DNA from: a virus
Direction: 5' to 3' (one strand)
Virus record (IMG/VR): IMGVR_UViG_3300006853_000555
Coordinates: 36,569 to 100,568 of that record
DNA: 64,000 nt
Shown: positions 1 through 64,000 of the stretch, in pieces
Layout: each line of letters begins with the position of its first letter
Position numbering within the stretch: position 1 is the stretch's first letter
Program-made: the position numbers and the translations under genes
The notes under the pieces: generated by a model
Databases searched by the model: none
Told to the model about the DNA's origin: nothing
What the model saw: only the letters and a program-made list of their open reading frames with translations

Positions 1-3000
1 GAAGTCGCCATGGAAGGCGTGTGGGAAGACCTAACTGACGTTCGGGCCTTTTACATGCCGCCCGGCTTCGGGAACCCCAGCGGCCTTTTCCTTCTTCCGG
101 TTGATCCGGCTCAGAGTGGCAGCGATCGACTTCGGGGCGTATTGCGGCATGAGTTGCTTCATGCCCTCCGCCGAGAGGGGCACTTGCCCCTTAGCGCCTG
201 GAATCGGCTTCTTGGCCATGCGACGGACCTCAACATCCTGGGCCTGGGCTATGCGGACTTCGCCCGCAAAACGCGCGACCCCTACGCGGAAAACTATGAG
301 TCCGCGCCGACCATCCGTGAACTCTACGCTGAGTACAATAAGGACCGCCCGGACTATGACGAGGCAATGGATCAAGAAGCCGTTGCCCACATGCTCGAAT
401 TATATAGCCATGGGGGCCTGACTGAGCAACAGATTGCTCCAATTAGGGATATTCTGGACGCGATTGACAACGGCGCGTTCTCCGAGCCGATCAGTGCGCC
501 CGGCCGCGGCGCGGCGCCCGACGCCGCCCTGCTGGGCAAATGGGGCTCTAAGTCTAGCGCTGAGCCAGAGCCCCAGCCGAAGAAGACCGGCACGCCCGGC
601 TCAGTCTTCGCCGCGATGGACGCAATTAAGAAATATAGCGGCCCCGACGCGATTAATGCGATTGACCAGGCGAAGGGCCTTTTAAAAGAAGTTCATGCCG
701 CTTTTAAAAAGCAATACCCCCAGGTCGGGTGGTCAGGCCTAGCAGATACACCAGAATTTAAGCAGGCGTTCTACGAGAAAATCTTCCAATACACAAAGGG
801 CATGCAAGGCGCGACCAATGCGCCGGAAGTCAATAAATTGTTGATGGCAATTGCCCAGGGGGTGGACCTGCTGGGCGGGACGCCGTTGCACCAAATTGAG
901 GGTGGGACGCCGATCGAACCGGCGCCGAAGAGCGCGGCGGAAGAAGCAGCGCAGCAAAAGCTCATCGACGCCGTTACGAAGATGGTCTCGGCGAAAGCAC
1001 CGGCTGCTGCTCCGGGACAGAATGGCTTCGCTTCGCTCACCCAAGCGGAAGCCGCCGCCAAAAGTCAAGGCCCGCTGATCGCAAAAGCGTTCGAAGACGC
1101 CGTAAATTCAATAAAGACGCCTTACGCCATTGAGCATATCAAAATGGATGGCGTTGCGACCCAGCTGGGCGTCGCTGCGATTAATGCGACGGAACCGGCC
1201 GTGAAGGAGAGCCTCATCAAATTGATGAACGGGCTCTTCGAAGGCGCGAATACGCTGAAGAAGCAGGCGAACGAGAATACTGCTGTCCAGCAGAAGCAAG
1301 TTAACGAAGCAATTGCCAAGAATGCGCTAACCGGCGAAGAGCTCGCTCCGTCGAGCCCCAAGACCCACAAATCCCTCACCGAGGCACTGAATAAATCTCA
1401 GCTGAATTCCTCTCTTAAAAAGATCATCCGGGACAGCATTCAATTTGTCTACAACGAAGTCTTCAAAGACCAAGGCCCCTACACAGATGTCGTAAAAACC
1501 CAGGCCTTTAAGCAGGCTGTTATCGACAATCTACTCCACAATGCAGCGGCTAACGAGAAAGAAGGTTACGCGGCCACCGCCCGCGCAATGCGCGACTTCG
1601 CTGGAACGATTGATACAGCGCCGGATACCACGGCGGCGCCCGCCGTTAGCGTGCCCGCGGGGCTCAGTTTCGATGACCTAATCCCGGCGCCGGACCGCAA
1701 TTACACCTTCGTCGGGAATGCGGGCGGCGGGTCCAAGCCGAAGGAGATCTGGCAGGACGAAGAAGGCAATGAGTATATGTTCAAGCCGAACCTGCCGGAC
1801 CGCCCCTTCTCAGCGCATGGCGAAGCGGCTGGTGGCCATATCTCGCGGCTCATAAACCCGAACGCACCGCGTATCTGGGTGCAAAGCCTCAACGGCCGCC
1901 TGGGCGTCATGCAGGAGATGCTGCCCAATAGCGGGACGCTGCGCGGCACGAAGATGAGCGAGCTTACGCCGCAAGAAATCACTGCGCTCATGCGTGAACA
2001 CGTGGTGGACTGGCTGATTTCCAACCATGACGGCCACTCGAACCAGTTCCTGATTACGGATAAGGGCCTGGTCGGCATCGATAAAGGCCAGGCGTTTAAA
2101 TATATCGGCAAAGACCGCCTGGATACCGATTACCACCCCAACGAGGTGTACGGCGAAGAAGAGCCGATTTACAATAAGCTCTGGCGTGCCCTAACCCAGG
2201 GGAAGCTCGATGGGGTGGTTAAAAAGATCACTGCCCAGGGGGGTGCACAGCTCACGGAAGACGAGGCAGAATTTAAGCGCGTCCAAGAAGAGCTTGAAAG
2301 TGTTACTGAGAACCTGAACGCTCAGCGGGAAGCAAAAAACGAAGTCGAACAGGCGACGAGGAATCGCATTACCGATCTAACTGACCGGGACCACCCCTCG
2401 ATCAAGGAAGTGAGATCTGCACTCAAAGAAGTTTTCGATAAATACGAGCAGCGGTTCCTAGGGGACATTAAAGAAGCCCTGACGCTGAAACCGAATGACT
2501 GGTGGACGCGGGTTAGCGGGAAAGGTGAGCGTTCCTTCCTGATCTCGAAAGATCCAGAGCAAACCATGCTCTGGGCGAACAGATCCTTTCCGCCCGACCT
2601 GCAGCGGACAACTTTTACACCGCAGAATGGTATTAGCGCCGAGGAGGCACAAGAGAAATTTGGCTTCTATCCTTCTACCGATAGCTACCTTGCTCAAACT
2701 GGCGGCCCGGCAGGGGAGGCGAACGCCGCGTTCTTACGCACTCAGGGCTACGACCATGTCACCTTCCCGGATGGAAAAATCGTTGCACTAATCGCGCCGC
2801 AGACTCTAGAGAACTGGCGAGACTACGGCTACAACAAGGAGAAGAACGAGCTCGCTGCTTCGACTTATGAAGCGGTGAATGGCTTTATGGCGGACGTGTT
2901 ACGCCGCGCCGGAGAGCAGCTCGGCAACGAAGAAGGTCGCGCGATTACGGCTGAGCAAGCCGACCTGTTAGAAAACGCTGACCCCAATAAGGTGAAGGCC

Positions 3001-4167
3001 GAGGATTTACAAATCCCGGCACTGAAAGCAGAGTACGAAACGCCCGTTTACAATGCGATGCGTAGCGCGGAAAGCGCGGTCCGTTATGCGCTCACCGCAC
3101 GCTATGACGACGCACTGAATGCGGGCCGCCTACCAGAAATTCGGCCAGACAATAGCCTTTGGGACTTTATTCTTGACCATGTGCGGTCAAAGCCCCGCTC
3201 CGAATTTCCAGCGTTTTTCCAACAGGTCCGTAATCTTTATCCGGAAGCGGGCATGCTTTCCGCAAAGGAGATAAGCGAACTTGAGCGGAAGAAGAGCCAG
3301 CTCAACGTCCGGTTCTACGGCCTGAAACAGGCAGTCGAAGAAGGTCGCGCCGAAGTCGACAATAAGCTCTTCGAACCGGCCTATGAGGCGATCAACACGT
3401 TGCAGAACGGGCTCACGGACGAAGCCTACCTGGGCATGATCCGGCCTTATGCCGAAGCGCGCTTTAAGGGCCGCCCGAAAAACCGCGACGCTTTTCTAGA
3501 TTACGCCTTGCAGCGTAAACACAACCTCGCCAACAAGTTCCATCGCTTTTTCCAAAAGCTAAGTTCGTCCCAAGAACGACGTAAAAAGGCGCTGCAATCT
3601 GTTTACGACTTCGATGAAAACTACAGAAATGACGCCGCTGAGCGGCACGGCCTTAGTGCGGAAGAGTTTGCCGCGATCTACGCCTATACGGGCGACCACT
3701 CCGACGACATTAACCGTGAGTTGCGCCAGGACAAGAAGGCCGGTCGTTCCGACCCGCTCGCTCTGGGCACGGAACGCCTGCGTTGGTTGAGCTACGCGGA
3801 GCTGCTGGAAAGTGCCCTAGAGAAGTTACCGCCCTTCACCGGCGAGGTTTATCGCGGCCAAGATCTCGACGCGGAGGAGCTCGCGAAGTGGAAGCCTGGC
3901 CGGATAATCGTCACGCCCGCGTTCTGGTCGACCAGTTACGACAAGACGAACAGCTTCAGCGGTAAGGTAAAGTTGCATATCCAGTCCCTAACCGGACGGA
4001 ATATCGAGGAACTCTCCTCGCATCAGTCTGAAAAAGAAGTGCTCTTCCCGACGGAACGCCACTTCTTAATCACGCATATCGACGATAGCGGCGCAGACAC
4101 ATATGGTGACCCGCGCACCGATATTTGGTTGCAGGAGCTTGAGGAGATTAATTTTGAAAAACTTTAG
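1..4167 (+). CDS. Giant polyvalent protein: zincin, kinase-like and ADP-ribosyltransferase domains (5' partial)
   Basis: The reading frame is already open at base 1, so the N-terminus lies outside the window; 1,388 codons are visible, and the first ATG is at 10. Residues below are numbered from that ATG. HELLH at 47-51 is a zinc-protease HExxH motif, with a possible third ligand in DQEAVAH about 75 residues later. Residues about 200-550 are helical, Ala/Lys-rich and partly repetitive. A kinase/HipA-like segment spans about 560-740, with NHDGHSNQF and GIDKGQAF as the catalytic and metal-loop candidates. The stretch ending GYDHVTFPDGK (about 910-925) resembles the end of an ART-type domain. The C-terminus carries the ADP-ribosyltransferase R-S-E triad: VYRGQ (about 1280), FWSTS (1305) and EKE (1341). 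This domain mix matches phage polyvalent proteins, which are packaged and injected to modify host targets. Its place just before the lytic transglycosylase and fibre genes fits a virion protein. Delivery and targets are inference. Confidence 0.85.
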   Translation, partial: EVAMEGVWEDLTDVRAFYMPPGFGNPSGLFLLPVDPAQSGSDRLRGVLRHELLHALRREGHLPLSAWNRLLGHATDLNILGLGYADFARKTRDPYAENYESAPTIRELYAEYNKDRPDYDEAMDQEAVAHMLELYSHGGLTEQQIAPIRDILDAIDNGAFSEPISAPGRGAAPDAALLGKWGSKSSAEPEPQPKKTGTPGSVFAAMDAIKKYSGPDAINAIDQAKGLLKEVHAAFKKQYPQVGWSGLADTPEFKQAFYEKIFQYTKGMQGATNAPEVNKLLMAIAQGVDLLGGTPLHQIEGGTPIEPAPKSAAEEAAQQKLIDAVTKMVSAKAPAAAPGQNGFASLTQAEAAAKSQGPLIAKAFEDAVNSIKTPYAIEHIKMDGVATQLGVAAINATEPAVKESLIKLMNGLFEGANTLKKQANENTAVQQKQVNEAIAKNALTGEELAPSSPKTHKSLTEALNKSQLNSSLKKIIRDSIQFVYNEVFKDQGPYTDVVKTQAFKQAVIDNLLHNAAANEKEGYAATARAMRDFAGTIDTAPDTTAAPAVSVPAGLSFDDLIPAPDRNYTFVGNAGGGSKPKEIWQDEEGNEYMFKPNLPDRPFSAHGEAAGGHISRLINPNAPRIWVQSLNGRLGVMQEMLPNSGTLRGTKMSELTPQEITALMREHVVDWLISNHDGHSNQFLITDKGLVGIDKGQAFKYIGKDRLDTDYHPNEVYGEEEPIYNKLWRALTQGKLDGVVKKITAQGGAQLTEDEAEFKRVQEELESVTENLNAQREAKNEVEQATRNRITDLTDRDHPSIKEVRSALKEVFDKYEQRFLGDIKEALTLKPNDWWTRVSGKGERSFLISKDPEQTMLWANRSFPPDLQRTTFTPQNGISAEEAQEKFGFYPSTDSYLAQTGGPAGEANAAFLRTQGYDHVTFPDGKIVALIAPQTLENWRDYGYNKEKNELAASTYEAVNGFMADVLRRAGEQLGNEEGRAITAEQADLLENADPNKVKAEDLQIPALKAEYETPVYNAMRSAESAVRYALTARYDDALNAGRLPEIRPDNSLWDFILDHVRSKPRSEFPAFFQQVRNLYPEAGMLSAKEISELERKKSQLNVRFYGLKQAVEEGRAEVDNKLFEPAYEAINTLQNGLTDEAYLGMIRPYAEARFKGRPKNRDAFLDYALQRKHNLANKFHRFFQKLSSSQERRKKALQSVYDFDENYRNDAAERHGLSAEEFAAIYAYTGDHSDDINRELRQDKKAGRSDPLALGTERLRWLSYAELLESALEKLPPFTGEVYRGQDLDAEELAKWKPGRIIVTPAFWSTSYDKTNSFSGKVKLHIQSLTGRNIEELSSHQSEKEVLFPTERHFLITHIDDSGADTYGDPRTDIWLQELEEINFEKL

Positions 4168-4348
4168 GGAGGTCTTCTGGCTTGCCAGTAAAGCGCTCGG
4201 GCAATTCAATGCCCGGTTCCGCTCCGTCAGGGCGTTTACTCTGGTTCATGCCCTGGGCGGTGCGCACTTCCTGAGTGCGAATTTCAGCTTCGGTGAAGCC
4301 CGAGGCACGAAGAATTTGTTTTACCTGTTCAGTGAAAGTAAACGCCAT
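4148..4348 (-). CDS. Small protein of unknown function
   Basis: A 66-residue protein with no recognised domain. It begins MAFTFTEQVKQILRASGFTE, an amphipathic helix-turn-helix-like start, and ends in a charged, Pro-rich tail. GGAG sits 8 nt before the ATG, and a TATAAT box lies 35 nt upstream on the same strand. It runs against the flanking plus-strand virion genes and overlaps the 3' end of the polyvalent gene tail-to-tail by 20 nt. A lone gene with its own promoter, antisense to its surroundings, is typical of a moron or early regulator, but function is unknown. Confidence 0.65.
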   Translation of the reverse strand: MAFTFTEQVKQILRASGFTEAEIRTQEVRTAQGMNQSKRPDGAEPGIELPERFTGKPEDLPKVFQN

Positions 4349-4383
4349 ACGCTCTACTCCATTTTACCCGTGATTTTCAACAC

Positions 4384-4412
4384 ATTATACACAATACTGC
4401 ACTTTAGCACTA
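4384..4412 (-). promoter_or_regulatory. Candidate promoter for the 66-residue minus-strand gene
   Basis: The minus strand reads TGTGTATAATG, a consensus TATAAT -10 box (4384-4389) with an extended TGTG. No good -35 hexamer is visible 16-18 nt upstream. The predicted start near 4377 lies about 29 nt before the ATG at 4348. Confidence 0.5.
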
Positions 4413-4446
4413 GGGCGCTACAACCTCGGCAGGGGTTCCTCTAAAA

Positions 4447-5370
4447 ATGGCGATTGAACAGCGCATAATCAATGCTGAGAGCGATGGCCGTCGCCACGCA
4501 CGCAACCCGAATTCCTCGGCCTACGGCCCTGGGCAGTTCATTAGCTCAACTTGGCTAAACATGATTGCCCGTTATCGTCCAGACCTGATGCAGGGGCGCA
4601 GCCAGGCCGAGGTGCTCGCGCTACGGTCCGACCCAGCGCTCAACGAAGAGATGACCAAGCGCTATGGCGAGGAAAACGGCCGCTACCTAGCTGGCCGCGG
4701 CTACGCGCCGAGCGACGAGAATATTTCGCTCTCCCACTTCGCCGGACCGCAAGGCGCCGCGGCGCTCCTGGCGAATCCAGAAAAACCGGCACGTGAGCTG
4801 CTTAGTCCCGCAGCCATTAAGGCGAACCCATTCCTGGCTAATTGGACTGGCGCCGACGTAATCAACTGGGCGGGTAAGCGCATCGCCGAGCCCGGCACCG
4901 AAGTCGCGAAGACCCCGCGCGCGGCTACGCCGAGCGACCCATTTAACACCGCGGACGTGGTCGCTTCGATGGCGCCTACCGCGGCTTCCCCCACAACCCC
5001 TCCCGCGGCGGCCCAGCCCGCCCCAGCCCAGAAGGAACAAGCCGTGCTCCCTTTCCTCGCCTCCCTCTTCGAATCCGGTGCAGGCGCCGCGGCGGGCGGC
5101 GCGGGTGTAGGCTCCCTGGGCTCGGCTCTTTCTGGTAGCGGCGGCTTGCTCTCCTCGCTCTTCGGCGAAGGCGGCTTCGACTTCGGCAAGATGATGAACA
5201 GCTCCGGCCAGCCGGACCCCGCAAACCCGCTCGCGGGTGCCCAGGTGCCGCAAACCCCTGCAATGCAGCGTCCGCAAGTTGACATGAGCCGCTTGCAAGC
5301 CCTGCTGGCCAACCGGCCGACGCTTGGCCAGGGCCCAGGGTTGCTCTCCAGCCCGACGATGCTTCGCTGA
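4447..5370 (+). CDS. Lytic transglycosylase (SLT-type), virion-associated peptidoglycan hydrolase
   Basis: The first 150 residues match the lytic transglycosylase fold. IINAESDG carries the catalytic Glu11, followed by SAYGPGQFISSTW (the family's G-x-x-Q-F-x-x-x-T-W block) and LSHFAGP. These enzymes cleave MurNAc-GlcNAc bonds with 1,6-anhydro product formation. The remaining half (about 160-307) is Pro/Ala/Gly-rich and low-complexity, so it is probably a linker or virion anchor. The catalytic Glu is only 10 residues from the ATG, and the SD is weak (GGCAGGGG about 12 nt upstream). Position between the polyvalent protein and the fibre genes suggests it is ejected with the DNA to locally open the cell wall, not the late endolysin, which is at 48.7 kb. 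Confidence 0.85.
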   Translation: MAIEQRIINAESDGRRHARNPNSSAYGPGQFISSTWLNMIARYRPDLMQGRSQAEVLALRSDPALNEEMTKRYGEENGRYLAGRGYAPSDENISLSHFAGPQGAAALLANPEKPARELLSPAAIKANPFLANWTGADVINWAGKRIAEPGTEVAKTPRAATPSDPFNTADVVASMAPTAASPTTPPAAAQPAPAQKEQAVLPFLASLFESGAGAAAGGAGVGSLGSALSGSGGLLSSLFGEGGFDFGKMMNSSGQPDPANPLAGAQVPQTPAMQRPQVDMSRLQALLANRPTLGQGPGLLSSPTMLR

Positions 5371-5411
5371 GGCCACATTGATAGCGCGTTATGGCGCTTA
5401 TGGAGTGAAAT

Positions 5412-6365
5412 ATGACGCTCTACAAATGGTCCCGGACGGCCGCTGATAACGACGATATCGATTCGACCATCGATTGGGCGGAAGGTATGCCGCCGTCCAA
5501 CGTGAACAACTCTTCCCGCGCGGAAATGGCGGCCGTCGCTAAGTGGCGGGACGACACCTCCGGCCTCGCCGTTACGGGGGGTAGTTCAACAGCTTACACC
5601 TATACGTCCTTTCAGGTTACGACGGCGCTCCTGGACGGTTTTAGCGTCACGCTCCGGATGCATACCACGTCTGGTGCCGCGCCGACCCTCAATGTGGATG
5701 CCCAGGGGGCGAAGGCAGTCCGCACCCACAGCGGTACGGCCGTGGCGACGGGCGCGCTGCTCGCCGGGGCCACGCACAAATTCACTTACGATGCCGGTGA
5801 CGATTGCTGGTACGTTAACAGCTTTTTCAACATTGGCGTTATTGATCTAGCCACGCAGGTTACAGGCACACTTTCCCTCACCAACGGCGGCACAGGCCAG
5901 ACATCGGCTTCTGCCGCATTCGGCGCACTGAAACAGGCAGCGGATGAGACGAACACGGGCGTGCTCGACCTCGCGACTGACGCCGAAATCAGGGCCGCTA
6001 CGACCGGCGCGCATGCTCTTACTGCTGCTGACCTGGAAAGCGCGGCTGCCTTAGTGACGATCACCGATGGCGCGACGATAACGCCAGACTGGGACGCTTT
6101 CATAAATGGCCAGATTACGCTGGCCGGCAATAGGACGCTGAACGCCCCGACCAATTTGCAAACCATGGTGTGGCGCCAGATTTGGATTCAGGGCAATGAC
6201 GGCACTGATAGAACCCTTACGCTAGGGGCGGGCTATCTGGGGCCGAACGTGGCGTTGTGGAATGCATTGACGTTCAACAGCAGCACCAAGCGTTATATCA
6301 TGGGGCTGCTCGCATTAAATAGCTCAAACGCCGTGCTTGTTGCCCCACCTCTTGGACCGTTCTGA
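5412..6365 (+). CDS. Tail fibre / receptor-binding structural protein
   Basis: The N-terminus (NDDIDSTIDWAEGMPPSNVNNSSRAEMA then KWRDD) is the conserved opening of many alphaproteobacterial phage fibre proteins, probably the virion-attachment part. The middle is beta-rich with Gly/Thr repeats, and LTNGGTGQTSASAAFGALKQ is a common fibre linker motif. There are 317 residues and no enzymatic motif. The SD GGAG lies 8 nt before the ATG. The preceding gap (5371-5411) has a small AGCGC/GCGCT hairpin. The gene ends in a one-base overlap (TGATG) with the next, so the two are translationally coupled. Confidence 0.75.
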   Translation: MTLYKWSRTAADNDDIDSTIDWAEGMPPSNVNNSSRAEMAAVAKWRDDTSGLAVTGGSSTAYTYTSFQVTTALLDGFSVTLRMHTTSGAAPTLNVDAQGAKAVRTHSGTAVATGALLAGATHKFTYDAGDDCWYVNSFFNIGVIDLATQVTGTLSLTNGGTGQTSASAAFGALKQAADETNTGVLDLATDAEIRAATTGAHALTAADLESAAALVTITDGATITPDWDAFINGQITLAGNRTLNAPTNLQTMVWRQIWIQGNDGTDRTLTLGAGYLGPNVALWNALTFNSSTKRYIMGLLALNSSNAVLVAPPLGPF

Positions 6366-7126
6366 TGGTTGATTTTTATCTCCCGCCAAAACCGGCGATC
6401 GTCCGGCCCGCGGCCGTTGAGTTGCGCCGTGATTGGAAACGTCCGGTGGAGGCCAACTTTCCGCCTGGCTGGTTTCCAATCGGCATGCTGAATATAGCCG
6501 GACCGACTTTCGATCACATTGCGTCAACGGCTGATTCGAGCAATCAACTCTCCTACACATTCGCGTCGCAGTCATTTGGCGAAGCAGCTGTAGATCGGAG
6601 GATTATTGTTGCCGCATGCGCTGGCTCTGCCTCGATTGGGGCCTCTATATCCACGGTCACTATAGGCGGGGTTTCGGCCACAATACATACAGAGACGTCA
6701 AATAACGGAAATACCCGCAATGGCCACGTTGCTATTGCCTCCGCACTCGTGCCGGCAGGAACTTCTGGGGACATTGTTGTCGTCTATACCGGCGCAGGGG
6801 CGATGCAGGAATGCGTCATAAGCGTGTACCGGGTCACGCGGCTCGTCAGCGGAACGCCTTCTGACACGGCGACGAGCGACAATGCCTCCACGCTTTTCAT
6901 AGATATCCCAGAGCGCGGTATTTTAGTTACTTCCGGCGCGACAGTTTCCGGCGGGGGGCATACATGGCCGTCGCCACTCGTTGAGGACATCGATACCGGC
7001 CTGGATGGCGTGCAACTTAGCAATGCCCATACGCCAGTTCAACAGACGGCCGCATCCAGTTTTTCCGCTGGGCCGGGGGGCGGAGGTGCTGGGGCGAGCC
7101 GCTATTGCGCCGCGTCCTGGGCATGA
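6365..7126 (+). CDS. Minor tail / fibre-associated structural protein
   Basis: A 253-residue protein starting inside the stop codon of the upstream fibre gene (TGATG). The N-terminus is Pro-rich (VDFYLPPKPAIVRPA, FPPGWFPIG), as in the attachment tails of phage minor structural proteins. The rest alternates short beta strands with Gly/Ser/Thr-rich loops and ends in a GPGGGGAGASRY stretch. No catalytic motif is seen. Its place in the fibre cluster suggests a virion component, perhaps a small adhesin; the exact role is unknown. Confidence 0.6.
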   Translation: MVDFYLPPKPAIVRPAAVELRRDWKRPVEANFPPGWFPIGMLNIAGPTFDHIASTADSSNQLSYTFASQSFGEAAVDRRIIVAACAGSASIGASISTVTIGGVSATIHTETSNNGNTRNGHVAIASALVPAGTSGDIVVVYTGAGAMQECVISVYRVTRLVSGTPSDTATSDNASTLFIDIPERGILVTSGATVSGGGHTWPSPLVEDIDTGLDGVQLSNAHTPVQQTAASSFSAGPGGGGAGASRYCAASWA

Positions 7127-7167
7127 GGCAAAATCCTGTGCCTCCTTCGGCTAGGAGATAATCTAAA

Positions 7168-8910
7168 ATGCTTGTATCAACGGATATCGGCGCCCGGAAG
7201 GAAGCAGGCGAAACCGCCTTCGGCTACAGCACCGCGATACCCCGAACAAACGTCCAAGAAGCCATTGAGTATGTTAAGAGCCTGATCCCCGTCGCGCCGG
7301 TTAGTGGCAATCTCGGCTCGACTGATAACGCTATTGTCCGCACCGACGGCACCGGGGGTGCCCTGGCCCAAGGTTCGCTCGTTACCATTGACGATGTTGG
7401 GATCATGAACGGGGCGACGGCGGTCGGGGTCAACGCCACGGCGGACGCCACCAATCGCCTTTCCGTGAATTCGACGGCCGTGCTATTCAATCACGCTGGC
7501 GCGGGCACCCAACTTAAGGCCAACAAGAACGCGAGCGGAGATACCGTCTCGCACCTCTTCCAGACCGCTTTTAGCAGCCGAGCCGAGTTCGGCCTGATCG
7601 GCGATAACGACTTTACGCTTAAGGTAAGCTCCAACGGCTCGGCCTTTACTACAGCACTAATCGCCGCCAATACCGACGGCGCGCTGCGGGTCGGGGTTAA
7701 TCTGCGCCCCACGGCGAATGATGGCGCCGCCCTGGGCTTGTCTGGTACAGCTTGGGCCGACCTTTTCCTCGCTTCCGGCGCAGTGATCAACTTCGCAGCT
7801 GGCGACGTAACAATCACTCATTCCACGGATACGCTCGCTTTCGCAGGCGCAGCGACGGCCTACACCTTTAATGGTGGTCCGGTGCGGCCTTCCGCGAATG
7901 ATGGCGCCGCCCTAGGCGTTTCGGGCACCGCTTGGTCCGACCTGTTCCTCGCTTCGGGCGGGGTAATCAATTTTAACGCGGGCGACGTAACGCTCACCCA
8001 TTCCACTGACACGCTTAGCATGGTCGGTGGCACGCTCAGCGTCAGTATGAACGGCACCACGCCACTCACGCTGACGCATTCCTCGGCAGGCAATAACGCT
8101 GGGATGATGCGGTATTTTAGCCGCCCAACGACGCCCGGCTCAACCGACGCCAGCTACATCGAATTCAACCAGTGGAATTCCGCTTCCGCAGACACCAATA
8201 CTGGCACGATCGAGACCAGCTTCACCACGAATACAGCGGGCAATGAAACTTCCCGGATAGCCCTAGGGACGCGCTCCAACGGCAGTTTTTCTTTCCGGGT
8301 AGCGCTTACCTCTTCCGGTCTCACTCCCGTCGCTAATGACCAGCTCCCCCTGGGTACAGGAACGTTAAGCTGGGGCGACCTTTTCCTCGCTTCCGGCGGG
8401 GTGATCAACTGGAATAACGGCAACTACACACTCACGCATTCGGCGGGCTTGCTTACGGCCAATGGCGCACTGAGCATCGGTACGGGCAACGCCTTTACCT
8501 GCGGCACCATTGAACTCGGCGCGGCTTCCGATACAACCATTTCTCGTTCCGCGGCGGGCGTGATCGCTGTAGAAGGCGTGCCACTTTTCGCGGGCATCCC
8601 GCAGAACTCTCAGTCGACCGCCTACACCACCGTGCTGGCCGACGCCCAGAAGCATATACTGCACCCGACGGCCGACAATAACGCTCGGACCTTTACCATC
8701 GCGGCGAACGCTTCCGTAGCCTATCCAATCGGCACGTGCATCACTTTCGTCAATCAAATCAATACTGTAACGATCGCGATCAACTCAGACACCCTCACTC
8801 TAGCGGGTTCGGGTGCGACGGGTAGCCGCACCCTCGCCGCGAATGGTATTGCCACGGCCCTGAAAATTACGAGCACTATCTGGATCATCTCGGGAACGGG
8901 GCTCACCTAG
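7168..8910 (+). CDS. Tail fibre with tandem beta-repeat modules
   Basis: A 580-residue beta-rich fibre. A module of about 60 residues recurs at least three times, around GAALGLSGTAWADLFLASGA, GAALGVSGTAWSDLFLASGG and LPLGTGTLSWGDLFLASGG, each followed by VINF/VINW and a (T/L)THS turn. Repeats of this kind are common in trimeric phage fibres that read surface glycans. The C-terminus (about 520-580) is Thr/Ala-rich and could be the tip. The SD AGGAG (7153-7157) can pair with CTCCT at 7142-7146, a small hairpin that may tune initiation. Confidence 0.75.
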   Translation: MLVSTDIGARKEAGETAFGYSTAIPRTNVQEAIEYVKSLIPVAPVSGNLGSTDNAIVRTDGTGGALAQGSLVTIDDVGIMNGATAVGVNATADATNRLSVNSTAVLFNHAGAGTQLKANKNASGDTVSHLFQTAFSSRAEFGLIGDNDFTLKVSSNGSAFTTALIAANTDGALRVGVNLRPTANDGAALGLSGTAWADLFLASGAVINFAAGDVTITHSTDTLAFAGAATAYTFNGGPVRPSANDGAALGVSGTAWSDLFLASGGVINFNAGDVTLTHSTDTLSMVGGTLSVSMNGTTPLTLTHSSAGNNAGMMRYFSRPTTPGSTDASYIEFNQWNSASADTNTGTIETSFTTNTAGNETSRIALGTRSNGSFSFRVALTSSGLTPVANDQLPLGTGTLSWGDLFLASGGVINWNNGNYTLTHSAGLLTANGALSIGTGNAFTCGTIELGAASDTTISRSAAGVIAVEGVPLFAGIPQNSQSTAYTTVLADAQKHILHPTADNNARTFTIAANASVAYPIGTCITFVNQINTVTIAINSDTLTLAGSGATGSRTLAANGIATALKITSTIWIISGTGLT

Positions 8911-8912
8911 GC

Positions 8913-9896
8913 ATGGTTGGCGTTTCCTTCCAGGCATTGATGATCGCGACTAGCTCTGCCGCGGACAAATTCGTTTTCCTAACGACGACGGGTGCAAATA
9001 ACTGGACTGTCCCAGCCGATTGGAACAGTTCCAATAACGATGTTTGGTGCATCGGCGGCGGGGGCGGCGGATCATACGGCGGGGGCGCCGGTTCCATGAT
9101 CTGCAAAGCTTCCAATATCACCTTAACGCCTAGTGGGTCAGTCGCCTACAATGTAGGTGTTGGCGGCGCAGGTAACACGGGAACAGGGGCCGCAACGGCG
9201 GGCGGCGATACCTGGTTCGGCAATGCCGTCGCGGCGAGCGCGAATGTATGGGCGCTGGGCGGCGTCGCTGCGAATGGCACGGCCGGTGGAACAGCCCAGG
9301 GCAGCGGCGGGACGGGCTTCCTCTTCGCCGGTGGTAACGGTGCCACGGGTGCCAACAGTTCTGTCACAACCAACGCTGGTGGCGGGGGCGGTGGCGGAGG
9401 TGCAGGCGGTATTGGCGGCGCTGGTAGAAACGGCGGCGGAACAAATGCCACAGCGGGCGGAGGCGGCGGAGGCGGTGGTCAGGGCGGCGCTTCCAGTACA
9501 GCGGGCAGCGCAGGCGGCATCTCCACTGGCGGCAATGGTGGCCAGGGCCGCCTAGGCACCGGCCGTGGCCTGGCAGTTACTGATGGGCCGGGCCAGAATG
9601 CCACCCTGGGCGGCGGCGGAGGTGGGGGTGACTGGAGTGGATTCACTAACGGCAATGCCAATGCTGGCGGCAATGGCGGCAATGGCACTGAATGGGTCCA
9701 AACGAGCGATAGCGCGACTGGGGGCGCGGGTGGCGGGGGCGGCGGTGCGGGTGCAGGTAACGGTACAGGGCTGGGCGCAGTGGGTGGTAATGGTGGGCTC
9801 TACGGCGGCGGGGGTGGCGGCCGGGCCGGACCAGGAACTGCTACGAATGCCGGCACTGGCGGCCAGGGCATCATTGTGATCCGCTACACCCCATAG
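8913..9896 (+). CDS. Glycine-rich tail adhesin
   Basis: After an N-terminal domain of about 70 residues (VSFQALMIATSS, NNWTVPADWNSS, DVWCIGGGGGG) the protein becomes a long Gly/Ala/Asn repeat with runs of four to six glycines, ending GQGIIVIRYTP. This is the layout of phage glycine-rich fibre tips, which fold into polyglycine-II bundles and bind receptors. The C-terminal IIVIRY strand is the usual closing element. It is the last gene of the plus-strand fibre cluster and starts 3 nt after the previous stop, with no clear SD of its own. Repetitive DNA here (9060-9850) is prone to recombination, so host-range variation is likely. Confidence 0.75.
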   Translation: MVGVSFQALMIATSSAADKFVFLTTTGANNWTVPADWNSSNNDVWCIGGGGGGSYGGGAGSMICKASNITLTPSGSVAYNVGVGGAGNTGTGAATAGGDTWFGNAVAASANVWALGGVAANGTAGGTAQGSGGTGFLFAGGNGATGANSSVTTNAGGGGGGGGAGGIGGAGRNGGGTNATAGGGGGGGGQGGASSTAGSAGGISTGGNGGQGRLGTGRGLAVTDGPGQNATLGGGGGGGDWSGFTNGNANAGGNGGNGTEWVQTSDSATGGAGGGGGGAGAGNGTGLGAVGGNGGLYGGGGGGRAGPGTATNAGTGGQGIIVIRYTP

Positions 9897-9925
9897 AAAA
9901 ACCCGCCGCAGTTTCCCGCGGCGGG
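9897..9925 (-). terminator. Intrinsic terminator of the DUF932 gene (convergent site)
   Basis: An 8-bp perfect stem CCCGCCGC/GCGGCGGG (9902-9909 and 9918-9925) with a loop of 8. Five As precede it on the plus strand, so the minus transcript ends in stem plus UUUUU. It separates the convergent fibre and DUF932 genes and may also slow plus-strand transcription. Confidence 0.85.
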
Positions 9926-9946
9926 CGACTCTTCAGGTCATAGATA

Positions 9947-11023
9947 TCAGTCGGCGACTTCCATAGCACGCCAGGTCTTGGTAGGCAACTCCAGGATACG
10001 GGAGCCGAGCTGCTCCAGCTGCACGGAACGGTCGTAGCTCGGCACGTCCTGGGCAGCGCGGGTGACGGCGTTGGTAAAGCCCCACCGTGAGAGGTCACCG
10101 CCCTGGATCAGGTGGCTGAGCACGTCGAACTGCTCCTGACCATTCAAGCCGACTTCCTTGGCCAGCACTTCCACGGCCTTATCCGGGCGCTTGGTGTCCA
10201 GCTGAACTTCGGCCGCGGCGCGCATCTTGCCCAGAACCTTATCGAAATTGTCCTGGGTGAAAATGCCCGCCGCTACGTCGCGCGCCTTCATCAGCAGCAC
10301 GCGGTCGTCGGCCAGCTTGGTTTCGGTGGTCAACAGCTCGTAGGCGTCATCACCGACCTGGGCGCGCTTGCCCAGGTGCATCGCCCGGAACTTGCCGTCC
10401 GGCAGAATCAAGCCGTTCAGGCAACGCAGCCGGTAAGCCAGCAGCGAGATATTCAGGGCGCCGCCGCCGACTTCCGAGTTGGAGATGATCACGCCCGCAT
10501 ACATCGTATCGCCGACTTTCACGTCACCCGCGATCTTCGGCGTGATTGCCTTGATGTACATGCGGTTTTCGGTGAGCTCGCACTCGGTGATCTGCAGGCC
10601 GTCGATCGCGCCCAGGGCCGGAAGCACCTGCTCCAGCACCTGCTCGTTATCCAACGGGCGATAGGCGTTAGAGAGGTAGGCGCGAGCCGTCTTGTTAGCA
10701 TCGCGTTCCAGGGTGCGGATCAGCCGGGTAGAGCTATCCCGCTGCGCCAGGCGGTTGACGTTGTAGGCGAGCAGGTGACGGTCGTTGGCGTTCAACGCCC
10801 GAGCATAGACCGCGGGCAGGCCCAGGTCAGAATAAACCTGCTGGGAGAACAAGTCCGTCATTGCGTAGTCGCCCTCGAAGCCTTCGATCGCGGCCGTGAG
10901 AGCGTTGGTCTCTTCGTCGTGGCGGAACTCAAGGGACCGGGCACCAGCAATAATGTCCTTACGGGCCGCGATATTGGCCTGGACGCGGGTGGCGAGTTCC
11001 TGGGTGGTGATTCCGGCTTTCAT
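9947..11023 (-). CDS. DUF932 family phage/plasmid protein
   Basis: A 358-residue protein matching the DUF932 family of phage- and plasmid-borne proteins. Typical elements are SNAYRPLDNEQVLEQVLP, GVIISNSEVGGGALNISL and YRLRCLNGLI in the middle third. The length is normal for the family. Members are abundant in large phages and mobile elements and are suspected of a DNA-protection or replication role, but no biochemical activity is established. AGGAG lies 8 nt before the ATG. A strong promoter with a palindromic spacer sits about 70 nt upstream, and a terminator follows directly, so this is a single-gene transcription unit. Confidence 0.8.
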   Translation of the reverse strand: MKAGITTQELATRVQANIAARKDIIAGARSLEFRHDEETNALTAAIEGFEGDYAMTDLFSQQVYSDLGLPAVYARALNANDRHLLAYNVNRLAQRDSSTRLIRTLERDANKTARAYLSNAYRPLDNEQVLEQVLPALGAIDGLQITECELTENRMYIKAITPKIAGDVKVGDTMYAGVIISNSEVGGGALNISLLAYRLRCLNGLILPDGKFRAMHLGKRAQVGDDAYELLTTETKLADDRVLLMKARDVAAGIFTQDNFDKVLGKMRAAAEVQLDTKRPDKAVEVLAKEVGLNGQEQFDVLSHLIQGGDLSRWGFTNAVTRAAQDVPSYDRSVQLEQLGSRILELPTKTWRAMEVAD

Positions 11024-11091
11024 GTAAGTCTCCTGAGGAGTTAGCGGGTCAAAGGCCAGGGTAACGGAGTCCCTCTCCCGCCCGCAAACAG

Positions 11092-11120
11092 ACTATACTT
11101 CTGCGGCCCGCAAAAGTAAA
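11092..11120 (-). promoter_or_regulatory. Promoter P1 with near-palindromic spacer (DUF932 gene)
   Basis: On the minus strand TTTACT (11115-11120), a 17-nt spacer and TATAGT (11092-11097) form a sigma70-type promoter. The spacer TTTGCGGGCCGCAGAAG with its flanks is nearly palindromic around GCGGGCCGC, with one mismatch. The same architecture recurs at 16832-16860, so this looks like an operator placed between -35 and -10. Confidence 0.75.
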
Positions 11121-11152
11121 GCCTCCTGGAGCACTTTTCTCATATTACGCAC

Positions 11153-11184
11153 AAAAAAGCCGCGGGGCCTGGGGGCGCCGCGGC
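11153..11184 (-). terminator. Intrinsic terminator of the SPFH gene
   Basis: A 7-bp stem CCGCGGC/GCCGCGG (arms 11159-11165 and 11178-11184) with a 12-nt loop. The minus transcript continues into UUUUUU (As at 11153-11158). It lies 24 nt after the stop of the minus-strand gene at 11209. Confidence 0.75.
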
Positions 11185-11208
11185 GGGGATTGCGGTCTTA
11201 GCGGCTTG

Positions 11209-12477
11209 TTATTGGCGCGGCGCCGGGGCTGGAGCGTTCGGCACGAAAGTAGCGCCGGGCGTGGTCGGCGAAGTAAACCACTTCGTGAAGTCCATCAGGT
11301 TCGAAGGGATCGCGACCAGGTTCTTGGGCAGGCCATGAGCCTTGAGCCCTTCGCCCAGGCCTTCCTGGATCTTCAGCTGGGCTTGCCGCTCGAGGATGGG
11401 TAGCACGCTGGCGATTTTGTCCGCGGCGAACTTATCGTCCAAGGCTTTCTGCACCGTCGGAGAATAGTCGAAGGTGGAGCCCCAACCGATGTAGTCCAGC
11501 GTGATGCCGAATTCTTCAATCAGGTATTTCCGCAGGTCTTTCTCGGCTTCGGTGATGATTGTATCAGCTTCCGCGTTAATTACGTCGACCGTCCGCACCG
11601 AGAAGAACTTGCAAAGGCGGCTCTGTAGGTTGCCCTTAACCACCGTGTCCATGACTTCCGCCAGGCTCTTGCCTTCGAAGACAGACTGCCATTTGATAAC
11701 GGGGTCATTCCGGTCGCCCTTGATGGGTCGGATGCCGAAGCGATAAAGGAAGCGTGGCGCATCTTTCTCGAAGACCGAAGCCGCAATCGAGATTTCCACG
11801 GTCACGTCGTGCCCCTGCGAGGACTGGCATTGCAGGGCTTCGTTGCCATCACCGGTGCCGTTGCCCGCATGTTTCCACTCACGGGCGTAGGGCGCGCGGT
11901 CCACGACGATCAGTCGCCCGGCCGGAACGTAGAAGTCCCAGGTGTACGAACTCCCGGCCAGTTTGACGTGGGGGATTTCGAAGCGCTTGGCCGCGATCTT
12001 ATTCGCCTCGTAGTAGGCTTCGCTGCCGAATTTGGCCTGATCCGTCTTATTGTCGCCGACGTCCGGGATAAAGAAGGCGCTCTCATTCGGCGCGATCCAG
12101 TAAATCTCCGGATAATTGGTCTTGTCGTAGTAGGCGCCAGCTGGGCTGACGGGGAGGGTGAGCATCGCGGCGAGGCTGGCAGCGAAGACGATCTGAGCGA
12201 GCATCTTGGCGGGCTTCCACCAGATCACTGCCAGCACGGCCAGAAAGGCAATGAAGGGCAGGCCGAGCTGCGGCGCGAATTTCAGGCCGTAGGTTGACGT
12301 GACGTAGCTCACGTCGTCGGGCGCAAACTGGCCGCCCGCGGCCTTCCCCGCGGCGAGCGTGGCGAGCGGGTTGAGAAGGTTATTAATGAAGGCGTAGAGG
12401 AAATACAGCGCTAGGCTGAAAAAGGCACGCCACGCGAGCGGCTTCGCCCGGAGGGTAAACGACTGTTCAGGCGTCAT
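11209..12477 (-). CDS. SPFH/band-7 (prohibitin/stomatin-like) membrane protein
   Basis: The start is the ATG at 12477 (MTPEQSFTLRAK), 422 residues. Longer forms would read through tRNA-like sequence. Hydrophobic segments lie at about 16-40, 68-88 and 92-115. Then comes an SPFH/band-7 domain (about 160-350): DFYVPAGRLIVVDRAP, VTVEISIAASV, KGNLQSRLCKFFSVRTV and YLIEEFGITLDYIGWGS. A helical tail (DKFAADKIASVLPILERQAQ) follows the usual stomatin order. SPFH proteins form ring-shaped membrane scaffolds that control proteases and membrane microdomains. A phage copy could protect or reorganise the host envelope or block superinfection; that part is inference. It ends at its own terminator. Confidence 0.75.
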   Translation of the reverse strand: MTPEQSFTLRAKPLAWRAFFSLALYFLYAFINNLLNPLATLAAGKAAGGQFAPDDVSYVTSTYGLKFAPQLGLPFIAFLAVLAVIWWKPAKMLAQIVFAASLAAMLTLPVSPAGAYYDKTNYPEIYWIAPNESAFFIPDVGDNKTDQAKFGSEAYYEANKIAAKRFEIPHVKLAGSSYTWDFYVPAGRLIVVDRAPYAREWKHAGNGTGDGNEALQCQSSQGHDVTVEISIAASVFEKDAPRFLYRFGIRPIKGDRNDPVIKWQSVFEGKSLAEVMDTVVKGNLQSRLCKFFSVRTVDVINAEADTIITEAEKDLRKYLIEEFGITLDYIGWGSTFDYSPTVQKALDDKFAADKIASVLPILERQAQLKIQEGLGEGLKAHGLPKNLVAIPSNLMDFTKWFTSPTTPGATFVPNAPAPAPRQ

Positions 12478-12822
12478 AAGGGGTAAACTCCCTGTGAGGT
12501 TTTCGTCGGTAGGGGCGTACCGGGGAGGGACTCGAACCCTCCTGGCCCCGAAACAGGGCCGCCTAAGGGGAATCGAACCCCTCCGCCCGCAAGGGCTTCC
12601 GCAACCAGCGCTCGGCACATAGAACCCTGCGCAGACTGGGACAAGCCCAGCTCCCGGTGGTCAACTTGGTCTTACAACCCGAACGCAATACCGGAACGGG
12701 ATCAACTGCCAAATCATATTCCATATCGGGCGTCTAAATCTCAAGGGGAGCTACGTAGTCTCGCCCCGGATCGCTGCGCAGGGGTTTTCAGCGGGCGGTG
12801 CACCGCGCCGCTAAAGCGGATC
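12478..12822 (-). other. 345-nt gap with two tRNA-like T-arm motifs
   Basis: Reading the minus strand, two T-arm/acceptor-like segments occur back to back: GGGGTTCGATTCCCCTTAGG (about 12566-12585) and GGAGGGTTCGAGTCCCTCC (about 12525-12543). The first is preceded by GCCCTTGCGGGC, which could be a class II variable arm. No matching 5' acceptor strand was found for either, so these look like tRNA remnants or 3' halves. The rest of the gap has no open frame I trust. Confidence 0.35.
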
Positions 12823-13077
12823 TTATAGCACTGTCACCCAGCGCCCAGTTGTGGCCAAGAGCTCGGCATAGGTGCCCATCATGGCCGCGTTAGCATATTC
12901 TTCGATTTTGGCATTAGGCACCTGCGCCGCGCGGAGGGCGTGAGAGACTTTGCCAATAATCATCATCGCGTTACCGTCCGGACCGGAAAGGTCGCCGAGC
13001 GCTACCTGAATCTCCGGGTAGAGTATCTCAGTCGGCTTCGCATCCGTACGGCCGCCCATTGGCCCTTCTTCCGTCAT
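12823..13077 (-). CDS. Conserved small phage protein
   Basis: An 84-residue protein of a type often seen in phage accessory regions. The core GNAMMIIGKVSHALRAAQVP followed by YANAAMMGTYAELLATTGRWV is the recognisable part; the function is unknown. The preceding minus-strand gene's stop overlaps its ATG (ATGA at 13074-13077), so translation is probably coupled. It is the last gene of a minus-strand chain that begins at 16610. Confidence 0.7.
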   Translation of the reverse strand: MTEEGPMGGRTDAKPTEILYPEIQVALGDLSGPDGNAMMIIGKVSHALRAAQVPNAKIEEYANAAMMGTYAELLATTGRWVTVL

Positions 13078-13298
13078 GACCCGTGTTCCTCCAAGACCTT
13101 TTGTTGCCAGTCTCGGCGCAGCGCGCCGTCCACCGTCATTGTAGCATGCAACGAGTCAATATAAATGCGCAACCGCCGCCCCCTTAGGCTCGGCGAGATC
13201 CGCCTGATAACGGCAGTAATGCGCTGATGGGGGGTGAGCCCAGGGCGGCGCAGCTCCTGGGCGAATTGCTGACAGAAAAGGGCGGCGGCGTAGGTCAT
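13074..13298 (-). CDS. Small basic protein of unknown function
   Basis: Starting at the ATG at 13298 gives 74 residues (MTYAAALFCQQFAQELRRPG), rich in Arg and predicted helical, ending DWQQKVLEEHGS. An upstream extension in this frame to 13454 is possible but would fully overlap the next gene and is Arg/Thr-rich without a credible start, so I reject it. The SD is weak; coupling to the 13315 gene, 16 nt away, may drive it. No domain recognised. Confidence 0.55.
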   Translation of the reverse strand: MTYAAALFCQQFAQELRRPGLTPHQRITAVIRRISPSLRGRRLRIYIDSLHATMTVDGALRRDWQQKVLEEHGS

Positions 13299-13314
13299 TG
13301 GGGTGAACCGAGTT

Positions 13315-13458
13315 TTAGTGGCGGCGGCTCTTGTCACGCGGGTCTTGCGTGGGCGGCGGAGGGTTCTTGGGGTCCGGCACGTAAAAGTCTGGATCCTTCC
13401 GGACGCTCTCACGAATTGTGTCGCGCTTCTGTTGGTCGTCCTTCTTCTTGTCATTCAT
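13315..13458 (-). CDS. 47-residue charged Pro-rich peptide
   Basis: MNDKKKDDQQKRDTIRESVR starts this 47-residue protein, which ends in a Pro-rich and basic tail (NPPPPTQDPRDKSRRH). The ATG sits inside the stop of the upstream gene (TAATG), and AAGGAG lies 9 nt before it. It is probably intrinsically disordered; function unknown. Confidence 0.6.
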   Translation of the reverse strand: MNDKKKDDQQKRDTIRESVRKDPDFYVPDPKNPPPPTQDPRDKSRRH

Positions 13459-14114
13459 TATGCGAACTCCTTCTGAAGTTTCACCACCCGAAAGTCGTTC
13501 CGTTCGAGTAGCGTCAAGTCGAGGTCGGACATAATGTCCGTAGGCCCCGGTTCCGGCGGCTTGTCGCCGAACAGCCATGCCGTCTTGCGCCGATAAGCCG
13601 GGCCGAGCAGCGTATAATTCATCAAGGTAATTGTCGGATCGAAAATGAGGCGCAGCTGGGCGTTCTTCCATGTACCGAACGTCACGTAGCGCGTAATGGC
13701 GATTGTGGGGATCGTGCCCAGATAGGCGCAGGTGCCGAGGTGCTGCAACGAGAGCTTATAAGTGTCCGTGTAGCACCAATTCGGCAGTTGTTCCCGGAAC
13801 GCCTCAGTGCGCTGGATGAGCGTCTGCCCGTCCGGGGTGCCTTGCAGCTGGCGCTGCTCAACCTGGCCGAGGAAGTCTTCGTCGGGAAGCATATCGCCTT
13901 CGGCGAGCAGGTCGGTGTCGATTTCGAATACCACGCACCGGCCCTTCTTCGAAGCAGCGAGTGCGAAATAACCGGCATAGGCGTCGGTGAGGTAAACGCA
14001 TTCCGGATGGGACCGGCACTCCGGCCAATTCCCTTTCCGGACGCCGCGCGGGGTAATGCCCTTCTTCAAGATGCGCGGCAGGTGAGACCCACAAGTTCCG
14101 TGGTAGAGTTTCAT
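13458..14114 (-). CDS. ART/PARP-like fold protein (predicted)
   Basis: The ATG at 14114 (MKLYHGTCGSHLPRILKKGI) has GGAGG 7 nt upstream and gives 218 residues. YHGT, then ILKKGITPRG, then VYLTDAYAGYFA is the signature seen in ADP-ribosyltransferase/KptA/DarT-type folds: a His-Gly-Thr NAD-binding strand, a G-I turn, and the VYLT strand with an alternating Ala/Tyr helix. A Glu for the third catalytic position is plausible in CVVFEIDTD or later (DEDFLGQ), but I cannot fix it. It would be the second ART-type protein in the window. Activity and target are unproven; the fold could also be a non-catalytic relative. Confidence 0.6.
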   Translation of the reverse strand: MKLYHGTCGSHLPRILKKGITPRGVRKGNWPECRSHPECVYLTDAYAGYFALAASKKGRCVVFEIDTDLLAEGDMLPDEDFLGQVEQRQLQGTPDGQTLIQRTEAFREQLPNWCYTDTYKLSLQHLGTCAYLGTIPTIAITRYVTFGTWKNAQLRLIFDPTITLMNYTLLGPAYRRKTAWLFGDKPPEPGPTDIMSDLDLTLLERNDFRVVKLQKEFA

Positions 14115-14476
14115 TTCGGTTCCTCCCGAGCGTTCATTAAGCGCTGCCACCGCGGAATATAGGGTCGGCCAGCGTGGTGCTCATAAAACTTGGCTGGGTG
14201 GGCGAAGCAATCTTCGCGCTTCCCCACCGCGTTTCTTGCTTCCCGTCCATCAGGTGTGTTGTGCGGTAAGATACAAGCATTTGCAGCAACTGCTAGTGCT
14301 CCGGCACACATAGCCTTTTTGCTACGCGGACCGCGGTCTGTGCGGTGGCAGGACGGAACTTCGTTATTGCAAACCACGTCCGCGTATGTTTCGGGCGTGT
14401 TACCGCCTAAATGGCCTGCAGGCGCCACAAGACGCCAGGGGCACTCACGGCAAGGTGTTTTGTGGATAAGCCTCAT
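14111..14476 (-). CDS. Cys-rich small protein (DUF6283-like)
   Basis: 121 residues from the ATG at 14476. CRECPWR near the N-terminus, then a CHRT segment, then KKAMCAGALAVA follow the spacing C-x2-C-P-(W/Y)-R...CH...CAG seen in DUF6283-type phage proteins, presumably a zinc- or metal-binding fold. The next gene's ATG overlaps its stop (ATGA, 14111-14114). No SD is obvious near the start. Function unknown. Confidence 0.65.
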   Translation of the reverse strand: MRLIHKTPCRECPWRLVAPAGHLGGNTPETYADVVCNNEVPSCHRTDRGPRSKKAMCAGALAVAANACILPHNTPDGREARNAVGKREDCFAHPAKFYEHHAGRPYIPRWQRLMNAREEPK

Positions 14477-14486
14477 CGGAGCGCCC

Positions 14487-14675
14487 TTATTCCTCAATGA
14501 TGATTGAGACCTTCTTGGCCTCCCAGCCACGAGCCCTCATGTCCTTCTTCGTCAAGCGGAAATCGGAACGTTCGGCTTCCTGCCAGGCGCCCTGCTTAGA
14601 AGTAGCGGGGGCCGTATAGAGGATGCCGCGTTCCGTGACGATCATCCACACCTTGTCCAATATTCTTACAGGCAT
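14487..14675 (-). CDS. Small protein of unknown function
   Basis: 62 residues (MPVRILDKVWMIVTERGILY) with alternating beta strands and a charged helix (SDFRLTKKDMRARGWEA). GGAGGTG lies 5 nt before the ATG. It overlaps the 3' end of the upstream gene by 10 nt. No recognised family. Confidence 0.65.
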   Translation of the reverse strand: MPVRILDKVWMIVTERGILYTAPATSKQGAWQEAERSDFRLTKKDMRARGWEAKKVSIIIEE

Positions 14676-14863
14676 CGGAACACCTCCCTCAGCAAGGCGA
14701 AGCGCAGCACCCGGCGCGCGAAGCGGTGCTCGCGCTTAATATCCCGAGCACGCGCCCGGATGGAGCGGCGGTTACGGTAAACGTCGTTGGGCCAATCATC
14801 GTGCCCAGGGCAGCAAGCGTCCAGCTGCCGCGGGCTCTTGATGTTTTCAATCTCCCGGCGCAT
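14666..14863 (-). CDS. Small Arg-rich protein
   Basis: The ATG at 14863 (MRREIENIKSPRQLDACCPG) follows AAAGGA and gives 65 residues. The N-terminal part contains CCPGHDDWP; the rest is strongly basic (RNRRSIRARARDIKREHRFA). It overlaps both neighbours by 10-17 nt. Possibly nucleic-acid binding; function unknown. Confidence 0.6.
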   Translation of the reverse strand: MRREIENIKSPRQLDACCPGHDDWPNDVYRNRRSIRARARDIKREHRFARRVLRFALLREVFRCL

Positions 14864-15104
14864 TCCTTTTCTCCAAATGCCGCCGCAGCCCCTTATAGGC
14901 TTGCAGCGTAACCAGTAGCTCGGCGCTATCCCGGATAGCGGCCGTGAGTTTCGCTTCAAGGTGCTCAACGTCGCCGAGGCCTGCGGGGTCCAGGTAGGAC
15001 TGCGAGATCCGCTGCGCTAAGCCCGGCAGCTCTCCCGACGCATTCACCAGCGCGGTCGTCGCGTCGTTGATCTCCTGGGCAGTTACGGCTTTTGGCTTAG
15101 GCAT
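14847..15104 (-). CDS. Small helical protein
   Basis: 85 residues, almost entirely helical (ITALVNASGELPG-like start, then LEAKLTAAIRDSAELLVTLQ). AAGGAAG lies 6 nt upstream of the ATG, which overlaps the previous stop by one base. Unknown function. Confidence 0.65.
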   Translation of the reverse strand: MPKPKAVTAQEINDATTALVNASGELPGLAQRISQSYLDPAGLGDVEHLEAKLTAAIRDSAELLVTLQAYKGLRRHLEKRNAPGD

Positions 15105-15367
15105 CAGACTTCCTTCTTCTCTTCATCACGTGGCTGAAACTCGCCGCACCAATGATACTGGCCGACGAAGGGCTGGGCGGGTAGCCCGACCGAGCTAAAA
15201 AGCTGCGGTGGATAGCGGCGGCACTCAAGGCCGCCATTCGCCCTGTCGACGCCGAATAGGCACTCCCCACAAGCCCAACCTCGCGGCCCGGCTTGTGGGA
15301 GGGGCGCCACTGGTACGTCGCTCGGTTGCTGGAATGGCCAGCCCCGGAACCGATGAGTGTCACTCAT
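15104..15367 (-). CDS. Small Cys-containing zinc-ribbon-like protein
   Basis: 87 residues from the ATG at 15367 (MSDTHRFRGWPFQQ), with GGAGGT 6 nt upstream. WACGECLFG, ECRRYPPQLF and HWCGEFQPR form a C-x2-C...C...C pattern typical of short phage metal-binding proteins. A longer upstream frame exists but lies over a hairpin-rich gap. Role unknown. Confidence 0.65.
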   Translation of the reverse strand: MSDTHRFRGWPFQQPSDVPVAPLPQAGPRGWACGECLFGVDRANGGLECRRYPPQLFSSVGLPAQPFVGQYHWCGEFQPRDEEKKEV

Positions 15368-15383
15368 TGTACGACCTCCCCAT

Positions 15384-15405
15384 AAAGGCGCCGGAGGGTC
15401 CGGCG
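15384..15405 (-). terminator. Weak terminator candidate after the 387-residue membrane protein
   Basis: Stem CGCCGGA/TCCGGCG (arms 15389-15395 and 15399-15405) with only a short UUUAU behind it on the minus strand. It could attenuate rather than stop transcription into the small-gene chain. Confidence 0.35.
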
Positions 15406-15446
15406 GCCATAAAGGGAGGGCGGGCCGCCGGAGCGGCCGACCCGAT

Positions 15447-16610
15447 TTAGTCTTTCTTGGGATGCGTGCCGAAGATAACGACGTTCTCGGCGCCATTAAG
15501 CGGTAGGGCGGAAAGCTGCGGCTTGCGCTTGGGCTCGTCCGTTTTCGCTATCAGCTTGGCCTTTTTGGCATAGCGGCCATTCGCGTCCCGCCGACGATTC
15601 ATAGCATCAGCCTTTGTGTTGCGCTGTGCCTTCTTCGCCTTCTTGGCCTGAGGTGCAACGATTTGCACCTCGGCTGCGACCACCGCCTCAACGGCGGGAG
15701 CGGGCTGGACGACGTAGCCCAGAATATCAGCCTCCGGCTCTACGAAGAGGTCAGCGGCCGTAGCCAGCAGCGCCTCATAGCGCAGGAAGGGCAGCATTTC
15801 CATCGCCCGGTCATATTCGGCGCGGGCCGCATTAATCTCAGCCGTAGCGGCCGTGATCGCCTCGAAGATCGGCGAGAAGTCCGCCACCTTAGCGACGGGC
15901 GCCTTAACCGTAACAGCCTCCTTGCGAGCCGTAGAGGGCCGGAAAGCGCAGAGCAGGAACAAGCTCATTGCGATTTCCTGGATCAGCGCCTTCAGCACCG
16001 GGTCCAGCTTAGAGACCAGCGCCGGGTTGAGCTGCAGCAGCCACCCGATGCTTTCCGCCTGGGCGTCCGCCGCGCCGGGCCGACCTTTGGCCAGGGTGGT
16101 TTCCGCCGTAGAGATATTGGACTTAGTCACGGCAACCTGGCCGCAGAACTCGCGGGACTTGTCCACCGTGGCGTTGGAGCAGCCATTGGTGGCTTCCCAG
16201 CGCTTATTCTTCTTGTATTCATTCAGCTCAGCAGTCGCTTCGCTGAGGCGCGTCTCCGCCCGGTTATAGGCGTCGATGCTAACCTGCGAGGTAGAAACCT
16301 TCTCGGTGCGGTGGATCGCGGTAAACCCGGTGGCGTTCCACAGCACAAAGGCCGTGCAAAGCGCCCAACCGAACCGCAGCATCCAAGCCTCACCGCGCGC
16401 CCCTTCCGAAGAAACATGCGCCGCGAAGGGTAGGATAAACCAGCTGCCGAAAGCGACGGACAAGCCGGAGGTGGCCAAAGCATAACCCGCCCAGCCGGTG
16501 GCGCCTTCCAAGCCATTCAGAAACGCGGTGCTGCCGCAATAAGCGCCGCCCGCCAAGCCAGCGACGAGCAGGCATGCCCGCATCGCTGACACATTCGTCG
16601 GTGTCATCAT
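15447..16610 (-). CDS. Multi-TM membrane protein with coiled coil and basic tail
   Basis: 387 residues. About three membrane segments lie in the first 100 residues (MRACLLVAGLAGGAY, YALATSGLSVAFGSWFILPF, FGWALCTAFVLWNATGF). A coiled coil with C-x-rich turn follows (about 110-160), then another hydrophobic stretch (ALIQEIAMSLFLLCAF, about 215), and an Ala/Glu-rich region ending in a very basic tail (KKAKKAQRNTKADAMNRRRD). The design, with a membrane anchor and a DNA- or RNA-binding tail, suggests a phage membrane-attachment or host-takeover protein, but I do not recognise a family. It is the first gene of the chain driven by promoter P2, with a 215-nt leader. Confidence 0.7.
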   Translation of the reverse strand: MMTPTNVSAMRACLLVAGLAGGAYCGSTAFLNGLEGATGWAGYALATSGLSVAFGSWFILPFAAHVSSEGARGEAWMLRFGWALCTAFVLWNATGFTAIHRTEKVSTSQVSIDAYNRAETRLSEATAELNEYKKNKRWEATNGCSNATVDKSREFCGQVAVTKSNISTAETTLAKGRPGAADAQAESIGWLLQLNPALVSKLDPVLKALIQEIAMSLFLLCAFRPSTARKEAVTVKAPVAKVADFSPIFEAITAATAEINAARAEYDRAMEMLPFLRYEALLATAADLFVEPEADILGYVVQPAPAVEAVVAAEVQIVAPQAKKAKKAQRNTKADAMNRRRDANGRYAKKAKLIAKTDEPKRKPQLSALPLNGAENVVIFGTHPKKD

Positions 16611-16682
16611 TTCATGCTCCCCGTGGCACTATTAGCCAAAAAGTTGTGGATAATCGGTCTGGTAAACTCCATTGCTGGAGGA

Positions 16683-16708
16683 GGCGGCCTCTTCGTCTAG
16701 GCCGCCCG
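16683..16708 (-). promoter_or_regulatory. Leader hairpin upstream of the membrane-protein operon
   Basis: In the 5' leader of the P2 transcript, GGCGGCCT and AGGCCGCC form an 8-bp stem with a short loop. No U-run follows, so it is not a plain terminator. It could be an mRNA-stability or attenuation element. The remainder of the 16611-16911 gap holds only the P2 promoter and small hairpins. Confidence 0.35.
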
Positions 16709-16831
16709 CCCTAACAATGCTAGTCATTTACCGCTGAGACCGCCTTTTGTAGAGCCCCCGTAACCGGGGAGAGGCACTAGCCGGGCGCTTCAGTATGGTG
16801 GCGGAGGAAGCGCTTCTCCCCTCTGACAACG

Positions 16832-16860
16832 ACTATACTTCTGCGGGCCGCAGAAGTAAA
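16832..16860 (-). promoter_or_regulatory. Promoter P2 with perfect palindromic spacer
   Basis: On the minus strand TTTACT (16855-16860), 17 nt, TATAGT (16832-16837). ACTTCTGCGG and CCGCAGAAGT form a 21-nt palindrome with a single central base that covers the spacer and touches both hexamers. A repressor bound here would occlude RNA polymerase. It is the best copy of the P1-P4 family and lies between the minus-strand operon and the Nudix-wHTH gene pair. Confidence 0.8.
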
Positions 16861-16911
16861 GCCTGTTCTGCGCACAGATGCACAATTTCTTGAAAATAGT
16901 GGAGTAGAACG

Positions 16912-17142
16912 ATGAAATTGAAAGTAATGCCCGGCCGCGAAGGTACAGAACCGGGCACCGGCGTCTATGTAAGAGCCCTCAATACATCGGGCGAGTGGAT
17001 CAACGCTGACATTGCCCAACTGGATGCGGAAAGCTTGCTAACCTGGCTGCGTAGTCGCGGCGGCGACAACCCCTGGGCCGAGGACGTAGTAGGAATATTG
17101 CTCGGTCATGGGCATCTACACAAGAAAGGTATCCCGGAATGA
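16912..17142 (+). CDS. Small protein coupled to the Nudix-wHTH gene
   Basis: 76 residues (MKLKVMPGREGTEPGTGVYV), mixed alpha/beta with an acidic core and LLGHGHLHKKGIPE at the C-terminus. GGAG lies 8 nt before the ATG. Its last four bases (ATGA, 17139-17142) are also the start of the Nudix-wHTH gene, so the two are expressed together. No family recognised. Confidence 0.7.
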   Translation: MKLKVMPGREGTEPGTGVYVRALNTSGEWINADIAQLDAESLLTWLRSRGGDNPWAEDVVGILLGHGHLHKKGIPE

Positions 17143-17780
17143 CACCGCGCCGCATTACAGTAGAAGCCGTGGTCTTTAATGGCCGCGGCGACCTATTACT
17201 GGTCCCGAACGTGGCGAAATTTGCCGGGTGGAACCTGCCGGGCGGCACCCTAGAGGAAAACGAGACCGTTGAAGAAGCCTTGCTGCGTCACATGAGCGCA
17301 CAAGCGAACGCAATTTGGCCACCAGACTTCGAGATGCGCCTGGCCCGCCTCTGGTCTGAACCGACCCGTAGCGCTCAGTTTAACGCCCAGCCCCTGCTCA
17401 CTATTGTGTTCTGCGGCGTCGTTACCGACCGCGTGCAGCTGCGGCCGCAAGGTGGATACCGGCCGGAATGGGTACATGACTGGGAGCGCCAGCGGCTAGC
17501 CTGGGACTATAAGGAAATCGCCCAGGCCTGCTGGGCGGCCACCGGCTTGGAGCGCGGTCCGATCGCCTCGGAGCAGCCCCTGCCAGCAATCCTCCCCGAT
17601 GTCACCTACAAACAACGCACCACGTTGCAAGACCTCTATACTGGGCTGGGCGCCTATAAAGCCGAAACAAACCCCACAATGAAAGCACTAGAGAAGAAAG
17701 GCTTGGTCGCTCTACAGAAGAATGAAGGGACGCCCCACTGGACCATCACTCAGCTTGGCCGCGCCGTCATTAGTGGGTAG
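17139..17780 (+). CDS. Degenerate-Nudix plus winged-helix protein, predicted ligand-sensing regulator
   Basis: Residues 1-140 follow the Nudix fold. NLPGGTLEENETVEEALLRH aligns with the Nudix box G-x5-E-x7-R-E-U-x-E-E. Gly36, Glu42 and Arg50 are present, but the metal-binding Glu positions are His51, Ala54 and Gln55, so hydrolase activity is unlikely. Residues about 150-213 look like a winged helix (TTLQDLYTGLGAYKAET, ALEKKGLVALQKN, HWTITQLGRAVI). Nudix-wHTH fusions such as NrtR sense ADP-ribose-type ligands and repress NAD genes; the wHTH here is MarR-like rather than classic NrtR. Two members of the palindromic promoter family flank the gene, so it is my candidate for the factor that binds them (inference). 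Confidence 0.7.
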   Translation: MTPRRITVEAVVFNGRGDLLLVPNVAKFAGWNLPGGTLEENETVEEALLRHMSAQANAIWPPDFEMRLARLWSEPTRSAQFNAQPLLTIVFCGVVTDRVQLRPQGGYRPEWVHDWERQRLAWDYKEIAQACWAATGLERGPIASEQPLPAILPDVTYKQRTTLQDLYTGLGAYKAETNPTMKALEKKGLVALQKNEGTPHWTITQLGRAVISG

Positions 17781-17806
17781 TAACTGGACGCGAATAAACA
17801 GGAAAT

Positions 17807-17834
17807 TTGACTTCTGCGCCGGAGAGGCTACACT
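17807..17834 (+). promoter_or_regulatory. Promoter P4 of the TTGACTTCTGCG family
   Basis: TTGACT (17807-17812), a 16-nt spacer starting TCTGCG, then TACACT (17829-17834). It shares the -35 and the TCTGCG half-site with P1-P3 but not the second palindrome arm. GGAGAGG inside the spacer could instead be the SD for the TTG at 17838. Both uses cannot apply to the same start. Confidence 0.5.
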
Positions 17835-17837
17835 GCA

Positions 17838-18197
17838 TTGCTGAGTATAGAATTGTTGGGCCTGGCAGTGGAATGTAACCTCTCTATTCATCTCGGCGCA
17901 CCGTTCTTCTGGTGCTTAACCCTCCTCGTCGCCGGACTGGCTTCCGTACTTTCCTGGCAGGGCTCTCGAATTCTCCATGAGAGGCGCGCAGAGATTGCCT
18001 TTCAAAAAGGTCAACTTGCGCTAACTGGGAGATATATTCCCATTGATCGGCGCACCCCCACCCAACGCATTACGATCCCCGAGGCCCGAGCCCTCGAAGT
18101 GATGCGGATTAAACCGGAAGCCCAGCGGCCGAAGAACGCTGCGCCCCGCGGATGGCGCAAGATGGACGACTACTATCATCTTGTGGCTGCGGAATAA
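17838..18197 (+). CDS. Single-TM membrane protein
   Basis: The protein has one membrane segment (APFFWCLTLLVAGLASVLSW) followed by a cytoplasmic basic tail ending MDDYYHLVAAE. The start is uncertain. TTG at 17838 has GGAGAGG 10 nt upstream, but if P4 is active, transcription begins near 17841 and a later TTG (17853 or 17856) or GTG (17868) must be used. No in-frame ATG lies before the TM segment. Function unknown. Confidence 0.5.
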   Translation: MLSIELLGLAVECNLSIHLGAPFFWCLTLLVAGLASVLSWQGSRILHERRAEIAFQKGQLALTGRYIPIDRRTPTQRITIPEARALEVMRIKPEAQRPKNAAPRGWRKMDDYYHLVAAE

Positions 18198-18267
18198 GGG
18201 AATTGCACAGCGCCCCGCCGCGTCCAGCGTATAGTGGCAATGCGCGCTGCAACCTGGAGAGATGGAA

Positions 18268-18399
18268 ATGCAAGATGTTTGGCTGAACAAAAATTGTGGG
18301 CCCGGCATGAAGGGCGGCATGAAGGGCGGCGGTAAGGCCGGAGCGCCCGCGACGCCCAAACCGCCCAAGGTGCCCTCCGGCGGCAAGAAAGGCTACTAG
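18268..18399 (+). CDS. 43-residue Gly/Lys/Pro-rich peptide
   Basis: MQDVWLNKNCGPGMKGGMKG opens this 43-residue peptide. It contains a duplicated GMKGG unit and ends PPKVPSGGKKGY. GGAG lies 11 nt before the ATG at 18268; an in-frame ATG at 18262 is closer to the SD but less well spaced. It ends 3 nt before the next gene. A TATAGT at 18228-18233 may be a -10 box, without a clear -35. Probably disordered; function unknown. Confidence 0.55.
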   Translation: MQDVWLNKNCGPGMKGGMKGGGKAGAPATPKPPKVPSGGKKGY

Positions 18400-18402
18400 C
18401 CC

Positions 18403-18753
18403 ATGGCTTCTGTTCGGGTGTTCGCCTTCCCTGGGCTTAGCTCGCTGAAGATTTCCTCCGGGGGGACGAACCGCCCGAACAGCGATTCGCTCTATGTTCT
18501 CAACCACCCGCCCCGCGGCCGAGCCAAGCTCACCATCGACCTCGTCACCCCCGTCCACACTGACGCTTCCCTGGCACCCGCCAAAACAGAGATGGTGCTC
18601 ATCCAGGTCGATGCAGGCTACCGCGTGCATATGGAATATACGGCCGCAGGTCAAACGCTTGTAGAAGCCACGGACACTTCGGTTATTATCGCCGGAGAAA
18701 CGATGCTGCGCTTCGCGGAAGGAGATCGGATAAGCTTTTTACAAGCGTCCTGA
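18403..18753 (+). CDS. Small beta-rich protein, possibly structural
   Basis: 116 residues, predicted mostly beta: SVRVFAFPGLSSLKISSGG, RAKLTIDLVTPVHTD, VLIQVDAGYRVHMEYTA, MLRFAEGDRISFLQAS. No catalytic motif is seen. It sits between small peptides and the terminase genes, where phages often keep head-decoration or completion proteins. That role is a guess from position and composition. Confidence 0.65.
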   Translation: MASVRVFAFPGLSSLKISSGGTNRPNSDSLYVLNHPPRGRAKLTIDLVTPVHTDASLAPAKTEMVLIQVDAGYRVHMEYTAAGQTLVEATDTSVIIAGETMLRFAEGDRISFLQAS

Positions 18754-18826
18754 TAGTATCTAGTACGTTTTATCTTGTCGGGTTCTAAGCACTCAGACAT
18801 ACTGGCCATGATAACTTCCCGTTTTC

Positions 18827-19597
18827 ATGCCATTTTCCATGTCCGACGAAGAAAAATCCAAATCTGCTTGGACCTCGCCTCCGAAAGGTAAGGCGAAGAA
18901 GCCCAAGGGCAATAAGGCGAATGCACAGAAGCGCGGCCGGAGGCATACCGCTCAGCGGCACCTTACGGCCGAGCGCGCGTTCCAGGAGTTGCGCGACGGG
19001 AAGCATCCTCACGAGCCTCAGCCCGGCCCGCCCCTTATTGAGCCTGGCGATTACCTGCCCCGCGGTGAGCCTATTCCCGAAGCCAGCGCCTTGCAAAAGC
19101 AAGCTTGCATGAGCGGCGAAGCGGGCACCACCTACCGTTCCGAATACGCCCGCATTGCTAAGACGATCTGTGAGCTGGGCGGCACCGACGTTGAGGTGGC
19201 GCGCGCCCTGGGCGTCTCGATGAGCACCATGTGGGGCTGGCAGTCGCGCCATGAAGAGTTCTTCCGCGCGATGATTATCGGGAAAGACCTACCCGACGAG
19301 CGGGTAATCCGCTCGCTCTACCAGCGGGCCGTCGGCTATAGTTATCCGGACGTAGAGTTTAAGACCCATCAGGGCTCGGTGCACGTCATTCCAGTGATGA
19401 AGCATCTTCCGCCCGACGTTGGTGCGTGCCAAGCCTGGTTGCGCTCGCGCCGGAAGCAGGATTGGAACCCCGCTAGCAACCTCAACCTCAGCGCCGACGA
19501 GACCTTCCGCAACCTTTGGGTGATGGTGGCCCAGGGGCAGGTCGCGCCAATGCTGACCCAGGACATTATCGATGTCACGCCGGAAGAAGCGGCCTGA
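18827..19597 (+). CDS. terS: Terminase small subunit
   Basis: 256 residues. The N-terminus is basic and low-complexity (KGKAKKPKGNKANAQKRGRR). A helix-turn-helix follows (KTICELGGTDVEVARALGVS then MSTMWGWQSRHEEF), then SLYQRAVGYSYPDVEFKTHQ, the conserved block of this TerS type, with HLPPDVGACQAWLRSR and KQDWN. TerS recognises packaging-site DNA and loads TerL. ATG at 18839 (MSDEEKSK) is an equally possible start; no clear SD precedes either. It overlaps the next gene by 26 nt and lies 459 nt before TerL. Confidence 0.85.
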   Translation: MPFSMSDEEKSKSAWTSPPKGKAKKPKGNKANAQKRGRRHTAQRHLTAERAFQELRDGKHPHEPQPGPPLIEPGDYLPRGEPIPEASALQKQACMSGEAGTTYRSEYARIAKTICELGGTDVEVARALGVSMSTMWGWQSRHEEFFRAMIIGKDLPDERVIRSLYQRAVGYSYPDVEFKTHQGSVHVIPVMKHLPPDVGACQAWLRSRRKQDWNPASNLNLSADETFRNLWVMVAQGQVAPMLTQDIIDVTPEEAA

Positions 19598-20063
19598 ATC
19601 TATCGCGCTGAACTATTCCACGCCCGTTAGTGCGCGTTACGAGCAACGCACCCGCTATTGGATGGAGTGCTTCGATAAGCTACCGCCAATCCTGCGGAAA
19701 GCGGTGCGTGAGGCGATGTTCGATACCGCTCATGACCCCACGGAGCTCTGGGCCTTCGCCCGCATGAAGCATAACCGACCGGAATCGCTCGTCGCCCAGG
19801 TGGAGCTCCAGGACAAAAATCGCCTAGAACAGTTCCGCATCGTACCGCCTACCTTTACCGCGGCGCGCTCGCCGCAGCGCGCGCTGAGCCGAAGGCACCT
19901 TAAACCTGACACTTGGGCGGTGCGTGCCTCCGCTGACCGGGCGATGGCTCCCGAACAGGAGCAGGAAACCCCCAAAAACCCCCAAAAACCCCTAGCCGAT
20001 CCCGTTCGGGAGCAGGCTGCGCTGCCCGCGCTCGTCCGTATCCGGAGGGCGTTGTTTGGTTGA
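19572..20063 (+). CDS. Protein between TerS and TerL, unknown function
   Basis: 163 residues, starting within the 3' end of terS and ending 8 nt into terL, so the three are co-translated. The N-terminal half is helical (RYWMECFDKLPPILRKAVRE, ELWAFARMKHNRPESLV). The C-terminal half is Pro/Gln-rich and likely disordered. No family is recognised; position suggests a packaging accessory. Confidence 0.65.
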   Translation: MSRRKKRPESIALNYSTPVSARYEQRTRYWMECFDKLPPILRKAVREAMFDTAHDPTELWAFARMKHNRPESLVAQVELQDKNRLEQFRIVPPTFTAARSPQRALSRRHLKPDTWAVRASADRAMAPEQEQETPKNPQKPLADPVREQAALPALVRIRRALFG

Positions 20064-21507
20064 CCTCCTAGAGCCGCCCGTCGTTCCGCAATTGCCACGC
20101 TGGCAGCTCGCCTGGCTACAATCCAAGAACAACCCCTACATCTTCGTTACGGGCGTCCTGGGCGTGTTGCCATTCGGCGCCCCGAACCCGAAGAATGAGC
20201 CGCAGCTAGAGTTCTGGCAGCAAGAAGTATTGCGGGCTATTCCCAAGCATGATCGCCTTTCTATCCGCTCCGGCCACGGCGTGGGGAAGGGCGCATTTAT
20301 CAGCTGGATCGTGCTCTGGGCGCTGTTGACCCATGACGACGTTAAGATTCCGATTGCGGCGAACAGCCAGAATCAGTTGCGGGACAATAACTGGCCAGAA
20401 ATTACCAAGTGGCATAAGCGCCTCCCCGAAGAGCTCCAAAAACAGGTGGAGATCCAAAAGGAACGCGTCTTTATCAAGGTCGCCGCGGAAGCCGCCTTCG
20501 CCGTCGCTCGCACTGCCTCTAAGAATAACCCGGAAGCGCTGCAAGGCCTGCGTGGTACGAATACCTTCTACATCATCGACGAAGCCTCAGGCATCGATGA
20601 CATCGTGTTCGAAGTCGCCCAGGGGTCGCTCTCCTCGCCGGGTGCCAAGGCTATCCTCCTGGGCAACCCGACCCGCGCTTCTGGCTTCTTCTATGATACG
20701 CACCACAAGCTGCGCGGCCGGTGGAAGACCTTCGTCGTTAGCTCGGAAGACGTGCCGCGCGCCCGTGGTCACATCGACGATATTATCGCGGCTTACGGGA
20801 AGGGATCCAACAAATATCGTGTCCGCGTGTTGGGTGAATTCCCGACCGCCGACGACGAAACTGTTATCCCGCTCGAACTCATGGAAGCGGCGCGTTTCCG
20901 AGAGATTGCCGTTCCGGACGTCATCCCCGTTTGGGGGCTTGACGTGGCCCGTTACGGCGACGACAGCACTGCGCTGTGTAAGCGGAAGGGCAATAAGCTC
21001 TTAGAGCCGATTAAGGAGTGGCACCAGAAAGACACAATGCAGGTGGCGGGCCTGATTATGGCCGAATACAATGCCACCCATCCGGATGAGCGCCCCATCG
21101 AGATTTTGGTCGACGTAATTGGCCTGGGCGCGGGCGTGGTTGATCGGCTAAATGAGCTGCGCCTGCCCGTGACAGGCATTAACGTCGGCGAAGTGCCCAG
21201 TGCAGACGACCTCTATATGAGGCTGCGCGATGAACTCTGGTTCAAAGGCCGGAAGTTCTTTATGGATCGTAATTGCATTTTCAATGACGAGGCCACCATC
21301 GCCGAGCTCTGCCAGCCGACCTATGACTTCCACTCTAACGGCCGCATCGTGGTAGAGTCCAAGAAAGACATGAAAAAGCGCGGTGTCAAATCTCCGAACC
21401 GTGCCGACGCCTTTCTGTTAACCCTCGCCGCGGGCCTAGACCGGAAGGTTAAGCCCGGCCTGCACCGCTCTACTCGGCCAAAACGAGTATCAGGCTGGGC
21501 GGCATAA
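20056..21507 (+). CDS. terL: Terminase large subunit (packaging ATPase-nuclease)
   Basis: 483 residues from a TTG start (GGAGG 14 nt upstream). The ATPase domain shows a Walker A-like SGHGVGKG (72-79), YIIDEAS as Walker B (about 172-178) and LLGNPTRASGFFYDT as coupling motif. The RNase H-like nuclease has GLDVARYGDDS (first Asp about 296), ILVDVIGLGAGVVDRL and SPNRADAFLLTLA (last Asp). Order and length are normal for a headful-type terminase. Oddity: Walker A ends GKG-A instead of GK(S/T), so the magnesium-coordinating hydroxyl is absent or supplied elsewhere. Confidence 0.92.
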   Translation: MVDLLEPPVVPQLPRWQLAWLQSKNNPYIFVTGVLGVLPFGAPNPKNEPQLEFWQQEVLRAIPKHDRLSIRSGHGVGKGAFISWIVLWALLTHDDVKIPIAANSQNQLRDNNWPEITKWHKRLPEELQKQVEIQKERVFIKVAAEAAFAVARTASKNNPEALQGLRGTNTFYIIDEASGIDDIVFEVAQGSLSSPGAKAILLGNPTRASGFFYDTHHKLRGRWKTFVVSSEDVPRARGHIDDIIAAYGKGSNKYRVRVLGEFPTADDETVIPLELMEAARFREIAVPDVIPVWGLDVARYGDDSTALCKRKGNKLLEPIKEWHQKDTMQVAGLIMAEYNATHPDERPIEILVDVIGLGAGVVDRLNELRLPVTGINVGEVPSADDLYMRLRDELWFKGRKFFMDRNCIFNDEATIAELCQPTYDFHSNGRIVVESKKDMKKRGVKSPNRADAFLLTLAAGLDRKVKPGLHRSTRPKRVSGWAA

Positions 21508-21513
21508 GTAAAA

Positions 21514-21544
21514 GGGCTCGCCTCCAGGGAGAGAAAGCGAGCCC
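21514..21544. terminator. Hairpin after terL
   Basis: Stem GGGCTCGC/GCGAGCCC (8 bp, arms 21514-21521 and 21537-21544) with a loop of 15. There is no U-tract on the plus side, but AAAA precedes it, so it would terminate minus-strand transcripts better. It may be an mRNA end-stabiliser or processing site behind the terminase operon. Confidence 0.45.
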
Positions 21545-21609
21545 CAATATGCCCTAAAACATGAAAGCTGGAAGCCCACCGACGAAGAAGCGCTTCCGGT
21601 GACGATTTT

Positions 21610-21736
21610 ACTTGACTTTTTACTGTATTACAACCGTTGTTAGGTTGTGCAGCATAAATTTCTGCATGATTTCAAAGCAATAAATGGTAGGGTGCTAGCC
21701 ATGCATGAAAGCTAGTACAGGAGCTTAAACCCAACC
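21610..21736 (+). promoter_or_regulatory. AT-rich promoter/operator region
   Basis: TTGACT followed by TTTTACTG occurs at about 21612-21625. Downstream lies an inverted repeat ACAACC-N7-GGTTGT (about 21631-21649) and TGCAG/CTGCA arms around 21650-21668. The segment is much more AT-rich than its surroundings. It probably drives the structural block from 21737; a -10 hexamer cannot be fixed by eye. Confidence 0.45.
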
Positions 21737-22339
21737 ATGCCTAGCGTCTACCGTAAGTACATCGGGGGTCAAGAACTGGAAGCCTTTAAGGCAGGCTTCG
21801 CAGAAGTTTTAGGTTATCCTGAACCCGCCGAGATCATCCGTCTTTCGCTACGGACCATCAATAAGAACATCCGCGTTGCTGCGGTGGTCAAAGTTATTGA
21901 TGCACCCATTGGCCGCGTCTTCGAAATTCCCTATTCGCCGCCCGCGGGCCTGGTTGGCTGGGCGGGCCTCGGCGCTGAATTCGGTCGGGCCGTGCAGGGC
22001 TGGATGCGACCCGCAATTCAAGATCAGCTTCGCCATGACATAGCCGTGCGCGGCATCACGCATTGGAACTATCATGAATGGGAGGAGCTCGCCCAGGACA
22101 TGATCGACGAATGGGAAGAGCTCAACCGGGCGCACCTCAGCGGCAAGCTTCACCCGCTTCCCAAGAGCGCGATCATCACGAAGCTCGGCGCGACTTTCCT
22201 GGCCATTGTGGAGCAAAAGGATCGCGAACTCGATCAGGCCCTGCAAGAGCAGACTGCTCGTCACGAGCGCGTCCTGCAGGCCGCAGCCCAGAAGGCGACG
22301 AAGCCCAAGAAGGAGGGCGCTCCCCGTGGGGATCATTGA
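21737..22339 (+). CDS. Unknown protein with C-terminal coiled coil
   Basis: 200 residues. The N-terminal domain is mixed alpha/beta (VYRKYIGGQELEAFKAGFAE, IRVAAVVKVIDAPIGRVFEI). The C-terminus is a charged helix (LAIVEQKDRELDQALQEQTA) ending in a basic tail. An AGGAG lies 15 nt before the ATG. First gene of a plus-strand block that ends with portal and scaffold, so probably late and possibly head-related. No family recognised. Confidence 0.65.
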   Translation: MPSVYRKYIGGQELEAFKAGFAEVLGYPEPAEIIRLSLRTINKNIRVAAVVKVIDAPIGRVFEIPYSPPAGLVGWAGLGAEFGRAVQGWMRPAIQDQLRHDIAVRGITHWNYHEWEELAQDMIDEWEELNRAHLSGKLHPLPKSAIITKLGATFLAIVEQKDRELDQALQEQTARHERVLQAAAQKATKPKKEGAPRGDH

Positions 22340-22568
22340 TGTGCGCCTTACGCTCGTCGATGCGCTGCACCCCGTAGGCACCGTAAGCGACGTGCGTATG
22401 TACTACCGCGACAAGAAGCAGGTGGTGCGATTCAAGTTTACCGAGCCCAACATGGCGCCCCGCGACGAAGAGCTTGTGTTGCCTGGTAGCGCCGACCTCA
22501 TCCCCGCGCTCAAAACAGCCGCTGAGATCATGGCGGCAAACATCCATGGGGATTTTGTAGCGTCATGA
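22326..22568 (+). CDS. Small beta-rich protein
   Basis: 80 residues from a GTG at 22326 (GIIDVRLTLVDALHPVGTVS), with GGAGGG 8 nt upstream, overlapping the previous gene by 14 nt. MYYRDKKQVVRFKFTEPN suggests a beta sheet, and the end is helical. Starting further upstream would produce an Arg/Ser-rich shadow peptide. Role unknown. Confidence 0.65.
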   Translation: MGIIDVRLTLVDALHPVGTVSDVRMYYRDKKQVVRFKFTEPNMAPRDEELVLPGSADLIPALKTAAEIMAANIHGDFVAS

Positions 22569-22623
22569 TCTAACGCAATCATCCTGTGGGTGAAGCGAAC
22601 AACCCCTTGAGAGGATAATAGAA

Positions 22624-23031
22624 ATGTCGACTGGCGGACCCGTTGTACGGGATATGACCTACCGCAACCGCATCCTGGAGATGGTGGGTATTGCTCAGGA
22701 AATCGACGCGATCACCCTGAGCTCGAATGCTGGCACGGCGAATCCCGACCGCCTGGCCATGCAGGTGACGACGGAAGCGTTGACCACGGCCGCGGCAGCG
22801 AGCCAAGCGCTGACCATCAACCACGGCCGCGCTGAAGCCGGTGATTACGTCCAAGTGACCTGGAATGGCGGCACGTCCGCGGCGGGCACCCCCGTTATTA
22901 AGGCCGTGGCCACAGCGGGCGTCATCACTGTAACGCTGTACAACAAACATGCGTCCGCCGCCTTCGATGGCACGTTCATCCTGGCCATCGAGTTGCGCAA
23001 AAAGCTGACCACGATTACGCGCAACCAATAG
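22624..23031 (+). CDS. Small structural protein (head decoration-like)
   Basis: 135 residues. A helical start (MTYRNRILEMVGIAQEIDAI) is followed by a Thr/Ala/Gly-rich beta domain (ADYVQVTWNGGTSAAG-type strands, VITVTLYNKHASAAFDG). GAGAGG lies 9 nt upstream. Composition and place between terminase and portal fit a capsid accessory or cement protein. This is inference. Confidence 0.55.
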   Translation: MSTGGPVVRDMTYRNRILEMVGIAQEIDAITLSSNAGTANPDRLAMQVTTEALTTAAAASQALTINHGRAEAGDYVQVTWNGGTSAAGTPVIKAVATAGVITVTLYNKHASAAFDGTFILAIELRKKLTTITRNQ

Positions 23032-23091
23032 TCTCAGGGGCGTTTAAGAGCGGGGGCTGGCCATGAACGAAGATGTAACGGAGGATATGCT

Positions 23092-24186
23092 GTGAGTCTA
23101 ATCGTTCCGAGCGGCCCCTGCTTCGCCCATTATTCCGACAATTTCGGCCCGCCCTTCGCGGACGACGCTACGGGCTTCGGTGCGGGCATTACGGCGGGCG
23201 TGTCTTCCGCGGACGGAACGGCTGTTACAGTGATGCCCGCGCTCGCCCATGACTGCGAGTATCTGTGGCTGGCCGTCTCGGGCTTGGGCACGTCCAATGC
23301 TGCCAATGCGGCGCTGATGGACCTGCTGATCGATCCGGCCGGAGGCACGAACTGGTCGGAGCTGATCGCTGACCTCATCGTCGGATTCACCACGACGATT
23401 CTCTATAATGCCACTGGCGCAGCCATCCCGCTTTCCTACCACTTCCCGCTCTGGCTACCGGCCGGGGCCTCGCTCGGTGCGCGCATCCGTATGCAGAGTG
23501 GTTCGGCGCCCTCCTCCACGCGCGTGCTGGCCGCTGCGTTCGGCGGCAATAAGAACCCGGCTTCTTGGTGGTGCGGCCAGAAAGTCCAAAGCATCGCCAC
23601 CTTCGATGCAGCGAATAGCCTCGGCCAACTCCATACGCCGGGCGGCGCGATTACAGTTTCGGGCGCCGCGGATAACGGTAGCGGCTTAATCCGCCTTACC
23701 GTCGCCTCAACAACTGGCATGACGACCGGCGACCGGCGCGCTGTAGCCGGTGTTACGGGCACCACCGAAGCGAACGGGGCCTGGACCATTACAGTGGTGG
23801 ACGGCACTCATATCGACCTCCAAGGCTCGACTTTCGTTAATGCTTACGTGTCGGGCGGCACAGTTAGTGGGAATTTCTCCAGCTGGACGAACCTGGGCTC
23901 GCCAGCTGCAGCACGGTCCGGTGCAGCCCAGTGGGCGGTCGGTGGCGTAACCGGCGCTTCCGCAGCCAAGGTTACTTACGACTTCCAATTTGGCGCGGGC
24001 GGAACGAAAATCGGACCACGCGTCTATCGCGGCATGGCTTCGACGGAAGTCGGCGTCTCGCTCTATCAGGGGCCAATTTTCTGCGATATTCCGGCGGGCA
24101 CGCAGCTCCAAATCCGGGGTGCTGCCAGCAGCGTCTTGAATGGTGCACAGACCAATTTGGATTGTGCTGCCTACCTCGTGCAATAG
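23092..24186 (+). CDS. Structural protein with immunoglobulin/E-set-like insert
   Basis: 364 residues from a GTG with GGAGG 7 nt upstream. The bulk is beta-rich and Gly/Ala/Thr-heavy. Residues about 190-265 form a distinct module (GLIRLTVASTTGMTTGDRRA, TEANGAWTITVVDGTHIDLQ, STFVNAYVSGGTV) that recurs in many phage tail and head-fibre proteins. The C-terminal part (SLYQGPIFCDIPAGTQLQIR) is like phage distal-tail or neck adaptors. Likely virion surface or fibre; precise role unknown. Confidence 0.6.
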   Translation: MSLIVPSGPCFAHYSDNFGPPFADDATGFGAGITAGVSSADGTAVTVMPALAHDCEYLWLAVSGLGTSNAANAALMDLLIDPAGGTNWSELIADLIVGFTTTILYNATGAAIPLSYHFPLWLPAGASLGARIRMQSGSAPSSTRVLAAAFGGNKNPASWWCGQKVQSIATFDAANSLGQLHTPGGAITVSGAADNGSGLIRLTVASTTGMTTGDRRAVAGVTGTTEANGAWTITVVDGTHIDLQGSTFVNAYVSGGTVSGNFSSWTNLGSPAAARSGAAQWAVGGVTGASAAKVTYDFQFGAGGTKIGPRVYRGMASTEVGVSLYQGPIFCDIPAGTQLQIRGAASSVLNGAQTNLDCAAYLVQ

Positions 24187-24199
24187 GAACGCAACGACC

Positions 24200-24550
24200 A
24201 TGGCCATCACCGTTGAAGCCTATACTGGCACCGAAACAATCGGAACAACCGAGCATTCGCTGACGACGGATACAGCTGGTCCTGACGTAGACGTTAATGC
24301 GGGGCTGTATCAGGCTTTTATTGACCTTAATGCCCTAGCCGCAGGCGACACATTCGTTTTCAAGGTGTACGAAAAAGTCCGCACTGGCGACACCCAGCGC
24401 GTCGTCTACGAGGCGACGTTTACAGGCGTACAGTCCCAGCCGATCTGGGTTTCGCCTTCCCTGATCCTGGGCGTGGGGTGGGATATGACCCTAGACAAAA
24501 CAGCGGGCACGGACCGTGCCATTAACTGGCGAATTTCAAAGGTTGCCTAA
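24200..24550 (+). CDS. Small virion-type protein
   Basis: 116 residues from the ATG at 24200 (MAITVEAYTGTETIGTTEHS). It is a beta-sandwich-like sequence (FIDLNALAAGDTFVFKVYEK, VVYEATFTGVQSQPIWV, NWRISKVA), similar to short phage proteins placed before the portal. AGGAAC lies 10 nt upstream. Its stop overlaps the next ATG (TAATG). Confidence 0.55.
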   Translation: MAITVEAYTGTETIGTTEHSLTTDTAGPDVDVNAGLYQAFIDLNALAAGDTFVFKVYEKVRTGDTQRVVYEATFTGVQSQPIWVSPSLILGVGWDMTLDKTAGTDRAINWRISKVA

Positions 24551-25152
24551 TGAGCTGGCTCTACTCACCGCTTCTGATCGGTGGAGCCTTGCTCCAAGCG
24601 GAGGCGGCTGAAGATGAAAGTGACGCGGCCTCACCAATGATGGGACTCTATCAGATGATTATCTCGGTTTCGAATAGTTTTACACGTCCCGCGAACACAA
24701 CCGCCTACACGGCGGGCGACCTTATCGCCAATGACGTAGACGCGGCTGACGTTATCCCGCTCAAATTCACCACGTCCCGCCTAAGCTCTGGACGTGGTAT
24801 TATCCGCCGCGCTCGGCTGTTTAAAGACAGCGAAACGGTGACGGCAGCCAGCTTCAACCTACACCTTTTCAGCCAATCTCCCGTCGTAACGAACGGCGAT
24901 AACGGTGCCCTGGCAGTCGCTACCGCCCAACACTTCCTGGGCACAATCGCCCTAGACCTAAGCACGGGCGCGTTCGTGACTGCGACGGACGTTATTAAAG
25001 CCGCCGCGGCCAGCCCAGAAATCAACTTCGACCTGCAATCCGTCTCGGCCCGCGAACGACGCCTTTACGGCCTCCTAGAAGCCCTGGGCGCCTATGCCCC
25101 CGCTTCAGGTGAGACATTCGAAGTCACCCTAGAGATGGCGAGCGTCGAATAA
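24550..25152 (+). CDS. Structural protein (head/neck accessory)
   Basis: 200 residues, translationally coupled to the upstream gene by TAATG. After a short hydrophobic start (MSWLYSPLLIGGALLQAEAA, possibly just an arm) the sequence is beta-rich: ISVSNSFTRPANTTAYTAGD, RRARLFKDSETVTAASFNLH, TFEVTLEMASVE. This pattern is found in uncharacterised phage proteins next to portals. No catalytic motif. Confidence 0.55.
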   Translation: MSWLYSPLLIGGALLQAEAAEDESDAASPMMGLYQMIISVSNSFTRPANTTAYTAGDLIANDVDAADVIPLKFTTSRLSSGRGIIRRARLFKDSETVTAASFNLHLFSQSPVVTNGDNGALAVATAQHFLGTIALDLSTGAFVTATDVIKAAAASPEINFDLQSVSARERRLYGLLEALGAYAPASGETFEVTLEMASVE

Positions 25153-25182
25153 AGGCGGCCTGCGGGAGTAGGGCACTAAGCA

Positions 25183-27546
25183 ATGGTCGACTACACAGTA
25201 GAACACTACGATGCAGGCCATCCCAAATTAAGGAATGGCGGCGTGCCCGGCATGCCCCATAGTGGGGAGGCAAGCATTGAAGAACGGCCCTCGGCGCCTT
25301 CTCAGCTTACCGAAGAGATGCTCTATCGGACCCTTAAAACCTGGTTCGACCTCGACGCACAATTCTCCAACAAATGGCGCCGCGCCGCGCGCGATGAGTT
25401 TGATTTCGTGGCCTGCCGTCAATGGGACCCGCAAGACGAGCGTGCCCTAACCGATCAGGGCCGCGTCCCGATTACCTTCAACCGTACACTCGCCATCATT
25501 AAATCCGTTGCCGGCATTGAAATCAATGGCCGACATGAGATCGCCTTCCTGCCCCGCCAAGCCACCAATATGCAGCAAGCCGAGTTCAACGAGCTGCTGT
25601 CCGAGGGGTCGCGGTGGATGGGCGACGGGTGCGACGCCCAGGATGAGCAGTCCGACGCCTTCCAGGATACTTGCATCTGCGGTATGGGCTGGACGGAGAT
25701 GCGCCTGGACTTCGAGCTCGACGCCGAAGGCACCTACGTTGAAGAGCGCGTCGACCCGCTAGAGATGTTCTGGGACTACAACGCTCGCGCTAAGAACCTG
25801 ATGGATGCGCGCCGCGTGTGGCGCGTGCGTAAGATGGCGCTAAGCGACGCCCGCGAGCTCTTCCCCGGCGTGCCCGACGTTGAGCTCGACGCCTCCTGGG
25901 CACGCGCCGCGGGCATTAATACCGAGCCGGTAAAGCCCGTCGAAGACCGGCGCCTCCGCGAAGAAAACTTGAAATTCGACTTCGATCCCAAAACCGAAGT
26001 GCACATCGTGCAGTGCCAGTGGTGGGAGCGGGAGGTCTATTGGCGCGTCGTGGATCCGGCCACCGGCAGCGCTCCGCAAGAATATTCGCCGCAAGAATAT
26101 CAGCGCCTGGCTAAGCGCTACATGATGCTGGATCGGCCGCTCATCGCCTTGGAATGCCGCCGCCGCGTCTATAAGCAAGCCTTCCTGGGCGCCTCCATTC
26201 TGAACAAAGTGCGCCCGGCGCCGGTCGCTGACCGCTTCACCTTCCAGTGCATCACTGGCGAGCGCGACCGTAATGAGGGCACTTGGTTCGGCCTAACGCG
26301 GCTGATGAAAGATCCGCAGATGTGGGCCAATAAGTGGCTCAGCCAGTCGCTCCACATCTTGAACGCTACGGCGAAGGGCGGCATCCTAGCTGAAGAAGAC
26401 GCCTTCCCCGACCAGCGCGAAGCCGAAGAGACCTACGCCCAGCCCGACGCTATTACCTGGGTGCGCAAGGAAGCCATCCAGAAAGGCAAGATTATCCAGA
26501 AGCCGGGCGGCGGCATCGCCGCGCCCTATATGAATTTGCTGCAATTCGCCATTACCTCGATCCGCGACACAGTCGGCATCAACCTCGAGCTGCTGGGCAT
26601 GCGCGACGCCACCCAGCCGGGCATCCTCGAAGCGCAGCGTAAACAGGCGGCAATGACGATCCTCGCGACGTTGTTCGACTCGCTGAGGCGCTACCGCAAG
26701 GGCGTAGGCCGAGTGCGGCTCTACATGATGCAGAATTACCTCAGCGACGGCCGGTGGATCCGCGTTACTGGGCCGGACGGCTTTAAGTTCGTACAACTGC
26801 TCCGGGATAAGACCCAGGGCGATTACGACATTATCATCGACGACGCCCCGACTTCGCCCAACCAGAAAGAAAAGTCGTGGGGCGTGATCCAACTGATGCT
26901 GCCCGCCATTCGGGATATGTTGACGCCCGAGATTGTACTGTTGTTGCTGGAATACTCGCCGCTGCCCGCCAAGCTGGTCGAATCGCTCAAGACCATGCTG
27001 AAGGATCCCGACCCACAGAAGCAGATGCAGCAACAAATGGCTATGGCCGCCGCTAAGGCCGAGCTGGATAAGCTGATGGCCGTTGCGGAAAAAGACAAAG
27101 CCATCGCTCAGCGTGAGCAGTTCGGCTTAATCGTGGATAAAATGGGCCTTGGTAAAACCCAGGCCGATACTGAGGCAGTCCGCGCCAAGACGGTGCTGGA
27201 CCTAGCCTCAGCGGGCGCGGAAGCTTCCCAGGCGATGCTGGACAAAGCCAAGGCCCGTTATATCACGACGGAAGGCAACAAGAACGAAGACCCGCTCGGC
27301 GGCTACGGCCTGGACGACTTCGCCGGGCTCGGCCTGCTGGGCGACGAAACGCCGACGCCAATGATCGGCGCACCGTCTTCCCGCATGAGCCTCGACGGGC
27401 CGCCCCAGTTGGGCGCGCTCCCGACGGAAGGCGGCAAGTTCTTCGAAGGTTTGCCGATGGAATTGGGTCCCGACGGCGGCGCGGCGCCGATGGGCCTGCT
27501 GAATATCCCGCGTGAAATGCCCGGAACGGGCGCCCCAGCGTTCTAA
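25183..27546 (+). CDS. Portal protein (P22-like)
   Basis: 787 residues. The N-terminal part carries the P22-type portal signature: RRAARDEFDFVACRQWDPQD, ITFNRTLAIIKSVAGIEING, then DPLEMFWDYNARAKNLMDAR and RVWRVRKMALSDARELFPG. The centre includes RNEGTWFGLTRLMKDPQMWA and KWLSQSLHILNATAKGGILA. The C-terminus is a Gln/Ala-rich coiled coil and then a Gly/Pro-rich tail. Portals form the dodecameric DNA gate at the capsid vertex and dock the terminase. Slightly longer than P22 gp1 (725). It lies 15 nt before the scaffold-like gene. Confidence 0.88.
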   Translation: MVDYTVEHYDAGHPKLRNGGVPGMPHSGEASIEERPSAPSQLTEEMLYRTLKTWFDLDAQFSNKWRRAARDEFDFVACRQWDPQDERALTDQGRVPITFNRTLAIIKSVAGIEINGRHEIAFLPRQATNMQQAEFNELLSEGSRWMGDGCDAQDEQSDAFQDTCICGMGWTEMRLDFELDAEGTYVEERVDPLEMFWDYNARAKNLMDARRVWRVRKMALSDARELFPGVPDVELDASWARAAGINTEPVKPVEDRRLREENLKFDFDPKTEVHIVQCQWWEREVYWRVVDPATGSAPQEYSPQEYQRLAKRYMMLDRPLIALECRRRVYKQAFLGASILNKVRPAPVADRFTFQCITGERDRNEGTWFGLTRLMKDPQMWANKWLSQSLHILNATAKGGILAEEDAFPDQREAEETYAQPDAITWVRKEAIQKGKIIQKPGGGIAAPYMNLLQFAITSIRDTVGINLELLGMRDATQPGILEAQRKQAAMTILATLFDSLRRYRKGVGRVRLYMMQNYLSDGRWIRVTGPDGFKFVQLLRDKTQGDYDIIIDDAPTSPNQKEKSWGVIQLMLPAIRDMLTPEIVLLLLEYSPLPAKLVESLKTMLKDPDPQKQMQQQMAMAAAKAELDKLMAVAEKDKAIAQREQFGLIVDKMGLGKTQADTEAVRAKTVLDLASAGAEASQAMLDKAKARYITTEGNKNEDPLGGYGLDDFAGLGLLGDETPTPMIGAPSSRMSLDGPPQLGALPTEGGKFFEGLPMELGPDGGAAPMGLLNIPREMPGTGAPAF

Positions 27547-27561
27547 GCCCAGGAGGCCATA

Positions 27562-28923
27562 ATGACGACCGCTACTGATATCCCCGGCGCCGCGGCGCCG
27601 CAGCCCGCGCCGACCAACGCGGACGAATTCACCCGGACTGAACTCGGCGAGAAGAAATCGGGATGGGAAAGCGAAGAGCTTAGCCCGGAAGAGCTCGCCT
27701 ATTTCAACTCCCGCGGCAATGACACTGCGGGGCTGGGCGTCGCGCCCGAACCCGTCGCGCCGCGCGCTCCGGTTACGCCCGACGGCGGACCCCTGACACC
27801 TCAGCCCGCCTATACGCCTCCGCCCGCTCCGGCGCCGACGCCCGTCGCCGCGGAAGCGCCGCGCGCTCCGGTTACGCCCGACGGTGCGCCGCTTACCCCA
27901 CCGCAGCCCGCCGCTCCGGCGCCGAACTCGGAAGCCGTCGGTGAAGATGAGGAAGTAGACTTTGACACCCTCACGGTCGACGCCCAGGGCGTAATGCGCG
28001 ACCCGCGCGGCCGTTACGTGCCGCACTCCGCTCTGCATAAAGCCCGTGAGCGCTTTAAGTCGGAGCGCGCCCGCGCTGATACGGCTACCACGGAGCTGAC
28101 CCAGCTGCGCCAGAACCTGGCCACCATGGAAGGCCGCTTCGCTCAGCTCAACGACCTGTTGGCGCAGCGCGCGGCGCCCGCTCAGCCCGCCGCTCCGGCG
28201 CCCGCTCCCGAGCCGGTGGACGAAGCACCCGACCCGCAGACGGATATCTTCGGCTATGCTGCCTGGCAGGGCCGCCAGATCGCGAAGATGGATCAGCGCA
28301 TCACGGCCCTTCAGGAAACCGCCACCAAGAAGGTGGAGGAGGTCTCAGGGCAGCTTACCGAAGCCAATATGATGCAGAGCTATAAGGGTGACGCCCAGGC
28401 CTATGCCGCGGCGAAGCCGGAGTTCGCTCAAGCCTATCGGCACCTGATCGATTCGCGCAACGCTGAGCTGACGCTGATGGGCTATACAGACCCCAACCAG
28501 CGGATGCAGGTAATTCGGGAAGAAGAAGCCCAGCTGGTGCGCAAGGCATATGAGCAGCGCAAGCGGCCCGCCGAGTTTATCCACAACGTCGCCATTATGC
28601 GGGGCTTCCGTCACGCACCGCCCGCCGCACCCACCGCGGCACCAGCCCCCGCTCCGGCGCCCGCCGCCGCGGTGGTTCCGCCGCCCGCCGCTCCGGTGCC
28701 CGTGCCGAACTCGGCTACGCCCGCGGCGATTAACCATGCTCAAGCCCTGGCCAATCAGGCAGCGGCCCGCGCGGCCTCTGCGACGCTGAGCGGCGTCGGT
28801 GGAGCCGGTAGCGACGCCCTAACGGCCGACGCAATTGCCAATATGAGCGAAGCGGAATTCGAAGCGCTCTACCACAAAATGGGTGGTAAGCGCGGCGGTA
28901 TGCGCCAGTTCTTGGGGGCGTAG
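27562..28923 (+). CDS. Scaffold-like protein, Pro/Ala-rich with coiled coil
   Basis: 453 residues with AGGAGG 6 nt upstream. The N-terminal third is Pro/Ala-rich and contains two copies of RAPVTPDG(G/A)PLTP. A charged central helix (ALHKARERFKSERARADTAT, LRQNLATMEGRFAQLNDLLA) and a second helical domain (FAQAYRHLIDSRNAELTLMG) follow. FIHNVAIMRGF precedes another Pro/Ala tract, and the end is AIANMSEAEFEALYHKMGG. Such acidic, coiled-coil, low-complexity proteins directly behind a P22-like portal usually serve as capsid scaffolds. The coat gene expected next is not here, so the assignment rests on layout. Confidence 0.6.
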   Translation: MTTATDIPGAAAPQPAPTNADEFTRTELGEKKSGWESEELSPEELAYFNSRGNDTAGLGVAPEPVAPRAPVTPDGGPLTPQPAYTPPPAPAPTPVAAEAPRAPVTPDGAPLTPPQPAAPAPNSEAVGEDEEVDFDTLTVDAQGVMRDPRGRYVPHSALHKARERFKSERARADTATTELTQLRQNLATMEGRFAQLNDLLAQRAAPAQPAAPAPAPEPVDEAPDPQTDIFGYAAWQGRQIAKMDQRITALQETATKKVEEVSGQLTEANMMQSYKGDAQAYAAAKPEFAQAYRHLIDSRNAELTLMGYTDPNQRMQVIREEEAQLVRKAYEQRKRPAEFIHNVAIMRGFRHAPPAAPTAAPAPAPAPAAAVVPPPAAPVPVPNSATPAAINHAQALANQAAARAASATLSGVGGAGSDALTADAIANMSEAEFEALYHKMGGKRGGMRQFLGA

Positions 28924-28927
28924 ACTC

Positions 28928-29206
28928 ATGCGGGAAAAACTGCTGGCACGCCTAGAGCTACTGCGCAATACGCGCCTTCAGCTGACCGCGCAGGTTCATG
29001 CGGCCCAAGGGGCCGAGCAGGAAGTTACGAACCTGCTACAGCTGATGGACGAGGAAGAAGAGGCCGCCAAGAAGCTCGAATTGGCCAAAGCGATTACCGA
29101 GTCCGAGCTGGCCATGAACAAGGCCCCTGCGGTCGAGGAACTCGCGAAGCAAGAAGCCATCGGCGACGATGAGGTCGTGAGAAAAGTCCTCGAAGATGCG
29201 GCCTAG
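28928..29206 (+). CDS. Small coiled-coil protein
   Basis: 92 residues from the ATG at 28928, 5 nt after the scaffold-like gene stops. It is one continuous charged helix (MREKLLARLELLRNTRLQLT, MDEEEEAAKKLELAKAITES). The sequence is typical of short phage coiled-coil proteins with head- or tail-assembly or unknown roles. It overlaps the next gene by 11 nt. Confidence 0.6.
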   Translation: MREKLLARLELLRNTRLQLTAQVHAAQGAEQEVTNLLQLMDEEEEAAKKLELAKAITESELAMNKAPAVEELAKQEAIGDDEVVRKVLEDAA

Positions 29207-29579
29207 GCGCGATTATACGGTTATACTGAGGCGGTTAGAAGCTGCCTCAGGGCTCCCCATGGAAGATCGCCGCAAACCCGTTACCACTATCGAAGAGCTC
29301 GTTAGCCTAGACTCCTATGAGGTGATCGCCGGTTACGCCGACGGCCGCGCGAATGAGCCTTGCGGCGACAATCGGTCCCGCGATTATTGGCATGGCTGGC
29401 GCAATGGCCAGATCGACAAAGGCTTTATGGCACCAGACGCCGCTTCACGGGCGCTCGCCGCCGCCTATATCGGGCGCCGTAATCCGCCGTATAGCCGGGA
29501 CGAAGTAAAACCTTCATCGCGGTTAGCAGCTCTTGGCGCTCGCCCTCCAAGATCCCGATATAAGTTGCATGCGCCTTAA
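29196..29579 (+). CDS. Small phage protein with YWHGWRNG motif
   Basis: 127 residues. The conserved part is VIAGYADGRANEP then SRDYWHGWRNGQIDKGF, a motif known from short phage proteins of unknown function. The last 30 residues are Arg/Pro-rich and lie antisense to the minus-strand gene at 29425-29649. ATG at 29259 (MEDRRKPVTTIEELV) is an alternative start. Last gene of the plus-strand structural block. Confidence 0.6.
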   Translation: MRPRRDYTVILRRLEAASGLPMEDRRKPVTTIEELVSLDSYEVIAGYADGRANEPCGDNRSRDYWHGWRNGQIDKGFMAPDAASRALAAAYIGRRNPPYSRDEVKPSSRLAALGARPPRSRYKLHAP

Positions 29580-29649
29580 TCAGCGACTCGATCCGCTCTA
29601 GGCGTTCCTGGACCTGCTTGATCGGCGGCGTTATCCGGGCGCGAGCCAT
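29425..29649 (-). CDS. Small helical protein, convergent with the YWHGWRNG gene
   Basis: 74 residues from the ATG at 29649 (MARARITPPIKQVQERLERI, then IKAHATYIGILEGERQELLT), a charged coiled coil ending in a basic tail. The upstream gene's stop is two bases away (TGAGATG). Its 3' 155 nt run antisense to the end of the plus-strand gene. The likely conserved cores of the two proteins do not overlap. Confidence 0.55.
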   Translation of the reverse strand: MARARITPPIKQVQERLERIESLIKAHATYIGILEGERQELLTAMKVLLRPGYTADYGARYRRRRAPVKRRLVP

Positions 29650-29650
29650 C

Positions 29651-30307
29651 TCAGGCCCGCCGCTTCCGGCGCCAGTTCTTGACCCGCTCCTCGAAGCCTT
29701 CTGCCCAGGCGAACACCTTGGGCCATAGCACCGCGACGCGCTCCTTAAACTGCACGCGAGCCGGGTGTTTCTGGCCGAGCAGCTCATGCGCGAAAATCTG
29801 CTCGCCGAGCTTACGCAGATCAATCATCTCCATCAGGTAACGAATACCGTCACGCAGTTCGGCGTTTTCCGCTTGCAACATGTCGTTCGCGGCGAGCACG
29901 CGCTGCTGACCTTTATCGTCCCAGGCCTTCGGGACGCCGCGATGACCGCTAACGATGGCTAGCGTGCGCTGTAGGGACTGGGCAGCTTCGTCGCGGTTAG
30001 TGGCGCCGGTAAAGGCGAGCGGCGGCCGGAGGTGTAGGTCGTCGCCGACCCAATAGTGGGAGGCGTCGTCCAGCGGGTAGGCATAAGGGGCGCCCTCCGC
30101 GCTGTCCATAAGCAGCACGAAGTCATCCTGGTGACCGAAGGGCTGGGTTGCATCCAGGCCATTGGCTGCACGCTGGAACATGTTGGCCAGGCCGACGAAT
30201 AGCTCGTCATTCCGGCCGCCCGTCGGCACCCATCCGAATTCGCCCCGCTGGGCCAGGATCAGGAACTGCCGGGTGGGGCGGTGGTAGAGGAAGAGCCGGT
30301 TACTCAT
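29651..30307 (-). CDS. Unknown protein of the minus-strand accessory block
   Basis: 218 residues. The N-terminus looks like a compact domain (RLFLYHRPTRQFLILAQRGE, DDFVLLMDSAEGAPYAYPLD). A helical segment (LAANDMLQAENAELRDGIRY) and a basic C-terminus (FEERVKNWRRKRRA) follow. The ATG lies inside the stop of the 35-residue peptide gene (ATGA), so coupling replaces an SD. No family recognised. Confidence 0.6.
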   Translation of the reverse strand: MSNRLFLYHRPTRQFLILAQRGEFGWVPTGGRNDELFVGLANMFQRAANGLDATQPFGHQDDFVLLMDSAEGAPYAYPLDDASHYWVGDDLHLRPPLAFTGATNRDEAAQSLQRTLAIVSGHRGVPKAWDDKGQQRVLAANDMLQAENAELRDGIRYLMEMIDLRKLGEQIFAHELLGQKHPARVQFKERVAVLWPKVFAWAEGFEERVKNWRRKRRA

Positions 30308-30411
30308 TTCGCGCCCAAATAAGTGGCGAAATGGTGGAGAGAGATGTCAAAGACATAATCAGCCAGGCCGAGCGAAATGACGATGGCTGCGGCGAGCAAA
30401 TAGGGTTTCAT
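30304..30411 (-). CDS. 35-residue single-TM peptide
   Basis: MKPYLLAAAIVISLGLADYV begins a 35-residue peptide with one hydrophobic segment and a soluble end FDISLHHFATYLGAK. It fills the space between two coupled genes: 2 nt after the upstream stop, and its own stop overlaps the next ATG (ATGA). Such mini membrane proteins are common in phage moron blocks; role unknown. Confidence 0.5.
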   Translation of the reverse strand: MKPYLLAAAIVISLGLADYVFDISLHHFATYLGAK

Positions 30412-30413
30412 GT

Positions 30414-30890
30414 TCAATTGGCCCTAAACCGGGCGGCGCTTTGCGTCGCGATTTTTGGAGTTTCCTCGAGCTTTAGTGGCTGGGCAGAGCGGAAAAATAC
30501 CGAATGGCCGCCGAACTCCCGGTCAACTCCCTCACTGTTCGTATAGAACATACCGGCTTCCGTTTTGCGCACCTCTCCCTTTATGGCCTCGTAGATGACC
30601 AAAGCACCATTCGCCGAGAACACCATAATGAAGCCCAGCCGCGGCGGCGCTACGGGGAGCGGCTCAGAAGGCTTGAGCTCTACGGCGCGGATTTGTAAGG
30701 CGTCGCCCTTCATCGCTAGCTTTTCTGGAGCGTTCAGCACGATTTCTTTCGGTTTGCTGAAGAAGCCCAGGGCGACCACGACCACCGCGAGCATAAGGAA
30801 GATGATGAAGAGCAGCGCAACAAATTCTCCGAACTTCGTCTGAGCTGCCCGAGTAACTTGCGCCCACGCCCACTCAATCCATAGTCTCAT
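30414..30890 (-). CDS. Single-pass membrane protein
   Basis: 158 residues from the ATG at 30890 (MRLWIEWAWAQVTRAAQTKF), overlapping the recombinase stop (ATGA). A TM segment (FVALLFIIFLMLAVVVVALG, residues about 22-42) is followed by a soluble beta-rich domain (IRAVELKPSEPLPVAPP, LGFIMVFSANGALVIYEAIK). Topology N-in/C-out would expose the domain to the periplasm. Function unknown. Confidence 0.65.
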   Translation of the reverse strand: MRLWIEWAWAQVTRAAQTKFGEFVALLFIIFLMLAVVVVALGFFSKPKEIVLNAPEKLAMKGDALQIRAVELKPSEPLPVAPPRLGFIMVFSANGALVIYEAIKGEVRKTEAGMFYTNSEGVDREFGGHSVFFRSAQPLKLEETPKIATQSAARFRAN

Positions 30891-31522
30891 AGCACGTTCC
30901 TCTTCCAAGCTTCTTTCGCGTCTTCACGCTCTACGCCCAAATATTCTGCTGTCGCGCCGATCGACGTGTGGCCGAGTAGTAGGCGCGCCGCGGCCAGGTT
31001 GCGTTCCTGGGCATAAATCTGCTTGGGGAGCGTGCGCCGGGTGCTATGCCCGCTATAGAGCCGCGGGTCGTGCCCCGCATATCCGGCCAGCAGCTTAATG
31101 CGATTGCGGAACTGCCGATCGGAGATATTGAACACCCGGTCGTTGGGCGTGTAGGCGTCCCAAAACGCGGCGAGCCAGGCGCCCAGGGCAGTGCGAGTGC
31201 GCTCGCTGAGGTGGCACTGGACGGCCCGCGCGGTCTTCCGCTGGCTCCACCAGAACTCTTCCACGAGCGGCGCGTCCGCCCTGGGCTGAACGGTGCCCAC
31301 TGTTAGGGCTATGACGTCTGAGCCGCGGAGCATCGTGTCAATAGCCACGCGGAATAGCGCTAGGTCGCGGATATCTACGAGGCTGCCGTTTTCCTGTAGC
31401 CGTTGTTCAATGTTCGTGACATCCGCCGGGCTAAAGGCTTTCATCTGGCCGCGGACCTGCTTCGGCTTCCGTACGGGGGCCTCTACGGAAACCCGCGTAT
31501 GGTGGCGGCCTAGCTTTTTCAT
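30887..31522 (-). CDS. Minimal tyrosine recombinase
   Basis: 211 residues. Catalytic residues line up with the tyrosine recombinase set: Arg66 (MLRGSDV), Lys96 (QRKTAR), His159 and Arg162 (SGHSTRR), His185 (LLGHTS) and Tyr194 (ATAEYLG). The SAM-like core-binding domain of usual integrases (300-400 residues) is absent; only about 30 basic residues precede the catalytic domain. It sits inside an operon of small membrane proteins rather than next to an att/repressor module. Resolution of multimers, circularisation, or DNA inversion is as likely as lysogenic integration. I see no att site. Confidence 0.85.
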   Translation of the reverse strand: MKKLGRHHTRVSVEAPVRKPKQVRGQMKAFSPADVTNIEQRLQENGSLVDIRDLALFRVAIDTMLRGSDVIALTVGTVQPRADAPLVEEFWWSQRKTARAVQCHLSERTRTALGAWLAAFWDAYTPNDRVFNISDRQFRNRIKLLAGYAGHDPRLYSGHSTRRTLPKQIYAQERNLAAARLLLGHTSIGATAEYLGVEREDAKEAWKRNVL

Positions 31523-31590
31523 TGAACGCTCTTGTAATTATGGGAGATTTTTCGGAAGCTTCCGGAGTGTCAGGAAGCGGAAGTAGGGGC

Positions 31591-32139
31591 TTAATCCGGC
31601 TGCCAGCCCCGTTCATCGTGCGGAAGCTTGGGCGGCGCTTCCCGCGGCGCCATGGGCATCGGCAGCGGCGTCCAGTGGGTATGGTAGCCTGGCCACCCGC
31701 CCACCATAATCGAGCCCATCTCCGACTTGACCGTAACAGGCTTCGGTGCATTGGGAGATTGATCTAGGGGCGCCGCCGCCGTCGCTATGCCGGTAATCAC
31801 CACCTCGTAGCCCAGGTCCAACGGGGAGCCGCAATAAGGCGGCTCGTCGAGCGGGAACTTCCACCACAATACTGGACCGACGTCTTCGTGCCACTCGCTG
31901 AGCGGTCGGAGCTCGGTAAGGTCTAGGCTGCGGAGGATGCCCTTCCGCGCCTCCCGCAGCGCATTCCAGGCTTCCATATATTCGTGGAAGGAACACCCGG
32001 CCCGCGCCAGCCAAATCTGATCCACCTTGGGCATGTGTAGCGTCCAGGCGGCTTCCGGGCCGCCCGGCGGAGCGTCGTCCGTGTGCGCCCGTGTTAGGAG
32101 ATTAATCGCTCTTCGTAGGCTCATCGGGGCGTTTGGCAT
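31591..32139 (-). CDS. Conserved phage protein, unknown function
   Basis: 182 residues with GGGAGAG 4 nt before the ATG. The recognisable segment is VGPVLWWKFPLDEPPYCGSP (about 85-105), a Trp/Pro motif found in short phage proteins. The C-terminal part is Pro-rich (HTHWTPLPMPMAPREAPPKL). It overlaps the upstream gene by 38 nt. Function unknown. Confidence 0.65.
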   Translation of the reverse strand: MPNAPMSLRRAINLLTRAHTDDAPPGGPEAAWTLHMPKVDQIWLARAGCSFHEYMEAWNALREARKGILRSLDLTELRPLSEWHEDVGPVLWWKFPLDEPPYCGSPLDLGYEVVITGIATAAAPLDQSPNAPKPVTVKSEMGSIMVGGWPGYHTHWTPLPMPMAPREAPPKLPHDERGWQPD

Positions 32140-32482
32140 GTTCTCTCCCTAGGTGCACGTCTCTGCCCAATTTCGCATAGTCAGAATAATTCGTTCGCGT
32201 CGCGCGGAGTTTGATCCTACCTTGCTCAACCGCTACATCCAGCGCCCGCTGCTTAATTGCACGGAGGGCCATCATCTGGGTTAAGCGGTCCTCAACCTGC
32301 GGATAGCACCGCACCAATACTCCGCTCGGCATCGCCTCATACCAGGCCCCGGCCTCCCGAACGAAGTGCGCGACCCTAAGGGGCTTCCCCCAAAGTTGTA
32401 GAAACCAGTGCGGGTGAACCAGCACCTCCACCAGCTCGCGCTTGCCGCGCTCCTGGACTGAGGTCAGTTGCCATGTTGCCAT
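32102..32482 (-). CDS. Unknown protein
   Basis: 126 residues (MATWQLTSVQERGKRELVEV), immediately adjacent to the upstream stop, with GGAGAGAG just before the ATG. LVHPHWFLQLWGKPLRVAHF forms a compact N-terminal core, and the rest is helical and charged. Part of the minus-strand accessory operon; no family recognised. Confidence 0.6.
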   Translation of the reverse strand: MATWQLTSVQERGKRELVEVLVHPHWFLQLWGKPLRVAHFVREAGAWYEAMPSGVLVRCYPQVEDRLTQMMALRAIKQRALDVAVEQGRIKLRATRTNYSDYAKLGRDVHLGREHAKRPDEPTKSD

Positions 32483-32902
32483 TTACTCTCTCCAGCCGCG
32501 CCAGGAAGGTTTACGAAACCCGACAAAACGAAGCTGCTTGCGCGGGTCGACTTGCGTCGGCCACCCTTCACTAGAGCCATAAGCGCGTCGCTGATATTGG
32601 ACTGGCGCGCCTTTCCGCCACCAGCTGGCATAAACGGCATAACCGCCGATCACGAAGCCAACCTCGGCGTTGTCATGGTGAAAGCGCGTCATGGTCAAAT
32701 AGACCAGTGCGGCGCCGGGCACGCGCTCTACGTTATCCTCCAGGACCATAATGCCAGGGTGCATGGCCAAGCCGCAGACATTCCCGCCATAGCGCACGAT
32801 AATAATCGGCACCTCAAAGTGGATCATGCCCTTTGGCACCCGCTCCGCATAAACGCGGCGCTCCATAGTCTTCTCGAGGCTCGAGGGGAGAGTGGCTGCC
32901 AT
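32483..32902 (-). CDS. Unknown protein
   Basis: 139 residues. GGAG lies 9 nt before the ATG at 32902, which is inside the 3' end of the HTH gene (89-nt overlap in another frame). IHFEVPIIIVRYGGNVCGLA and AVYASWWRKGAPVQYQRRAY are the hydrophobic core strands. An alternative start at 32866 (MERRVYAERVPKG) would shorten the overlap. Function unknown. Confidence 0.6.
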   Translation of the reverse strand: MAATLPSSLEKTMERRVYAERVPKGMIHFEVPIIIVRYGGNVCGLAMHPGIMVLEDNVERVPGAALVYLTMTRFHHDNAEVGFVIGGYAVYASWWRKGAPVQYQRRAYGSSEGWPTQVDPRKQLRFVGFRKPSWRGWRE

Positions 32903-33149
32903 TCTGGGTGTTCTCCTGGACCTTTAAGACGCCGAGCTGAAATGCCCGCGTAACAAGGTGGGGGCCATTCCGCGCGCTATACTGGCCGCGTAACTGCCAA
33001 AGGTCGTTCTGCACTGTACCGATCGCGATGCTCAGCCGGTGGGCAATCTCCTTATACAGCAGCCCTTCCGCATAAAGGATCAATATTGCGTGCCGCCGAT
33101 CCCGGGCTGTCATGGTTTGCCGCTTCCGAATACCCTTGCTCTGGGTCAT
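32814..33149 (-). CDS. Small helix-turn-helix protein
   Basis: 111 residues. MTARDRRHAILILYAEGLLY followed by KEIAHRLSIAIGTVQNDLWQ reads as a LuxR/sigma-region-4-like HTH (recognition helix IAIGTVQNDL). The C-terminal 30 residues overlap the next gene and are low-complexity. The ATG overlaps the stop of the upstream gene (ATGA). Likely a DNA-binding regulator of the accessory block. Confidence 0.65.
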   Translation of the reverse strand: MTQSKGIRKRQTMTARDRRHAILILYAEGLLYKEIAHRLSIAIGTVQNDLWQLRGQYSARNGPHLVTRAFQLGVLKVQENTQNGSHSPLEPREDYGAPRLCGAGAKGHDPL

Positions 33150-33589
33150 GGCGTGATTGGTTTGGCCTTGATCAGCCGGTCCACGTATTCCGGAGTCAGT
33201 ACATCGTAGGCTCGGACGGCCGCATCTTGCCCGGCGCGCGTAAGGTCCATTTGGCCGGTAGGCGTTAATTCGATGGAAAAACTTACGTCCGGCCGGGCGG
33301 AAAGGCGAAACATTATGACGAGCCGCCTGCCATAGAACCGGGCGTCGCCCAGGGTGGCGACGTGCTCGAAGTCTTCCAGGTAACGGCCGACAATACTAGC
33401 GAGCTGGAAGAACTGCTCGGAGCTCAGCCGCTTGCCGTCGCGTAGCCGGGCGAGCGGCAACTGACCTAGCAGCTCCCGCGTGCGGTCGTGGAGCACTTCT
33501 TGATATTCGTCTTGGGTCATCTGCTCGGCGCGATGCGCGAGCTCTCTATTCGCTTGATCGCAAGCTTCTTCCCAGGTCACGGTCGTCAT
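33146..33589 (-). CDS. Unknown protein
   Basis: 147 residues from the ATG at 33589 (MTTVTWEEACDQANRELAHR) with GGGAG and AGGA upstream. The N-terminal half is helical and acidic; the C-terminal half is beta-rich (RRLVIMFRLSARPDVSFSIE). The end reads VLTPEYVDRLIKAKPITP. Coupled to the next gene by ATGA. No family recognised. Confidence 0.6.
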   Translation of the reverse strand: MTTVTWEEACDQANRELAHRAEQMTQDEYQEVLHDRTRELLGQLPLARLRDGKRLSSEQFFQLASIVGRYLEDFEHVATLGDARFYGRRLVIMFRLSARPDVSFSIELTPTGQMDLTRAGQDAAVRAYDVLTPEYVDRLIKAKPITP

Positions 33590-33593
33590 AATC

Positions 33594-33881
33594 CTACTCC
33601 CGATTCCGTCTAGCGCCATTCCGCGGCGCTGTGGGGGCTACCGTGCGCGCTGCTGAGCCAAGAAAATCGCAGCTCGCTAGGTAGAACGCGGTTGGCGTCC
33701 CACCCGCCTTTATACAAAGCTGATTTGAGGCGGAGCGCAATGCCCAAATTTGCAGCTCAAAAAACACGCAGAGCAGGAGGATAAACAAGGCCGTAATCCA
33801 GGCCGTAGGAACGCGGTGCATAGGCTTCTTCGCTGAGGGGAGGTGGAGCTGGGCACGCTCGGGCTGATTGGGCTTGTTCAT
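33594..33881 (-). CDS. Small single-TM protein
   Basis: 95 residues: a hydrophilic N-terminus (MNKPNQPERAQLHLPSAKKP), one TM segment (AWITALFILLLCVFFELQIW), then a short tail with two Cys (QLCIKAGG, ASCDF). The ATG overlaps the upstream stop (ATGA). It ends 4 nt before the next gene. Function unknown. Confidence 0.6.
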   Translation of the reverse strand: MNKPNQPERAQLHLPSAKKPMHRVPTAWITALFILLLCVFFELQIWALRSASNQLCIKAGGTPTAFYLASCDFLGSAARTVAPTAPRNGARRNRE

Positions 33882-34516
33882 AGCGACGCTTTCGGGGCTA
33901 TAGGCGGTAGCGGCGCGACGAAAGGAATGCGCTCGCCCGCCGCGTTAAACATCTCCGTCCGGGAAAGGTCGAGGAAGAAGCGCTGCGCGGCCCGGAAGGT
34001 CAGGATCACGCATCGCACGGCGGGCCGCCCGGCGCGGAATTGCTTGACCACCCGGTGCACCCCGTCGATTAGCACAAGGGAGCCATCCGGCCATTGCACG
34101 TAGATTACTGGGATTTCTAGGTCGCGCTTAGTAATCCGGGCGAGGTGAGACTCTTCAATACCGCCCCGCTCTAACAGGATGAAGTAGCTGTCCAGCGTTA
34201 ATTCCGCTTCCCCGACCACGTAAGATACACGCTCCTCAGCGATAGCGTCCTTAATGCCCCGCACGTCGAGCAGGAAGCGCATGCGCGTATCTTGATCGTA
34301 GAAATCGAACACCTCGCGGTTGCGGAAGAGCATTAAGCCATCCTCGTCCGGGAGAGTTTCGCGCTGCTCAACCTCGCCGCTTTCTACGGTCCGCAATCGC
34401 AGCAACCCCTTCCGCTCCCGGTCGCCCAGCCCGCCGCGGTCCTCGCGGAAGGCGCCATGCCTCGGCGCGCCGGGCGGGTAGACGTGGCGGGAGGGGACGG
34501 GGATCGGCGGGGTCAT
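33878..34516 (-). CDS. ParB/Srx-like domain protein (tentative)
   Basis: 212 residues. Near the C-terminus VIYVQWPDGSLVLIDGVHRV then VKQFRAGRPAVRCVIL resembles the ParB/sulfiredoxin fold box (strand, D-G-x-H-R, helix, Ala-Gly turn, strand). The N-terminal 110 residues are Arg-rich and mixed alpha/beta. ParB-like domains in phages can be nucleases, CTPase switches or adaptor modules; only this one motif is visible, so the assignment is tentative. It lies one base before the upstream gene's stop and is coupled to the next by ATGA. Confidence 0.5.
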   Translation of the reverse strand: MTPPIPVPSRHVYPPGAPRHGAFREDRGGLGDRERKGLLRLRTVESGEVEQRETLPDEDGLMLFRNREVFDFYDQDTRMRFLLDVRGIKDAIAEERVSYVVGEAELTLDSYFILLERGGIEESHLARITKRDLEIPVIYVQWPDGSLVLIDGVHRVVKQFRAGRPAVRCVILTFRAAQRFFLDLSRTEMFNAAGERIPFVAPLPPIAPKASL

Positions 34517-34517
34517 A

Positions 34518-34856
34518 TCAATAGAGCTTCCGGTTGTTGTAGTCCAGCAGCTGGTACATCTGCTCCAGGGTAATCTCCTGGCCGTTCGTTAGGGCGAGCT
34601 CGGCCATAATGGAGGGCAGTACCAGCAGCCTACCGTCTAGCCCTTTCACCAGTACATAGCTCTCTTCGTCCCGCGGAGCAGAGGGTTCGGCACTTACTGG
34701 GGCGGGCGGCGGAGCGACGAACAACTCGATGAGGGGGGCAGGCTTCGGGACGGGCCGAACATATTCCACCGGGGGCCGCGGCCGACCGGGCGGCGTGGCC
34801 TGAAAGACTAGGTCAGAAACGAGCAGTAAGGTGGCAGCAACTTTAATGCCGAACAT
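34518..34856 (-). CDS. Signal-anchored Pro-rich protein
   Basis: 112 residues from the ATG at 34856 (GGAGGGGGAGAG directly upstream). The N-terminal hydrophobic stretch MFGIKVAATLLLVSDLVFQA is a signal peptide or anchor. A Pro-rich periplasmic linker (PPGRPRPPVEYVRPVPKPAP) and a small C-terminal domain (LALTNGQEITLEQMYQLLDY) follow. Function unknown. Confidence 0.6.
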   Translation of the reverse strand: MFGIKVAATLLLVSDLVFQATPPGRPRPPVEYVRPVPKPAPLIELFVAPPPAPVSAEPSAPRDEESYVLVKGLDGRLLVLPSIMAELALTNGQEITLEQMYQLLDYNNRKLY

Positions 34857-34937
34857 TCTCTCCCCCTCCGGGTGTAGTGGAGAGGGAACGTTATCGCTCG
34901 GGCTGGGCGGCCGTAAACCCGAGCGACGCATTGCACA

Positions 34938-35180
34938 TCACTGTTCCGCAGACGCTTCCCAGTGCGCACCTTCTTTTCCACAGAAAGAAGTCTGCCGCGT
35001 CAGCCAGCAAGGTGAAACGCCCGGCTTGCCCGTTACGGGTGAAGTACACTGGCAGCCGGGCCGGTCAGGGTGGCGACAAAGCAAGAAGAGATTCATCGTC
35101 TCAGGGGAAGGCGGCTCATATTGAAACACCATCCCGTGAGGCAGACCCGACCACTTGCAATCCACGCAGAAACGGTTCAT
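34938..35180 (-). CDS. Cys-rich metal-binding small protein
   Basis: 80 residues from the ATG at 35180 (MNRFCVDCKWSGLPHGMVFQ). Cys pattern: C-x2-C at 5-8, then LCRHP, C-x-C (GCQCTSP) and PCWLTRQTSFCGKEG. The final R-x4-5-CG-x-EG box is typical of small phage zinc proteins. The ATG overlaps the upstream stop (ATGA). Function unknown. Confidence 0.65.
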   Translation of the reverse strand: MNRFCVDCKWSGLPHGMVFQYEPPSPETMNLFLLCRHPDRPGCQCTSPVTGKPGVSPCWLTRQTSFCGKEGAHWEASAEQ

Positions 35181-35536
35181 TGATGCGTCGCCGTGGGGTC
35201 GCCCGCCAGCCAATAGCCCCATTCTTCTCGAATAGTGCCGCTGTAAATAACCAGGGCCACCGTCGCCGCGGCCAGCGCCAGGAAGCCGATTGGCCACAGC
35301 ACTGACCGGCGCTTCCCCGCATTCTTGGTAACGTGGTAGGCTGCATTAAACTCGCCAGCCTTACGCAATTGCTCCTCACGCGTCGTCGTTACCCGTGCCG
35401 GGCTAATCGGGGCCAGAGTCGGCCGGGCCGGTGGGTGGACGGTACTCTTGTGCATCTCTAGGGCACCGTTCGTGCTGAATTTCCGAACGATGCCCTCTTC
35501 TGCGCAGGCTGGGCAATGGAAGCGCTTCTCTTTCAC
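35177..35536 (-). CDS. C2H2-finger plus TM protein
   Basis: 119 residues from the GTG at 35536, which overlaps the upstream TAG (TAGTG); GGAG lies 8 nt upstream. FHCPACAEEGIVRKFSTNGA followed by LEMHKSTVH gives C-x2-C-x17-H-x4-H, a C2H2-like zinc finger with a longer than usual loop. Residues about 80-100 are a TM segment (VLWPIGFLALAAATVALVIY). A nucleic-acid- or protein-binding finger tethered to the inner membrane is unusual. Role unknown. Confidence 0.55.
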   Translation of the reverse strand: MKEKRFHCPACAEEGIVRKFSTNGALEMHKSTVHPPARPTLAPISPARVTTTREEQLRKAGEFNAAYHVTKNAGKRRSVLWPIGFLALAAATVALVIYSGTIREEWGYWLAGDPTATHQ

Positions 35537-36102
35537 TAGTCCGCTCCGATTTGCAACAGTGGCCGCACCACTGCGTTGCATGTTTCGCCATATTGATCGT
35601 AGAGGTCCGTGCCGCGTTCCACGCTCATCACGTAATCCTCGTAGACTGCCATGAAATAGCTCTCGTCCTTTTCCGCCTCCCTTTGTGCCGGGGTTGGGGC
35701 GAGGCGATTGGCCTCGCGTAACGCGGCGATGCTGAGTTGCTTTAGGGTTTCGGCGTCGCCCGTCGTGGAGTTACGCCCGAAGATGACGTAGAAGGCAGCG
35801 CATTTCACTAACAGCACGCGCCGCTCATAACGGAAAGCTGAGTCTACAGGTCCCAGCTTCCGAACGGTGTTCTTATCGGGCAGCGGCATGCGCCACGGGA
35901 GCCGCGGGCGCGCTACAAATTCATCGGGCACGGAGATGCCGTAGCCGACTGGGCGCTTCCAGCTGGGCGGATCTTTCATACCCTGAGCGCCGACCGGCCC
36001 GGCCCAGGCGACCAGCACGGCCGCTATGGCGAAGAGGAAATAGATAAAGCCCGCGATTAGATGATCGACTCGGAAGAAGGGAAACTTCGTGGGGTTGAAC
36101 AT
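35536..36102 (-). CDS. Membrane-anchored periplasmic-type protein
   Basis: 188 residues. The TM/signal segment HLIAGFIYFLFAIAAVLVAW (about 14-33) is followed by AGPVGAQG, which could be a signal cleavage region. The mature part is helical, with AAFYVIFGRNSTTG and QLSIAALREANRLAPTPAQR, and has two Cys (LLVKCAAF, GETCNAV) that could form a disulfide. It overlaps the upstream gene by 46 nt. Function unknown. Confidence 0.6.
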   Translation of the reverse strand: MFNPTKFPFFRVDHLIAGFIYFLFAIAAVLVAWAGPVGAQGMKDPPSWKRPVGYGISVPDEFVARPRLPWRMPLPDKNTVRKLGPVDSAFRYERRVLLVKCAAFYVIFGRNSTTGDAETLKQLSIAALREANRLAPTPAQREAEKDESYFMAVYEDYVMSVERGTDLYDQYGETCNAVVRPLLQIGAD

Positions 36103-36431
36103 TGGGGGTCGTTCCTAGTAGCCTCAATGAGTTTATAGGCGTAACGCTGCTCTGCAAGCAAGTAACCCTCGAGCGGCCAGAGCTTCTCGAAGGCATTCTG
36201 ATATGCATAAGTCCGGCCGACCTCAGCGTCGAAATTCGCCGGATCCACGCAGGCATTCTCCCCAGTTACAGTAAAATCGTTGATCATGGTAATAAAGCAA
36301 ATGGTCAACTTGCCGTACACCTTGTAGTCGACTTCCTTGATCCGCGCCGCCATACCCTCCACGGTCACTCGGTTCGGCTTCGCGGCGATGCGAGCATCAG
36401 CTTCTTCGATGGTAAGGCGGCGACTGTCCAT
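36057..36431 (-). CDS. Phage Gp49-like protein (Gp49/66 family)
   Basis: 124 residues from the ATG at 36431 (MDSRRLTIEEADARIAAKPN). The block LTICFITMINDFTVTGENAC then VDPANFDAEVGR...NAFEKLWPLEGYLL matches the Gp49/66 family, whose consensus is (F)TVTGES-C-V-x-NFD-x-E-x-G and K-(I/L)-W-x-L-E-G-Y. Members are widespread in phages, often in small-protein clusters; the molecular function is not known. A TTG at 36497 is a weaker start without an SD. Confidence 0.75.
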   Translation of the reverse strand: MDSRRLTIEEADARIAAKPNRVTVEGMAARIKEVDYKVYGKLTICFITMINDFTVTGENACVDPANFDAEVGRTYAYQNAFEKLWPLEGYLLAEQRYAYKLIEATRNDPQCSTPRSFPSSESII

Positions 36432-36501
36432 GTATGCATCCCAAAGGTTAAAATTTCGCAACTCTAGTGCGCGCCCTGGGCAGCGCGGTGTGTCCAAATG
36501 T

Positions 36502-36543
36502 AGAAAGGGCGGCAGCCACCCCAGTGACTACCGCCCTCTTTCT
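36502..36543 (-). terminator. Terminator of the lipoprotein gene
   Basis: AGAAAGGGCGG and CCGCCCTCTTTCT pair as GGGCGG/CCGCCC extended by AGAAA/TTTCT across a two-base bulge. The minus transcript ends GCCGCCCUUUCU. It sits 37 nt after the lipoprotein stop and before the Gp49-like gene. Confidence 0.65.
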
Positions 36544-36579
36544 CCCAAAACTAGGCCTGGAATGCCAGCCTCGGAAAAG

Positions 36580-36855
36580 TTAGTTTTCACTGCCCCCTTC
36601 CGAGGCGCCGATCGGCGGGAAGGAATTGGCCGACTTACCGCGGCCCCAGCAGAATGATGCCTGTTCGGTCGTCATATTGCCGTCACCCTGGCAACCCCCA
36701 TTCGCCTTCCAGCGATTGAGGGAGGCCGAGCGGTGGTGCTTGTTGGCCTGAGCCAGGGATGAAGAGTCGTGGTAATAGAGCTCCCGGCCGGTCTCGGCTT
36801 TGCAAGCTGCGAGAAGAGCGGTTACGGAAATAAGAATTGCGAGCGTCCGTGTCAT
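36580..36855 (-). CDS. Small lipoprotein (possible exclusion/EexN-like)
   Basis: 91 residues from the ATG at 36855. MTRTLAILISVTALLAAC is a signal peptide with the lipobox LAAC; Cys18 would be lipidated. The mature part carries ELYYHDSS, then a WKANGGC segment and EQASFCWGRGKS. The spacing WY-x...C...(N)-x-C-x-(N/W)-A is reminiscent of EexN entry-exclusion lipoproteins, but the match is weak. An AGGAGG lies 12 nt upstream. Phage lipoproteins often block superinfection at the envelope; this is inference. It is followed by its own terminator and preceded by the structured RNA locus. Confidence 0.6.
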   Translation of the reverse strand: MTRTLAILISVTALLAACKAETGRELYYHDSSSLAQANKHHRSASLNRWKANGGCQGDGNMTTEQASFCWGRGKSANSFPPIGASEGGSEN

Positions 36856-36923
36856 GATGTAAGCTAGCCTCCTGTTGAGCAGTGCAAGTATGTTCAACCG
36901 TGTTCGTTGGTAAATGACGAACT

Positions 36924-36949
36924 AAAGCCCAGCTGCTAACCGGCTGGGC
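36924..36949 (-). terminator. Second hairpin terminator downstream of the structured RNA
   Basis: GCCCAGC/GCTGGGC (36927-36933, 36943-36949), 7-bp stem and 9-nt loop. The minus transcript continues UUUAGUU. In tandem with the 12-bp hairpin at 36984-37028. Confidence 0.6.
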
Positions 36950-36979
36950 ATCTTCACGTACACTTACCCTGTACATGCA

Positions 36980-37138
36980 AGAACCCCCACTAAGCTTTCG
37001 GCGCAGGGTGGCCTAGGCTTAGTGGGGGCGTGCCGTCTATGCGTCAAAGGTCTGCTGCCGGGAGCAGCGACGAGGAAAGCTCCAACCGAAGGTGGTGACC
37101 CCTAGGTGAAGAGAAACGGAGCTTAAAGAACTCCCGGC
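36980..37138 (-). ncRNA. Candidate structured non-coding RNA, about 160 nt
   Basis: No open frame fits this segment. On the minus strand a predicted start near 37138 leads into a long-range stem CCGGGAG/CTCCCGG (37131-37137 with 37058-37064). This encloses AAGCTCC/GGAGCTT (37118-37124 with 37077-37083) and the small AACC-GAA-GGT hairpin. The RNA ends with a 12-bp perfect stem CCCCCACTAAGC/GCTTAGTGGGGG (36984-36995, 37017-37028) followed by UUCUUG. It could be a free regulatory RNA or a leader of the lipoprotein mRNA. I could not match it to a known RNA family. Confidence 0.55.
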
Positions 37139-37144
37139 CCGGCC

Positions 37145-37150
37145 ACTATA
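37145..37150 (-). promoter_or_regulatory. -10 box of the structured RNA / lipoprotein transcript
   Basis: TATAGT on the minus strand, identical to the -10 of P1 and P2, 7 nt before the first stem of the RNA. No good -35 is visible 17 nt upstream, so an activator may be needed. Confidence 0.45.
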
Positions 37151-37187
37151 GCCTAGCGATTTGCCACGCGCTGTGCTCTTTTAAGGC

Positions 37188-37214
37188 TTTACTTCTGCGG
37201 GGTGTTGGTATAGG
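37188..37214 (+). promoter_or_regulatory. Promoter P3 of the TTTACTTCTGCG family
   Basis: TTTACT (37188-37193), then TCTGCGG, and TATAGG (37209-37214) after 15 nt. GGCTTTACTTCTGCGG is shared with P2 over 16 nt. It drives the plus-strand genes from 37242 and is divergent from the -10 at 37145. Confidence 0.6.
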
Positions 37215-37241
37215 TTTGTTGCAGTGAAGGGGAGAGAAGCA

Positions 37242-37520
37242 ATGAACGATATCCTGAACCTCGGCGTTCACGCCAACCTGATCGAACTGGGCTATGCCCA
37301 CCAGCATTTCGACGCGGTTTATGAAGAGTGCGGCGGCGTAGAAAATGGCCCGGCCCTTGATTTCTACCCGGCCTTCGATTGTTATGAGTCTCCCGAAGAC
37401 CGCATTATCATAGACACAAATGGCAAGTTCGTTAATTTTGAAGTCCGCGACCTGGAGCAGGAAGCCTTCTTGTTTAACCTGTTCCACGAAGATCTGATCA
37501 ACAACGCTTCTTCGTACTAA
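37242..37520 (+). CDS. Small acidic protein
   Basis: 92 residues from the ATG at 37242 (GGGGAGAG upstream). Acidic alpha/beta sequence (NLIELGYAHQHFDAVYEECG, YESPEDRIIIDTNGKFVNFE). First gene behind promoter P3. Starting at 37224 would include the SD, so it is rejected. Possibly a DNA-mimic-type acidic protein, but no family is recognised. Confidence 0.65.
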   Translation: MNDILNLGVHANLIELGYAHQHFDAVYEECGGVENGPALDFYPAFDCYESPEDRIIIDTNGKFVNFEVRDLEQEAFLFNLFHEDLINNASSY

Positions 37521-37531
37521 GGGTGGGCGCT

Positions 37532-37846
37532 ATGATGAACATTATGCGGGCGCTGGTAGGCAACGGATTTAACGGCCGAGCTGTTGAGCGGGTTAGCGAC
37601 GACGCAGCCTATAACCGTATCGAAGAGCTTAACGCCGCCAACGACGGCTTCTTGTACTGGGCGACGCCGCGCCGCATCACGATTCGGCTAAATGGTGAAC
37701 GCTTCCGGGCCGTGGTAGAAGCGCATATCCATAGCCACCTCAAGGTCAGCTATATGAGCTGGCGGTATAACGGCGCTCGGCGCGTCCCAGTATTGAAGCT
37801 GCATTGCGTAGTTCCCGTGCAATGCGTTGTCGAGCATTTCGCGTAA
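37532..37846 (+). CDS. Small basic protein
   Basis: 104 residues from the ATG at 37532; a GTG at 37523 is an alternative. NRIEELNAANDGFLYWATPR then RITIRLNGERFRAVVEAHIH suggest an alpha/beta fold with a basic face. It ends in Val/Cys-rich strands (LKLHCVVPVQCVVEHFA). Followed by a terminator. Function unknown. Confidence 0.6.
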   Translation: MMNIMRALVGNGFNGRAVERVSDDAAYNRIEELNAANDGFLYWATPRRITIRLNGERFRAVVEAHIHSHLKVSYMSWRYNGARRVPVLKLHCVVPVQCVVEHFA

Positions 37847-37867
37847 GGATGCGATACGGTTTTATTG

Positions 37868-37897
37868 AGTGGCTGCTTCGGCGGCCACTTTTATTTT
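37868..37897 (+). terminator. Intrinsic terminator after the P3 gene pair
   Basis: AGTGGC/GCCACT stem (37868-37873, 37884-37889), 10-nt loop, followed by UUUAUUUU. It closes the two-gene P3 unit; genes from 37922 would need read-through or their own promoter. Confidence 0.75.
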
Positions 37898-37921
37898 GAG
37901 CCCCAACAGGAGGGGAAATAG

Positions 37922-38140
37922 ATGCCTGACCTTAAGAGCCGCCTGGTCTGGACGATTGATATCGAGAACGAAGACCTGCTGCTCATACTGAAAGCCCTGG
38001 GCGGACGAATGACCCACGAAGAAGACCTCGCCGCCGCCCGTGAGTTGGATCGGCGCTTATCGAAGTTGCGCTCCGAGCGGCTTAAACAGATGGCCAATAC
38101 GGCTTCTATGATCGAGGAGGGAATCCGTGCTGCTCAATAA
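37922..38140 (+). CDS. Small helical protein
   Basis: 72 residues with GGAGGGG 7 nt before the ATG. MPDLKSRLVWTIDIENEDLL then LARELDRRLSKLRSERLKQM-type charged helices. It overlaps the next gene's start by 14 nt. Unknown function. Confidence 0.65.
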   Translation: MPDLKSRLVWTIDIENEDLLLILKALGGRMTHEEDLAAARELDRRLSKLRSERLKQMANTASMIEEGIRAAQ

Positions 38141-38579
38141 AGTCAACCTAATCAACGCTATGATTGCAGCGATTTCTGCACCGGAAGGTTTGCTGCGCAT
38201 GAGCGAATATAAGCACGAGATCAGCCCCGAGATGTATATCCGCTTTACGCCCAGGGCAGATGAACCTTGCGGCACGGCTTACTGCATGGCAGGCTGGGCG
38301 AATAAACTCCAAGGCCGCCCACCCGAAGATTTGACACAAGCCGCGCTCGACCTCGGCCTGAACAACGAGCAACGCCACGCCTTGTTCTTATTTCGTAAGG
38401 AATATGCAAGCAACAATCGCGATCATCTTGTCGCATTTGATACTGTGCTGACCCGCGTGCAGCAAAAGGCGATTGTCATCGACCTGCTGACCAATTTGCG
38501 CGATACAGGCACTTTTTCAGTCCGGGAGAGCTGGGAGAAATGCGCGCCAGGTACTTCTCCCCACGGATTAGACGTCTAG
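38127..38579 (+). CDS. Conserved phage protein with CGTAYCMAGWA motif
   Basis: 150 residues from a GTG with GAGGAGGGA upstream. DEPCGTAYCMAGWANKLQGR is the recognisable block, seen in short phage and prophage proteins of unknown function. Helical regions flank it (NNEQRHALFLFRKEY, VQQKAIVIDLLTNLRDTGTF). Two Cys in CGTAYC may bind metal. Confidence 0.65.
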   Translation: MLLNKVNLINAMIAAISAPEGLLRMSEYKHEISPEMYIRFTPRADEPCGTAYCMAGWANKLQGRPPEDLTQAALDLGLNNEQRHALFLFRKEYASNNRDHLVAFDTVLTRVQQKAIVIDLLTNLRDTGTFSVRESWEKCAPGTSPHGLDV

Positions 38580-38725
38580 CCGTTCCCCGAGTGACCGAAA
38601 TTGAGGGGATAGCCTGTGGGCTCTGCTTCGGCACGGCGGTCCCCCACCTAAACCGCCTCTAGATGCGGTTAGCCCAAGTCCTCAGCGCAGCCCAATAAGC
38701 GGCGCTGAGGCATTAGGAGGGGCCA
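38580..38725 (+). other. Hairpin-rich 146-nt leader
   Basis: No ORF. AACCGC/GCGGTT (38651-38656, 38665-38670) and CCTCAGCGC/GCGCTGAGG (38680-38688, 38702-38710) are two stems in a row just before the SD of the next gene. They could act as a leader structure or weak terminators without U-tracts. Confidence 0.4.
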
Positions 38726-38938
38726 ATGGCCTGCGAAGAAGTCACGCCCAGCCCAATCAACTCCATCTCAGCCGAGCACGTCACGGAGCGCAACGTTATT
38801 CGGGTGCAGATGCACCTCAACGACGTACCGGGCCAATGGATCGAATTCAACGCCCCACAGCTCGAAGAACTGATCAAGCTGCTGCTCGCGCACTACATCA
38901 TGATTGCCCCACCACCACCCAAGGAGAACGCCAAATGA
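38726..38938 (+). CDS. Small protein coupled to the HD hydrolase
   Basis: 70 residues with AGGAGGGG 5 nt before the ATG. IRVQMHLNDVPGQWIEFNAP and LEELIKLLLAHYIM suggest a beta hairpin plus helix. Its stop overlaps the ATG of the HD protein (ATGA at 38935-38938), so the two are co-translated. Function unknown. Confidence 0.6.
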   Translation: MACEEVTPSPINSISAEHVTERNVIRVQMHLNDVPGQWIEFNAPQLEELIKLLLAHYIMIAPPPPKENAK

Positions 38939-39525
38939 CCCATTACCCCACCCATCCGCTGAGCGAGAGCGACCTGCTCGCCGCAGTGATCTTCGCCACT
39001 GAGGCGCATGCGGGCCAGGTTCGGAAGCATATTGGCGAGCCCTACATCCTGCATCCGCTGCGCGTTAGCCACACCCTGGCGATGCGGGGGATGCCTTACG
39101 CCGTGCTCATCGCGGGCGTGTTGCACGACGTAGTCGAGGACTGCGGTGTCAGCCTGGGCGAACTCACTCGGAAGTTTGGCGCCGACGTTTCCGCGCTTGT
39201 GGATCAGGTAACGAACGTCGCCCAGCCCAAGGACGGCAATCGCAAAGCGCGAGCGGCCATTGACCTCGCCCACATCACGAAGTGTTCCCCCGCGGGCGCC
39301 ACCATTAAGCTCGCTGACATCCTGGACAACGTGCCTTCCATCGTGGCCAACGACCTGCCTTTCGCCGCCATTTACGTGCCGGAAAAGCTCGCCCAGCTGG
39401 AGGTGTTGCGCCACGGCGACGCTAGCCTGGTACGGCGGGTGCATGACCTGCTCGCCCAGGCTAGCGTCGAGGTCGGAGATAACCCGGTAAGCTCTTCGCG
39501 GTTTTATTCGGAGGTGGCGAAATAA
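38935..39525 (+). CDS. HD-domain (p)ppGpp hydrolase-like protein (small alarmone hydrolase)
   Basis: 196 residues. The order of motifs matches the HD domain of SpoT/MESH1: HAGQVRKHIGEPYILHPLRV (His25, His40), GVLHDVVED (His64-Asp65, Glu68-Asp69) and IKLADILDN (Asp128). No synthetase, TGS or ACT domain is present, so it would be a stand-alone hydrolase of (p)ppGpp. A phage enzyme of this type could cancel the host stringent response during infection or counter alarmone-based defence (inference). It is coupled to the 70-residue protein and ends before a bidirectional hairpin. Confidence 0.8.
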   Translation: MTHYPTHPLSESDLLAAVIFATEAHAGQVRKHIGEPYILHPLRVSHTLAMRGMPYAVLIAGVLHDVVEDCGVSLGELTRKFGADVSALVDQVTNVAQPKDGNRKARAAIDLAHITKCSPAGATIKLADILDNVPSIVANDLPFAAIYVPEKLAQLEVLRHGDASLVRRVHDLLAQASVEVGDNPVSSSRFYSEVAK

Positions 39526-39535
39526 GTTTAGCGGT

Positions 39536-39589
39536 TAGTGGGGGAGGAGCAGCGCAACTTGATGCTCCTCAGTGTAAGCTCCCCCACTA
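39536..39589. terminator. Long hairpin between convergent genes
   Basis: TAGTGGGGGAG and CTCCCCCACTA (39536-39546, 39579-39589) form an 11-bp perfect stem, with an inner GGAGC/GCTCC stem. No clear U-tract on either side. It separates the HD hydrolase from the minus-strand Tat gene and probably blocks read-through in both directions. Confidence 0.6.
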
Positions 39590-39611
39590 GGTAAGGCGAG
39601 GGCGCGCGCCG

Positions 39612-40076
39612 CTAGAACCACCCTACGCGATTCTTCTCATGCCATTCGCTGCGCTCTTCCTCCCGAGCAATATTGCCCAGGATGCCTTCATAGGCGCGCG
39701 CCTCGTTCCGAGCCCACTGCAGGCGCAACATCGCTGAAGGCGAGATAGACCGTAGGGCGGCGAGGTCCGGGTCTATCAACCGCCCCTGACGCGCTATGAG
39801 GCGCACCTCGTGCTTCCGCCATTCTGGCCAGCCGACCTGCTTGATCCACGCGACCAAGCGGCGGCCGACTTTGTAAGGTTCATTGTTGTAACCAACGGGG
39901 CTTGCGGGCTCGGGCCGCGAATAAGGACCGGGCGAAGTCATGCCCATGTTAACGACCTCGGCCCCAGCGCCGATAGATTGAGCCCCAACGAGTTCCATGA
40001 CTTTAGTGCGCGCGGCATTCGCGGCCAGCGGCGCGGCGCCGAGGACTTTTAGGAAGGAACGGCGGGTCGGCTTCAT
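39612..40076 (-). CDS. Tat-signal protein of unknown function
   Basis: 154 residues from the ATG at 40076. MKPTRRSFLKVLGAAPLAAN is a textbook twin-arginine signal: the T-R-R-S-F-L-K motif, a mild hydrophobic core and AANAA as cleavage region. The mature domain is helical and charged (RRLVAWIKQVGWPEWRKHEV, LRSISPSAMLRLQWARNEAR). Tat export implies folding in the cytoplasm before transport, which is rare for phage proteins. Coupled to the upstream gene by ATGA. Function unknown. Confidence 0.7.
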   Translation of the reverse strand: MKPTRRSFLKVLGAAPLAANAARTKVMELVGAQSIGAGAEVVNMGMTSPGPYSRPEPASPVGYNNEPYKVGRRLVAWIKQVGWPEWRKHEVRLIARQGRLIDPDLAALRSISPSAMLRLQWARNEARAYEGILGNIAREEERSEWHEKNRVGWF

Positions 40077-40441
40077 ATACGAATCTCCTGGCGGCGAACG
40101 AGCACCGCATATTTTCGGTGGAACACGCATTGCTCCGGCACAATGCGGTCGTAGTACTGATGCGGCACGGAATAGGTGGCGAGGGTAAAGCCGAACGCGG
40201 CGAGCACGCCCCGCTCCCAGGGCGTAGCGTACCACCTGCGGTAAGCGGTGCGGCTAGGGAAGCCATATATCCAAGGGCTGCCGGGGTAAACAACCCTAGT
40301 CGCAGCTAAGGGGCACATTGGGTGGCGGCGATTGTCATAACCGTCCGGGTGCAAGTACACCCGGATAGAAGTGGACCCCATGGGCGTAGGGATACGATAT
40401 GGCCCGGCGCCGTCCGGGCGCTCTACCCGGTAGACGTTCAT
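40073..40441 (-). CDS. Unknown protein
   Basis: 122 residues (MNVYRVERPDGAGPYRIPTP), Tyr/Pro/Arg-rich with an N-terminal GPYR motif and TPWERGVLAAFGFTLATYSV in the centre. It resembles short phage proteins that open VYR-x-E-x3-G-x-GPYR. Start and stop are both ATGA overlaps with its neighbours. Function unknown. Confidence 0.65.
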   Translation of the reverse strand: MNVYRVERPDGAGPYRIPTPMGSTSIRVYLHPDGYDNRRHPMCPLAATRVVYPGSPWIYGFPSRTAYRRWYATPWERGVLAAFGFTLATYSVPHQYYDRIVPEQCVFHRKYAVLVRRQEIRI

Positions 40442-41286
40442 TTTGCCCCGCTTAGTAGGTAGGTCTTGAGCCGCGGGGTGACGCCTTCCTGGGCATTTAC
40501 GATAGTCGGCGGGATGGGGAGGATAAGGTCTTCGCGGATATGGCGGAAATGCCCGCGGCGCCAGTGCATACGGGGCGAGGCGCGGCCGTCTATAGGAGTG
40601 CCCGTGCCCAGGGTACGATGCGCCGCTGGATTGAGGCGAACGACGTGCCGGTCAACGAGCGGCGGCTTACCTTTCTGGGCGCGGCGCTTATTGAGCTTGT
40701 CCGGCGCCGGAATATGCTCCGTGACCACCTCCTTGCTCATGAGCAGCGCCGTTGCACCGAGCAGAAAGTTGACCGCTTTGTCCACGGACTCCTCGAAGTC
40801 TTTATCCTTGTACATCTCACCCGTAGTACGGCGGCGATGGTAGCCTTCCGAGGTCAAGCACTTCCAACGAACCTGGTGGTTACTATCAATGCCCGCGGCC
40901 ATCAGCGGGAGGCCCTCGAGCTCAACACAGTCGGCGGGGTCGTCACCTAACATTGTCGGGCCGAAGGTAAATAAGAACAGTTGTTCTTCGCCCAACTCGG
41001 GCGCCTGGGCAACGCGCTGCGTGGCCAAAATGGCGGAACGCGGCATCATGTTAGAAGTGAAGAACACTACGTCGAACGGCAGCCGGAACAAGCCGCGCTT
41101 AAACAGGTCTTGGCCAAACTCGGTATGGGTGACATCGAAGTCTGTCTTGCCATAATCGAAGTGCGCGGCCATCGGCAGAAGTCGTTCGACGTTCTCCAGG
41201 AGATTAACGTCGAACACTTTTGCCAGATTAGAGCCGAGGGCTTTCCGGATCCGCCCGATATCTTCGATTGCGCCGTGCGGTGTCAT
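40438..41286 (-). CDS. Conserved phage/prophage protein, unknown function
   Basis: 282 residues. The C-terminal third has the conserved blocks KLNKRRAQKGKPPLVDRHVV, PRMHWRRGHFRHIRED and ILPIPPTIVNA, found in phage and prophage proteins without known function. The N-terminal part has a hydrophobic alpha/beta domain (LFRLPFDVVFFTSNMMPRS, LFLFTFGPTMLGDDPADCVE). Cys and His are not arranged as a clear metal site. It overlaps the upstream small gene by 59 nt. Confidence 0.7.
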   Translation of the reverse strand: MTPHGAIEDIGRIRKALGSNLAKVFDVNLLENVERLLPMAAHFDYGKTDFDVTHTEFGQDLFKRGLFRLPFDVVFFTSNMMPRSAILATQRVAQAPELGEEQLFLFTFGPTMLGDDPADCVELEGLPLMAAGIDSNHQVRWKCLTSEGYHRRRTTGEMYKDKDFEESVDKAVNFLLGATALLMSKEVVTEHIPAPDKLNKRRAQKGKPPLVDRHVVRLNPAAHRTLGTGTPIDGRASPRMHWRRGHFRHIREDLILPIPPTIVNAQEGVTPRLKTYLLSGAK

Positions 41287-41464
41287 CTTCCACCAAGATT
41301 GCGTAAGTGCGGAGCTTTACTGCAGCTTGATATTCCCCCACCGTTATATAGCCCCGCAGCGCCGCGAACTCTCTCATAGCGCGTTTCAGGGCTGACTGAC
41401 GTTGCAATGGATTGGCAGTGCGGTAGAGGTTAGAAAGAGTGGCCAGGCGAGGATTGCGTGTCAT
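41228..41464 (-). CDS. Small basic protein
   Basis: 78 residues from the ATG at 41464 (MTRNPRLATLSNLYRTANPL); another ATG four codons upstream is possible. SALKRAMREFAALRGYITVG then EYQAAVKLRTYAILVEDDTA is a plausible helical fold. No SD is visible for either start. It overlaps the next gene by 59 nt. Function unknown. Confidence 0.5.
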   Translation of the reverse strand: MTRNPRLATLSNLYRTANPLQRQSALKRAMREFAALRGYITVGEYQAAVKLRTYAILVEDDTARRNRRYRADPESPRL

Positions 41465-41579
41465 GTGTTGCACCATGTAAAACAGGAGCGTTGCACGGTT
41501 TCTCCCTGGGCTGGACGTATAACCTATAAGTTATTAAACCCTAGGTAGTGTCGAGACATTTAGCCTACTAGTTGAATAA

Positions 41580-41900
41580 TTATAAGGCTTTAGGGGGTAA
41601 TTCTCCCCATTCGATTAAGGTATAGGTGCGCTTCTTTCTTCCCACAGGACTCAGGATATCACCATCGCTCGTGATGCGCCCAGCCTGGCACAAGCGCTCA
41701 AGCGAACGCACAAGCCGGTATATCGTGCAATAATCTCGGAGGCGGCCCGCCAGAGCGGAATGGCCGACTGTATCCGTGCCCAGGGCGTTGCAGAGCTCCC
41801 AGAGCCTGTACAGCACGGCCGCGTCCAACTTGGCCAGGGCTTCTGGGCTCTCGTCGTAATGGTAGGTGACGGGCGGGCCAGGACGGTCGGCGTAGGGCAT
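41580..41900 (-). CDS. Small winged-helix-like protein
   Basis: 106 residues. DAAVLYRLWELCNALGTDTV, GRLRDYCTIYRLVRSLERLC and QAGRITSDGDILSPVGRKKR read like a three-helix bundle plus beta wing, the layout of small wHTH regulators. The gap 41477-41579 after it in sequence is AT-rich (ATAACCTATAAGTTATTAAA) and may hold a promoter for the 41464 gene. Two bases follow the upstream stop. Confidence 0.55.
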   Translation of the reverse strand: MPYADRPGPPVTYHYDESPEALAKLDAAVLYRLWELCNALGTDTVGHSALAGRLRDYCTIYRLVRSLERLCQAGRITSDGDILSPVGRKKRTYTLIEWGELPPKAL

Positions 41901-41902
41901 GG

Positions 41903-42325
41903 CTAGGCCGGGGCCTCCTCGAGTGGCCGAGTGCAGCGCCGGAGTTCCTCAACGGGAAACTTCGTGGTCCAGACGTTAAGGCCCCAGGCGAGCTCGGCGA
42001 TTGTGCTCAGGATGGAGCGTTGGGAGAAGGTGCGATGGGTGAATATGTGTACGCGCTCATAGGTGCGGCGCTCGGTGCTGTCCGGTAGGCGAATATGCAC
42101 CAGGTAACTGAAAGACTGAGAGAATTCCGAAGTGTTGCCCTGGCTAAAACCCACCCAGGCCGAGAACCGCTCTACGCGCATATGCGGTAGCAACATTGAA
42201 GCGAACAGATTCTTGTAGCGCTCCGCGAGCGCCGGGTCTGGGCGGAAAGTGCCCATCATCCCGAGCGCCGTCACTTCCGTTGCAGAGATGAGGGTCTGTT
42301 GTTCCGGGGTGTATTCGAATGTCAC
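41903..42325 (-). CDS. Unknown protein
   Basis: 140 residues (MTFEYTPEQQTLISATEVTA). Beta strands dominate the middle (ERFSAWVGFSQGNTSEFSQS, FSYLVHIRLPDSTERRTYER), and a helix follows (RSILSTIAELAWGLNVW). Part of the minus-strand chain between 39.6 and 44.4 kb. No family recognised. Confidence 0.6.
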   Translation of the reverse strand: MTFEYTPEQQTLISATEVTALGMMGTFRPDPALAERYKNLFASMLLPHMRVERFSAWVGFSQGNTSEFSQSFSYLVHIRLPDSTERRTYERVHIFTHRTFSQRSILSTIAELAWGLNVWTTKFPVEELRRCTRPLEEAPA

Positions 42326-42369
42326 GGCCTAGGCTCCTTCGCATTGCACTCCGGCGTAGCGGCTCACGG

Positions 42370-43764
42370 CTACGCTTGTGCCCGGAGCTTATACAGCCGC
42401 CGCAATGCCGCCTTTACGCCCGAGCGCCAGAGGGGGATATGAGCGTCGGTCCAGGCGTTGTCATGCCCCATAAAGGCAGCGCAGCAATCCTGCAGCAGCC
42501 ATTCGGGTAGGTCTTCCGGATTATACACGGCGCACAACTGGTAGAGATAGACCGCGGCCTTTTGCCAAGCCGCCCGTAGCTCAGGGGCGAGCTCTTCCCA
42601 ATCACGGGTAAGGGGGTTGCCCGTATTGCCGCGCAGCACCTGGGCGACTTCCAGGACGATGTCGGATGCATCCTGCGCCTTGTTGTTGAGATTGACACGC
42701 TCAACTCCGCCCGGCTTGGGCACAATCGCCACGCCAGCCATAACCTCAAGGTCAGCCGATATGCGGTTCGCCAGCCAATGGCGGCCTGCGCGCAGTGCCC
42801 GCAGCCAGCGCTGCTGGGAGTGCCTGGGGAGCTCTGCCCAGGGACGCGGCTTGGAGCCGACGAAGACCGCATGGAACACCTCGCGCAACTCATCGGCGAG
42901 GCGCTCGTCCTGGGCAATAACCTCGCCATCCACAGTATGGTATAAGAAGCACAACCGCTGTGCCACGGCAAGGTAACCGGCTTGAGCCTCGGCCAACAAC
43001 TCACCCCAAGTGCGGCTAGGACTGCCACGCCACGCCTGCATTATCACAGTTGCGAGTTCAATGTGCTCCTGCGGCGCCGTGCTGTCAGAGGGCACCGAGC
43101 TCGGAGCGGCCTGTGGCACGCGACGGTGCAACACATTATAAGCGGCGCGCGCGGCGGCCCGATAGTCTTGCCTTGCTGTATCGCTCACGCTGCTCCATGG
43201 CAGGGGGACGTCGAGCGGCGCGCATCGAGCCGCTAAGACTACCTTCGCCATTGCATCGACGTCCCGCGCCACGCCTTTGGGATAACTCGCATAAGCGCTA
43301 GCTGCGTTTGTCCAGTCTTTCGTCTTGCAGTCCTCCAATCGAGCCCGTGGATTGCGAGAATAGGCGCGCAGCATCGCCTCGGCGATCGCGCCGATCGAAG
43401 GCCCCACATTCGGATCGGCCTCAACCAGGCCATCAGCCACGGCACGTTCATAGGTAGAGGTGAAGTCGTTGCGGACCAGCTTCTGGCGGAATTCAGCCCG
43501 GATAGCTGCCTTGGCATTCTTCCCACCCGCCAGCCATTCCCTGATGCGCTCCTCCGAGCGAGAATAGTCCACGCCTGCTAACAGGTCTGAAGCATGATCG
43601 GGCGTCAGCGTCGCCTGCTCCGGCGTGTAGCGCGGCAGCACCGGCTCCAACACGGTCGCCTCCCTGGGCAACTCCATGCGGCCCATTGCGCATTCGCTGC
43701 GAATGTTGTTGCTTTCGCCCAGCCGCGTTACGGCTTCCATCAGCTTAGAGGAGTGCTGTGCCAT
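42370..43764 (-). CDS. Repeat protein with tandem W-x-(E/S)-L helical modules
   Basis: 464 residues from the ATG at 43764 (GGGGA 8 nt upstream); 43776 is an alternative. From about residue 190 a module of about 70-80 residues recurs: LPWSSVSDTARQDYRAAARA, RTWGELLAEAQAGYLAVAQR, RPWAELPRHSQQRWLRALRA and RDWEELAPELRAAWQKAAVY. Each has a Trp, a Leu-rich turn and an Arg/Gln-rich helix. The N-terminal 190 residues are separate (RYTPEQATLTPDHASDLLAG, SRSEERIREWLAGGKNAKAA). The repeats resemble short phage proteins with RyR-like helical domains; a binding scaffold is plausible, but activity is unknown. Confidence 0.6.
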   Translation of the reverse strand: MAQHSSKLMEAVTRLGESNNIRSECAMGRMELPREATVLEPVLPRYTPEQATLTPDHASDLLAGVDYSRSEERIREWLAGGKNAKAAIRAEFRQKLVRNDFTSTYERAVADGLVEADPNVGPSIGAIAEAMLRAYSRNPRARLEDCKTKDWTNAASAYASYPKGVARDVDAMAKVVLAARCAPLDVPLPWSSVSDTARQDYRAAARAAYNVLHRRVPQAAPSSVPSDSTAPQEHIELATVIMQAWRGSPSRTWGELLAEAQAGYLAVAQRLCFLYHTVDGEVIAQDERLADELREVFHAVFVGSKPRPWAELPRHSQQRWLRALRAGRHWLANRISADLEVMAGVAIVPKPGGVERVNLNNKAQDASDIVLEVAQVLRGNTGNPLTRDWEELAPELRAAWQKAAVYLYQLCAVYNPEDLPEWLLQDCCAAFMGHDNAWTDAHIPLWRSGVKAALRRLYKLRAQA

Positions 43765-43826
43765 TGTGGTCCCCATTTATTGCATGTTGCTCTAGCTTTG
43801 CGCCAAGCATCGCGGCGCCGCTCTGA

Positions 43827-44027
43827 TTATTCGCCTTCCCGCTGCGCTCGGCAGTGCATAAACTGAACCGAACGCACCTTGCGCATTGTGAGCAGTGCCA
43901 TCCGGAAGCACACACTCGCCTCCGGGATATTGCAGCGCATATATTGGAAAGGCTGCTTCGGGACGGCCGGATTGTACGGCCCCCACACTAAGCACCACAT
44001 AATAGGCAGCTTAACGAGCGCCATCAT
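43827..44027 (-). CDS. Small protein of unknown function
   Basis: 66 residues (MMALVKLPIMWCLVWGPYNP). The start ATGATG overlaps the upstream stop, with GGGGGAG 3 nt before it. It is probably a compact beta-rich domain: KQPFQYMRCNIPEASVCFRM, KVRSVQFMHCRAQ. Four Cys are present. Unknown function. Confidence 0.55.
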   Translation of the reverse strand: MMALVKLPIMWCLVWGPYNPAVPKQPFQYMRCNIPEASVCFRMALLTMRKVRSVQFMHCRAQREGE

Positions 44028-44329
44028 TCGCTCCCCCTGGGCGCGGCTTGTGCAGCCTCATTCGCGTCATGCGCGATCAAAGTCAGCTGGGAGCGCGACT
44101 CAAGCAGCCCTCGGAGGGCGAGGGTGCGCTCTGGGCCCTGGGGAAGGGTTTGGATAATCACCGCTGCGTGGAGCGCGTAAAGCCGCCAGGCGACTGCTAC
44201 AGCCTCGCTCGGCGGGTTCATGCGGAAATAACGCCAAGTGCGATCCATATGACTTAGTACGGCGTCATGCTCGTACATTGCATCCATGGCCTGGGCGTGG
44301 ATTGCATTAAGCGATTCGATTGAGAACAT
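44024..44329 (-). CDS. Small helical protein
   Basis: 101 residues from the ATG at 44329 (MFSIESLNAIHAQAMDAMYE), fully helical (AVAWRLYALHAAVIIQTLPQ, ESRSQLTLIAHDANEAAQAA). GAACA-N7-TGTTC spans the start codon and could be an operator or RNA hairpin. A longer upstream frame is Arg/His-rich and lacks an SD. Unknown function. Confidence 0.55.
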   Translation of the reverse strand: MFSIESLNAIHAQAMDAMYEHDAVLSHMDRTWRYFRMNPPSEAVAVAWRLYALHAAVIIQTLPQGPERTLALRGLLESRSQLTLIAHDANEAAQAAPRGSE

Positions 44330-44340
44330 GACAAGTGTTC

Positions 44341-44436
44341 CTAAGCGGCAGAGAGGAGAACGAGCACAATGCCCAGGGTGAGCCCGGCGAGGGCGACCAT
44401 GGCGTTGTGCAGGGCAGTGAGGGATTGTTGGTCCAT
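44341..44436 (-). CDS. 31-residue single-TM peptide
   Basis: MDQQSLTALHNAMVALAGLT and then GIVLVLLSAA: one TM helix with a short polar N-terminus. ACTCCT precedes the ATG, so there is no convincing SD. It could be a small holin-type or regulatory membrane peptide. Low certainty. Confidence 0.4.
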   Translation of the reverse strand: MDQQSLTALHNAMVALAGLTLGIVLVLLSAA

Positions 44437-44718
44437 AGGAGTTCGTTGCGCTTAATGTTGCACTGCCCGAACATATAACCCAGGGGGTGCCAACGCCGCT
44501 GTCGCCATCAGCTCGGAACGTATCCACCCAAAAATCACCATATCCGTTCCGGGCATCCGTTCCGGGTAAAACGGCCTGTTTCCATGGTCGTACCCCCTAC
44601 CGGAACCCCGGAACTCTAGGAACGGATATATAAAAGAGTAGGAGAGTAGGAGAGTAGCCCAGGAGGGAGGGGAGTAGCCCCCTGGGCGTAGGGGTAGGGC
44701 GCCTAGAAATTTGCCCTT

Positions 44719-44838
44719 ATGAAAACTGCGATTTTCACCGTACTGGCGTTCCTGGCGGCGTGCAACACGTGGCAGAGCCAGGGTTTTTCACGGAACGGGT
44801 GGGTACGTTCCCACCGGACCGGAACGGACAACATGTAA
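44719..44838 (+). CDS. 39-residue lipoprotein-like peptide
   Basis: MKTAIFTVLAFLAACNTWQS has a Lys start, a hydrophobic core and the lipobox LAAC (Cys15), followed by a short basic mature part ending TGTDNM. No strong SD (GCCTAGAAATTTGCCCTT). It lies alone on the plus strand within the repeat field, and its stop codon touches the minus-strand terminator. It may be a moron or a chance ORF. Confidence 0.4.
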   Translation: MKTAIFTVLAFLAACNTWQSQGFSRNGWVRSHRTGTDNM

Positions 44839-44864
44839 AAATCCCCGCTTTTTAGGGCGGGGAT
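44837..44864 (-). terminator. Intrinsic terminator of the primase-helicase gene
   Basis: GATCCCCGC/GCGGGGA stem (44842-44848, 44857-44863) with an A-rich loop. The minus transcript ends GCGGGGAUUUUU. It lies 35 nt after the primase-helicase stop. Confidence 0.8.
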
Positions 44865-44898
44865 CTTAGCGTGTTCGTCAGGAACGGGGCCTATCGGG

Positions 44899-47616
44899 CT
44901 AGAAAGGCACCTCGTGCCCGTTGAGCTGGTATTGATGGCCGCCCTGGGCAACTTGCTCCTCGAGGCTCATCAGCGTAATCGTGACGCCGCTATCCGTGAT
45001 GCGCACGACGAGTTGCTGTTCGCGGGTATCGGCGTCTTCGCCGCGAACAAAGCCGCGGTGCTTCTTGTTAATGCCGTTGACCTTAAAGCGCAGCGAGGCC
45101 GGTGCGAAGCCGAGGCGCCGCATGACGTTGGCAATGCGGAAGGTATCGTCTCGTTTCATCTTGTCTGGGGTTAGGCCGACGAGGCGCCAGATATCGGAGT
45201 TGAGGATCTTGCCGTCGCGCTCGCCGAGCAGCTCGTCGAGGTGTTCATACCAAGGATCAATCTCCACCACGGAGCGCTTGGATTGCTCAATGGCGGCTTC
45301 GTTCCAAAGCGAGGCGTCCATTCGGATACTCTCGCCGCGTTGCTCAAGAATCACGGCTTCGGCCCAAAGCTGGTCGCGGTCCTGAGTTAGGGCGTCAAGG
45401 TCGAAGCGTTGCGTAAAGACTGGCCAGAAGCGGCGTTCGCCAGTGGGGTCTTCAAGGTATTTCTCTTCGTTTGTTGTTGAGAAGAACACAAATTGCCGCT
45501 TTACGCTCACCGCGAGCTTTCCATAGGCCAGGCGTGCGCGGTCTTCGGTTCGGCTCAGCTGGGCCTTGACCTTATTGATCTCGGGACGGCCACGCTTGTG
45601 GAGGTCGGCGATCTCGATGATCCATTTGCCCGTGAGCTGTTCGATCAACTCCTTGGAACTGGCGCCGAGCGGTAGGTCGTCCGTGAACCATTCGTCGTTG
45701 ACAGCGAGGATCTTGAGGGCCGAGGATTTATTCGTGCCCTGTAGTCCTTCCAATACGGGCATCTCGTCGAATTTACAACCGGGCACCCGTAAGCGGCGCA
45801 CGGCCGCTAGGAGCGTAAGGCGTGAAATGGCCCGGACATAGGGCGTGTCCTTAGCGCCGCCATACCGGATCAGCCATGTGTCAAGGCGGGGCGTTCCATC
45901 CCATTCTAACGTAGCAAAATAATCGAATATGGGGTGGAAGCTATTGGCAAGCGCTGCATTCGTTAGTACATCGTAGAAATAGCTCTTGGTCGGGCGGAAG
46001 CCGAAGGTGCGGTCGATGGTGAGCCAGAGCGAGGTGACGGCTGCGTCGTTGAGCTCAGGGCCGAAGCCTTCGAGTCCTTCGATGAGCAGCCGGTCAGCGA
46101 AGCGGTTATAGCTGAGCCCTACGCCGAGGCGGCGTAGCGCGACGAGGATATTGCGTTCGTTTTTAAGAGGTGGTCCGCCGTTCTCTGGGAGTTGGAAGCG
46201 CATTTCCTGCGGCATGTAGTCGTCGCCATTCCCGCCCGGAGGTGGTGGAGGCGGCGGCCCTGGCGGCGCTGCTCCGCCGCCTTCCGCGGGCTCGGCGTCG
46301 GCGCGCGGGCCGCTACTTGACACCTCAGGCCTCGGACTTGACGCTTCGGCAGTGTTGCTTGGGGCTTCTGCCTGCGTAAGAGTAGCCTCATCCAGCTTCC
46401 GCGCTGCGATCTTGGCGTTGTTCGCTTCCTGGGCCAGCTTCGCTGCGGCCTTCCGCACCTGGTTACTCACGAAGCGGTGAAGGTCTCCGCCCCCGAGCTC
46501 GTGCCGCGAGATCACGCCCTTATTGGCCGGGAAGCGCGCATGTTCGCTCACGGCGAAGCGGCGATCCTTCAAGATCTCAATGACCAGGCCGAGCGGTACG
46601 CCTGCTTGTTGCAGCGCCCTGTTCACCCGGTGGAAGATCGCGTTACGGTCCACTACTTCGGCGCCGTCCTCGGCCTTAGTGGGCACGCCCTCGCCTTCCG
46701 GGTGCAAGTAATTACCCAGCAGGATCAGCTCAGTGGTCTTGGGCCGCACCTCGGGGTAGCGGCGAATCAGCTCTTGTACGGCCTCCCAGGCGTCGCCGCC
46801 CGGCAAGGGAGACCAGTCGCCCTCGCTAACGTGCACCGCCTCGACGGCTTCTCGGCATGGCCCGGCTTCGCCGACGTCCTCCCAGCCGAACTGGTCGAGC
46901 GTGTAGTGGCCGCCGTCGTCGTCCTTGATTACCGAGGCCACCGCGTTGGTCCGCCCCTGGGCGCGCTTCTTCGCCGTGGGGATGTTGAGGACCCAAGGCA
47001 GCCGGGCGACGCGGTCCACGTTGTGGCAATCGTCGGCATAGCGGGTGCCGAGCGCTTCGTTCAGCTTTTTGGCCAGCCACTTATTGTGGCCGCCGACCCG
47101 GTGGGCGTTATCTCGGCGTTCCTGGGCGTCCCGGCCGTCCAATGAATAAGGCTCAACTAAGTTCCAGAACGCCCAATATCCGCCGCCAGAGTCGATAATG
47201 ATATTGGGTGCGCCGGGAAGTCCCAGCTGTACCAGGCGCGCCCTGTCTGTAAGAGCGCTAAGAATGGCGGCACGTTGGTCTTCGAGCGGAATACCCGCAT
47301 TGGGGTTCGGATCGATATCAACGTGCAGTCGCTCTACATGAGACACGTCTTCCAATGCGGCCTTATTGCCGGGGTCGCTATATGTTGGGTTGATGTGCCA
47401 ATACAAATTGACGCGCCCTTGGCGCATCATAATCCACTTTGCCATAGCCCCTTGCTGCCCGGAGCTAAACTGCTCTGAGCGTACGGTGCCATCGTGAATG
47501 GAGGTAACGACCCAAGGGCCGCGCGGCCGTAGGTTTTTCAGGAAGGTCGCGGCGCGATAGCTTTCGCCTGTTTGCTCGGCCGCTACCCGCCCCGGAAGAT
47601 TGGTCTTCTCGTCCAC
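44899..47616 (-). CDS. Primase-helicase: AEP-like primase with VirE ATPase
   Basis: 905 residues from a GTG at 47616 that overlaps the upstream TAG (TAGTG). The N-terminal 300 residues look like an archaeo-eukaryotic primase: RLHVDIDPNPNAG (metal Asp pair, about 97), NIIIDSGGGYWAFWNL and CHNVDRVARLPWVLNIPTAK. A disordered Pro-rich linker spans about 430-490. The C-terminal VirE-type ATPase has LEGLQGTNKSS as Walker A (about 620), IIEIADLHKRG as Walker B and FVFFSTTNEEKYLEDPTGER as the VirE signature. Such fusions prime and unwind at phage and plasmid origins. The GGAACGG repeat field lies directly downstream. Confidence 0.85.
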   Translation of the reverse strand: MDEKTNLPGRVAAEQTGESYRAATFLKNLRPRGPWVVTSIHDGTVRSEQFSSGQQGAMAKWIMMRQGRVNLYWHINPTYSDPGNKAALEDVSHVERLHVDIDPNPNAGIPLEDQRAAILSALTDRARLVQLGLPGAPNIIIDSGGGYWAFWNLVEPYSLDGRDAQERRDNAHRVGGHNKWLAKKLNEALGTRYADDCHNVDRVARLPWVLNIPTAKKRAQGRTNAVASVIKDDDGGHYTLDQFGWEDVGEAGPCREAVEAVHVSEGDWSPLPGGDAWEAVQELIRRYPEVRPKTTELILLGNYLHPEGEGVPTKAEDGAEVVDRNAIFHRVNRALQQAGVPLGLVIEILKDRRFAVSEHARFPANKGVISRHELGGGDLHRFVSNQVRKAAAKLAQEANNAKIAARKLDEATLTQAEAPSNTAEASSPRPEVSSSGPRADAEPAEGGGAAPPGPPPPPPPGGNGDDYMPQEMRFQLPENGGPPLKNERNILVALRRLGVGLSYNRFADRLLIEGLEGFGPELNDAAVTSLWLTIDRTFGFRPTKSYFYDVLTNAALANSFHPIFDYFATLEWDGTPRLDTWLIRYGGAKDTPYVRAISRLTLLAAVRRLRVPGCKFDEMPVLEGLQGTNKSSALKILAVNDEWFTDDLPLGASSKELIEQLTGKWIIEIADLHKRGRPEINKVKAQLSRTEDRARLAYGKLAVSVKRQFVFFSTTNEEKYLEDPTGERRFWPVFTQRFDLDALTQDRDQLWAEAVILEQRGESIRMDASLWNEAAIEQSKRSVVEIDPWYEHLDELLGERDGKILNSDIWRLVGLTPDKMKRDDTFRIANVMRRLGFAPASLRFKVNGINKKHRGFVRGEDADTREQQLVVRITDSGVTITLMSLEEQVAQGGHQYQLNGHEVPF

Positions 47617-48233
47617 TATGCCGCCCCCGCCATGTAGGATTTCAGCTCCGAGGTTAGGGCTTCGGTTATGGTGTAGGTCTGTTGAAGATGAAAGAGCTCG
47701 GAGGGCAACGCCAGGCGGGTGACGACCCAATGGCGATGAGAGCCGTCCTTGTTTGCGCGTTCGCCGCCTCTGTGGAAAATTACGACGATCGGCTCGCCTT
47801 TAAACCAAAAGGCGCTATAGGTGAAGTTCTCAGCCTCCCAGCGGAAACGCTCGCCGCGCCCGCCGAGGAAGGTGCCGTCCGTGTTCGCATGAAGCCAGTA
47901 CCAGTGCAATTGGCGGTAGAGCGGCAGCGTAGCGGCGAACACGTTACCGGGCGTCTCCCTTAGGCGGGTTTGACTTTTTATGGCCAGAACGCCGAGCGCG
48001 CTGGTGGGGGAAGGCGGAATCTCGAGCAATTCTAGCAGGGTATAGACGCGATATTGGTCCTTAGCCGGGAGCGTCCAGGGTTCGTTCGGGTCGCGGCGCG
48101 GGGGCCGCCGGAAAATGGCGGGCGGTCGGGTTATCGAGCCGGGTAAGGGGAGAGCGGGCGGCATCGGGACTTCGTTCGCCCAAGCCTCCCGCGCCGCTTT
48201 GATTGCTCGAGAGAGTTTTTTCCACACCGCCAT
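47616..48233 (-). CDS. Unknown protein upstream of the primase-helicase
   Basis: 205 residues. A basic helix at the N-terminus (MAVWKKLSRAIKAAREAWAN), a Pro-rich stretch, then YRVYTLLELLEIPPSPTSAL and HWYWLHANTDGTFLGGRGER, which resemble a small alpha/beta domain. Its TAG overlaps the GTG of the primase-helicase, so the two are co-translated and probably work together. A replication accessory is plausible; no family recognised. Confidence 0.6.
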   Translation of the reverse strand: MAVWKKLSRAIKAAREAWANEVPMPPALPLPGSITRPPAIFRRPPRRDPNEPWTLPAKDQYRVYTLLELLEIPPSPTSALGVLAIKSQTRLRETPGNVFAATLPLYRQLHWYWLHANTDGTFLGGRGERFRWEAENFTYSAFWFKGEPIVVIFHRGGERANKDGSHRHWVVTRLALPSELFHLQQTYTITEALTSELKSYMAGAA

Positions 48234-48438
48234 ATTGACCCCTATCCCCTATTCCGCCATTCAGCACAACGTTGCGCTGGAAAACCCGCTATTTAGTGAT
48301 TCGTGCCCTGAGCGGGACCAATGTTGAGCGGCCCCCAAGCCGCCTCTTCTCTCCCCCCGCACGGAAGGTGCCTCCTCGATTAGGAGCGGTGGATTCCCCC
48401 ACCCATAATCAGCGCATGCAGCACCCCTCGCTGCCGAG

Positions 48439-48476
48439 ACGCTTCTCCGGTCCCCATCGGAGAAGCGTTTTATTTT
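48439..48476 (+). terminator. Strong orphan intrinsic terminator
   Basis: ACGCTTCTCCG/CGGAGAAGCGT (48439-48449, 48458-48468), 11-bp perfect stem, 8-nt loop, then UUUUAUUUU. No plus-strand gene ends within 8 kb upstream (the 39-residue ORF at 44.8 kb aside), so it must end an unannotated RNA or stop read-through antisense to the minus-strand operon. Confidence 0.8.
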
Positions 48477-48678
48477 GCGCGCATGCTTGTTGCTTAGTTG
48501 TTGCATGTTGCACTTAGGGGTGGCCTGGAGGGAGGCAAATCCTACTCGTGTTTCCCGAATTAAAAAAGCACGTTAACTGGCTTTATGCACAGGATTTTTG
48601 TTGATTTTTCCTTAGGGCTAGAGCCTTGAATAAATTACGAGAAGTAATTCGCTCATGCAATAACTTGCAATCAACACC
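48477..48678 (+). promoter_or_regulatory. AT-rich promoter/leader of the lysis cassette
   Basis: The stretch 48540-48678 is far more AT-rich than its surroundings and contains TTGATTTTTCC (about 48602), an inverted repeat AATTAC-GAGAA-GTAATT (about 48635-48652) and TTGCAATCAACACC before the lysin ATG. Hexamers cannot be fixed by eye. The inverted repeat may be an operator. No canonical SD precedes the ATG at 48679. The other half of the 48234-48678 gap holds the orphan terminator and no trusted gene. Confidence 0.45.
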
Positions 48679-49383
48679 ATGCGAGAGAATTTCAATGACA
48701 GCCTAAAAGAAGTGCTTCGCTATGAGGGCGGCTATACCAATCACCCTTCTGACGCTGGAGGCGCGACTAACCGGGGCATCACTCAAGCTGTCTATGACGG
48801 CTTCCGTCGGTCACGGAAGTTACTTCCCCGCTCCGTGAAGATGATTACTGAGGCCGAGGTCGCTGAGTGCTACCGCACCAATTACTGGGATAAAATTTGC
48901 GGCGACCAGTTGCCCAAAGGCATCGACTTCCTAGTCTTCGATGCGGCCGTTAATTCCGGCCCGGCGCGCGGCGAGAAGTGGCTCCAGCAAGCCATTAATC
49001 GGGTCGCGGGCTTGCAGCGCCTCAAAGAGGATGGCCAGATTGGCTTCGCCACCATTGACGCCGCGGACGACTACGCCGCGGCCAAGGTGATTGAAGCCTA
49101 CATCGACTTACGCCTCGGCTTTATGAAAGTGGCCAAGAACTCCAAGACCGGCCAATGGCTCTGGCCCGTATTCGGTGAGGGCTGGGGCAATCGGCTGCTC
49201 GGTGAGCGTGTTAGGGGCAATATCCGTAAGCAGGATGGCGTGATCCAGGTTGCTAAGCGCATGGCGGGCGACGAACTCCCGGCCAAGACGCCGCTGCCCG
49301 TGAGCGCGACTGTGCGCCCGGCGCCCTCGCTCCTTACGCAACTCCTCTCCTGGCTGCGCCCGGCGCAAGCTGCGGCTGCTTAA
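48679..49383 (+). CDS. Endolysin: GH108 N-acetylmuramidase
   Basis: 234 residues. EVLRYEGGYTNHPSDAGGAT then NRGITQAVYDGFR is the GH108 signature; Glu16 of EGGY is the catalytic acid. YWDKICGDQLPKGIDFLVFD and AAVNSGPARGEKWLQQAINR continue into the C-terminal peptidoglycan-binding domain (PG_binding_3). Length is normal. The last 30 residues (SLLTQLLSWLRPAQAAAA) are Leu/Ala-rich and may be a membrane-associating tail. It cleaves the MurNAc-GlcNAc bond of peptidoglycan at lysis. The holin follows 16 nt downstream. Confidence 0.9.
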   Translation: MRENFNDSLKEVLRYEGGYTNHPSDAGGATNRGITQAVYDGFRRSRKLLPRSVKMITEAEVAECYRTNYWDKICGDQLPKGIDFLVFDAAVNSGPARGEKWLQQAINRVAGLQRLKEDGQIGFATIDAADDYAAAKVIEAYIDLRLGFMKVAKNSKTGQWLWPVFGEGWGNRLLGERVRGNIRKQDGVIQVAKRMAGDELPAKTPLPVSATVRPAPSLLTQLLSWLRPAQAAAA

Positions 49384-49399
49384 TCTGGAGGAACTCCCA

Positions 49400-49954
49400 A
49401 TGGCCTCAGCACTTAAAGACCTCGTCAGCAAGGTCGCGCCCGTACTCGGCACGGCCCTGGGCGGCCCGCTCGGCGGCGCTGTTGTTTCCATCCTGGCTGA
49501 GGCTTTTAACACGGATAATTCTTCGGACGCCGTGGAAGTAGCGATGCGCTCCGCTGATCCGAGCGTGGTCGCGGCGAACCTGGCGCGCGCCGAAGCCGCG
49601 TTTAAGGCGGCGGCCGAGGAAACGATCACGGTCCGCACCCAGATTGAGTCGCATGTAGAGATGATGCGGCTAGACTATGGCCGCGGCGGCTTCTATTCAC
49701 TGTGGCGCCCGCTCGCCGGGTGGATTGCCACGCTCTATGCCTTCGCGACCTGCGCGCTCGCCTTGCAGCAAGCCTACCTGGGCTCTTACGTCCTATTCAC
49801 AATGGCGCCGCAGGTGTTGATGATGGGTGGGCCGATTATGGCCATTGCGGGCATTTACGCCTTTGGCAAGAGTCAAGAACGCGCGGCGCTGGCCAATGGT
49901 CCCGCTTCGCTCGGTGATGTTGTACGGGACGTGATTGGTCGCGTTAGAAAGTAA
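49400..49954 (+). CDS. Holin (3-TM family)
   Basis: 184 residues. N-terminal amphipathic region (VSKVAPVLGTALGGPLGGAV), a helix (AVEVAMRSADPSVVAANLAR), then YSLWRPLAGWIATLYAFATC with membrane segments at about 100-118, 120-140 and 135-152 (TMAPQVLMMGGPIMAIAGIY). WRPLAGW is the key motif of the 3-TM holins of alphaproteobacterial phages and gene transfer agents. It forms the lysis pore that lets the GH108 endolysin reach the wall. GGAGG lies 9 nt upstream. Confidence 0.85.
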   Translation: MASALKDLVSKVAPVLGTALGGPLGGAVVSILAEAFNTDNSSDAVEVAMRSADPSVVAANLARAEAAFKAAAEETITVRTQIESHVEMMRLDYGRGGFYSLWRPLAGWIATLYAFATCALALQQAYLGSYVLFTMAPQVLMMGGPIMAIAGIYAFGKSQERAALANGPASLGDVVRDVIGRVRK

Positions 49955-50083
49955 GGACTGCGTATATTTGGGCGAGGAGGGTGGCCGCAGCCCAGCGTAA
50001 CCGTTGAGGGTGCACGGTGCCTTCGATATGGGAGCATTAAGGACGCTGGAGAGGTTTACCGATGGAAGCCCCGGGAATGGCTT

Positions 50084-50380
50084 ATGTCAACGGACGCGAT
50101 CATCGCTCTGCATATCATGCTGGATCGCCTGAGAGAGGCGCAGTTGCGGCAGGAGATGCTGATCCGAGAGCTTCTACGAATCGTCCGGACGCAAGCCAAG
50201 ACGAATACAGCGCCCAGCGAGTCTTTACTGCCGCAGAAGTGGACCATCTTCTTAAAGCCGATCGCTACCTCCGCGGGTCAATGGGCGGGGGGAATTCTGG
50301 CGATGGCTTACGTGATGAAGGGCGGCGACCTGATCACAGGCCTTTCGACCTTGGCGAAATTCTTGTCCGGGCTTGGGTAA
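50084..50380 (+). CDS. Coiled-coil plus TM protein of the lysis cassette
   Basis: 98 residues (MSTDAIIALHIMLDRLREAQ, LRQEMLIRELLRIVRTQAKT, then a TM-like segment SAGQWAGGILAMAYVMKGGD). Helix plus membrane segment next to the holin suits a spanin, antiholin or holin partner. The SD before this ATG is poor. A strong GGAGAGG sits 7 nt before an ATG at 50062 in the other frame, whose ORF runs to 50508. I take the 50084 frame as coding by composition; see the finding on dual coding. Confidence 0.55.
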   Translation: MSTDAIIALHIMLDRLREAQLRQEMLIRELLRIVRTQAKTNTAPSESLLPQKWTIFLKPIATSAGQWAGGILAMAYVMKGGDLITGLSTLAKFLSGLG

Positions 50381-50400
50381 GGTCGGGCCAGTTTGTTTAT

Positions 50401-50508
50401 GTGGCCTCGATCACGCTCGTGCTTGTCGTTACAGTGATGAACGCACGCTCCGGCGCTCACAAGCACGTCAATACCACGTCGCTCCCCAAGATTGTCGATC
50501 AACGTTAG
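50401..50508 (+). CDS. Possible small TM peptide
   Basis: In the frame of the 50062 ORF, a GTG at 50401 would give 35 residues with one TM segment (ASITLVLVVTVMNARSGAH) and a polar tail ending KIVDQR. It follows the previous stop at 50380 by 20 nt. The SD is weak. It could be a second lysis membrane protein, or the C-terminus of the 148-residue frame. Confidence 0.3.
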   Translation: MASITLVLVVTVMNARSGAHKHVNTTSLPKIVDQR

Positions 50509-50610
50509 GTAACGAACGCAGCCGGACTGCGCGCCTAGCCCGACTGCGCCCAGTTCGGGGCCGCGGGGTGGCACGGACACCCTCCCCAATATCACTTTAG
50601 CGGAAACTGC

Positions 50611-50631
50611 GCCCCGGACGGGGCTATTTTT
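50611..50631 (+). terminator. Intrinsic terminator of the lysis cassette
   Basis: GCCCC-GGAC-GGGGC (50611-50624) followed by UAUUUUU. It separates lysis genes from the replication block. Confidence 0.75.
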
Positions 50632-50730
50632 GTGCTGAATTGCCTGCTACACCGTAGTGCAACGTAGCATTGTCATTTCCCGTAGCGCTGCAGCAACTCT
50701 AAGTTGAGCAGTCATCCAGGGAGAATTGAC

Positions 50731-51273
50731 ATGAAAGTTGGGCGTAACGTTTCGCACCTAGAATTTACGCTGACCCGAGAAGAGCGGGAAGCATTTTCTT
50801 CGCCGTTTATTCGTATTTCGATTGATCCGGACTCGAAAACCGAATGGGCGGTGTTGAGCGGCTCAGAAGAGAGCGGGCGGCTGATCTCCACCAATGAGCG
50901 GTCGGCCTCGCACCCTTACCGGGTGGCACATAAGGATAAGACTATCCCTGTTTTCGGTACGGAAGTTGTGGCCGCGCGGCGGAGCCACAACGTTATTGTT
51001 GTGGAGCGGCCTACGATGCGCGTGCCGCACAAGCCGAAGCCTAGGAAGTTCGTGCCGCGGGTTGTTAAGGCTAACCGAGGGCGTGGTCGGCAGGTTGCGG
51101 CTGAGATGGCGGCGCACGCGATGCATTTCAGCCCACAAAGTGCCGAGGGCAAGGAGTTGCGCGAGTTGATTGAGGCGGTGCAGGCGGTGAATCGTTTTAT
51201 GACCAACTACAGTCAGAGTTGCGAGGTTGAGTTGGAGGATAATAAGATCAAGGTTCTCCTCGTCATTAAGTAA
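50731..51273 (+). CDS. Unknown protein before the SNF2 helicase
   Basis: 180 residues from the ATG at 50731 (GGGAGA 8 nt upstream). VSHLEFTLTREEREAFSSPF opens a beta-rich N-terminal domain. A basic Pro/Lys/Arg-rich linker (MRVPHKPKPRKFVPRVVKAN) and a C-terminal helix plus strand (LRELIEAVQAVNRFMTNYSQ, VELEDNKIKVLLVIK) follow. The design suggests nucleic-acid binding. It is 12 nt ahead of the SNF2 gene, so probably the same operon. Confidence 0.6.
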   Translation: MKVGRNVSHLEFTLTREEREAFSSPFIRISIDPDSKTEWAVLSGSEESGRLISTNERSASHPYRVAHKDKTIPVFGTEVVAARRSHNVIVVERPTMRVPHKPKPRKFVPRVVKANRGRGRQVAAEMAAHAMHFSPQSAEGKELRELIEAVQAVNRFMTNYSQSCEVELEDNKIKVLLVIK

Positions 51274-51285
51274 GGGCGTATAAGT

Positions 51286-52821
51286 TTGGACTCACTTCTT
51301 CTCTACCCGTTTGCCACCCAACCATTTGACCTACAACGTAATGTTTGGGAGGCGACGCGGGACCGGCGCAATTATGCCTTATTCTGGGAGATGGGCACCG
51401 GGAAGACCAAGGTCGCTGTGGACACCGCGGGTTGGTTGTTCATGACCGGCAAGATCGATGCGGTATTCGTGCTGGCCCCGACCGATATCCACACCAATTG
51501 GGACGTGCCCGGTGAGGGCATCCAGCGTCACTTGCCGCCCGACCTTCTCCGGGACTCAGCGCGGGTGATCTGGCGCTCCTCCAAAGCGGGCACCAAGGGC
51601 GCCCAGTTGGACTGGAAGCGGCTGATGGAGCACAAAAAGGGGCTGCGCTGGCTGTTTATGGGCTTCGATGCCATTATCACGGATAAGGGTTACGCCGCGG
51701 CGCAGCAATTCTTGTCCACCTATCGGTGCTTGTGGGTTATCGACGAAGCGACGCGCATCGCGAACCCTTCCGCCAAGCGCTCTAAGCGGTGCATGAAGTT
51801 ACGCTCCCTGGCCGAATACCGCAGGCCCATGACGGGTTCGCCGGTCACGGAAAAGCCCTTCAACGCTTACGGCCTAATCCATTGGATGGAGCCGTTCTAT
51901 TGGAAGCAGAATGGGCTGCCTTCGCTTCAGGCGTTTAAGCACAACTTCGGGCTGTGGCGCAAGATGTATGTCAATGGCGGCCGTGAGGTGGAGGTGCAGC
52001 GTAAGGATCGGCAGGGCAAGCCGATGTACCAGAACCTCGAAGAGTTGAAGCGGCTGCTGAGACCAATCAGCTCGCGGGTATTGCTGGACGACATGGTAGA
52101 CATGCCGCCGAAATCCTACCGACGCCTGTATTACGAGATGAGCCCGGCGCAGCAGAAGCACTATGACCGGCTGGAAAAGGAGTTCATGACCTGGTACGAG
52201 GAAAATACCGTGCCCGACCCGGACGGCAATGCTGAGGGCCGGGTGCTGATGACCTCGGCCGACCTAGCGATTGTCCGTCAGCTGCGCCTTCAGCAGATTG
52301 CCCTGGGCTATTTGGTCTCGGACGAAGGCGATATGACGCTGATCGACGCGAAGCCGCCCGGCATTAAGCTGCTCGAAGAAGTCGTGGAAGACCTGAGCCA
52401 CTCGGCGATTATCTGGGGCCGGTTCCGTAAGGATATGGACTTAATCATGGCGGCGCTCGGGGACCAGGCTGTGCGCTATGACGGGTCGGTGGACGCCGAT
52501 GGGCGGCGCAAGGCAGTCGCTACGTTTCAGGCGGGCGATGTACCATATTTCGTGGCTACACAAAGCGCGGCGGGTGAGGGGTTGACGCTGACGGCCGCAC
52601 GCACGGCGATTTACTATTCCAATTCCTATCAGCTGACTCAGCGTGAGCAGAGCGAGGCGCGCCTCTATCGCATCGGCCAGCATCACGCCGTGCAATATAT
52701 CGACCTGTTACCGCGCGGCACGATCTGCGAGGATATCCTAGAAGCGTTGATGCACAAGCAGGAGGTCGCTGCCGCCGCCCTGGGCGACCGGATGCGGACG
52801 CGCCTTCAGCATTTTACGTAA
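51286..52821 (+). CDS. SNF2-family SF2 helicase/translocase
   Basis: 511 residues from a TTG (GGG 9 nt upstream). Motif I FWEMGTGKTK (34-43), Ia FVLAPTDIHTNW, II WVIDEATRI (about 150; DEAx), III PMTGSPV, V ATQSAAGEGLTL and VI QREQSEARLYRIGQ. The last, with Q-x-E-x-R-x(Y)RIGQ, is characteristic of SNF2 proteins. They translocate on double-stranded DNA and remodel protein-DNA or branched structures. Phage versions act in replication and recombination. A member of the replication block with the SSB-like and RecD-like genes. Confidence 0.9.
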   Translation: MDSLLLYPFATQPFDLQRNVWEATRDRRNYALFWEMGTGKTKVAVDTAGWLFMTGKIDAVFVLAPTDIHTNWDVPGEGIQRHLPPDLLRDSARVIWRSSKAGTKGAQLDWKRLMEHKKGLRWLFMGFDAIITDKGYAAAQQFLSTYRCLWVIDEATRIANPSAKRSKRCMKLRSLAEYRRPMTGSPVTEKPFNAYGLIHWMEPFYWKQNGLPSLQAFKHNFGLWRKMYVNGGREVEVQRKDRQGKPMYQNLEELKRLLRPISSRVLLDDMVDMPPKSYRRLYYEMSPAQQKHYDRLEKEFMTWYEENTVPDPDGNAEGRVLMTSADLAIVRQLRLQQIALGYLVSDEGDMTLIDAKPPGIKLLEEVVEDLSHSAIIWGRFRKDMDLIMAALGDQAVRYDGSVDADGRRKAVATFQAGDVPYFVATQSAAGEGLTLTAARTAIYYSNSYQLTQREQSEARLYRIGQHHAVQYIDLLPRGTICEDILEALMHKQEVAAAALGDRMRTRLQHFT

Positions 52822-52901
52822 GGGGCTTAATCAGAGCGCCTTGGGGCCTGGCAGGCTAAGGTGTTCTTGCGGCAAAGGATCACCCCCCTCGGCCGTAAAA
52901 T

Positions 52902-52968
52902 GGCGACGTGACGTTCTGGTTAGAGCCTATTCCCCCCCTCATCTAGAGCCTGCCATAGTCACGTCGCC
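52902..52968. repeat. 11-bp inverted repeat in the leader of the 236-residue gene
   Basis: GGCGACGTGAC (52902-52912) and GTCACGTCGCC (52958-52968) are perfect complements 45 nt apart. Within the loop, TTAGAGCCTATTCC and CTAGAGCCTGCC form an imperfect direct repeat. It could form a leader RNA stem or serve as a spaced binding site. Confidence 0.6.
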
Positions 52969-52989
52969 CCCTTCCCCAAGGATAAAGTA

Positions 52990-53700
52990 ATGGACGCCCC
53001 GAACCCGGAAAAGTCAACGGTCCCACGGGACGCCTTTGCCGCATTGAACAAAGTCAGCGAGGCGCGGGCCGCGGAGCTTTACGCTAAGGTCCAGGATATA
53101 GTCCTGGTCCCTTTCAACCTGGAGCTTCTTCAGGCGCACGCCTATCAGGAGCTCGCGGCGCTTGAAAATGATTCGTTGCGCAAATTGCGGCTGATGTTGC
53201 GCGCCCAGCTCGCTTTCGAAGAGCTTTCGGAAAAGTTGGAAGCGCTGAGCAAGGCGACCCACGCGGCGGCCGAGCACCTCGCTTGTAAGCTTATGCCCGA
53301 CGTGATGGACGCCAATGAGATGGAGTATTTCGGTCTTACGGGCGGTCGTAAAGTGGTGCTGGACGAGAAAATCCATGCGACGCTTAAGAAAGAGGACCGC
53401 GAAAAGGGTTGCGCGGAGCTGGAGAAGCGCGGCTATGGAAGCCTTGTAAAACGGACGATTACCGTGCCGTTTAACACAAAACAGGGCAAATTAGCGGATA
53501 AAGTTGTTAAAGCCATTGAGCGGGCAATTGGTCCGGCGATGGAAGTAGAAGTCAGCGACGAACGGAATATTCATCACTCGACGCTGGCTAAATGGGTGCG
53601 TGATTCTTTGGAAAGGGGCGATAATCTCTCCACAGAAGATATGAAACTGTTCGGAATACATCGTCAACGTAGAATAGCAATTACAGAACCGAAAGAGTAA
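52990..53700 (+). CDS. Conserved replication-region protein, unknown function
   Basis: 236 residues. Helical N-terminus (AALNKVSEARAAELYAKVQD, FEELSEKLEALSKATHAAAE). The C-terminal block LMPDVMDANEMEYFGLTGGR, KVVLDEKIHATLKKEDREKG, ELEKRGYGSLVKRTITV and HHSTLAKWVRDSLERGD belongs to a family of phage proteins usually found next to SSB-like genes; HP-S-T-L-K/A and lines such as LFG-x-H/Y are the hallmarks. Its biochemical role is unknown. It is 2 nt before the SSB-like gene. Confidence 0.7.
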   Translation: MDAPNPEKSTVPRDAFAALNKVSEARAAELYAKVQDIVLVPFNLELLQAHAYQELAALENDSLRKLRLMLRAQLAFEELSEKLEALSKATHAAAEHLACKLMPDVMDANEMEYFGLTGGRKVVLDEKIHATLKKEDREKGCAELEKRGYGSLVKRTITVPFNTKQGKLADKVVKAIERAIGPAMEVEVSDERNIHHSTLAKWVRDSLERGDNLSTEDMKLFGIHRQRRIAITEPKE

Positions 53701-53702
53701 CG

Positions 53703-54557
53703 ATGGCAAAAGCCGAGAAGTCCCCTGCTCGCGACGGTAAGGCCGTTGCTGTGGTGGAAGACGCCGCGAACCTGCCCGCCATGAACTATGATTATGGCGC
53801 CTATGCCGGTGAAGGCTTCGAGGATATGGGGCGTGACGATTACGCCACTCCATTCCTCTACGTGTTGCAGCCCACCTCCCCCATTACCACGCTCGACGAC
53901 AATGCCCGGCCCGGCATGCTGATGGACAGCGTTAGTCAGGAGATGTGGAAGGCTGAGAAGTCCAAAGGTGCGGAACACGCTGGCGTGGCCTTCATTCCCT
54001 GTCACCGTCAGCACCTCTTCGTTGAGTGGAAGAAGCGCGACGAAAAAGGCGGGGGCGGTGGTTACGTCGGCCAGCACGAGGTCGGTTCGGCCGTCGTGGA
54101 AGCGGCCAAGAAGAAATATGATTTCGGCAAGCTCGAACAGAACGGCAACGACCTGATCGAGACTTTCTACGTCTACGGCTTGCTGATCAAGCCGGACGGC
54201 ACCTGGCAGCCGATGGTTCTGCCGTTCACCTCGACGAAGATCAAAGCGTACAAGCACTGGATGACCCGGCTGGCCAATATCAAGGTCAACGGCCAGAAGC
54301 CGCCGCTCTGGGCGCACCGCGCTCGCATCACCACGCTCCGCCAGGAGAATGACAAAGGCGTCTTCTACATTATGGAGATTGCCTTCGACGGGGATAACGC
54401 GATCGAAGCGCGGCTGGACCCAACTTCGGAGATCTTCCAGGAAGCGGCCGAGTTCTATCGCCTCTGCAAGGATGGCGTAGCCAAGCCGGATTATACGTCG
54501 CCCGGCGCCGCGGAAGCCGCGGGTGGGGCAGTCGTCGACGCGGAAATTCCGTTCTAG
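53703..54557 (+). CDS. Single-stranded DNA-binding-like protein
   Basis: 284 residues. The body (ATPFLYVLQPTSPITTLDDN, GVAFIPCHRQHLFVEWKKRD, YGLLIKPDGTWQPMVLPFTS, KAYKHWMTRLANIKVNGQKP) is typical of phage SSB-like replication proteins. The last residues VVDAEIPF match the D-x-IPF tip that SSBs use to recruit partner proteins. It probably coats single-stranded DNA and recruits the helicases encoded around it. AGGG is weak upstream; coupling to the previous gene, 2 nt away, is likely. A strong terminator follows. Confidence 0.7.
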   Translation: MAKAEKSPARDGKAVAVVEDAANLPAMNYDYGAYAGEGFEDMGRDDYATPFLYVLQPTSPITTLDDNARPGMLMDSVSQEMWKAEKSKGAEHAGVAFIPCHRQHLFVEWKKRDEKGGGGGYVGQHEVGSAVVEAAKKKYDFGKLEQNGNDLIETFYVYGLLIKPDGTWQPMVLPFTSTKIKAYKHWMTRLANIKVNGQKPPLWAHRARITTLRQENDKGVFYIMEIAFDGDNAIEARLDPTSEIFQEAAEFYRLCKDGVAKPDYTSPGAAEAAGGAVVDAEIPF

Positions 54558-54585
54558 GCTCGGGGTTACAGCCCTTAGCAGCCTG

Positions 54586-54625
54586 CGCCGCCCGTTGCGT
54601 TTCCTGCGTAGCGGGCGGCGTTTTT
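54586..54625 (+). terminator. Intrinsic terminator after the SSB-like gene
   Basis: CGCCGCCCG/CGGGCGGCG (54586-54594, 54612-54620), 9-bp perfect stem with a 17-nt loop, followed by UUUUU. Confidence 0.85.
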
Positions 54626-54640
54626 CATTTGGAGGCCCTA

Positions 54641-54814
54641 ATGCCGACGATAGACCTTACCGACGAAGAATTCCGTGGAGTGGTTGACGCTGTCGCCGCG
54701 GTGAAGCAGCAGGCGGAAACTGCAGCCCTTTATGTGTCAGCGCCGGAGCTCTCTATTGCCGCTGGTTACTGGCGGGGCCTGTACGAGAAGCTGATTAAGC
54801 AAGGGAGCAATTAA
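54641..54814 (+). CDS. Small acidic helical protein
   Basis: 57 residues from the ATG at 54641 (GGAGG 6 nt upstream). MPTIDLTDEEFRGVVDAVAA then LSIAAGYWRGLYEKLIKQGS: two helices, of the length of small phage regulators. The next ATG starts directly after its stop. Function unknown. Confidence 0.65.
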   Translation: MPTIDLTDEEFRGVVDAVAAVKQQAETAALYVSAPELSIAAGYWRGLYEKLIKQGSN

Positions 54815-55261
54815 ATGACAAAGTGCGTTGTGCCAGCTTGGCCCCGCGTAACCCGCGTGCCGGAGTATTCGGAAGAGGAAGCGAGGAAGAAATTCTGTTG
54901 TGGGCCTCAGGGGTGCGGCCACTTTACCACGGTGCCCGGCTATACGGCTGCGCGGTTGTGCCTCGGTTCACAATGCATGGCTTGGCGGTGGGGCGATCAG
55001 ATGGTGGAGGTCGCGGTGCGCTTCGGTCTGACTCCGGAACGTACCGTCGCGTCGCTGCACTATCCGGGGCAGGATACGCAAACTCCGCCGCGCAAAGATA
55101 TGAAGATGGAGGATTTTCGCCCAGAAGGCGAGGGTTGGGAAATCGCATACGGCTGGGGAACCCCATACAACTCCATGAACCACGGCCAATATCAGCGCGA
55201 GTTACATTGGCGGGGTTATTGTGCCTATGCCCGCGTGCCAGTGGAGGAGGGGAAGAAGTGA
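54815..55261 (+). CDS. Cys-containing conserved phage protein
   Basis: 148 residues. KFCCGPQGCGHFTT and ARLCLGSQCMAWRW form Cys pairs (C-x6-C and C-x4-C) typical of small phage proteins with a CP..CG... and C-x-x-x-x-CMAWRW core, likely metal binding. The C-terminal part is Trp/Tyr-rich (WEIAYGWGTPYNSMNHGQYQ). Coupled to the following membrane peptide by an overlapping GTGA. Confidence 0.65.
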   Translation: MTKCVVPAWPRVTRVPEYSEEEARKKFCCGPQGCGHFTTVPGYTAARLCLGSQCMAWRWGDQMVEVAVRFGLTPERTVASLHYPGQDTQTPPRKDMKMEDFRPEGEGWEIAYGWGTPYNSMNHGQYQRELHWRGYCAYARVPVEEGKK

Positions 55262-55446
55262 AGGACAAATTGCTCGCGCTCGTCGCTCAGCTGGACCGGT
55301 GGCAAACCTACATTCTGGCTATGCTCATAGCATTTTGGGTGGCGTGGCTCTTCGCTTTTCTCAGCTTCATCAATAAGGTCGGACGCTTCCCGGATGGCGC
55401 CGGAGAGCTGCTCAACTGGCTGTTTAACCTCGGAGTGCAACCATGA
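55258..55446 (+). CDS. Single-TM small protein
   Basis: 62 residues from a GTG at 55258 (GGAGGAGGGG upstream), overlapping the previous stop. KDKLLALVAQLDRWQTYILA leads into the TM LIAFWVAWLFAFLSFI; the tail is short (GAGELLNWLFNLGVQP). It overlaps the RecD-like helicase ATG by 4 nt. Role unknown. Confidence 0.6.
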   Translation: MKDKLLALVAQLDRWQTYILAMLIAFWVAWLFAFLSFINKVGRFPDGAGELLNWLFNLGVQP

Positions 55447-56633
55447 AATGGTCACCGCAACAGGACGCGGCCCTCATAGCCTTCCGGGATTGGTTCGCGG
55501 CGGGCGAGGAGCAGGTGTTCTGCTTATTCGGTTATGCTGGCACGGGGAAGACGACGCTCGCCATTGAGCTGACCCAGTCCGTTGAGGGTCGAGTGATTTT
55601 CGGTGCCTTTACCGGGAAGGCAGCGTCCGTGATGCGGAAGAAGGGCTGTAGCGGCGCCCAGACCTTGCATAGCCTCCTCTACAATGCCAAGGCGGCCAGC
55701 AAGAAGCGCATCCTAGAGCTCGAGGAAGAACGGGCCAATCTGCTCGCGGCTGAGGAGATCGACACCAAAGCCCTCCAAACTTGTGAAAAGGCGCTGCTGC
55801 AGGCGAAGCGCAACGCCAATAAGCCGGACTGGGAGCTCAACCCCTATAGTGACGCGCGCGACGCTAAGCTGATTGTGGTGGACGAAGTCTCCATGGTGGA
55901 CGCGCGGCTCGGCGAAGACCTTAAGAGCTTCGGCAAGCCGATCCTCGTGCTCGGCGATCCGGCGCAGCTGCCGCCTGTAAACGGCCTGGGTTATTTCAAT
56001 ACGCCGAGCCCGCATGTCATGCTTACGGAAGTTCATCGTCACGCCCTGGACAATCCGGTATTGGCCATGGCTACGTTGGTCCGGGAGGGCAAGAAGCTGG
56101 CCCAGGGGACGTATGGCGAGAGTGCTGTAATTAAGAAGGCGGCCCTGCAAGGCGGCGAGACGCTGGATTATGATCAGGTGCTGGTCGGCCGGAATAAGAC
56201 GCGCCAGGCGGCCAATCAGGCGATGCGGCGCCGGATGGGCTATGAAGGCACCTATCCGCTCGCCGGGGAGCGCGTCGTGTGCCTGCGCAATAACAAGGAA
56301 AAGGGGCTGCTTAATGGCACGCTCTGGACCGTTGAGGAGTGCAGCGGCGATATCAACTCACTCGAGCTGAAAGTGCGCCCGGAGGAAGGGGGCGAGGCTG
56401 TAGAAACGCTCGCTTATTCCGAGCCTTTCCGCTATGAGGACGCGCCGCGTTGGGGCAGCGGCGGCTTGGACGAATTTACCTATGGCTATGCGCTCACTGC
56501 GCATAAGGCGCAGGGTTCGGAGTGGCCCCGCGTTTATATCGTGGATGAGTCCGAAATTGCCCGCGGTGATGCGGCGCGGTGGCTGTATACCGCGATCACC
56601 CGTGCTTCGGAGAAGCTACTCTTGGTGCAATAA
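55443..56633 (+). CDS. RecD/Dda-like SF1B DNA helicase
   Basis: 396 residues. Walker A GYAGTGKTT (30-38), Ia GAFTGKAASVMRKKG, Walker B VVDEVSMVD, III LVLGDPAQLPPV, IV/V GERVVCLRNNK and VI YGYALTAHKAQGSEW with YTAITRASEKLLLV. Length and order match T4 Dda-type 5'-3' helicases. These remove protein roadblocks and support replication and recombination. A charged insert at about 90-130 (RILELEEERANLLAAEE) lies at the pin position. Coupled upstream by ATGA; the next gene starts at its stop (TAATG). Confidence 0.9.
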   Translation: MKWSPQQDAALIAFRDWFAAGEEQVFCLFGYAGTGKTTLAIELTQSVEGRVIFGAFTGKAASVMRKKGCSGAQTLHSLLYNAKAASKKRILELEEERANLLAAEEIDTKALQTCEKALLQAKRNANKPDWELNPYSDARDAKLIVVDEVSMVDARLGEDLKSFGKPILVLGDPAQLPPVNGLGYFNTPSPHVMLTEVHRHALDNPVLAMATLVREGKKLAQGTYGESAVIKKAALQGGETLDYDQVLVGRNKTRQAANQAMRRRMGYEGTYPLAGERVVCLRNNKEKGLLNGTLWTVEECSGDINSLELKVRPEEGGEAVETLAYSEPFRYEDAPRWGSGGLDEFTYGYALTAHKAQGSEWPRVYIVDESEIARGDAARWLYTAITRASEKLLLVQ

Positions 56634-57175
56634 TGCAGGGTTATTCTACAAAACCTTGCCCAGAATGCGGCGGGCCGATGAAGTTCTTCTCCGGCCCGCG
56701 TTGTATTACCTGCCAACGTGCTGCGGATACAATCAAAAATGCGGATTATCGGCGTCGGCAACGTGAGAAGAAGCTGGCGGCCGGTTGGGTGCCGCGGCGA
56801 TGGCCTTGGACGGCGTGGAGCGCCGAAGAACTTCTTCGCCTCGAGGAAGCCGCGGAAGCGGGCTTAACTTGTACGGGTGCCGCTTTTTATGTCGGCACTT
56901 ACCGAACACCCTCAGCCTGTAAGGCAATGGCTCAGAATTACGCTTTCCGCGGCTTATACGACGACCTCCGCGAGCGGAAGCCTTCCCGGCCGCTCAGCGC
57001 GCGCCGCAAGTGGACTCCGGAGCGCCTAGAGCGGCTCTACCGTGCCGTTTTCCTCTACGGCCCGAGGGAAGGGGCTCGGCGTGCGGGTGAGGGCGAGTGC
57101 GCTGCCCTGGGCGCCCTACACCGTTATCCCATGCCAAGACATTTCCGCATTTCCGAAGCGGAAAAAGCTGGGTAA
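56633..57175 (+). CDS. Zinc-ribbon protein with SANT/Myb-like helical domains
   Basis: 180 residues from the ATG at 56633 (TAATG overlap with the helicase). KPCPECGGPMKFFSGPRCIT followed by C gives a C-x2-C...C-x2-C zinc ribbon. WTAWSAEELLRLEEAAEAGL and WTPERLERLYRAVFLYGPRE resemble two small Trp-containing helical repeats of the SANT/Myb type. Likely DNA binding and possibly a regulator; no named family. It is the last gene before the tRNA array. Confidence 0.6.
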   Translation: MQGYSTKPCPECGGPMKFFSGPRCITCQRAADTIKNADYRRRQREKKLAAGWVPRRWPWTAWSAEELLRLEEAAEAGLTCTGAAFYVGTYRTPSACKAMAQNYAFRGLYDDLRERKPSRPLSARRKWTPERLERLYRAVFLYGPREGARRAGEGECAALGALHRYPMPRHFRISEAEKAG

Positions 57176-57376
57176 CTTCGTTTCAGGAATGGGTCCAGTG
57201 ATACTACGGAGTGATCGCCGTTAAAGCTGGCTGGCAACAACACTGAAGACGCTAGGCGGGGGATTTGCGACGGACTCGCCCCGTAAGTCTATGTATCAGT
57301 TGCGCTGGTAGGGGATGCCACGCCGTCGTCGTGGTGTTCGTTGGCCGTAAGAGGCTACCCATTCCGCCCTTTTATA
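57176..57376. other. 201-nt gap before the tRNA array
   Basis: No trusted gene. There is a GC-rich hairpin-prone stretch (GGCGGGGG...CGCCCC, about 57254-57284) and CCACGCC/GTCGTGG segments. It may be leader for the tRNA transcript. Confidence 0.4.
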
Positions 57377-57450
57377 GGAATGGTGGCAGAATAGTTATGC
57401 GGCGGCCTGCAAAGCCGTGGAAGCGGGTGCAAGTCCCGTCCATTTCTCCA
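57377..57450 (+). tRNA. tRNA-Cys(GCA)
   Basis: Acceptor GGAATGG/CCATTTC, D-stem GCA/TGC, anticodon stem GCGGC/GCCGT with loop CTGCAAA (anticodon GCA) and T-arm CGGG-TGCAAGT-CCCG. Discriminator U and encoded CCA fit bacterial tRNA-Cys. Confidence 0.85.
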
Positions 57451-57453
57451 ATT

Positions 57454-57530
57454 GGTCCCTTCGTCTAGCGGTCCAGGATATTGGACTTTCACTCCAAAGG
57501 TCGCGGGTTCGAATCCCGCAGGGATCACCA
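57454..57530 (+). tRNA. tRNA-Glu(TTC)
   Basis: Acceptor GGTCCCT/AGGGATC, anticodon stem TTGGA/TCCAA with loop CTTTCAC (anticodon TTC), T-arm GCGGG-TTCGAAT-CCCGC, discriminator A and encoded CCA. Three bases after tRNA-Cys. Confidence 0.85.
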
Positions 57531-57535
57531 CTTAA

Positions 57536-57940
57536 ATGCGTAAACCTGAAGATTTCCAACGTCTTATCGAGGCGAAGTTTCGCGAGCGGCTCTATGAGGG
57601 CCAGACGCCCGGCGATTATATCCGCACAGCGCTCGCTCTGCAAAACGAGGTAATCTCTGAGTATCTTGCTGAAGTCGAACAGGAGCGCGTTTCACGTCAG
57701 CTAGTCGGCGTTGGGTGTTTACGGAGGATGAGTATGCTCACAGGGAAATTCTGGCGCGGCGTGATCCTGACGCCGATATGGCCGCTAATCTGGTTGGAAT
57801 TGGGCTTTGACTTGAGGTATGATGGCCCGTCAGACCTCTGTGGCGGTTGTTGTCAACGGGCCGAGGCGATGGTGCGCTGGTGGCGCGGGCCGGGCCAAGA
57901 CAATTCCGCATTTACGGCGGCGCCGGAGCAGCTAAACTGA
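57536..57940 (+). CDS. Unknown protein within the tRNA array
   Basis: 134 residues starting 5 nt after tRNA-Glu (MRKPEDFQRLIEAKFRERLY). The N-terminus is an acidic helix; LTGKFWRGVILTPIWPLIWL is a hydrophobic patch or TM segment, followed by a small Cys motif (DLCGGCCQRAEAMVRWWRG). The SD is poor. A moderately supported gene; function unknown. Confidence 0.5.
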   Translation: MRKPEDFQRLIEAKFRERLYEGQTPGDYIRTALALQNEVISEYLAEVEQERVSRQLVGVGCLRRMSMLTGKFWRGVILTPIWPLIWLELGFDLRYDGPSDLCGGCCQRAEAMVRWWRGPGQDNSAFTAAPEQLN

Positions 57941-58043
57941 CCCGGCCCGCTACGGCAGGGGGACGGCTCGGATCCGGTTAAAAACTTAAGCCAGCCTCTG
58001 CGGCACGCAGGATAATGCGACCGCGGTCGTAGTGGGTAAGAAT
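57941..58043. other. Short gap in the tRNA array
   Basis: About 100 nt with no gene or complete tRNA. It contains GCTACGGCAGGGGG and GACCGCGGTCGTAG (CCGCGG palindrome). Confidence 0.35.
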
Positions 58044-58119
58044 GCCACGGTAGCTCAGTTGGTAGAGCGCCGGTCTGAAGTACCGGAGGTCGTTAACTCG
58101 AAATTAACCCGTGGTACCA
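58044..58119 (+). tRNA. tRNA-Phe(GAA)
   Basis: Acceptor GCCACGG/CCGTGGT (first pair G-U), D-arm GCTC-AGTTGGTA-GAGC, anticodon stem CCGGT/ACCGG with loop CTGAAGT (anticodon GAA), T-arm GTTAA-CTCGAAA-TTAAC, discriminator A and encoded CCA. Confidence 0.8.
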
Positions 58120-58125
58120 ATTATT

Positions 58126-58200
58126 GCCGGGGTAGCTCAGTGGTAGAGCGTCCTCGTTTACAGGGGAAGGTCGTCGGTTCAACTCCCTCTCCCGGCACCA
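58126..58200 (+). tRNA. tRNA-like gene with anticodon-loop GTTTACA (TTA, or shifted Val TAC)
   Basis: Acceptor GCCGGGG/TCCCGGC with A and encoded CCA, D-arm GCTC-AGTGGTA-GAGC, anticodon stem TCCTC/GGGGA. The seven-base loop GTTTACA puts TTA at 34-36, which would read UAA, but base 37 is C. The T-stem GTCGG/CCCTC has two mismatches. It shares its body with the 58207-58360 gene, whose restored loop reads TAC (Val). It may be a suppressor-type tRNA or a drifting tRNA-Val pseudogene. Confidence 0.45.
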
Positions 58201-58206
58201 AATTTC

Positions 58207-58360
58207 ACTAGGGTAGCTCAGAGGTAGAGCGTCCTCGTTATTCCGTGTAGCTCAGTCCGGTAGAGCGCAGCGCTGATAACGCTGAGGTCGGTGGTTCGAA
58301 CCCATCCACGGAAACCACACATGAGGAAGGTCGTCGGTTCGAATCCCTCTCCTAGTACCA
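58207..58360 (+). tRNA. tRNA-Val(TAC)-like gene split by an internal tRNA-Ile
   Basis: The 5' part (58207-58240) has acceptor ACTAGGG, D-arm and anticodon stem TCCTC-GTTA. The 3' part (58318-58360) has stem GAGGA, the T-arm and acceptor TCCTAGT with A and CCA. Stems pair perfectly across the gap. Between them sits a complete tRNA-Ile. Removing a 79-nt segment would leave loop GTTACAT with anticodon TAC. The T-stem GTCGG/CCCTC has two mismatches, as in the neighbour at 58126. Confidence 0.6.
58241..58317 (+). tRNA. tRNA-Ile(GAT), nested inside the tRNA-Val-like gene
   Basis: Acceptor TTCCGTG/CACGGAA, D-arm GCTC-...-GAGC, anticodon stem CAGCG/CGCTG with loop CTGATAA (anticodon GAT), T-arm GGTGG-TTCGAAC-CCATC, discriminator A and encoded CCA. 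All arms pair, so it is probably functional. It occupies the anticodon loop of the surrounding tRNA. Confidence 0.85.
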
Positions 58361-58363
58361 TTT

Positions 58364-58438
58364 TCCCGTGTAGCATAATGGTAATGCGCCCGGCTGTTAA
58401 CCGGGTGACTGCTGGTTCGAATCCAGCCGCGGGAGCCA
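58364..58438 (+). tRNA. tRNA-Asn(GTT)
   Basis: Acceptor TCCCGTG/CGCGGGA, anticodon stem CCCGG/CCGGG with loop CTGTTAA (anticodon GTT), T-arm GCTGG-TTCGAAT-CCAGC, discriminator G and encoded CCA. All arms pair. Confidence 0.85.
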
Positions 58439-58442
58439 GTTT

Positions 58443-58516
58443 GGACGCGTGGCTAAGTGGTTTAAAGCACTCGACTTTTAATCGAGCGATCGCGGGTTCG
58501 AATCCCGCCGCGTCTT
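58443..58516 (+). tRNA. tRNA-Lys(TTT)
   Basis: Acceptor GGACGCG/CGCGTCT, D-arm with TGGCTAAGTGGTTTAAAGCA, anticodon stem CTCGA/TCGAG with loop CTTTTAA (anticodon TTT), T-arm GCGGG-TTCGAAT-CCCGC. CCA is not encoded; the next tRNA begins two bases later. It could be the acceptor of host CCA-adding enzyme. Confidence 0.8.
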
Positions 58517-58517
58517 C

Positions 58518-58591
58518 TCCCCCTTCGTCTAGTGGTAGGACACAAGGCTTTGGACTTTGAGACTGAGGTTCGAATCCTCGAGGGGGAACCA
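58518..58591 (+). tRNA. tRNA-Gln(TTG)
   Basis: Acceptor TCCCCCT/AGGGGGA, anticodon stem CAAGG/CTTTG with loop CTTTGGA (anticodon TTG), T-arm GAGG-TTCGAAT-CCTC, discriminator A and encoded CCA. Last tRNA of the array. Confidence 0.8.
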
Positions 58592-58597
58592 GAACCA

Positions 58598-58897
58598 GTG
58601 TTGATCTTCCCGTTTTCCGTGTACACAGCGCCCGACGGTCGCTTGGTCGCATATTGCGAGGCGGAAACACTCATGATTACCGTGTTCACGAATAAGAAGG
58701 ACTACGCCTGGAAGTGGCAGATGCTCGTCCTTAGGGCGCGGCTCTATATTGAAAAGCGCCTGCGTTCGCCCCGCGGCGACCGGCTGATCGCCGCCCAGCT
58801 GGGCAACCCTTGGACGGTGCACGCCGATCTCGCTATCGCTGCGTTGCCTTTGGCCACGGCCCGGAAAGCGCTAGTCGACCGGGAGCAGCGGCCATAA
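58598..58897 (+). CDS. Unknown protein directly behind the tRNA array
   Basis: 99 residues from a GTG at 58598, whose SD (GAGGGGG) is the 3' acceptor of tRNA-Gln. LIFPFSVYTAPDGRLVAYCE opens a beta-rich start; ITVFTNKKDYAWKWQMLVLR and LYIEKRLRSPRGDRLI continue. Longer forms would translate through tRNA-Gln and are rejected. Using a tRNA end as SD means tRNA 3' processing would cut off the ribosome site. Function unknown. Confidence 0.55.
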   Translation: MLIFPFSVYTAPDGRLVAYCEAETLMITVFTNKKDYAWKWQMLVLRARLYIEKRLRSPRGDRLIAAQLGNPWTVHADLAIAALPLATARKALVDREQRP

Positions 58898-58907
58898 ACT
58901 AGCCTGG

Positions 58908-59072
58908 CCTATTTGCCGCGCTCGTCGCGACCTGGGACCCTGATGCCGCCGCGTAAAACCCGGCAAGCGCTAAAATTGGGTCGGACCTTGCTTGGCCGAC
59001 ATCGCCGTTAACCGGACCGTATACGTGCGTGAGGCACTCGCAGTAAACGCGGCAAATAGGTTTCACTTTTTC
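58908..59072 (+). ncRNA. Candidate structured RNA/leader enclosed by a 13-bp inverted repeat
   Basis: CCTATTTGCCGCG (58908-58920) and CGCGGCAAATAGG (59048-59060) are perfect complements 127 nt apart. Inside are GTCGG-N11-CCGAC and GTGC-GTGAG-GCAC hairpins. The right arm is followed by UUUCACUUUUU, terminator-like. It lies between the last tRNA-linked gene and the class II RNR. It could be a free RNA, or a leader RNA controlling nrdJ. It does not show a cobalamin-riboswitch B12 box that I can recognise. Confidence 0.5.
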
Positions 59073-59135
59073 GCCTAAAACCCACAATTCTGCACGTACT
59101 TAGCCGCAATCCTGCGTTAAATTAGTTGCCCTACC

Positions 59136-59141
59136 TATAGT
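59136..59141 (+). promoter_or_regulatory. Candidate -10 box of the RNR gene
   Basis: TATAGT, 29 nt before the nrdJ ATG. A TGCGTT 17 nt upstream would be a poor -35. The surrounding region is AT-rich. Confidence 0.35.
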
Positions 59142-59170
59142 GTTTCACCAATTCGGGGGCAGCTAATTCC

Positions 59171-60937
59171 ATGTCGGAATTTAAGTTTGGACCAGTCACG
59201 CCTGCGGCCGACGCCGTGCATGCCGCGAAATATCGCGCGCCATATGAAACCTTCCGCGAAGCCACCAATCGTGTAGCCAGCGCAACGAGCGATAGCTCCC
59301 GCCACTATCACGACCTGCGCGAGATGCTCGGCCTCCAGCGCTTTAGCTTCGCGGGCCGTATCTGGGCGGGCGCGGGCGCCGCGAAGAATGTCACGCTACT
59401 GAACTGCTACCATTCTGGGCCGATCGAGGACAGCCTCTTGGAAGGCGACGGCTCAATCATGAAGCGGCTCACGGAAGCGATGACCACGCTGCGCATGGGC
59501 GGCGGTATTGGCTATAATTTTTCGCTACTGCGCCCGGCCGGGGCGCTGATCAAGAAGCTCGGCAGCCATAGCTGCGGCCCGATGCGGTTTATTGAGATGT
59601 TCGACGCCGCGGGCGGTACGATTTCGTCCTCCGGCGAGCGGCGCGGCGCCCAGATGGGCATGATGCGCATCGATCACCCGGACATCATGGCGTTTATCCG
59701 GTGTAAGCAGGGCCGGGAGAATTACCTGACCCGGTTTAACCTCTCCGTGCAGGTTACTGACGCCTTTATGGAAGCCCTAGCAGCCAAGCGGCCGTTCCAG
59801 CTGAAGCACAACGGCGCCCCGCATGGCGAAGTCGACCCGGAAGAACTCTGGGAGACGATGATGCGTTCCACCTGGGACTGGGGCGATCCGGGCGTGTTCT
59901 TCATCGACCGCGTCAACGCTGATAACAACCTGAATTACTGCGAAGAGATCATCGGCTCTAACCCTTGCGGTGAAGTGCCGTTGCCCGCCTTCGGCTCGTG
60001 CCTGCTGGGCTCGTTCAACCTGGCTAAATATCTGGAACCCACGGCCCTGCGCATTGGCATTAAGGCAACGGAAGACAGCGTTACGGGCCGTCGCTATACA
60101 TTCAATTGGGGTCAGTTCTGCGAAGATATCCCGGTGGTGGTCCGGGCGATGGATAACGTAATCGAAGCTTCCACCTATCCGCTTTATGAGCAGGAGCGGG
60201 AGATGAAGTCGAAGCGCCGGATTGGCCTGGGCTTTACGGGCCTGGCGAATGCGGGCGAAGCTCAGGGCTGGCCGTATGGTTCGCCGCAGTTTGTGGATTT
60301 TGCCGCAAAGGTTACGCAGGTGTTGCGCAACAATGCTTATCGGGCCTCGGCCCAATTGGCGAAGGAGAAAGGCACCTTTCCGCTTTACAACGCTGAGAAA
60401 TTTGCCCGCTCGCGTCATGTTCAAGAATTGGAGGAGGATGTCAAGGCGCTGATTGCCAAGCACGGTATTCGCAACTCGCACTTGCTTTCCATTGCGCCGA
60501 CGGGCACCATCTCGCTGACGATGGACAACGTGAGCTCTGGCCTGGAGCCAGTTTTCCAGCATGAAATGGTGCGCGATATCCGTTTTCCGAGCTCGCCGGA
60601 CCCGGTCCCGACCCGCGTCACCGATTATGGCTTCGGCCAGCTGGACGTGACAGGCCGGACCATCGAGGAGGTTTCGCTGAGGCAGCATGTTGACGTGCTG
60701 AAAGCGGTGAGCAGCGCGGTGGATCAGTCCGTTTCTAAGACGATTAATGTCGGGGCCGATGTCACCTGGGAGCAGTTCCAGAATATTTACCTGGAAGCTT
60801 ATGAGTCGGGTTGCAAGAGCTGCACAACTTTTCGGCCCACAGGTCAGAAAGGCGGCATTCTCAAGAAGGCTGAGGTAAAGCCGGACGAGAATATGCAATG
60901 TATAATCGGCCCGGATGGTCAGCGGGAATGCGCCTAA
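59171..60937 (+). CDS. nrdJ: Class II (adenosylcobalamin-dependent) ribonucleotide reductase
   Basis: 588 residues. LLNCYHSGPIEDSLLEGDGS, TLRMGGGIGYNFSLLRPAGA, SNPCGEVPLPAFGSCLLGSF (finger loop with the N-x-C-x-E catalytic set, about 263), SKRRIGLGFTGLANAGEAQG and APTGTISLTMDNVSSGLEP are the class II hallmarks. The C-terminus carries the redox Cys pairs (GCKSCTTFRP and the final REC). Activity: NDP or NTP to dNDP/dNTP with a cobalamin radical, needing no oxygen and no separate small subunit. It feeds phage DNA synthesis. No SD better than GGGGGC is visible; a structured leader lies upstream. Confidence 0.92.
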   Translation: MSEFKFGPVTPAADAVHAAKYRAPYETFREATNRVASATSDSSRHYHDLREMLGLQRFSFAGRIWAGAGAAKNVTLLNCYHSGPIEDSLLEGDGSIMKRLTEAMTTLRMGGGIGYNFSLLRPAGALIKKLGSHSCGPMRFIEMFDAAGGTISSSGERRGAQMGMMRIDHPDIMAFIRCKQGRENYLTRFNLSVQVTDAFMEALAAKRPFQLKHNGAPHGEVDPEELWETMMRSTWDWGDPGVFFIDRVNADNNLNYCEEIIGSNPCGEVPLPAFGSCLLGSFNLAKYLEPTALRIGIKATEDSVTGRRYTFNWGQFCEDIPVVVRAMDNVIEASTYPLYEQEREMKSKRRIGLGFTGLANAGEAQGWPYGSPQFVDFAAKVTQVLRNNAYRASAQLAKEKGTFPLYNAEKFARSRHVQELEEDVKALIAKHGIRNSHLLSIAPTGTISLTMDNVSSGLEPVFQHEMVRDIRFPSSPDPVPTRVTDYGFGQLDVTGRTIEEVSLRQHVDVLKAVSSAVDQSVSKTINVGADVTWEQFQNIYLEAYESGCKSCTTFRPTGQKGGILKKAEVKPDENMQCIIGPDGQRECA

Positions 60938-60963
60938 GGGGACAGCCCCCTAGTTGAAATTAA

Positions 60964-61008
60964 GGTAACTCTCAACGCCTGGCTCAAACCAGGTAAAGGG
61001 AGTTACCT
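60964..61008 (+). promoter_or_regulatory. SD-sequestering hairpin before the YfaP-like gene
   Basis: GGTAACTC (60964-60971) pairs with GAGTTACC (61000-61007), with an inner CCTGG-CTCAAA-CCAGG. The 3' arm contains the SD AAGGGAG and ends one base before the ATG at 61009. A closed hairpin would hide the ribosome site, suggesting translational control. Confidence 0.65.
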
Positions 61009-63015
61009 ATGACCACCGATAATTTCCACGTCTTCGGCGCGGCGATCCGCAAGAATTTCAATGACCTCGCCAAGGGCGAGTTGTTCGTCGCTGAGAGCGA
61101 CCGTGACGCAATTTGGGCTGCTTACCTCGCCGCCTTCCCCGAGGGCACCAACCCCGTCTTCCGTGAGCGTACCGAGCATGATTGCTCGTGCTGCCGGTCC
61201 TTTATCCGGTCGGTGGGTAACGTGGTGGGCATTTATGACGGCCAGTTGCGTACAATTTGGGATGCTGGTTGGCAGGGAACATTGCCGAGCCCCTATGCGG
61301 AAGTGGCTGACGCCATGGCGACTTACGTTCGGGGCCTGGTCGTCCGCGACGTGTTCCTGACGCCGTTCTCCAAATTCGGCGTGGAGAAGAACTTCGAGCT
61401 GATCGATGGCGTAACTCATCAGTGGTCGCATTTCTCGGTGGACGTGCCGCGCGACTACGTAACCCGCGACGCTGACGCGAAGCGTGGCGAACTGCGCACC
61501 ACGCATGCCATGTTGCTCCGTGCGGTGCGGGAGCTGAGCCCCGCGGCCGTTGAGACGGTCGCCGAGCTGATCCGGGATGGGGCCATTTATCGTGGCGCCG
61601 AATTTAAGAAGGCCGTGGCGGGCTTCCAGGCGCTGCAGGCCAAATTCCATGGCATTAATGACCCGAAGGTGCAGGAGAACCTGGCCTGGAAGATGCTGCG
61701 CGATCCGGCCGCGCGCTTTCGCAACACTGTTATTGGCACTTTGGTGGAAGACCTCACCACTGGCGGCGCAGTCGAAGAAGCGGTTCGCGTTTATGAGTCC
61801 AAGGTCGCCCCGCAAAACTATAAGAGGCCCACGGCGCTCATTACAAAGGCCATGGTGGCTTCGGCGATGAAGACCATCACCGAGCTGGGCTTGGAAGACG
61901 CCCTGCAGCGCCGTCATGCCCGGCTCAGCGACGTGAGCGTCAACTCCGTGCTGTTCGTGGATAACGCAGTGCAGGGGAGAATGAAAGGCGGTATTGAGAA
62001 CCTGCTGATGGCCGAGGTAAAACCGGCGCCACTGGACCTCTCGCGGGCCGAGGAGGTGGATATTGAAACCTTCCTCGGCGCCCTCGCGGGCGTGACCAGC
62101 TTGCAGCTTTACCTGGAAGGCACGCACCTTAGCAACTTCATGAGCCTCACGGCGCCGGAGGTGGCTGACTCTAAGTCCTTGTTCCGGTGGAACAATGATT
62201 TCGCGTGGTCCTATGACGGCAACGTCACGGACAGCATTAAGGAGAAGGTCAAGAAGGCGGGCGGTAAGGTGGAAGGCGTCGCGCTGCGCATTAGCTTAGC
62301 GTGGCACAATTACGATGACCTGGACCTGCATGTCATCGAGCCGAATAAGAACCACATTTATTTCGGCAACAAGAGCCACAAGCTCGACGTTGACATGAAT
62401 GCGGGCGGCGGCACGACGCGGGAGCCGGTGGAGAATATCCGTTGGGTCAGCCACGCGCCGGACGGAGATTATTCTGTTTATGTCAACCAGTTCAGTCGGC
62501 GGGAGAGCACCGGCCTGGGCTTTACCGTGGAAGTGGAGAGCGCGTCGGGTTTGTTCCAGCTTAACTACGCGAAGGGCATCCCTTCTAAGGCGGACCAGGC
62601 CGTCGCCACGATTACGATGAAGGGCGGTCGCGCCACCATCAAGCCCGCGGCGGGCATTACGTCCGGCTCCCTGCCGCAGGAAAAATGGGGCCTGAAAACT
62701 CTCGCCCCAACCCGCGTGAACTCGCTGATCCTCAGCCCGAACCACTGGGACGGCAATGCGGTCGGGAATAAGCATTGGTTCTTCATCCTGGAAGGGTGCT
62801 CCAACCCGACTACCATTCGTGGGCTCTACAACGAGTTCTTGAGCCCGAAGCTGGAAGCGCACCGCAAGGTGTTCGAAGTGCTCGGCGATAAGACCAAATG
62901 CCCGGTGGTCGCGGAGCAGATGAGCGGCGTCGGGTTCTCGGCGGGCCGCGGAGATAAGGTTACGGTCGTTGCGATGGGGCCGAACCTGAATAAGGCTTAC
63001 ACCATCGTCTTTTGA
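61009..63015 (+). CDS. Large conserved phage protein with YfaP/DUF2135-like C-terminal domain
   Basis: 668 residues. The N-terminal domain carries HDCSCCRSFIRSVGNVVGIY, a conserved Cys cluster. The middle is helical (YKRPTALITKAMVASAMKTI). From about 420, ALRISLAWHNYDDLDLHVIE, HIYFGNKSHKLDVDMNAGGG, TREPVENIRW and YSVYVNQFSRRESTGLGFTV match the YfaP/DUF2135-type beta domain. This pairing of a long N-terminal part with YfaP-like end occurs in many large phages, next to the gene that follows here. Function is unknown; a metal or ligand-binding role is suggested by the Asp/His-rich DLDLH and DVDMN segments. Confidence 0.75.
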   Translation: MTTDNFHVFGAAIRKNFNDLAKGELFVAESDRDAIWAAYLAAFPEGTNPVFRERTEHDCSCCRSFIRSVGNVVGIYDGQLRTIWDAGWQGTLPSPYAEVADAMATYVRGLVVRDVFLTPFSKFGVEKNFELIDGVTHQWSHFSVDVPRDYVTRDADAKRGELRTTHAMLLRAVRELSPAAVETVAELIRDGAIYRGAEFKKAVAGFQALQAKFHGINDPKVQENLAWKMLRDPAARFRNTVIGTLVEDLTTGGAVEEAVRVYESKVAPQNYKRPTALITKAMVASAMKTITELGLEDALQRRHARLSDVSVNSVLFVDNAVQGRMKGGIENLLMAEVKPAPLDLSRAEEVDIETFLGALAGVTSLQLYLEGTHLSNFMSLTAPEVADSKSLFRWNNDFAWSYDGNVTDSIKEKVKKAGGKVEGVALRISLAWHNYDDLDLHVIEPNKNHIYFGNKSHKLDVDMNAGGGTTREPVENIRWVSHAPDGDYSVYVNQFSRRESTGLGFTVEVESASGLFQLNYAKGIPSKADQAVATITMKGGRATIKPAAGITSGSLPQEKWGLKTLAPTRVNSLILSPNHWDGNAVGNKHWFFILEGCSNPTTIRGLYNEFLSPKLEAHRKVFEVLGDKTKCPVVAEQMSGVGFSAGRGDKVTVVAMGPNLNKAYTIVF

Positions 63016-63059
63016 GGTTGAGAGAGTCAGCCGATCTTCTTTTAAGGGAGAATGCCAAC

Positions 63060-63464
63060 ATGATTTTCGAGAAAGCCACCCGTGATAAAGTGCGGTGGGA
63101 CAGCCCCGTCGGGCTGCTCAGCGTGGAACAGCTCTGGGACCTGCCGCTGACCTCGGCGAACGCGAACCGTCCGAACCTGGACGCGATGGCGCGCACCGTG
63201 AACACCGAGCTGAAGAGCCTGGAGGAAGGCAGCTTCGTGACGCTGAAGCCGGACCCCCGCAAGGCGGGCCTGGAGCTGCAGCTGGAAGTGCTGAAGCGCG
63301 TGATCGCTGTCAAGCTGGAAGAGCGCGAGAAAGCCACGAAGGCGGCGGCCAATGCGGAGCGTAAGCGGAAGCTGCTCGCCGCCCTGGGCACCAAGGAAGA
63401 AGCGGCCCTGGCCGGCATGAGCAAGGAGGATATCGAGAAGGAGATTGCCGCGCTCGACGCCTAA
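63060..63464 (+). CDS. Partner of the YfaP-like protein (conserved phage family)
   Basis: 134 residues from the ATG at 63060 (GGGAGA 8 nt upstream). IFEKATRDKVRWDSPVGLLS then VEQLWDLPLT is the characteristic opening (F-x-x-ATR-x-K-(V/L)-RF/W...GLL-x-VEDLWDLPL). A long basic helix follows (LQLEVLKRVIAVKLEEREKA), and AALGTKEEAALAGMSKEDIE ends it. It is always seen next to YfaP-like phage proteins. Function unknown; the second domain looks like an all-helical binding module. An earlier in-frame start would lie within the previous stop region and lacks an SD. Confidence 0.75.
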   Translation: MIFEKATRDKVRWDSPVGLLSVEQLWDLPLTSANANRPNLDAMARTVNTELKSLEEGSFVTLKPDPRKAGLELQLEVLKRVIAVKLEEREKATKAAANAERKRKLLAALGTKEEAALAGMSKEDIEKEIAALDA

Positions 63465-63470
63465 GGTGGC

Positions 63471-63499
63471 TTGACGGGCTCGGCACCCCCCTCTATACT
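63471..63499 (+). promoter_or_regulatory. Strong sigma70-type promoter
   Basis: TTGACG (63471-63476), exact 17-nt spacer, TATACT (63494-63499). Predicted start near 63506. It begins 6 nt after the stop of the preceding gene. Confidence 0.8.
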
Positions 63500-63505
63500 G
63501 AGCCC

Positions 63506-63582
63506 GTATGCGAGCTTTTGGTACGTGACAGTTGAGCAGTGACAGAAGAGCCCCCGAGGAAACCAGTCCTCGGGGGCTTTTT
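63506..63582 (+). ncRNA. Candidate small RNA with intrinsic terminator (about 77 nt)
   Basis: The only transcript visible between the promoter and the terminator. The terminator is an 11-bp perfect stem GCCCCCGAGGA/TCCTCGGGGGC (63550-63560, 63567-63577), loop AACCAG, then UUUUU. The body contains a 6-codon ORF at most. It may be a free small RNA or a termination leader for the outer-membrane protein gene downstream. Confidence 0.7.
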
Positions 63583-63747
63583 CGTTGCCGAATCCGTTGC
63601 TTTTGAGCAACTTACCTTGATCGCCCAGCCGCTTAGCAACACTCTCGCGCACAGCGGCCCTACCCGGTGCCCCCGTAAAGTGCACCCCTACGCGCGCTGC
63701 CCTACTAGCGCTGGCGTACAACCGCAATAATGCGAAGGGAACATATC

Positions 63748-64000
63748 ATGAAGCGGACTATTCTGGCGGCGCTGGGACTCGCGCTGGCTTCGAGCGCGGC
63801 CTACGCGGCCGACGGTTATGACCGCAAGGGCGGCGCGTCGCAGCCTGCGGCACGGGTCGCGGTCGAAGAGAGTGCACCGGCCGTAAACTGGTCGGGCGTT
63901 TATGTCAGCGGCGGCGTCGGCGGCGGTTCAACCACGCTCGGCGCTGATAACGGTCAGGGTGGCATCGCGCTGAACGGCATTAAGGGCGATATTCGTGTCG
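63748..64000 (+). CDS. Outer-membrane beta-barrel protein, Omp25/31-like (3' partial)
   Basis: 84 codons visible. MKRTILAALGLALASSAAYA is a Sec signal peptide with AYA cleavage. The mature start has a short linker and then NWSGVYVSGGVGGGSTTLGA, the W-(S/T)-G-x-Y-x-G-G-x-x-G-G first-strand motif of alphaproteobacterial Omp25/Omp31 barrels. Beta-barrels of this kind sit in the outer membrane. A phage copy could alter receptor availability or block superinfection; alternatively the sequence could be flanking host DNA. The end lies outside the window. AAGGGAAC is a moderate SD. Confidence 0.75.
   Translation, partial: MKRTILAALGLALASSAAYAADGYDRKGGASQPAARVAVEESAPAVNWSGVYVSGGVGGGSTTLGADNGQGGIALNGIKGDIRV

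Follow-up and report, generated by a model that had tools for sequence, protein, structure and literature searches.

A tRNA gene nested in the anticodon loop of another phage tRNA gene, and similar insertions in unrelated viruses that look like a new kind of tRNA intron

Results

Architecture of the nested locus

The window, i.e., the whole stretch of 64,000 nucleotides that was analyzed, belongs to a 100,568-base virus contig carrying phage genes, such as those for a P22-like portal, terminase, capsid, DNA polymerase, ribonucleotide reductase, and hypermodified-base enzymes. At positions 58207–58360, a complete tRNA-Ile(GAT) gene of 77 nt, including its own CCA, interrupts the anticodon of a Val-type tRNA gene. 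The tRNA genes of this region are the following.

57377–57450, plus strand: tRNA-Cys(GCA) (ARAGORN, Rfam)
57454–57530, plus strand: tRNA-Glu(TTC) (ARAGORN, Rfam)
58044–58119, plus strand: tRNA-Phe(GAA)-like gene, missed by ARAGORN (Rfam, 61.1 bits over 58044–58116)
58126–58200, plus strand: paralogue of the outer tRNA that has no insert, with loop GTTTACA and the formal anticodon UUA (ARAGORN, Rfam)
58207–58240, plus strand: 5' half of the outer Val-type tRNA, ACTAGGGTAGCTCAGAGGTAGAGCGTCCTCGTTA, with the acceptor 5' strand, D-arm, anticodon-stem 5' strand, and loop GTTA (sequence, pairing with the 3' half)
58241–58317, plus strand: inner tRNA-Ile(GAT), 77 nt, encoded CCA (ARAGORN; Rfam RF00005, 68.8 bits)
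58318–58360, plus strand: 3' half of the outer tRNA, CACATGAGGAAGGTCGTCGGTTCGAATCCCTCTCCTAGTACCA, with CACAT, the anticodon-stem 3' strand, T-arm, acceptor 3' strand, and ACCA
58364–58438, plus strand: tRNA-Asn(GTT) (ARAGORN, Rfam)
58443–58517, plus strand: tRNA-Lys(TTT) (ARAGORN, Rfam)
58518–58591, plus strand: tRNA-Gln(TTG) (ARAGORN, Rfam)

That a complete tRNA gene lies inside the anticodon loop of another had been proposed in a preliminary description of this DNA, and the sequence, ARAGORN, and Rfam all bear it out. As reported there, the acceptor halves of the outer tRNA form seven of seven pairs with one G-U, its anticodon stem TCCTC/GAGGA is fully paired (5/5), and the insert is a tRNA-Ile(GAT) with CCA according to both ARAGORN and the Rfam covariance model. 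With GTTA (position 35) in front of it and CCA at its end, the inner tRNA fits an insert running from acceptor nucleotide 1 to CCA at positions 34–36 of the outer tRNA, and the loop remainder CACAT that follows is 2 nt longer than a 7-nt loop needs. The intron mode of ARAGORN (-io) missed the nested layout and was replaced by an in-silico removal test. Paired D-arms at the spacing of this locus occurred in none of 100 shuffles of the window. Folding of the whole precursor revealed no unusual stability (z −0.6), and its minimum-free-energy fold is not two cloverleaves. The same nested locus is present in a second IMG/VR contig, 3300050509_000447, with one mismatch in 14.8 kb, and this contig and the window record may represent one viral population.

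Two other regions of the window deserve mention. On the minus strand at 12514–12605, the tRNA-Ser(CGA) called by ARAGORN is doubtful, its anticodon being the TTCGA of a T-arm-like hairpin, with no Rfam call; a second T-arm lies 40 nt further on, and the region is possibly a tRNA 3'-end-like attachment site. Positions 10–4167 encode a virion-type protein of 1385 amino acids with an ADP-ribosyltransferase domain at its C-terminus.

State of the outer tRNA

Deletion of the inner tRNA together with 2 nt (79 nt in all) yields the loop GTTACAT, and ARAGORN then calls a tRNA-Val(TAC) across the junction, as had been anticipated. Deletion of exactly 77 nt leaves GTTA+CACAT, a loop of 9 nt, for which ARAGORN returns a register-shifted call with the anticodon ACA, a loop TTACACA with C37, and a stem CCTCG/TGAGG. 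The locus was not filed with the strict set defined below because exact removal does not produce a cognate loop of exactly 7 nt, even though the architecture is shared.

Furthermore, the T-stem of the outer tRNA, GTCGG/CCCTC, holds only three of five pairs. Its two mismatches also occur in the upstream paralogue at 58126–58200, and neither they nor this paralogy had been noticed in the preliminary description. The joined outer tRNA and the paralogue are identical at 61 of 75 positions and differ at three acceptor pairs, each changed on both strands, so pairing was kept after the duplication, in a period that may predate the insertion. The formal anticodon UUA of the paralogue would read the stop codon UAA, and this tRNA has C37.

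In the 100.6-kb genome of the window phage, no RNA ligase of the T4 or Rnl2/Rnl5 type, RtcB, or PNK was detected, one of the searches being weak, with a control that gave no match. The nearest relative genome (G001) does encode an RNA ligase, and its tRNAs differ from those of the window phage. This relative also contains an odd tRNA of 114 nt with an insert in the anticodon region (L065, 1485–1598; Rfam, 43.5 bits) and a short tmRNA-like stretch scoring 29 bits, below gathering (L065, 422–605).

Recurrence in other viral contigs

A search of other phages for the nested layout had been suggested. Scans of IMG/VR for pairs of D-arms or of T-arms that are abnormally spaced, followed by the in-silico removal test, identified nested tRNAs in unrelated viral contigs, all of them metagenomic, while INPHARED, which gathers isolated phages, holds no record covering a nested or mini-intron query by at least 80%. 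As the scans selected for paired D-arms or T-arm/CCA pairs, the locus counts given here are lower bounds. To enter the strict set, a locus needed an insert with an acceptor-like 5' strand and, at the 3' end, a T-arm, the acceptor partner, and NCCA. Once this insert was cut out exactly, the outer tRNA had to show a loop of 7 nt with U33, all five anticodon-stem pairs, and at least 6/7 acceptor pairs. Among the matches listed, at least seven unrelated viral loci of IMG/VR belong to this set, all with 7/7 outer acceptors.

L349: tRNA-Phe in Arg-TCT, insert of 76 nt
L318: tRNA-Asn in Lys-TTT, insert of 76 nt
L341: tRNA in Asn-GTT, insert of 75 nt
L581: insert in Lys-TTT, 86 nt
L515: mini-tRNA in Lys-TTT, 44 nt
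L512: mini-tRNA in Ile-TAT, 44 nt
L528: mini-tRNA in Gln-TTG, 45 nt

In these loci, a perfect outer tRNA results when the insert is taken out at its mature tRNA ends, and nesting recurs with whole tRNAs or mini-tRNAs inserted at positions 34–36. Where the outer tRNA of a viral locus is complete, the insert enters the anticodon loop, usually following position 34 or 35, in a D-arm scan that permitted junctions at about 28–48. When ten control terminal triplets were submitted to the strict test, none gave a locus among the matches listed, except GTA with one. Over loop sizes of 3–14 and among the matches listed, CCA-tailed inserts peak at size 7 (9 loci, versus 0–4 elsewhere), and non-CCA tails give 0–6 loci per loop size.

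The mini-tRNAs consist of a 7-bp acceptor, a linker of 9–10 nt, a 5-bp T-arm with the loop TTCAACT, and NCCA. The L512 and L515 inserts fold in this way with a 9-nt linker, the same pairs are found in L528 by inspection, and the stem sequences differ among the three. Across the insert, the Rfam tRNA model matches L515 (54.0 bits), L512 (51.8), L528 (50.0), and L581 (51.9) above gathering. In L341, a degenerate inner tRNA (35 bits, T-loop TTTGAGT) sits in a perfect outer tRNA. The tRNA array of L341 also holds a GOLLD RNA (5016–5531, 155 bits) about 1 kb from the nested tRNA, and the sole mismatch in 4775 aligned bases between L243 and L349 falls in the inner-tRNA CCA, which is CCC in L243.

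Inexact and other inserts

Inexact nesting was found in the window copy (G000), L210, L340, L345/L377, L325, and L359. In two further viral loci, L332 and L375, a 5' tRNA fragment directly precedes a tRNA with no 3' half. L255, L274, L306, L326, and L362 were set aside as loose, with extra sequence, fragments, or weak stems.

Several other viral tRNAs bear inserts of a different make. In L301 (3871–4022 and 5005–5158) and on the minus strand of L540, Thr(TGT) and Lys(TTT) tRNAs contain anticodon-loop inserts of 79–92 nt, with a 5' hairpin of the ATGG..CCAT type followed by a minihelix, a 3' border at or near CCA, and exact 7-nt exon loops. Two Lys(TTT)-type tRNAs have inserts of 58 nt (L519, 6970–7100; Rfam, 56.4 bits) and 48 nt (L048, 5378–5498; Rfam, 59.8 bits) that leave exact 7-nt loops and are without a CCA end; the interrupted tRNAs of L301, L048, and L519 score 54–60 bits with Rfam across the insert. 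The inserts of L276, L565, L266, and L285 share a common hairpin like ATCCTGATNAGGAT, then CAGCA or CTGCA, with no obvious tRNA-like ends. On the minus strand of L355, a tRNA spans 276 nt, and the 3' part resembles a group I core by eye (AGTCCAGACCACAAA), with no Rfam call at gathering score.

Bacterial hits, mostly from Patescibacteria, were rejected as instances of the same phenomenon, their junctions being scattered or in the D-loop and often flanked by palindromes; unlike the viral junctions, they are spread. In L420, L472, L483, L386, L423, L468, and L475, many of them from Patescibacteria, a tRNA lies between long palindromes (e.g., CCCCCAC..GTGGGGG or CCTGCCCGCC..GGCAGGCGGGG) within a second tRNA, in its D-loop or anticodon arm. 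This pattern was matched in at least 16 of 287 genomes of one phylum, and L468 has two tRNA inserts within one tRNA.

RNA-repair genes

An Rnl5/DRB0094-like ligase (phrog_968, E about 1e-65) and an HD-domain kinase (phrog_505/bacter_Pnkp-like) are found in each of the genomes of L349, L341, and L581; in L349 and L581, no more than about 3 kb separates the two genes. Both are also present in L301, which has the related insert type. A ligase together with PNK occurs in 4 of 22 other viral records and in none of the six inexact cases, an enrichment with a one-sided Fisher value of 0.005–0.015 that comes from small numbers and a comparison chosen after seeing the data. RNA ligase alone is not enriched, as nine of the 22 background records have one. 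The comparison covers the large-contig cases, the contigs of L318, L515, L512, and L528 being too short to judge.

Discussion

Relation to known systems

The preliminary description knew of no bacterial precedent for such a nested tRNA, which holds for the literature, nothing on nested or interrupted phage tRNAs being found in the full text of open-access papers; the layout itself does have counterparts on the other viral contigs. A 2014 review noted that, although phages have many tRNA genes, every phage intron seen up to then lay in a protein gene (PMC3984707).

Group I introns in the tRNA genes of bacteria, among them cyanobacterial tRNA-Leu UAA, likewise interrupt the anticodon loop between exons that pair as a tRNA. 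They are, however, large self-splicing ribozymes, whereas the insert is a tRNA of 77 nt in the window, the exact-loop inserts range from 44 to 86 nt, and a ribozyme core is missing: Rfam reported no group I intron at gathering score or at E ≤ 10 for the window, and none for the intron-bearing loci tested. The introns handled by the archaeal and eukaryal splicing endonuclease are also short, located in the anticodon loop, and removed by proteins before ligation, but their usual site is 37/38 with a bulge-helix-bulge, in contrast to positions 34–36, tRNA-like ends, and CCA in the viral inserts; no splicing-endonuclease family is among the Pfam matches of the window phage.

A break in the anticodon sealed by a kinase and a ligase in infected cells is known from the T4 Pnkp/Rnl1 repair of PrrC-cut tRNA-Lys and from the wobble-excising tRNase RloC (PMC10264068, PMC2610378). 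There, a defense nuclease makes the break, whereas here the maturation of an encoded insert would make it. In tRNA-dependent lysogeny, phages recombine at the anticodon regions of tRNAs and phage tRNAs replace the disrupted host ones (PMC10865867). That process is a site-specific prophage integration with a shared core, whereas the window has a small insert in the phage's own tRNA, and GTTA and CACAT at its junctions share no att-type duplicated core. Archaea and algae also have discontinuous tRNA genes, split or permuted, whose parts are rejoined at the RNA level, but in the window, the two halves keep their order and flank another tRNA within one transcript. A split tRNA was therefore rejected, as both halves flank the insert at one locus, and so was a permuted tRNA, as the 5' half lies upstream of the 3' half in the normal order.

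A possible excision by tRNA end processing

The nested and mini-tRNA insertions of unrelated viruses resemble a type of tRNA intron that has not been described before. The features recognized by RNase P and by the enzymes of 3' maturation are the stacked acceptor and T-stem and the CCA. In cutting, RNase P generates a leader that ends in 3'-OH and a tRNA with a 5'-phosphate, and a 3' endonuclease would give the 3' half a 5'-phosphate, i.e., ligatable ends. In the pathway that we infer, RNase P would cut at nucleotide 1 of the insert and a putative 3'-end activity after its CCA, leaving outer halves with a 3'-OH and a 5'-phosphate that would be kept together by the acceptor and anticodon stems until an HD/PNK-type kinase and the Rnl5-like ligase seal them. 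Excision is favored on three grounds: full stems and an exact cognate loop would not have to be preserved in a dead outer tRNA; in L341, decay has struck the inner tRNA and left the outer one perfect; and mini-tRNAs keep the parts recognized by processing enzymes and drop those used in decoding.

Our preferred reading, at slightly better than even chances, is that these inserts are tRNA-like introns cut by tRNA end processing and rejoined by RNA repair, the window copy being decayed or inefficient. The broader proposal, that phages possess a new class of tRNA introns, made of a tRNA or a CCA-ended mini-tRNA, excised by the end-maturation machinery and sealed by phage kinase and ligase, with nested full tRNAs giving two tRNAs per gene, is more tentative and falls somewhat short of an even chance.

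For the window phage itself, the inner tRNA-Ile is probably produced and functional, and its maturation would necessarily cut the outer tRNA. The outer tRNA is probably a relic, best regarded as a class member that has decayed or become inefficient, in view of its 9-nt loop, its mispaired T-stem, and the lack of a detected ligase; its rejoining is doubtful, and its halves would probably no longer be joined correctly. The preliminary description had hesitated between a broken tRNA and a precursor joined by a ligase. The joined precursor is supported for the wider class by exact boundaries, intact outer tRNAs, mini-tRNAs, and repair genes, and the broken tRNA is the likelier state of the window copy.

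Weighing of alternatives

In one alternative, tRNA genes would occasionally insert into others in phage arrays, and the outer tRNAs would simply have been disrupted, with no splicing anywhere. The defects of the window copy just mentioned and the other inexact cases agree with such a view, as do L332 and L375 with their lone 5' fragments. It does not account, however, for the exact mature ends, 7-nt loops, and intact outer tRNAs of seven unrelated loci, for mini-tRNA inserts reduced to acceptor, T-arm, and CCA, or for intact outer tRNAs around a degenerate inner one, and we consider it unlikely, albeit a serious contender. Conversely, the outer tRNA of the window might also be spliced and functional, through a cut 2 nt after the CCA or a trimming of 2 nt, to give GTTACAT and a tRNA-Val(UAC) with the help of a host ligase. 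Removal of 79 nt does restore U33, the anticodon UAC, and A37, and the fully paired acceptor and anticodon stems, with three acceptor pairs that differ from the paralogue on both sides, point the same way. Yet exact members of the class need no trimming, no ligase was found in the phage, the T-stem is mismatched, and the acceptor changes may predate the insertion, which leaves this scenario rather improbable.

An origin at the RNA level without function, in which a tRNA cut at the anticodon by a defense nuclease was mis-ligated around a mature tRNA, copied to DNA, and fixed, would fit the junctions at 34–36, which resemble anticodon-nuclease cut sites, the mature-tRNA ends of the inserts, and the RNA ligases carried by phages. 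It requires reverse transcription, however, no reverse-transcriptase family is among the Pfam matches of the window phage, and the mini-tRNA inserts stay unexplained, so that we hold it to be very improbable. Even less credit goes to an assembly or sequencing artefact, which the preliminary description had named as the event that would undo the nesting: the evidence does come from metagenomic contigs only, but the second contig carrying the window locus makes misassembly unlikely, similar layouts recur in many contigs, and the junctions are exact and respect the structure.

Implications

If the preferred reading is true, tRNA-like inserts would represent a new mode of RNA splicing, in which the intron is defined by tRNA mimicry and removed by RNase P, an enzyme that, to our knowledge, is not known to act in splicing. 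It would also account for the RNA ligase and kinase of some phages whose tRNAs are interrupted, and it would mean that tRNA finders miss or misread interrupted phage tRNAs.
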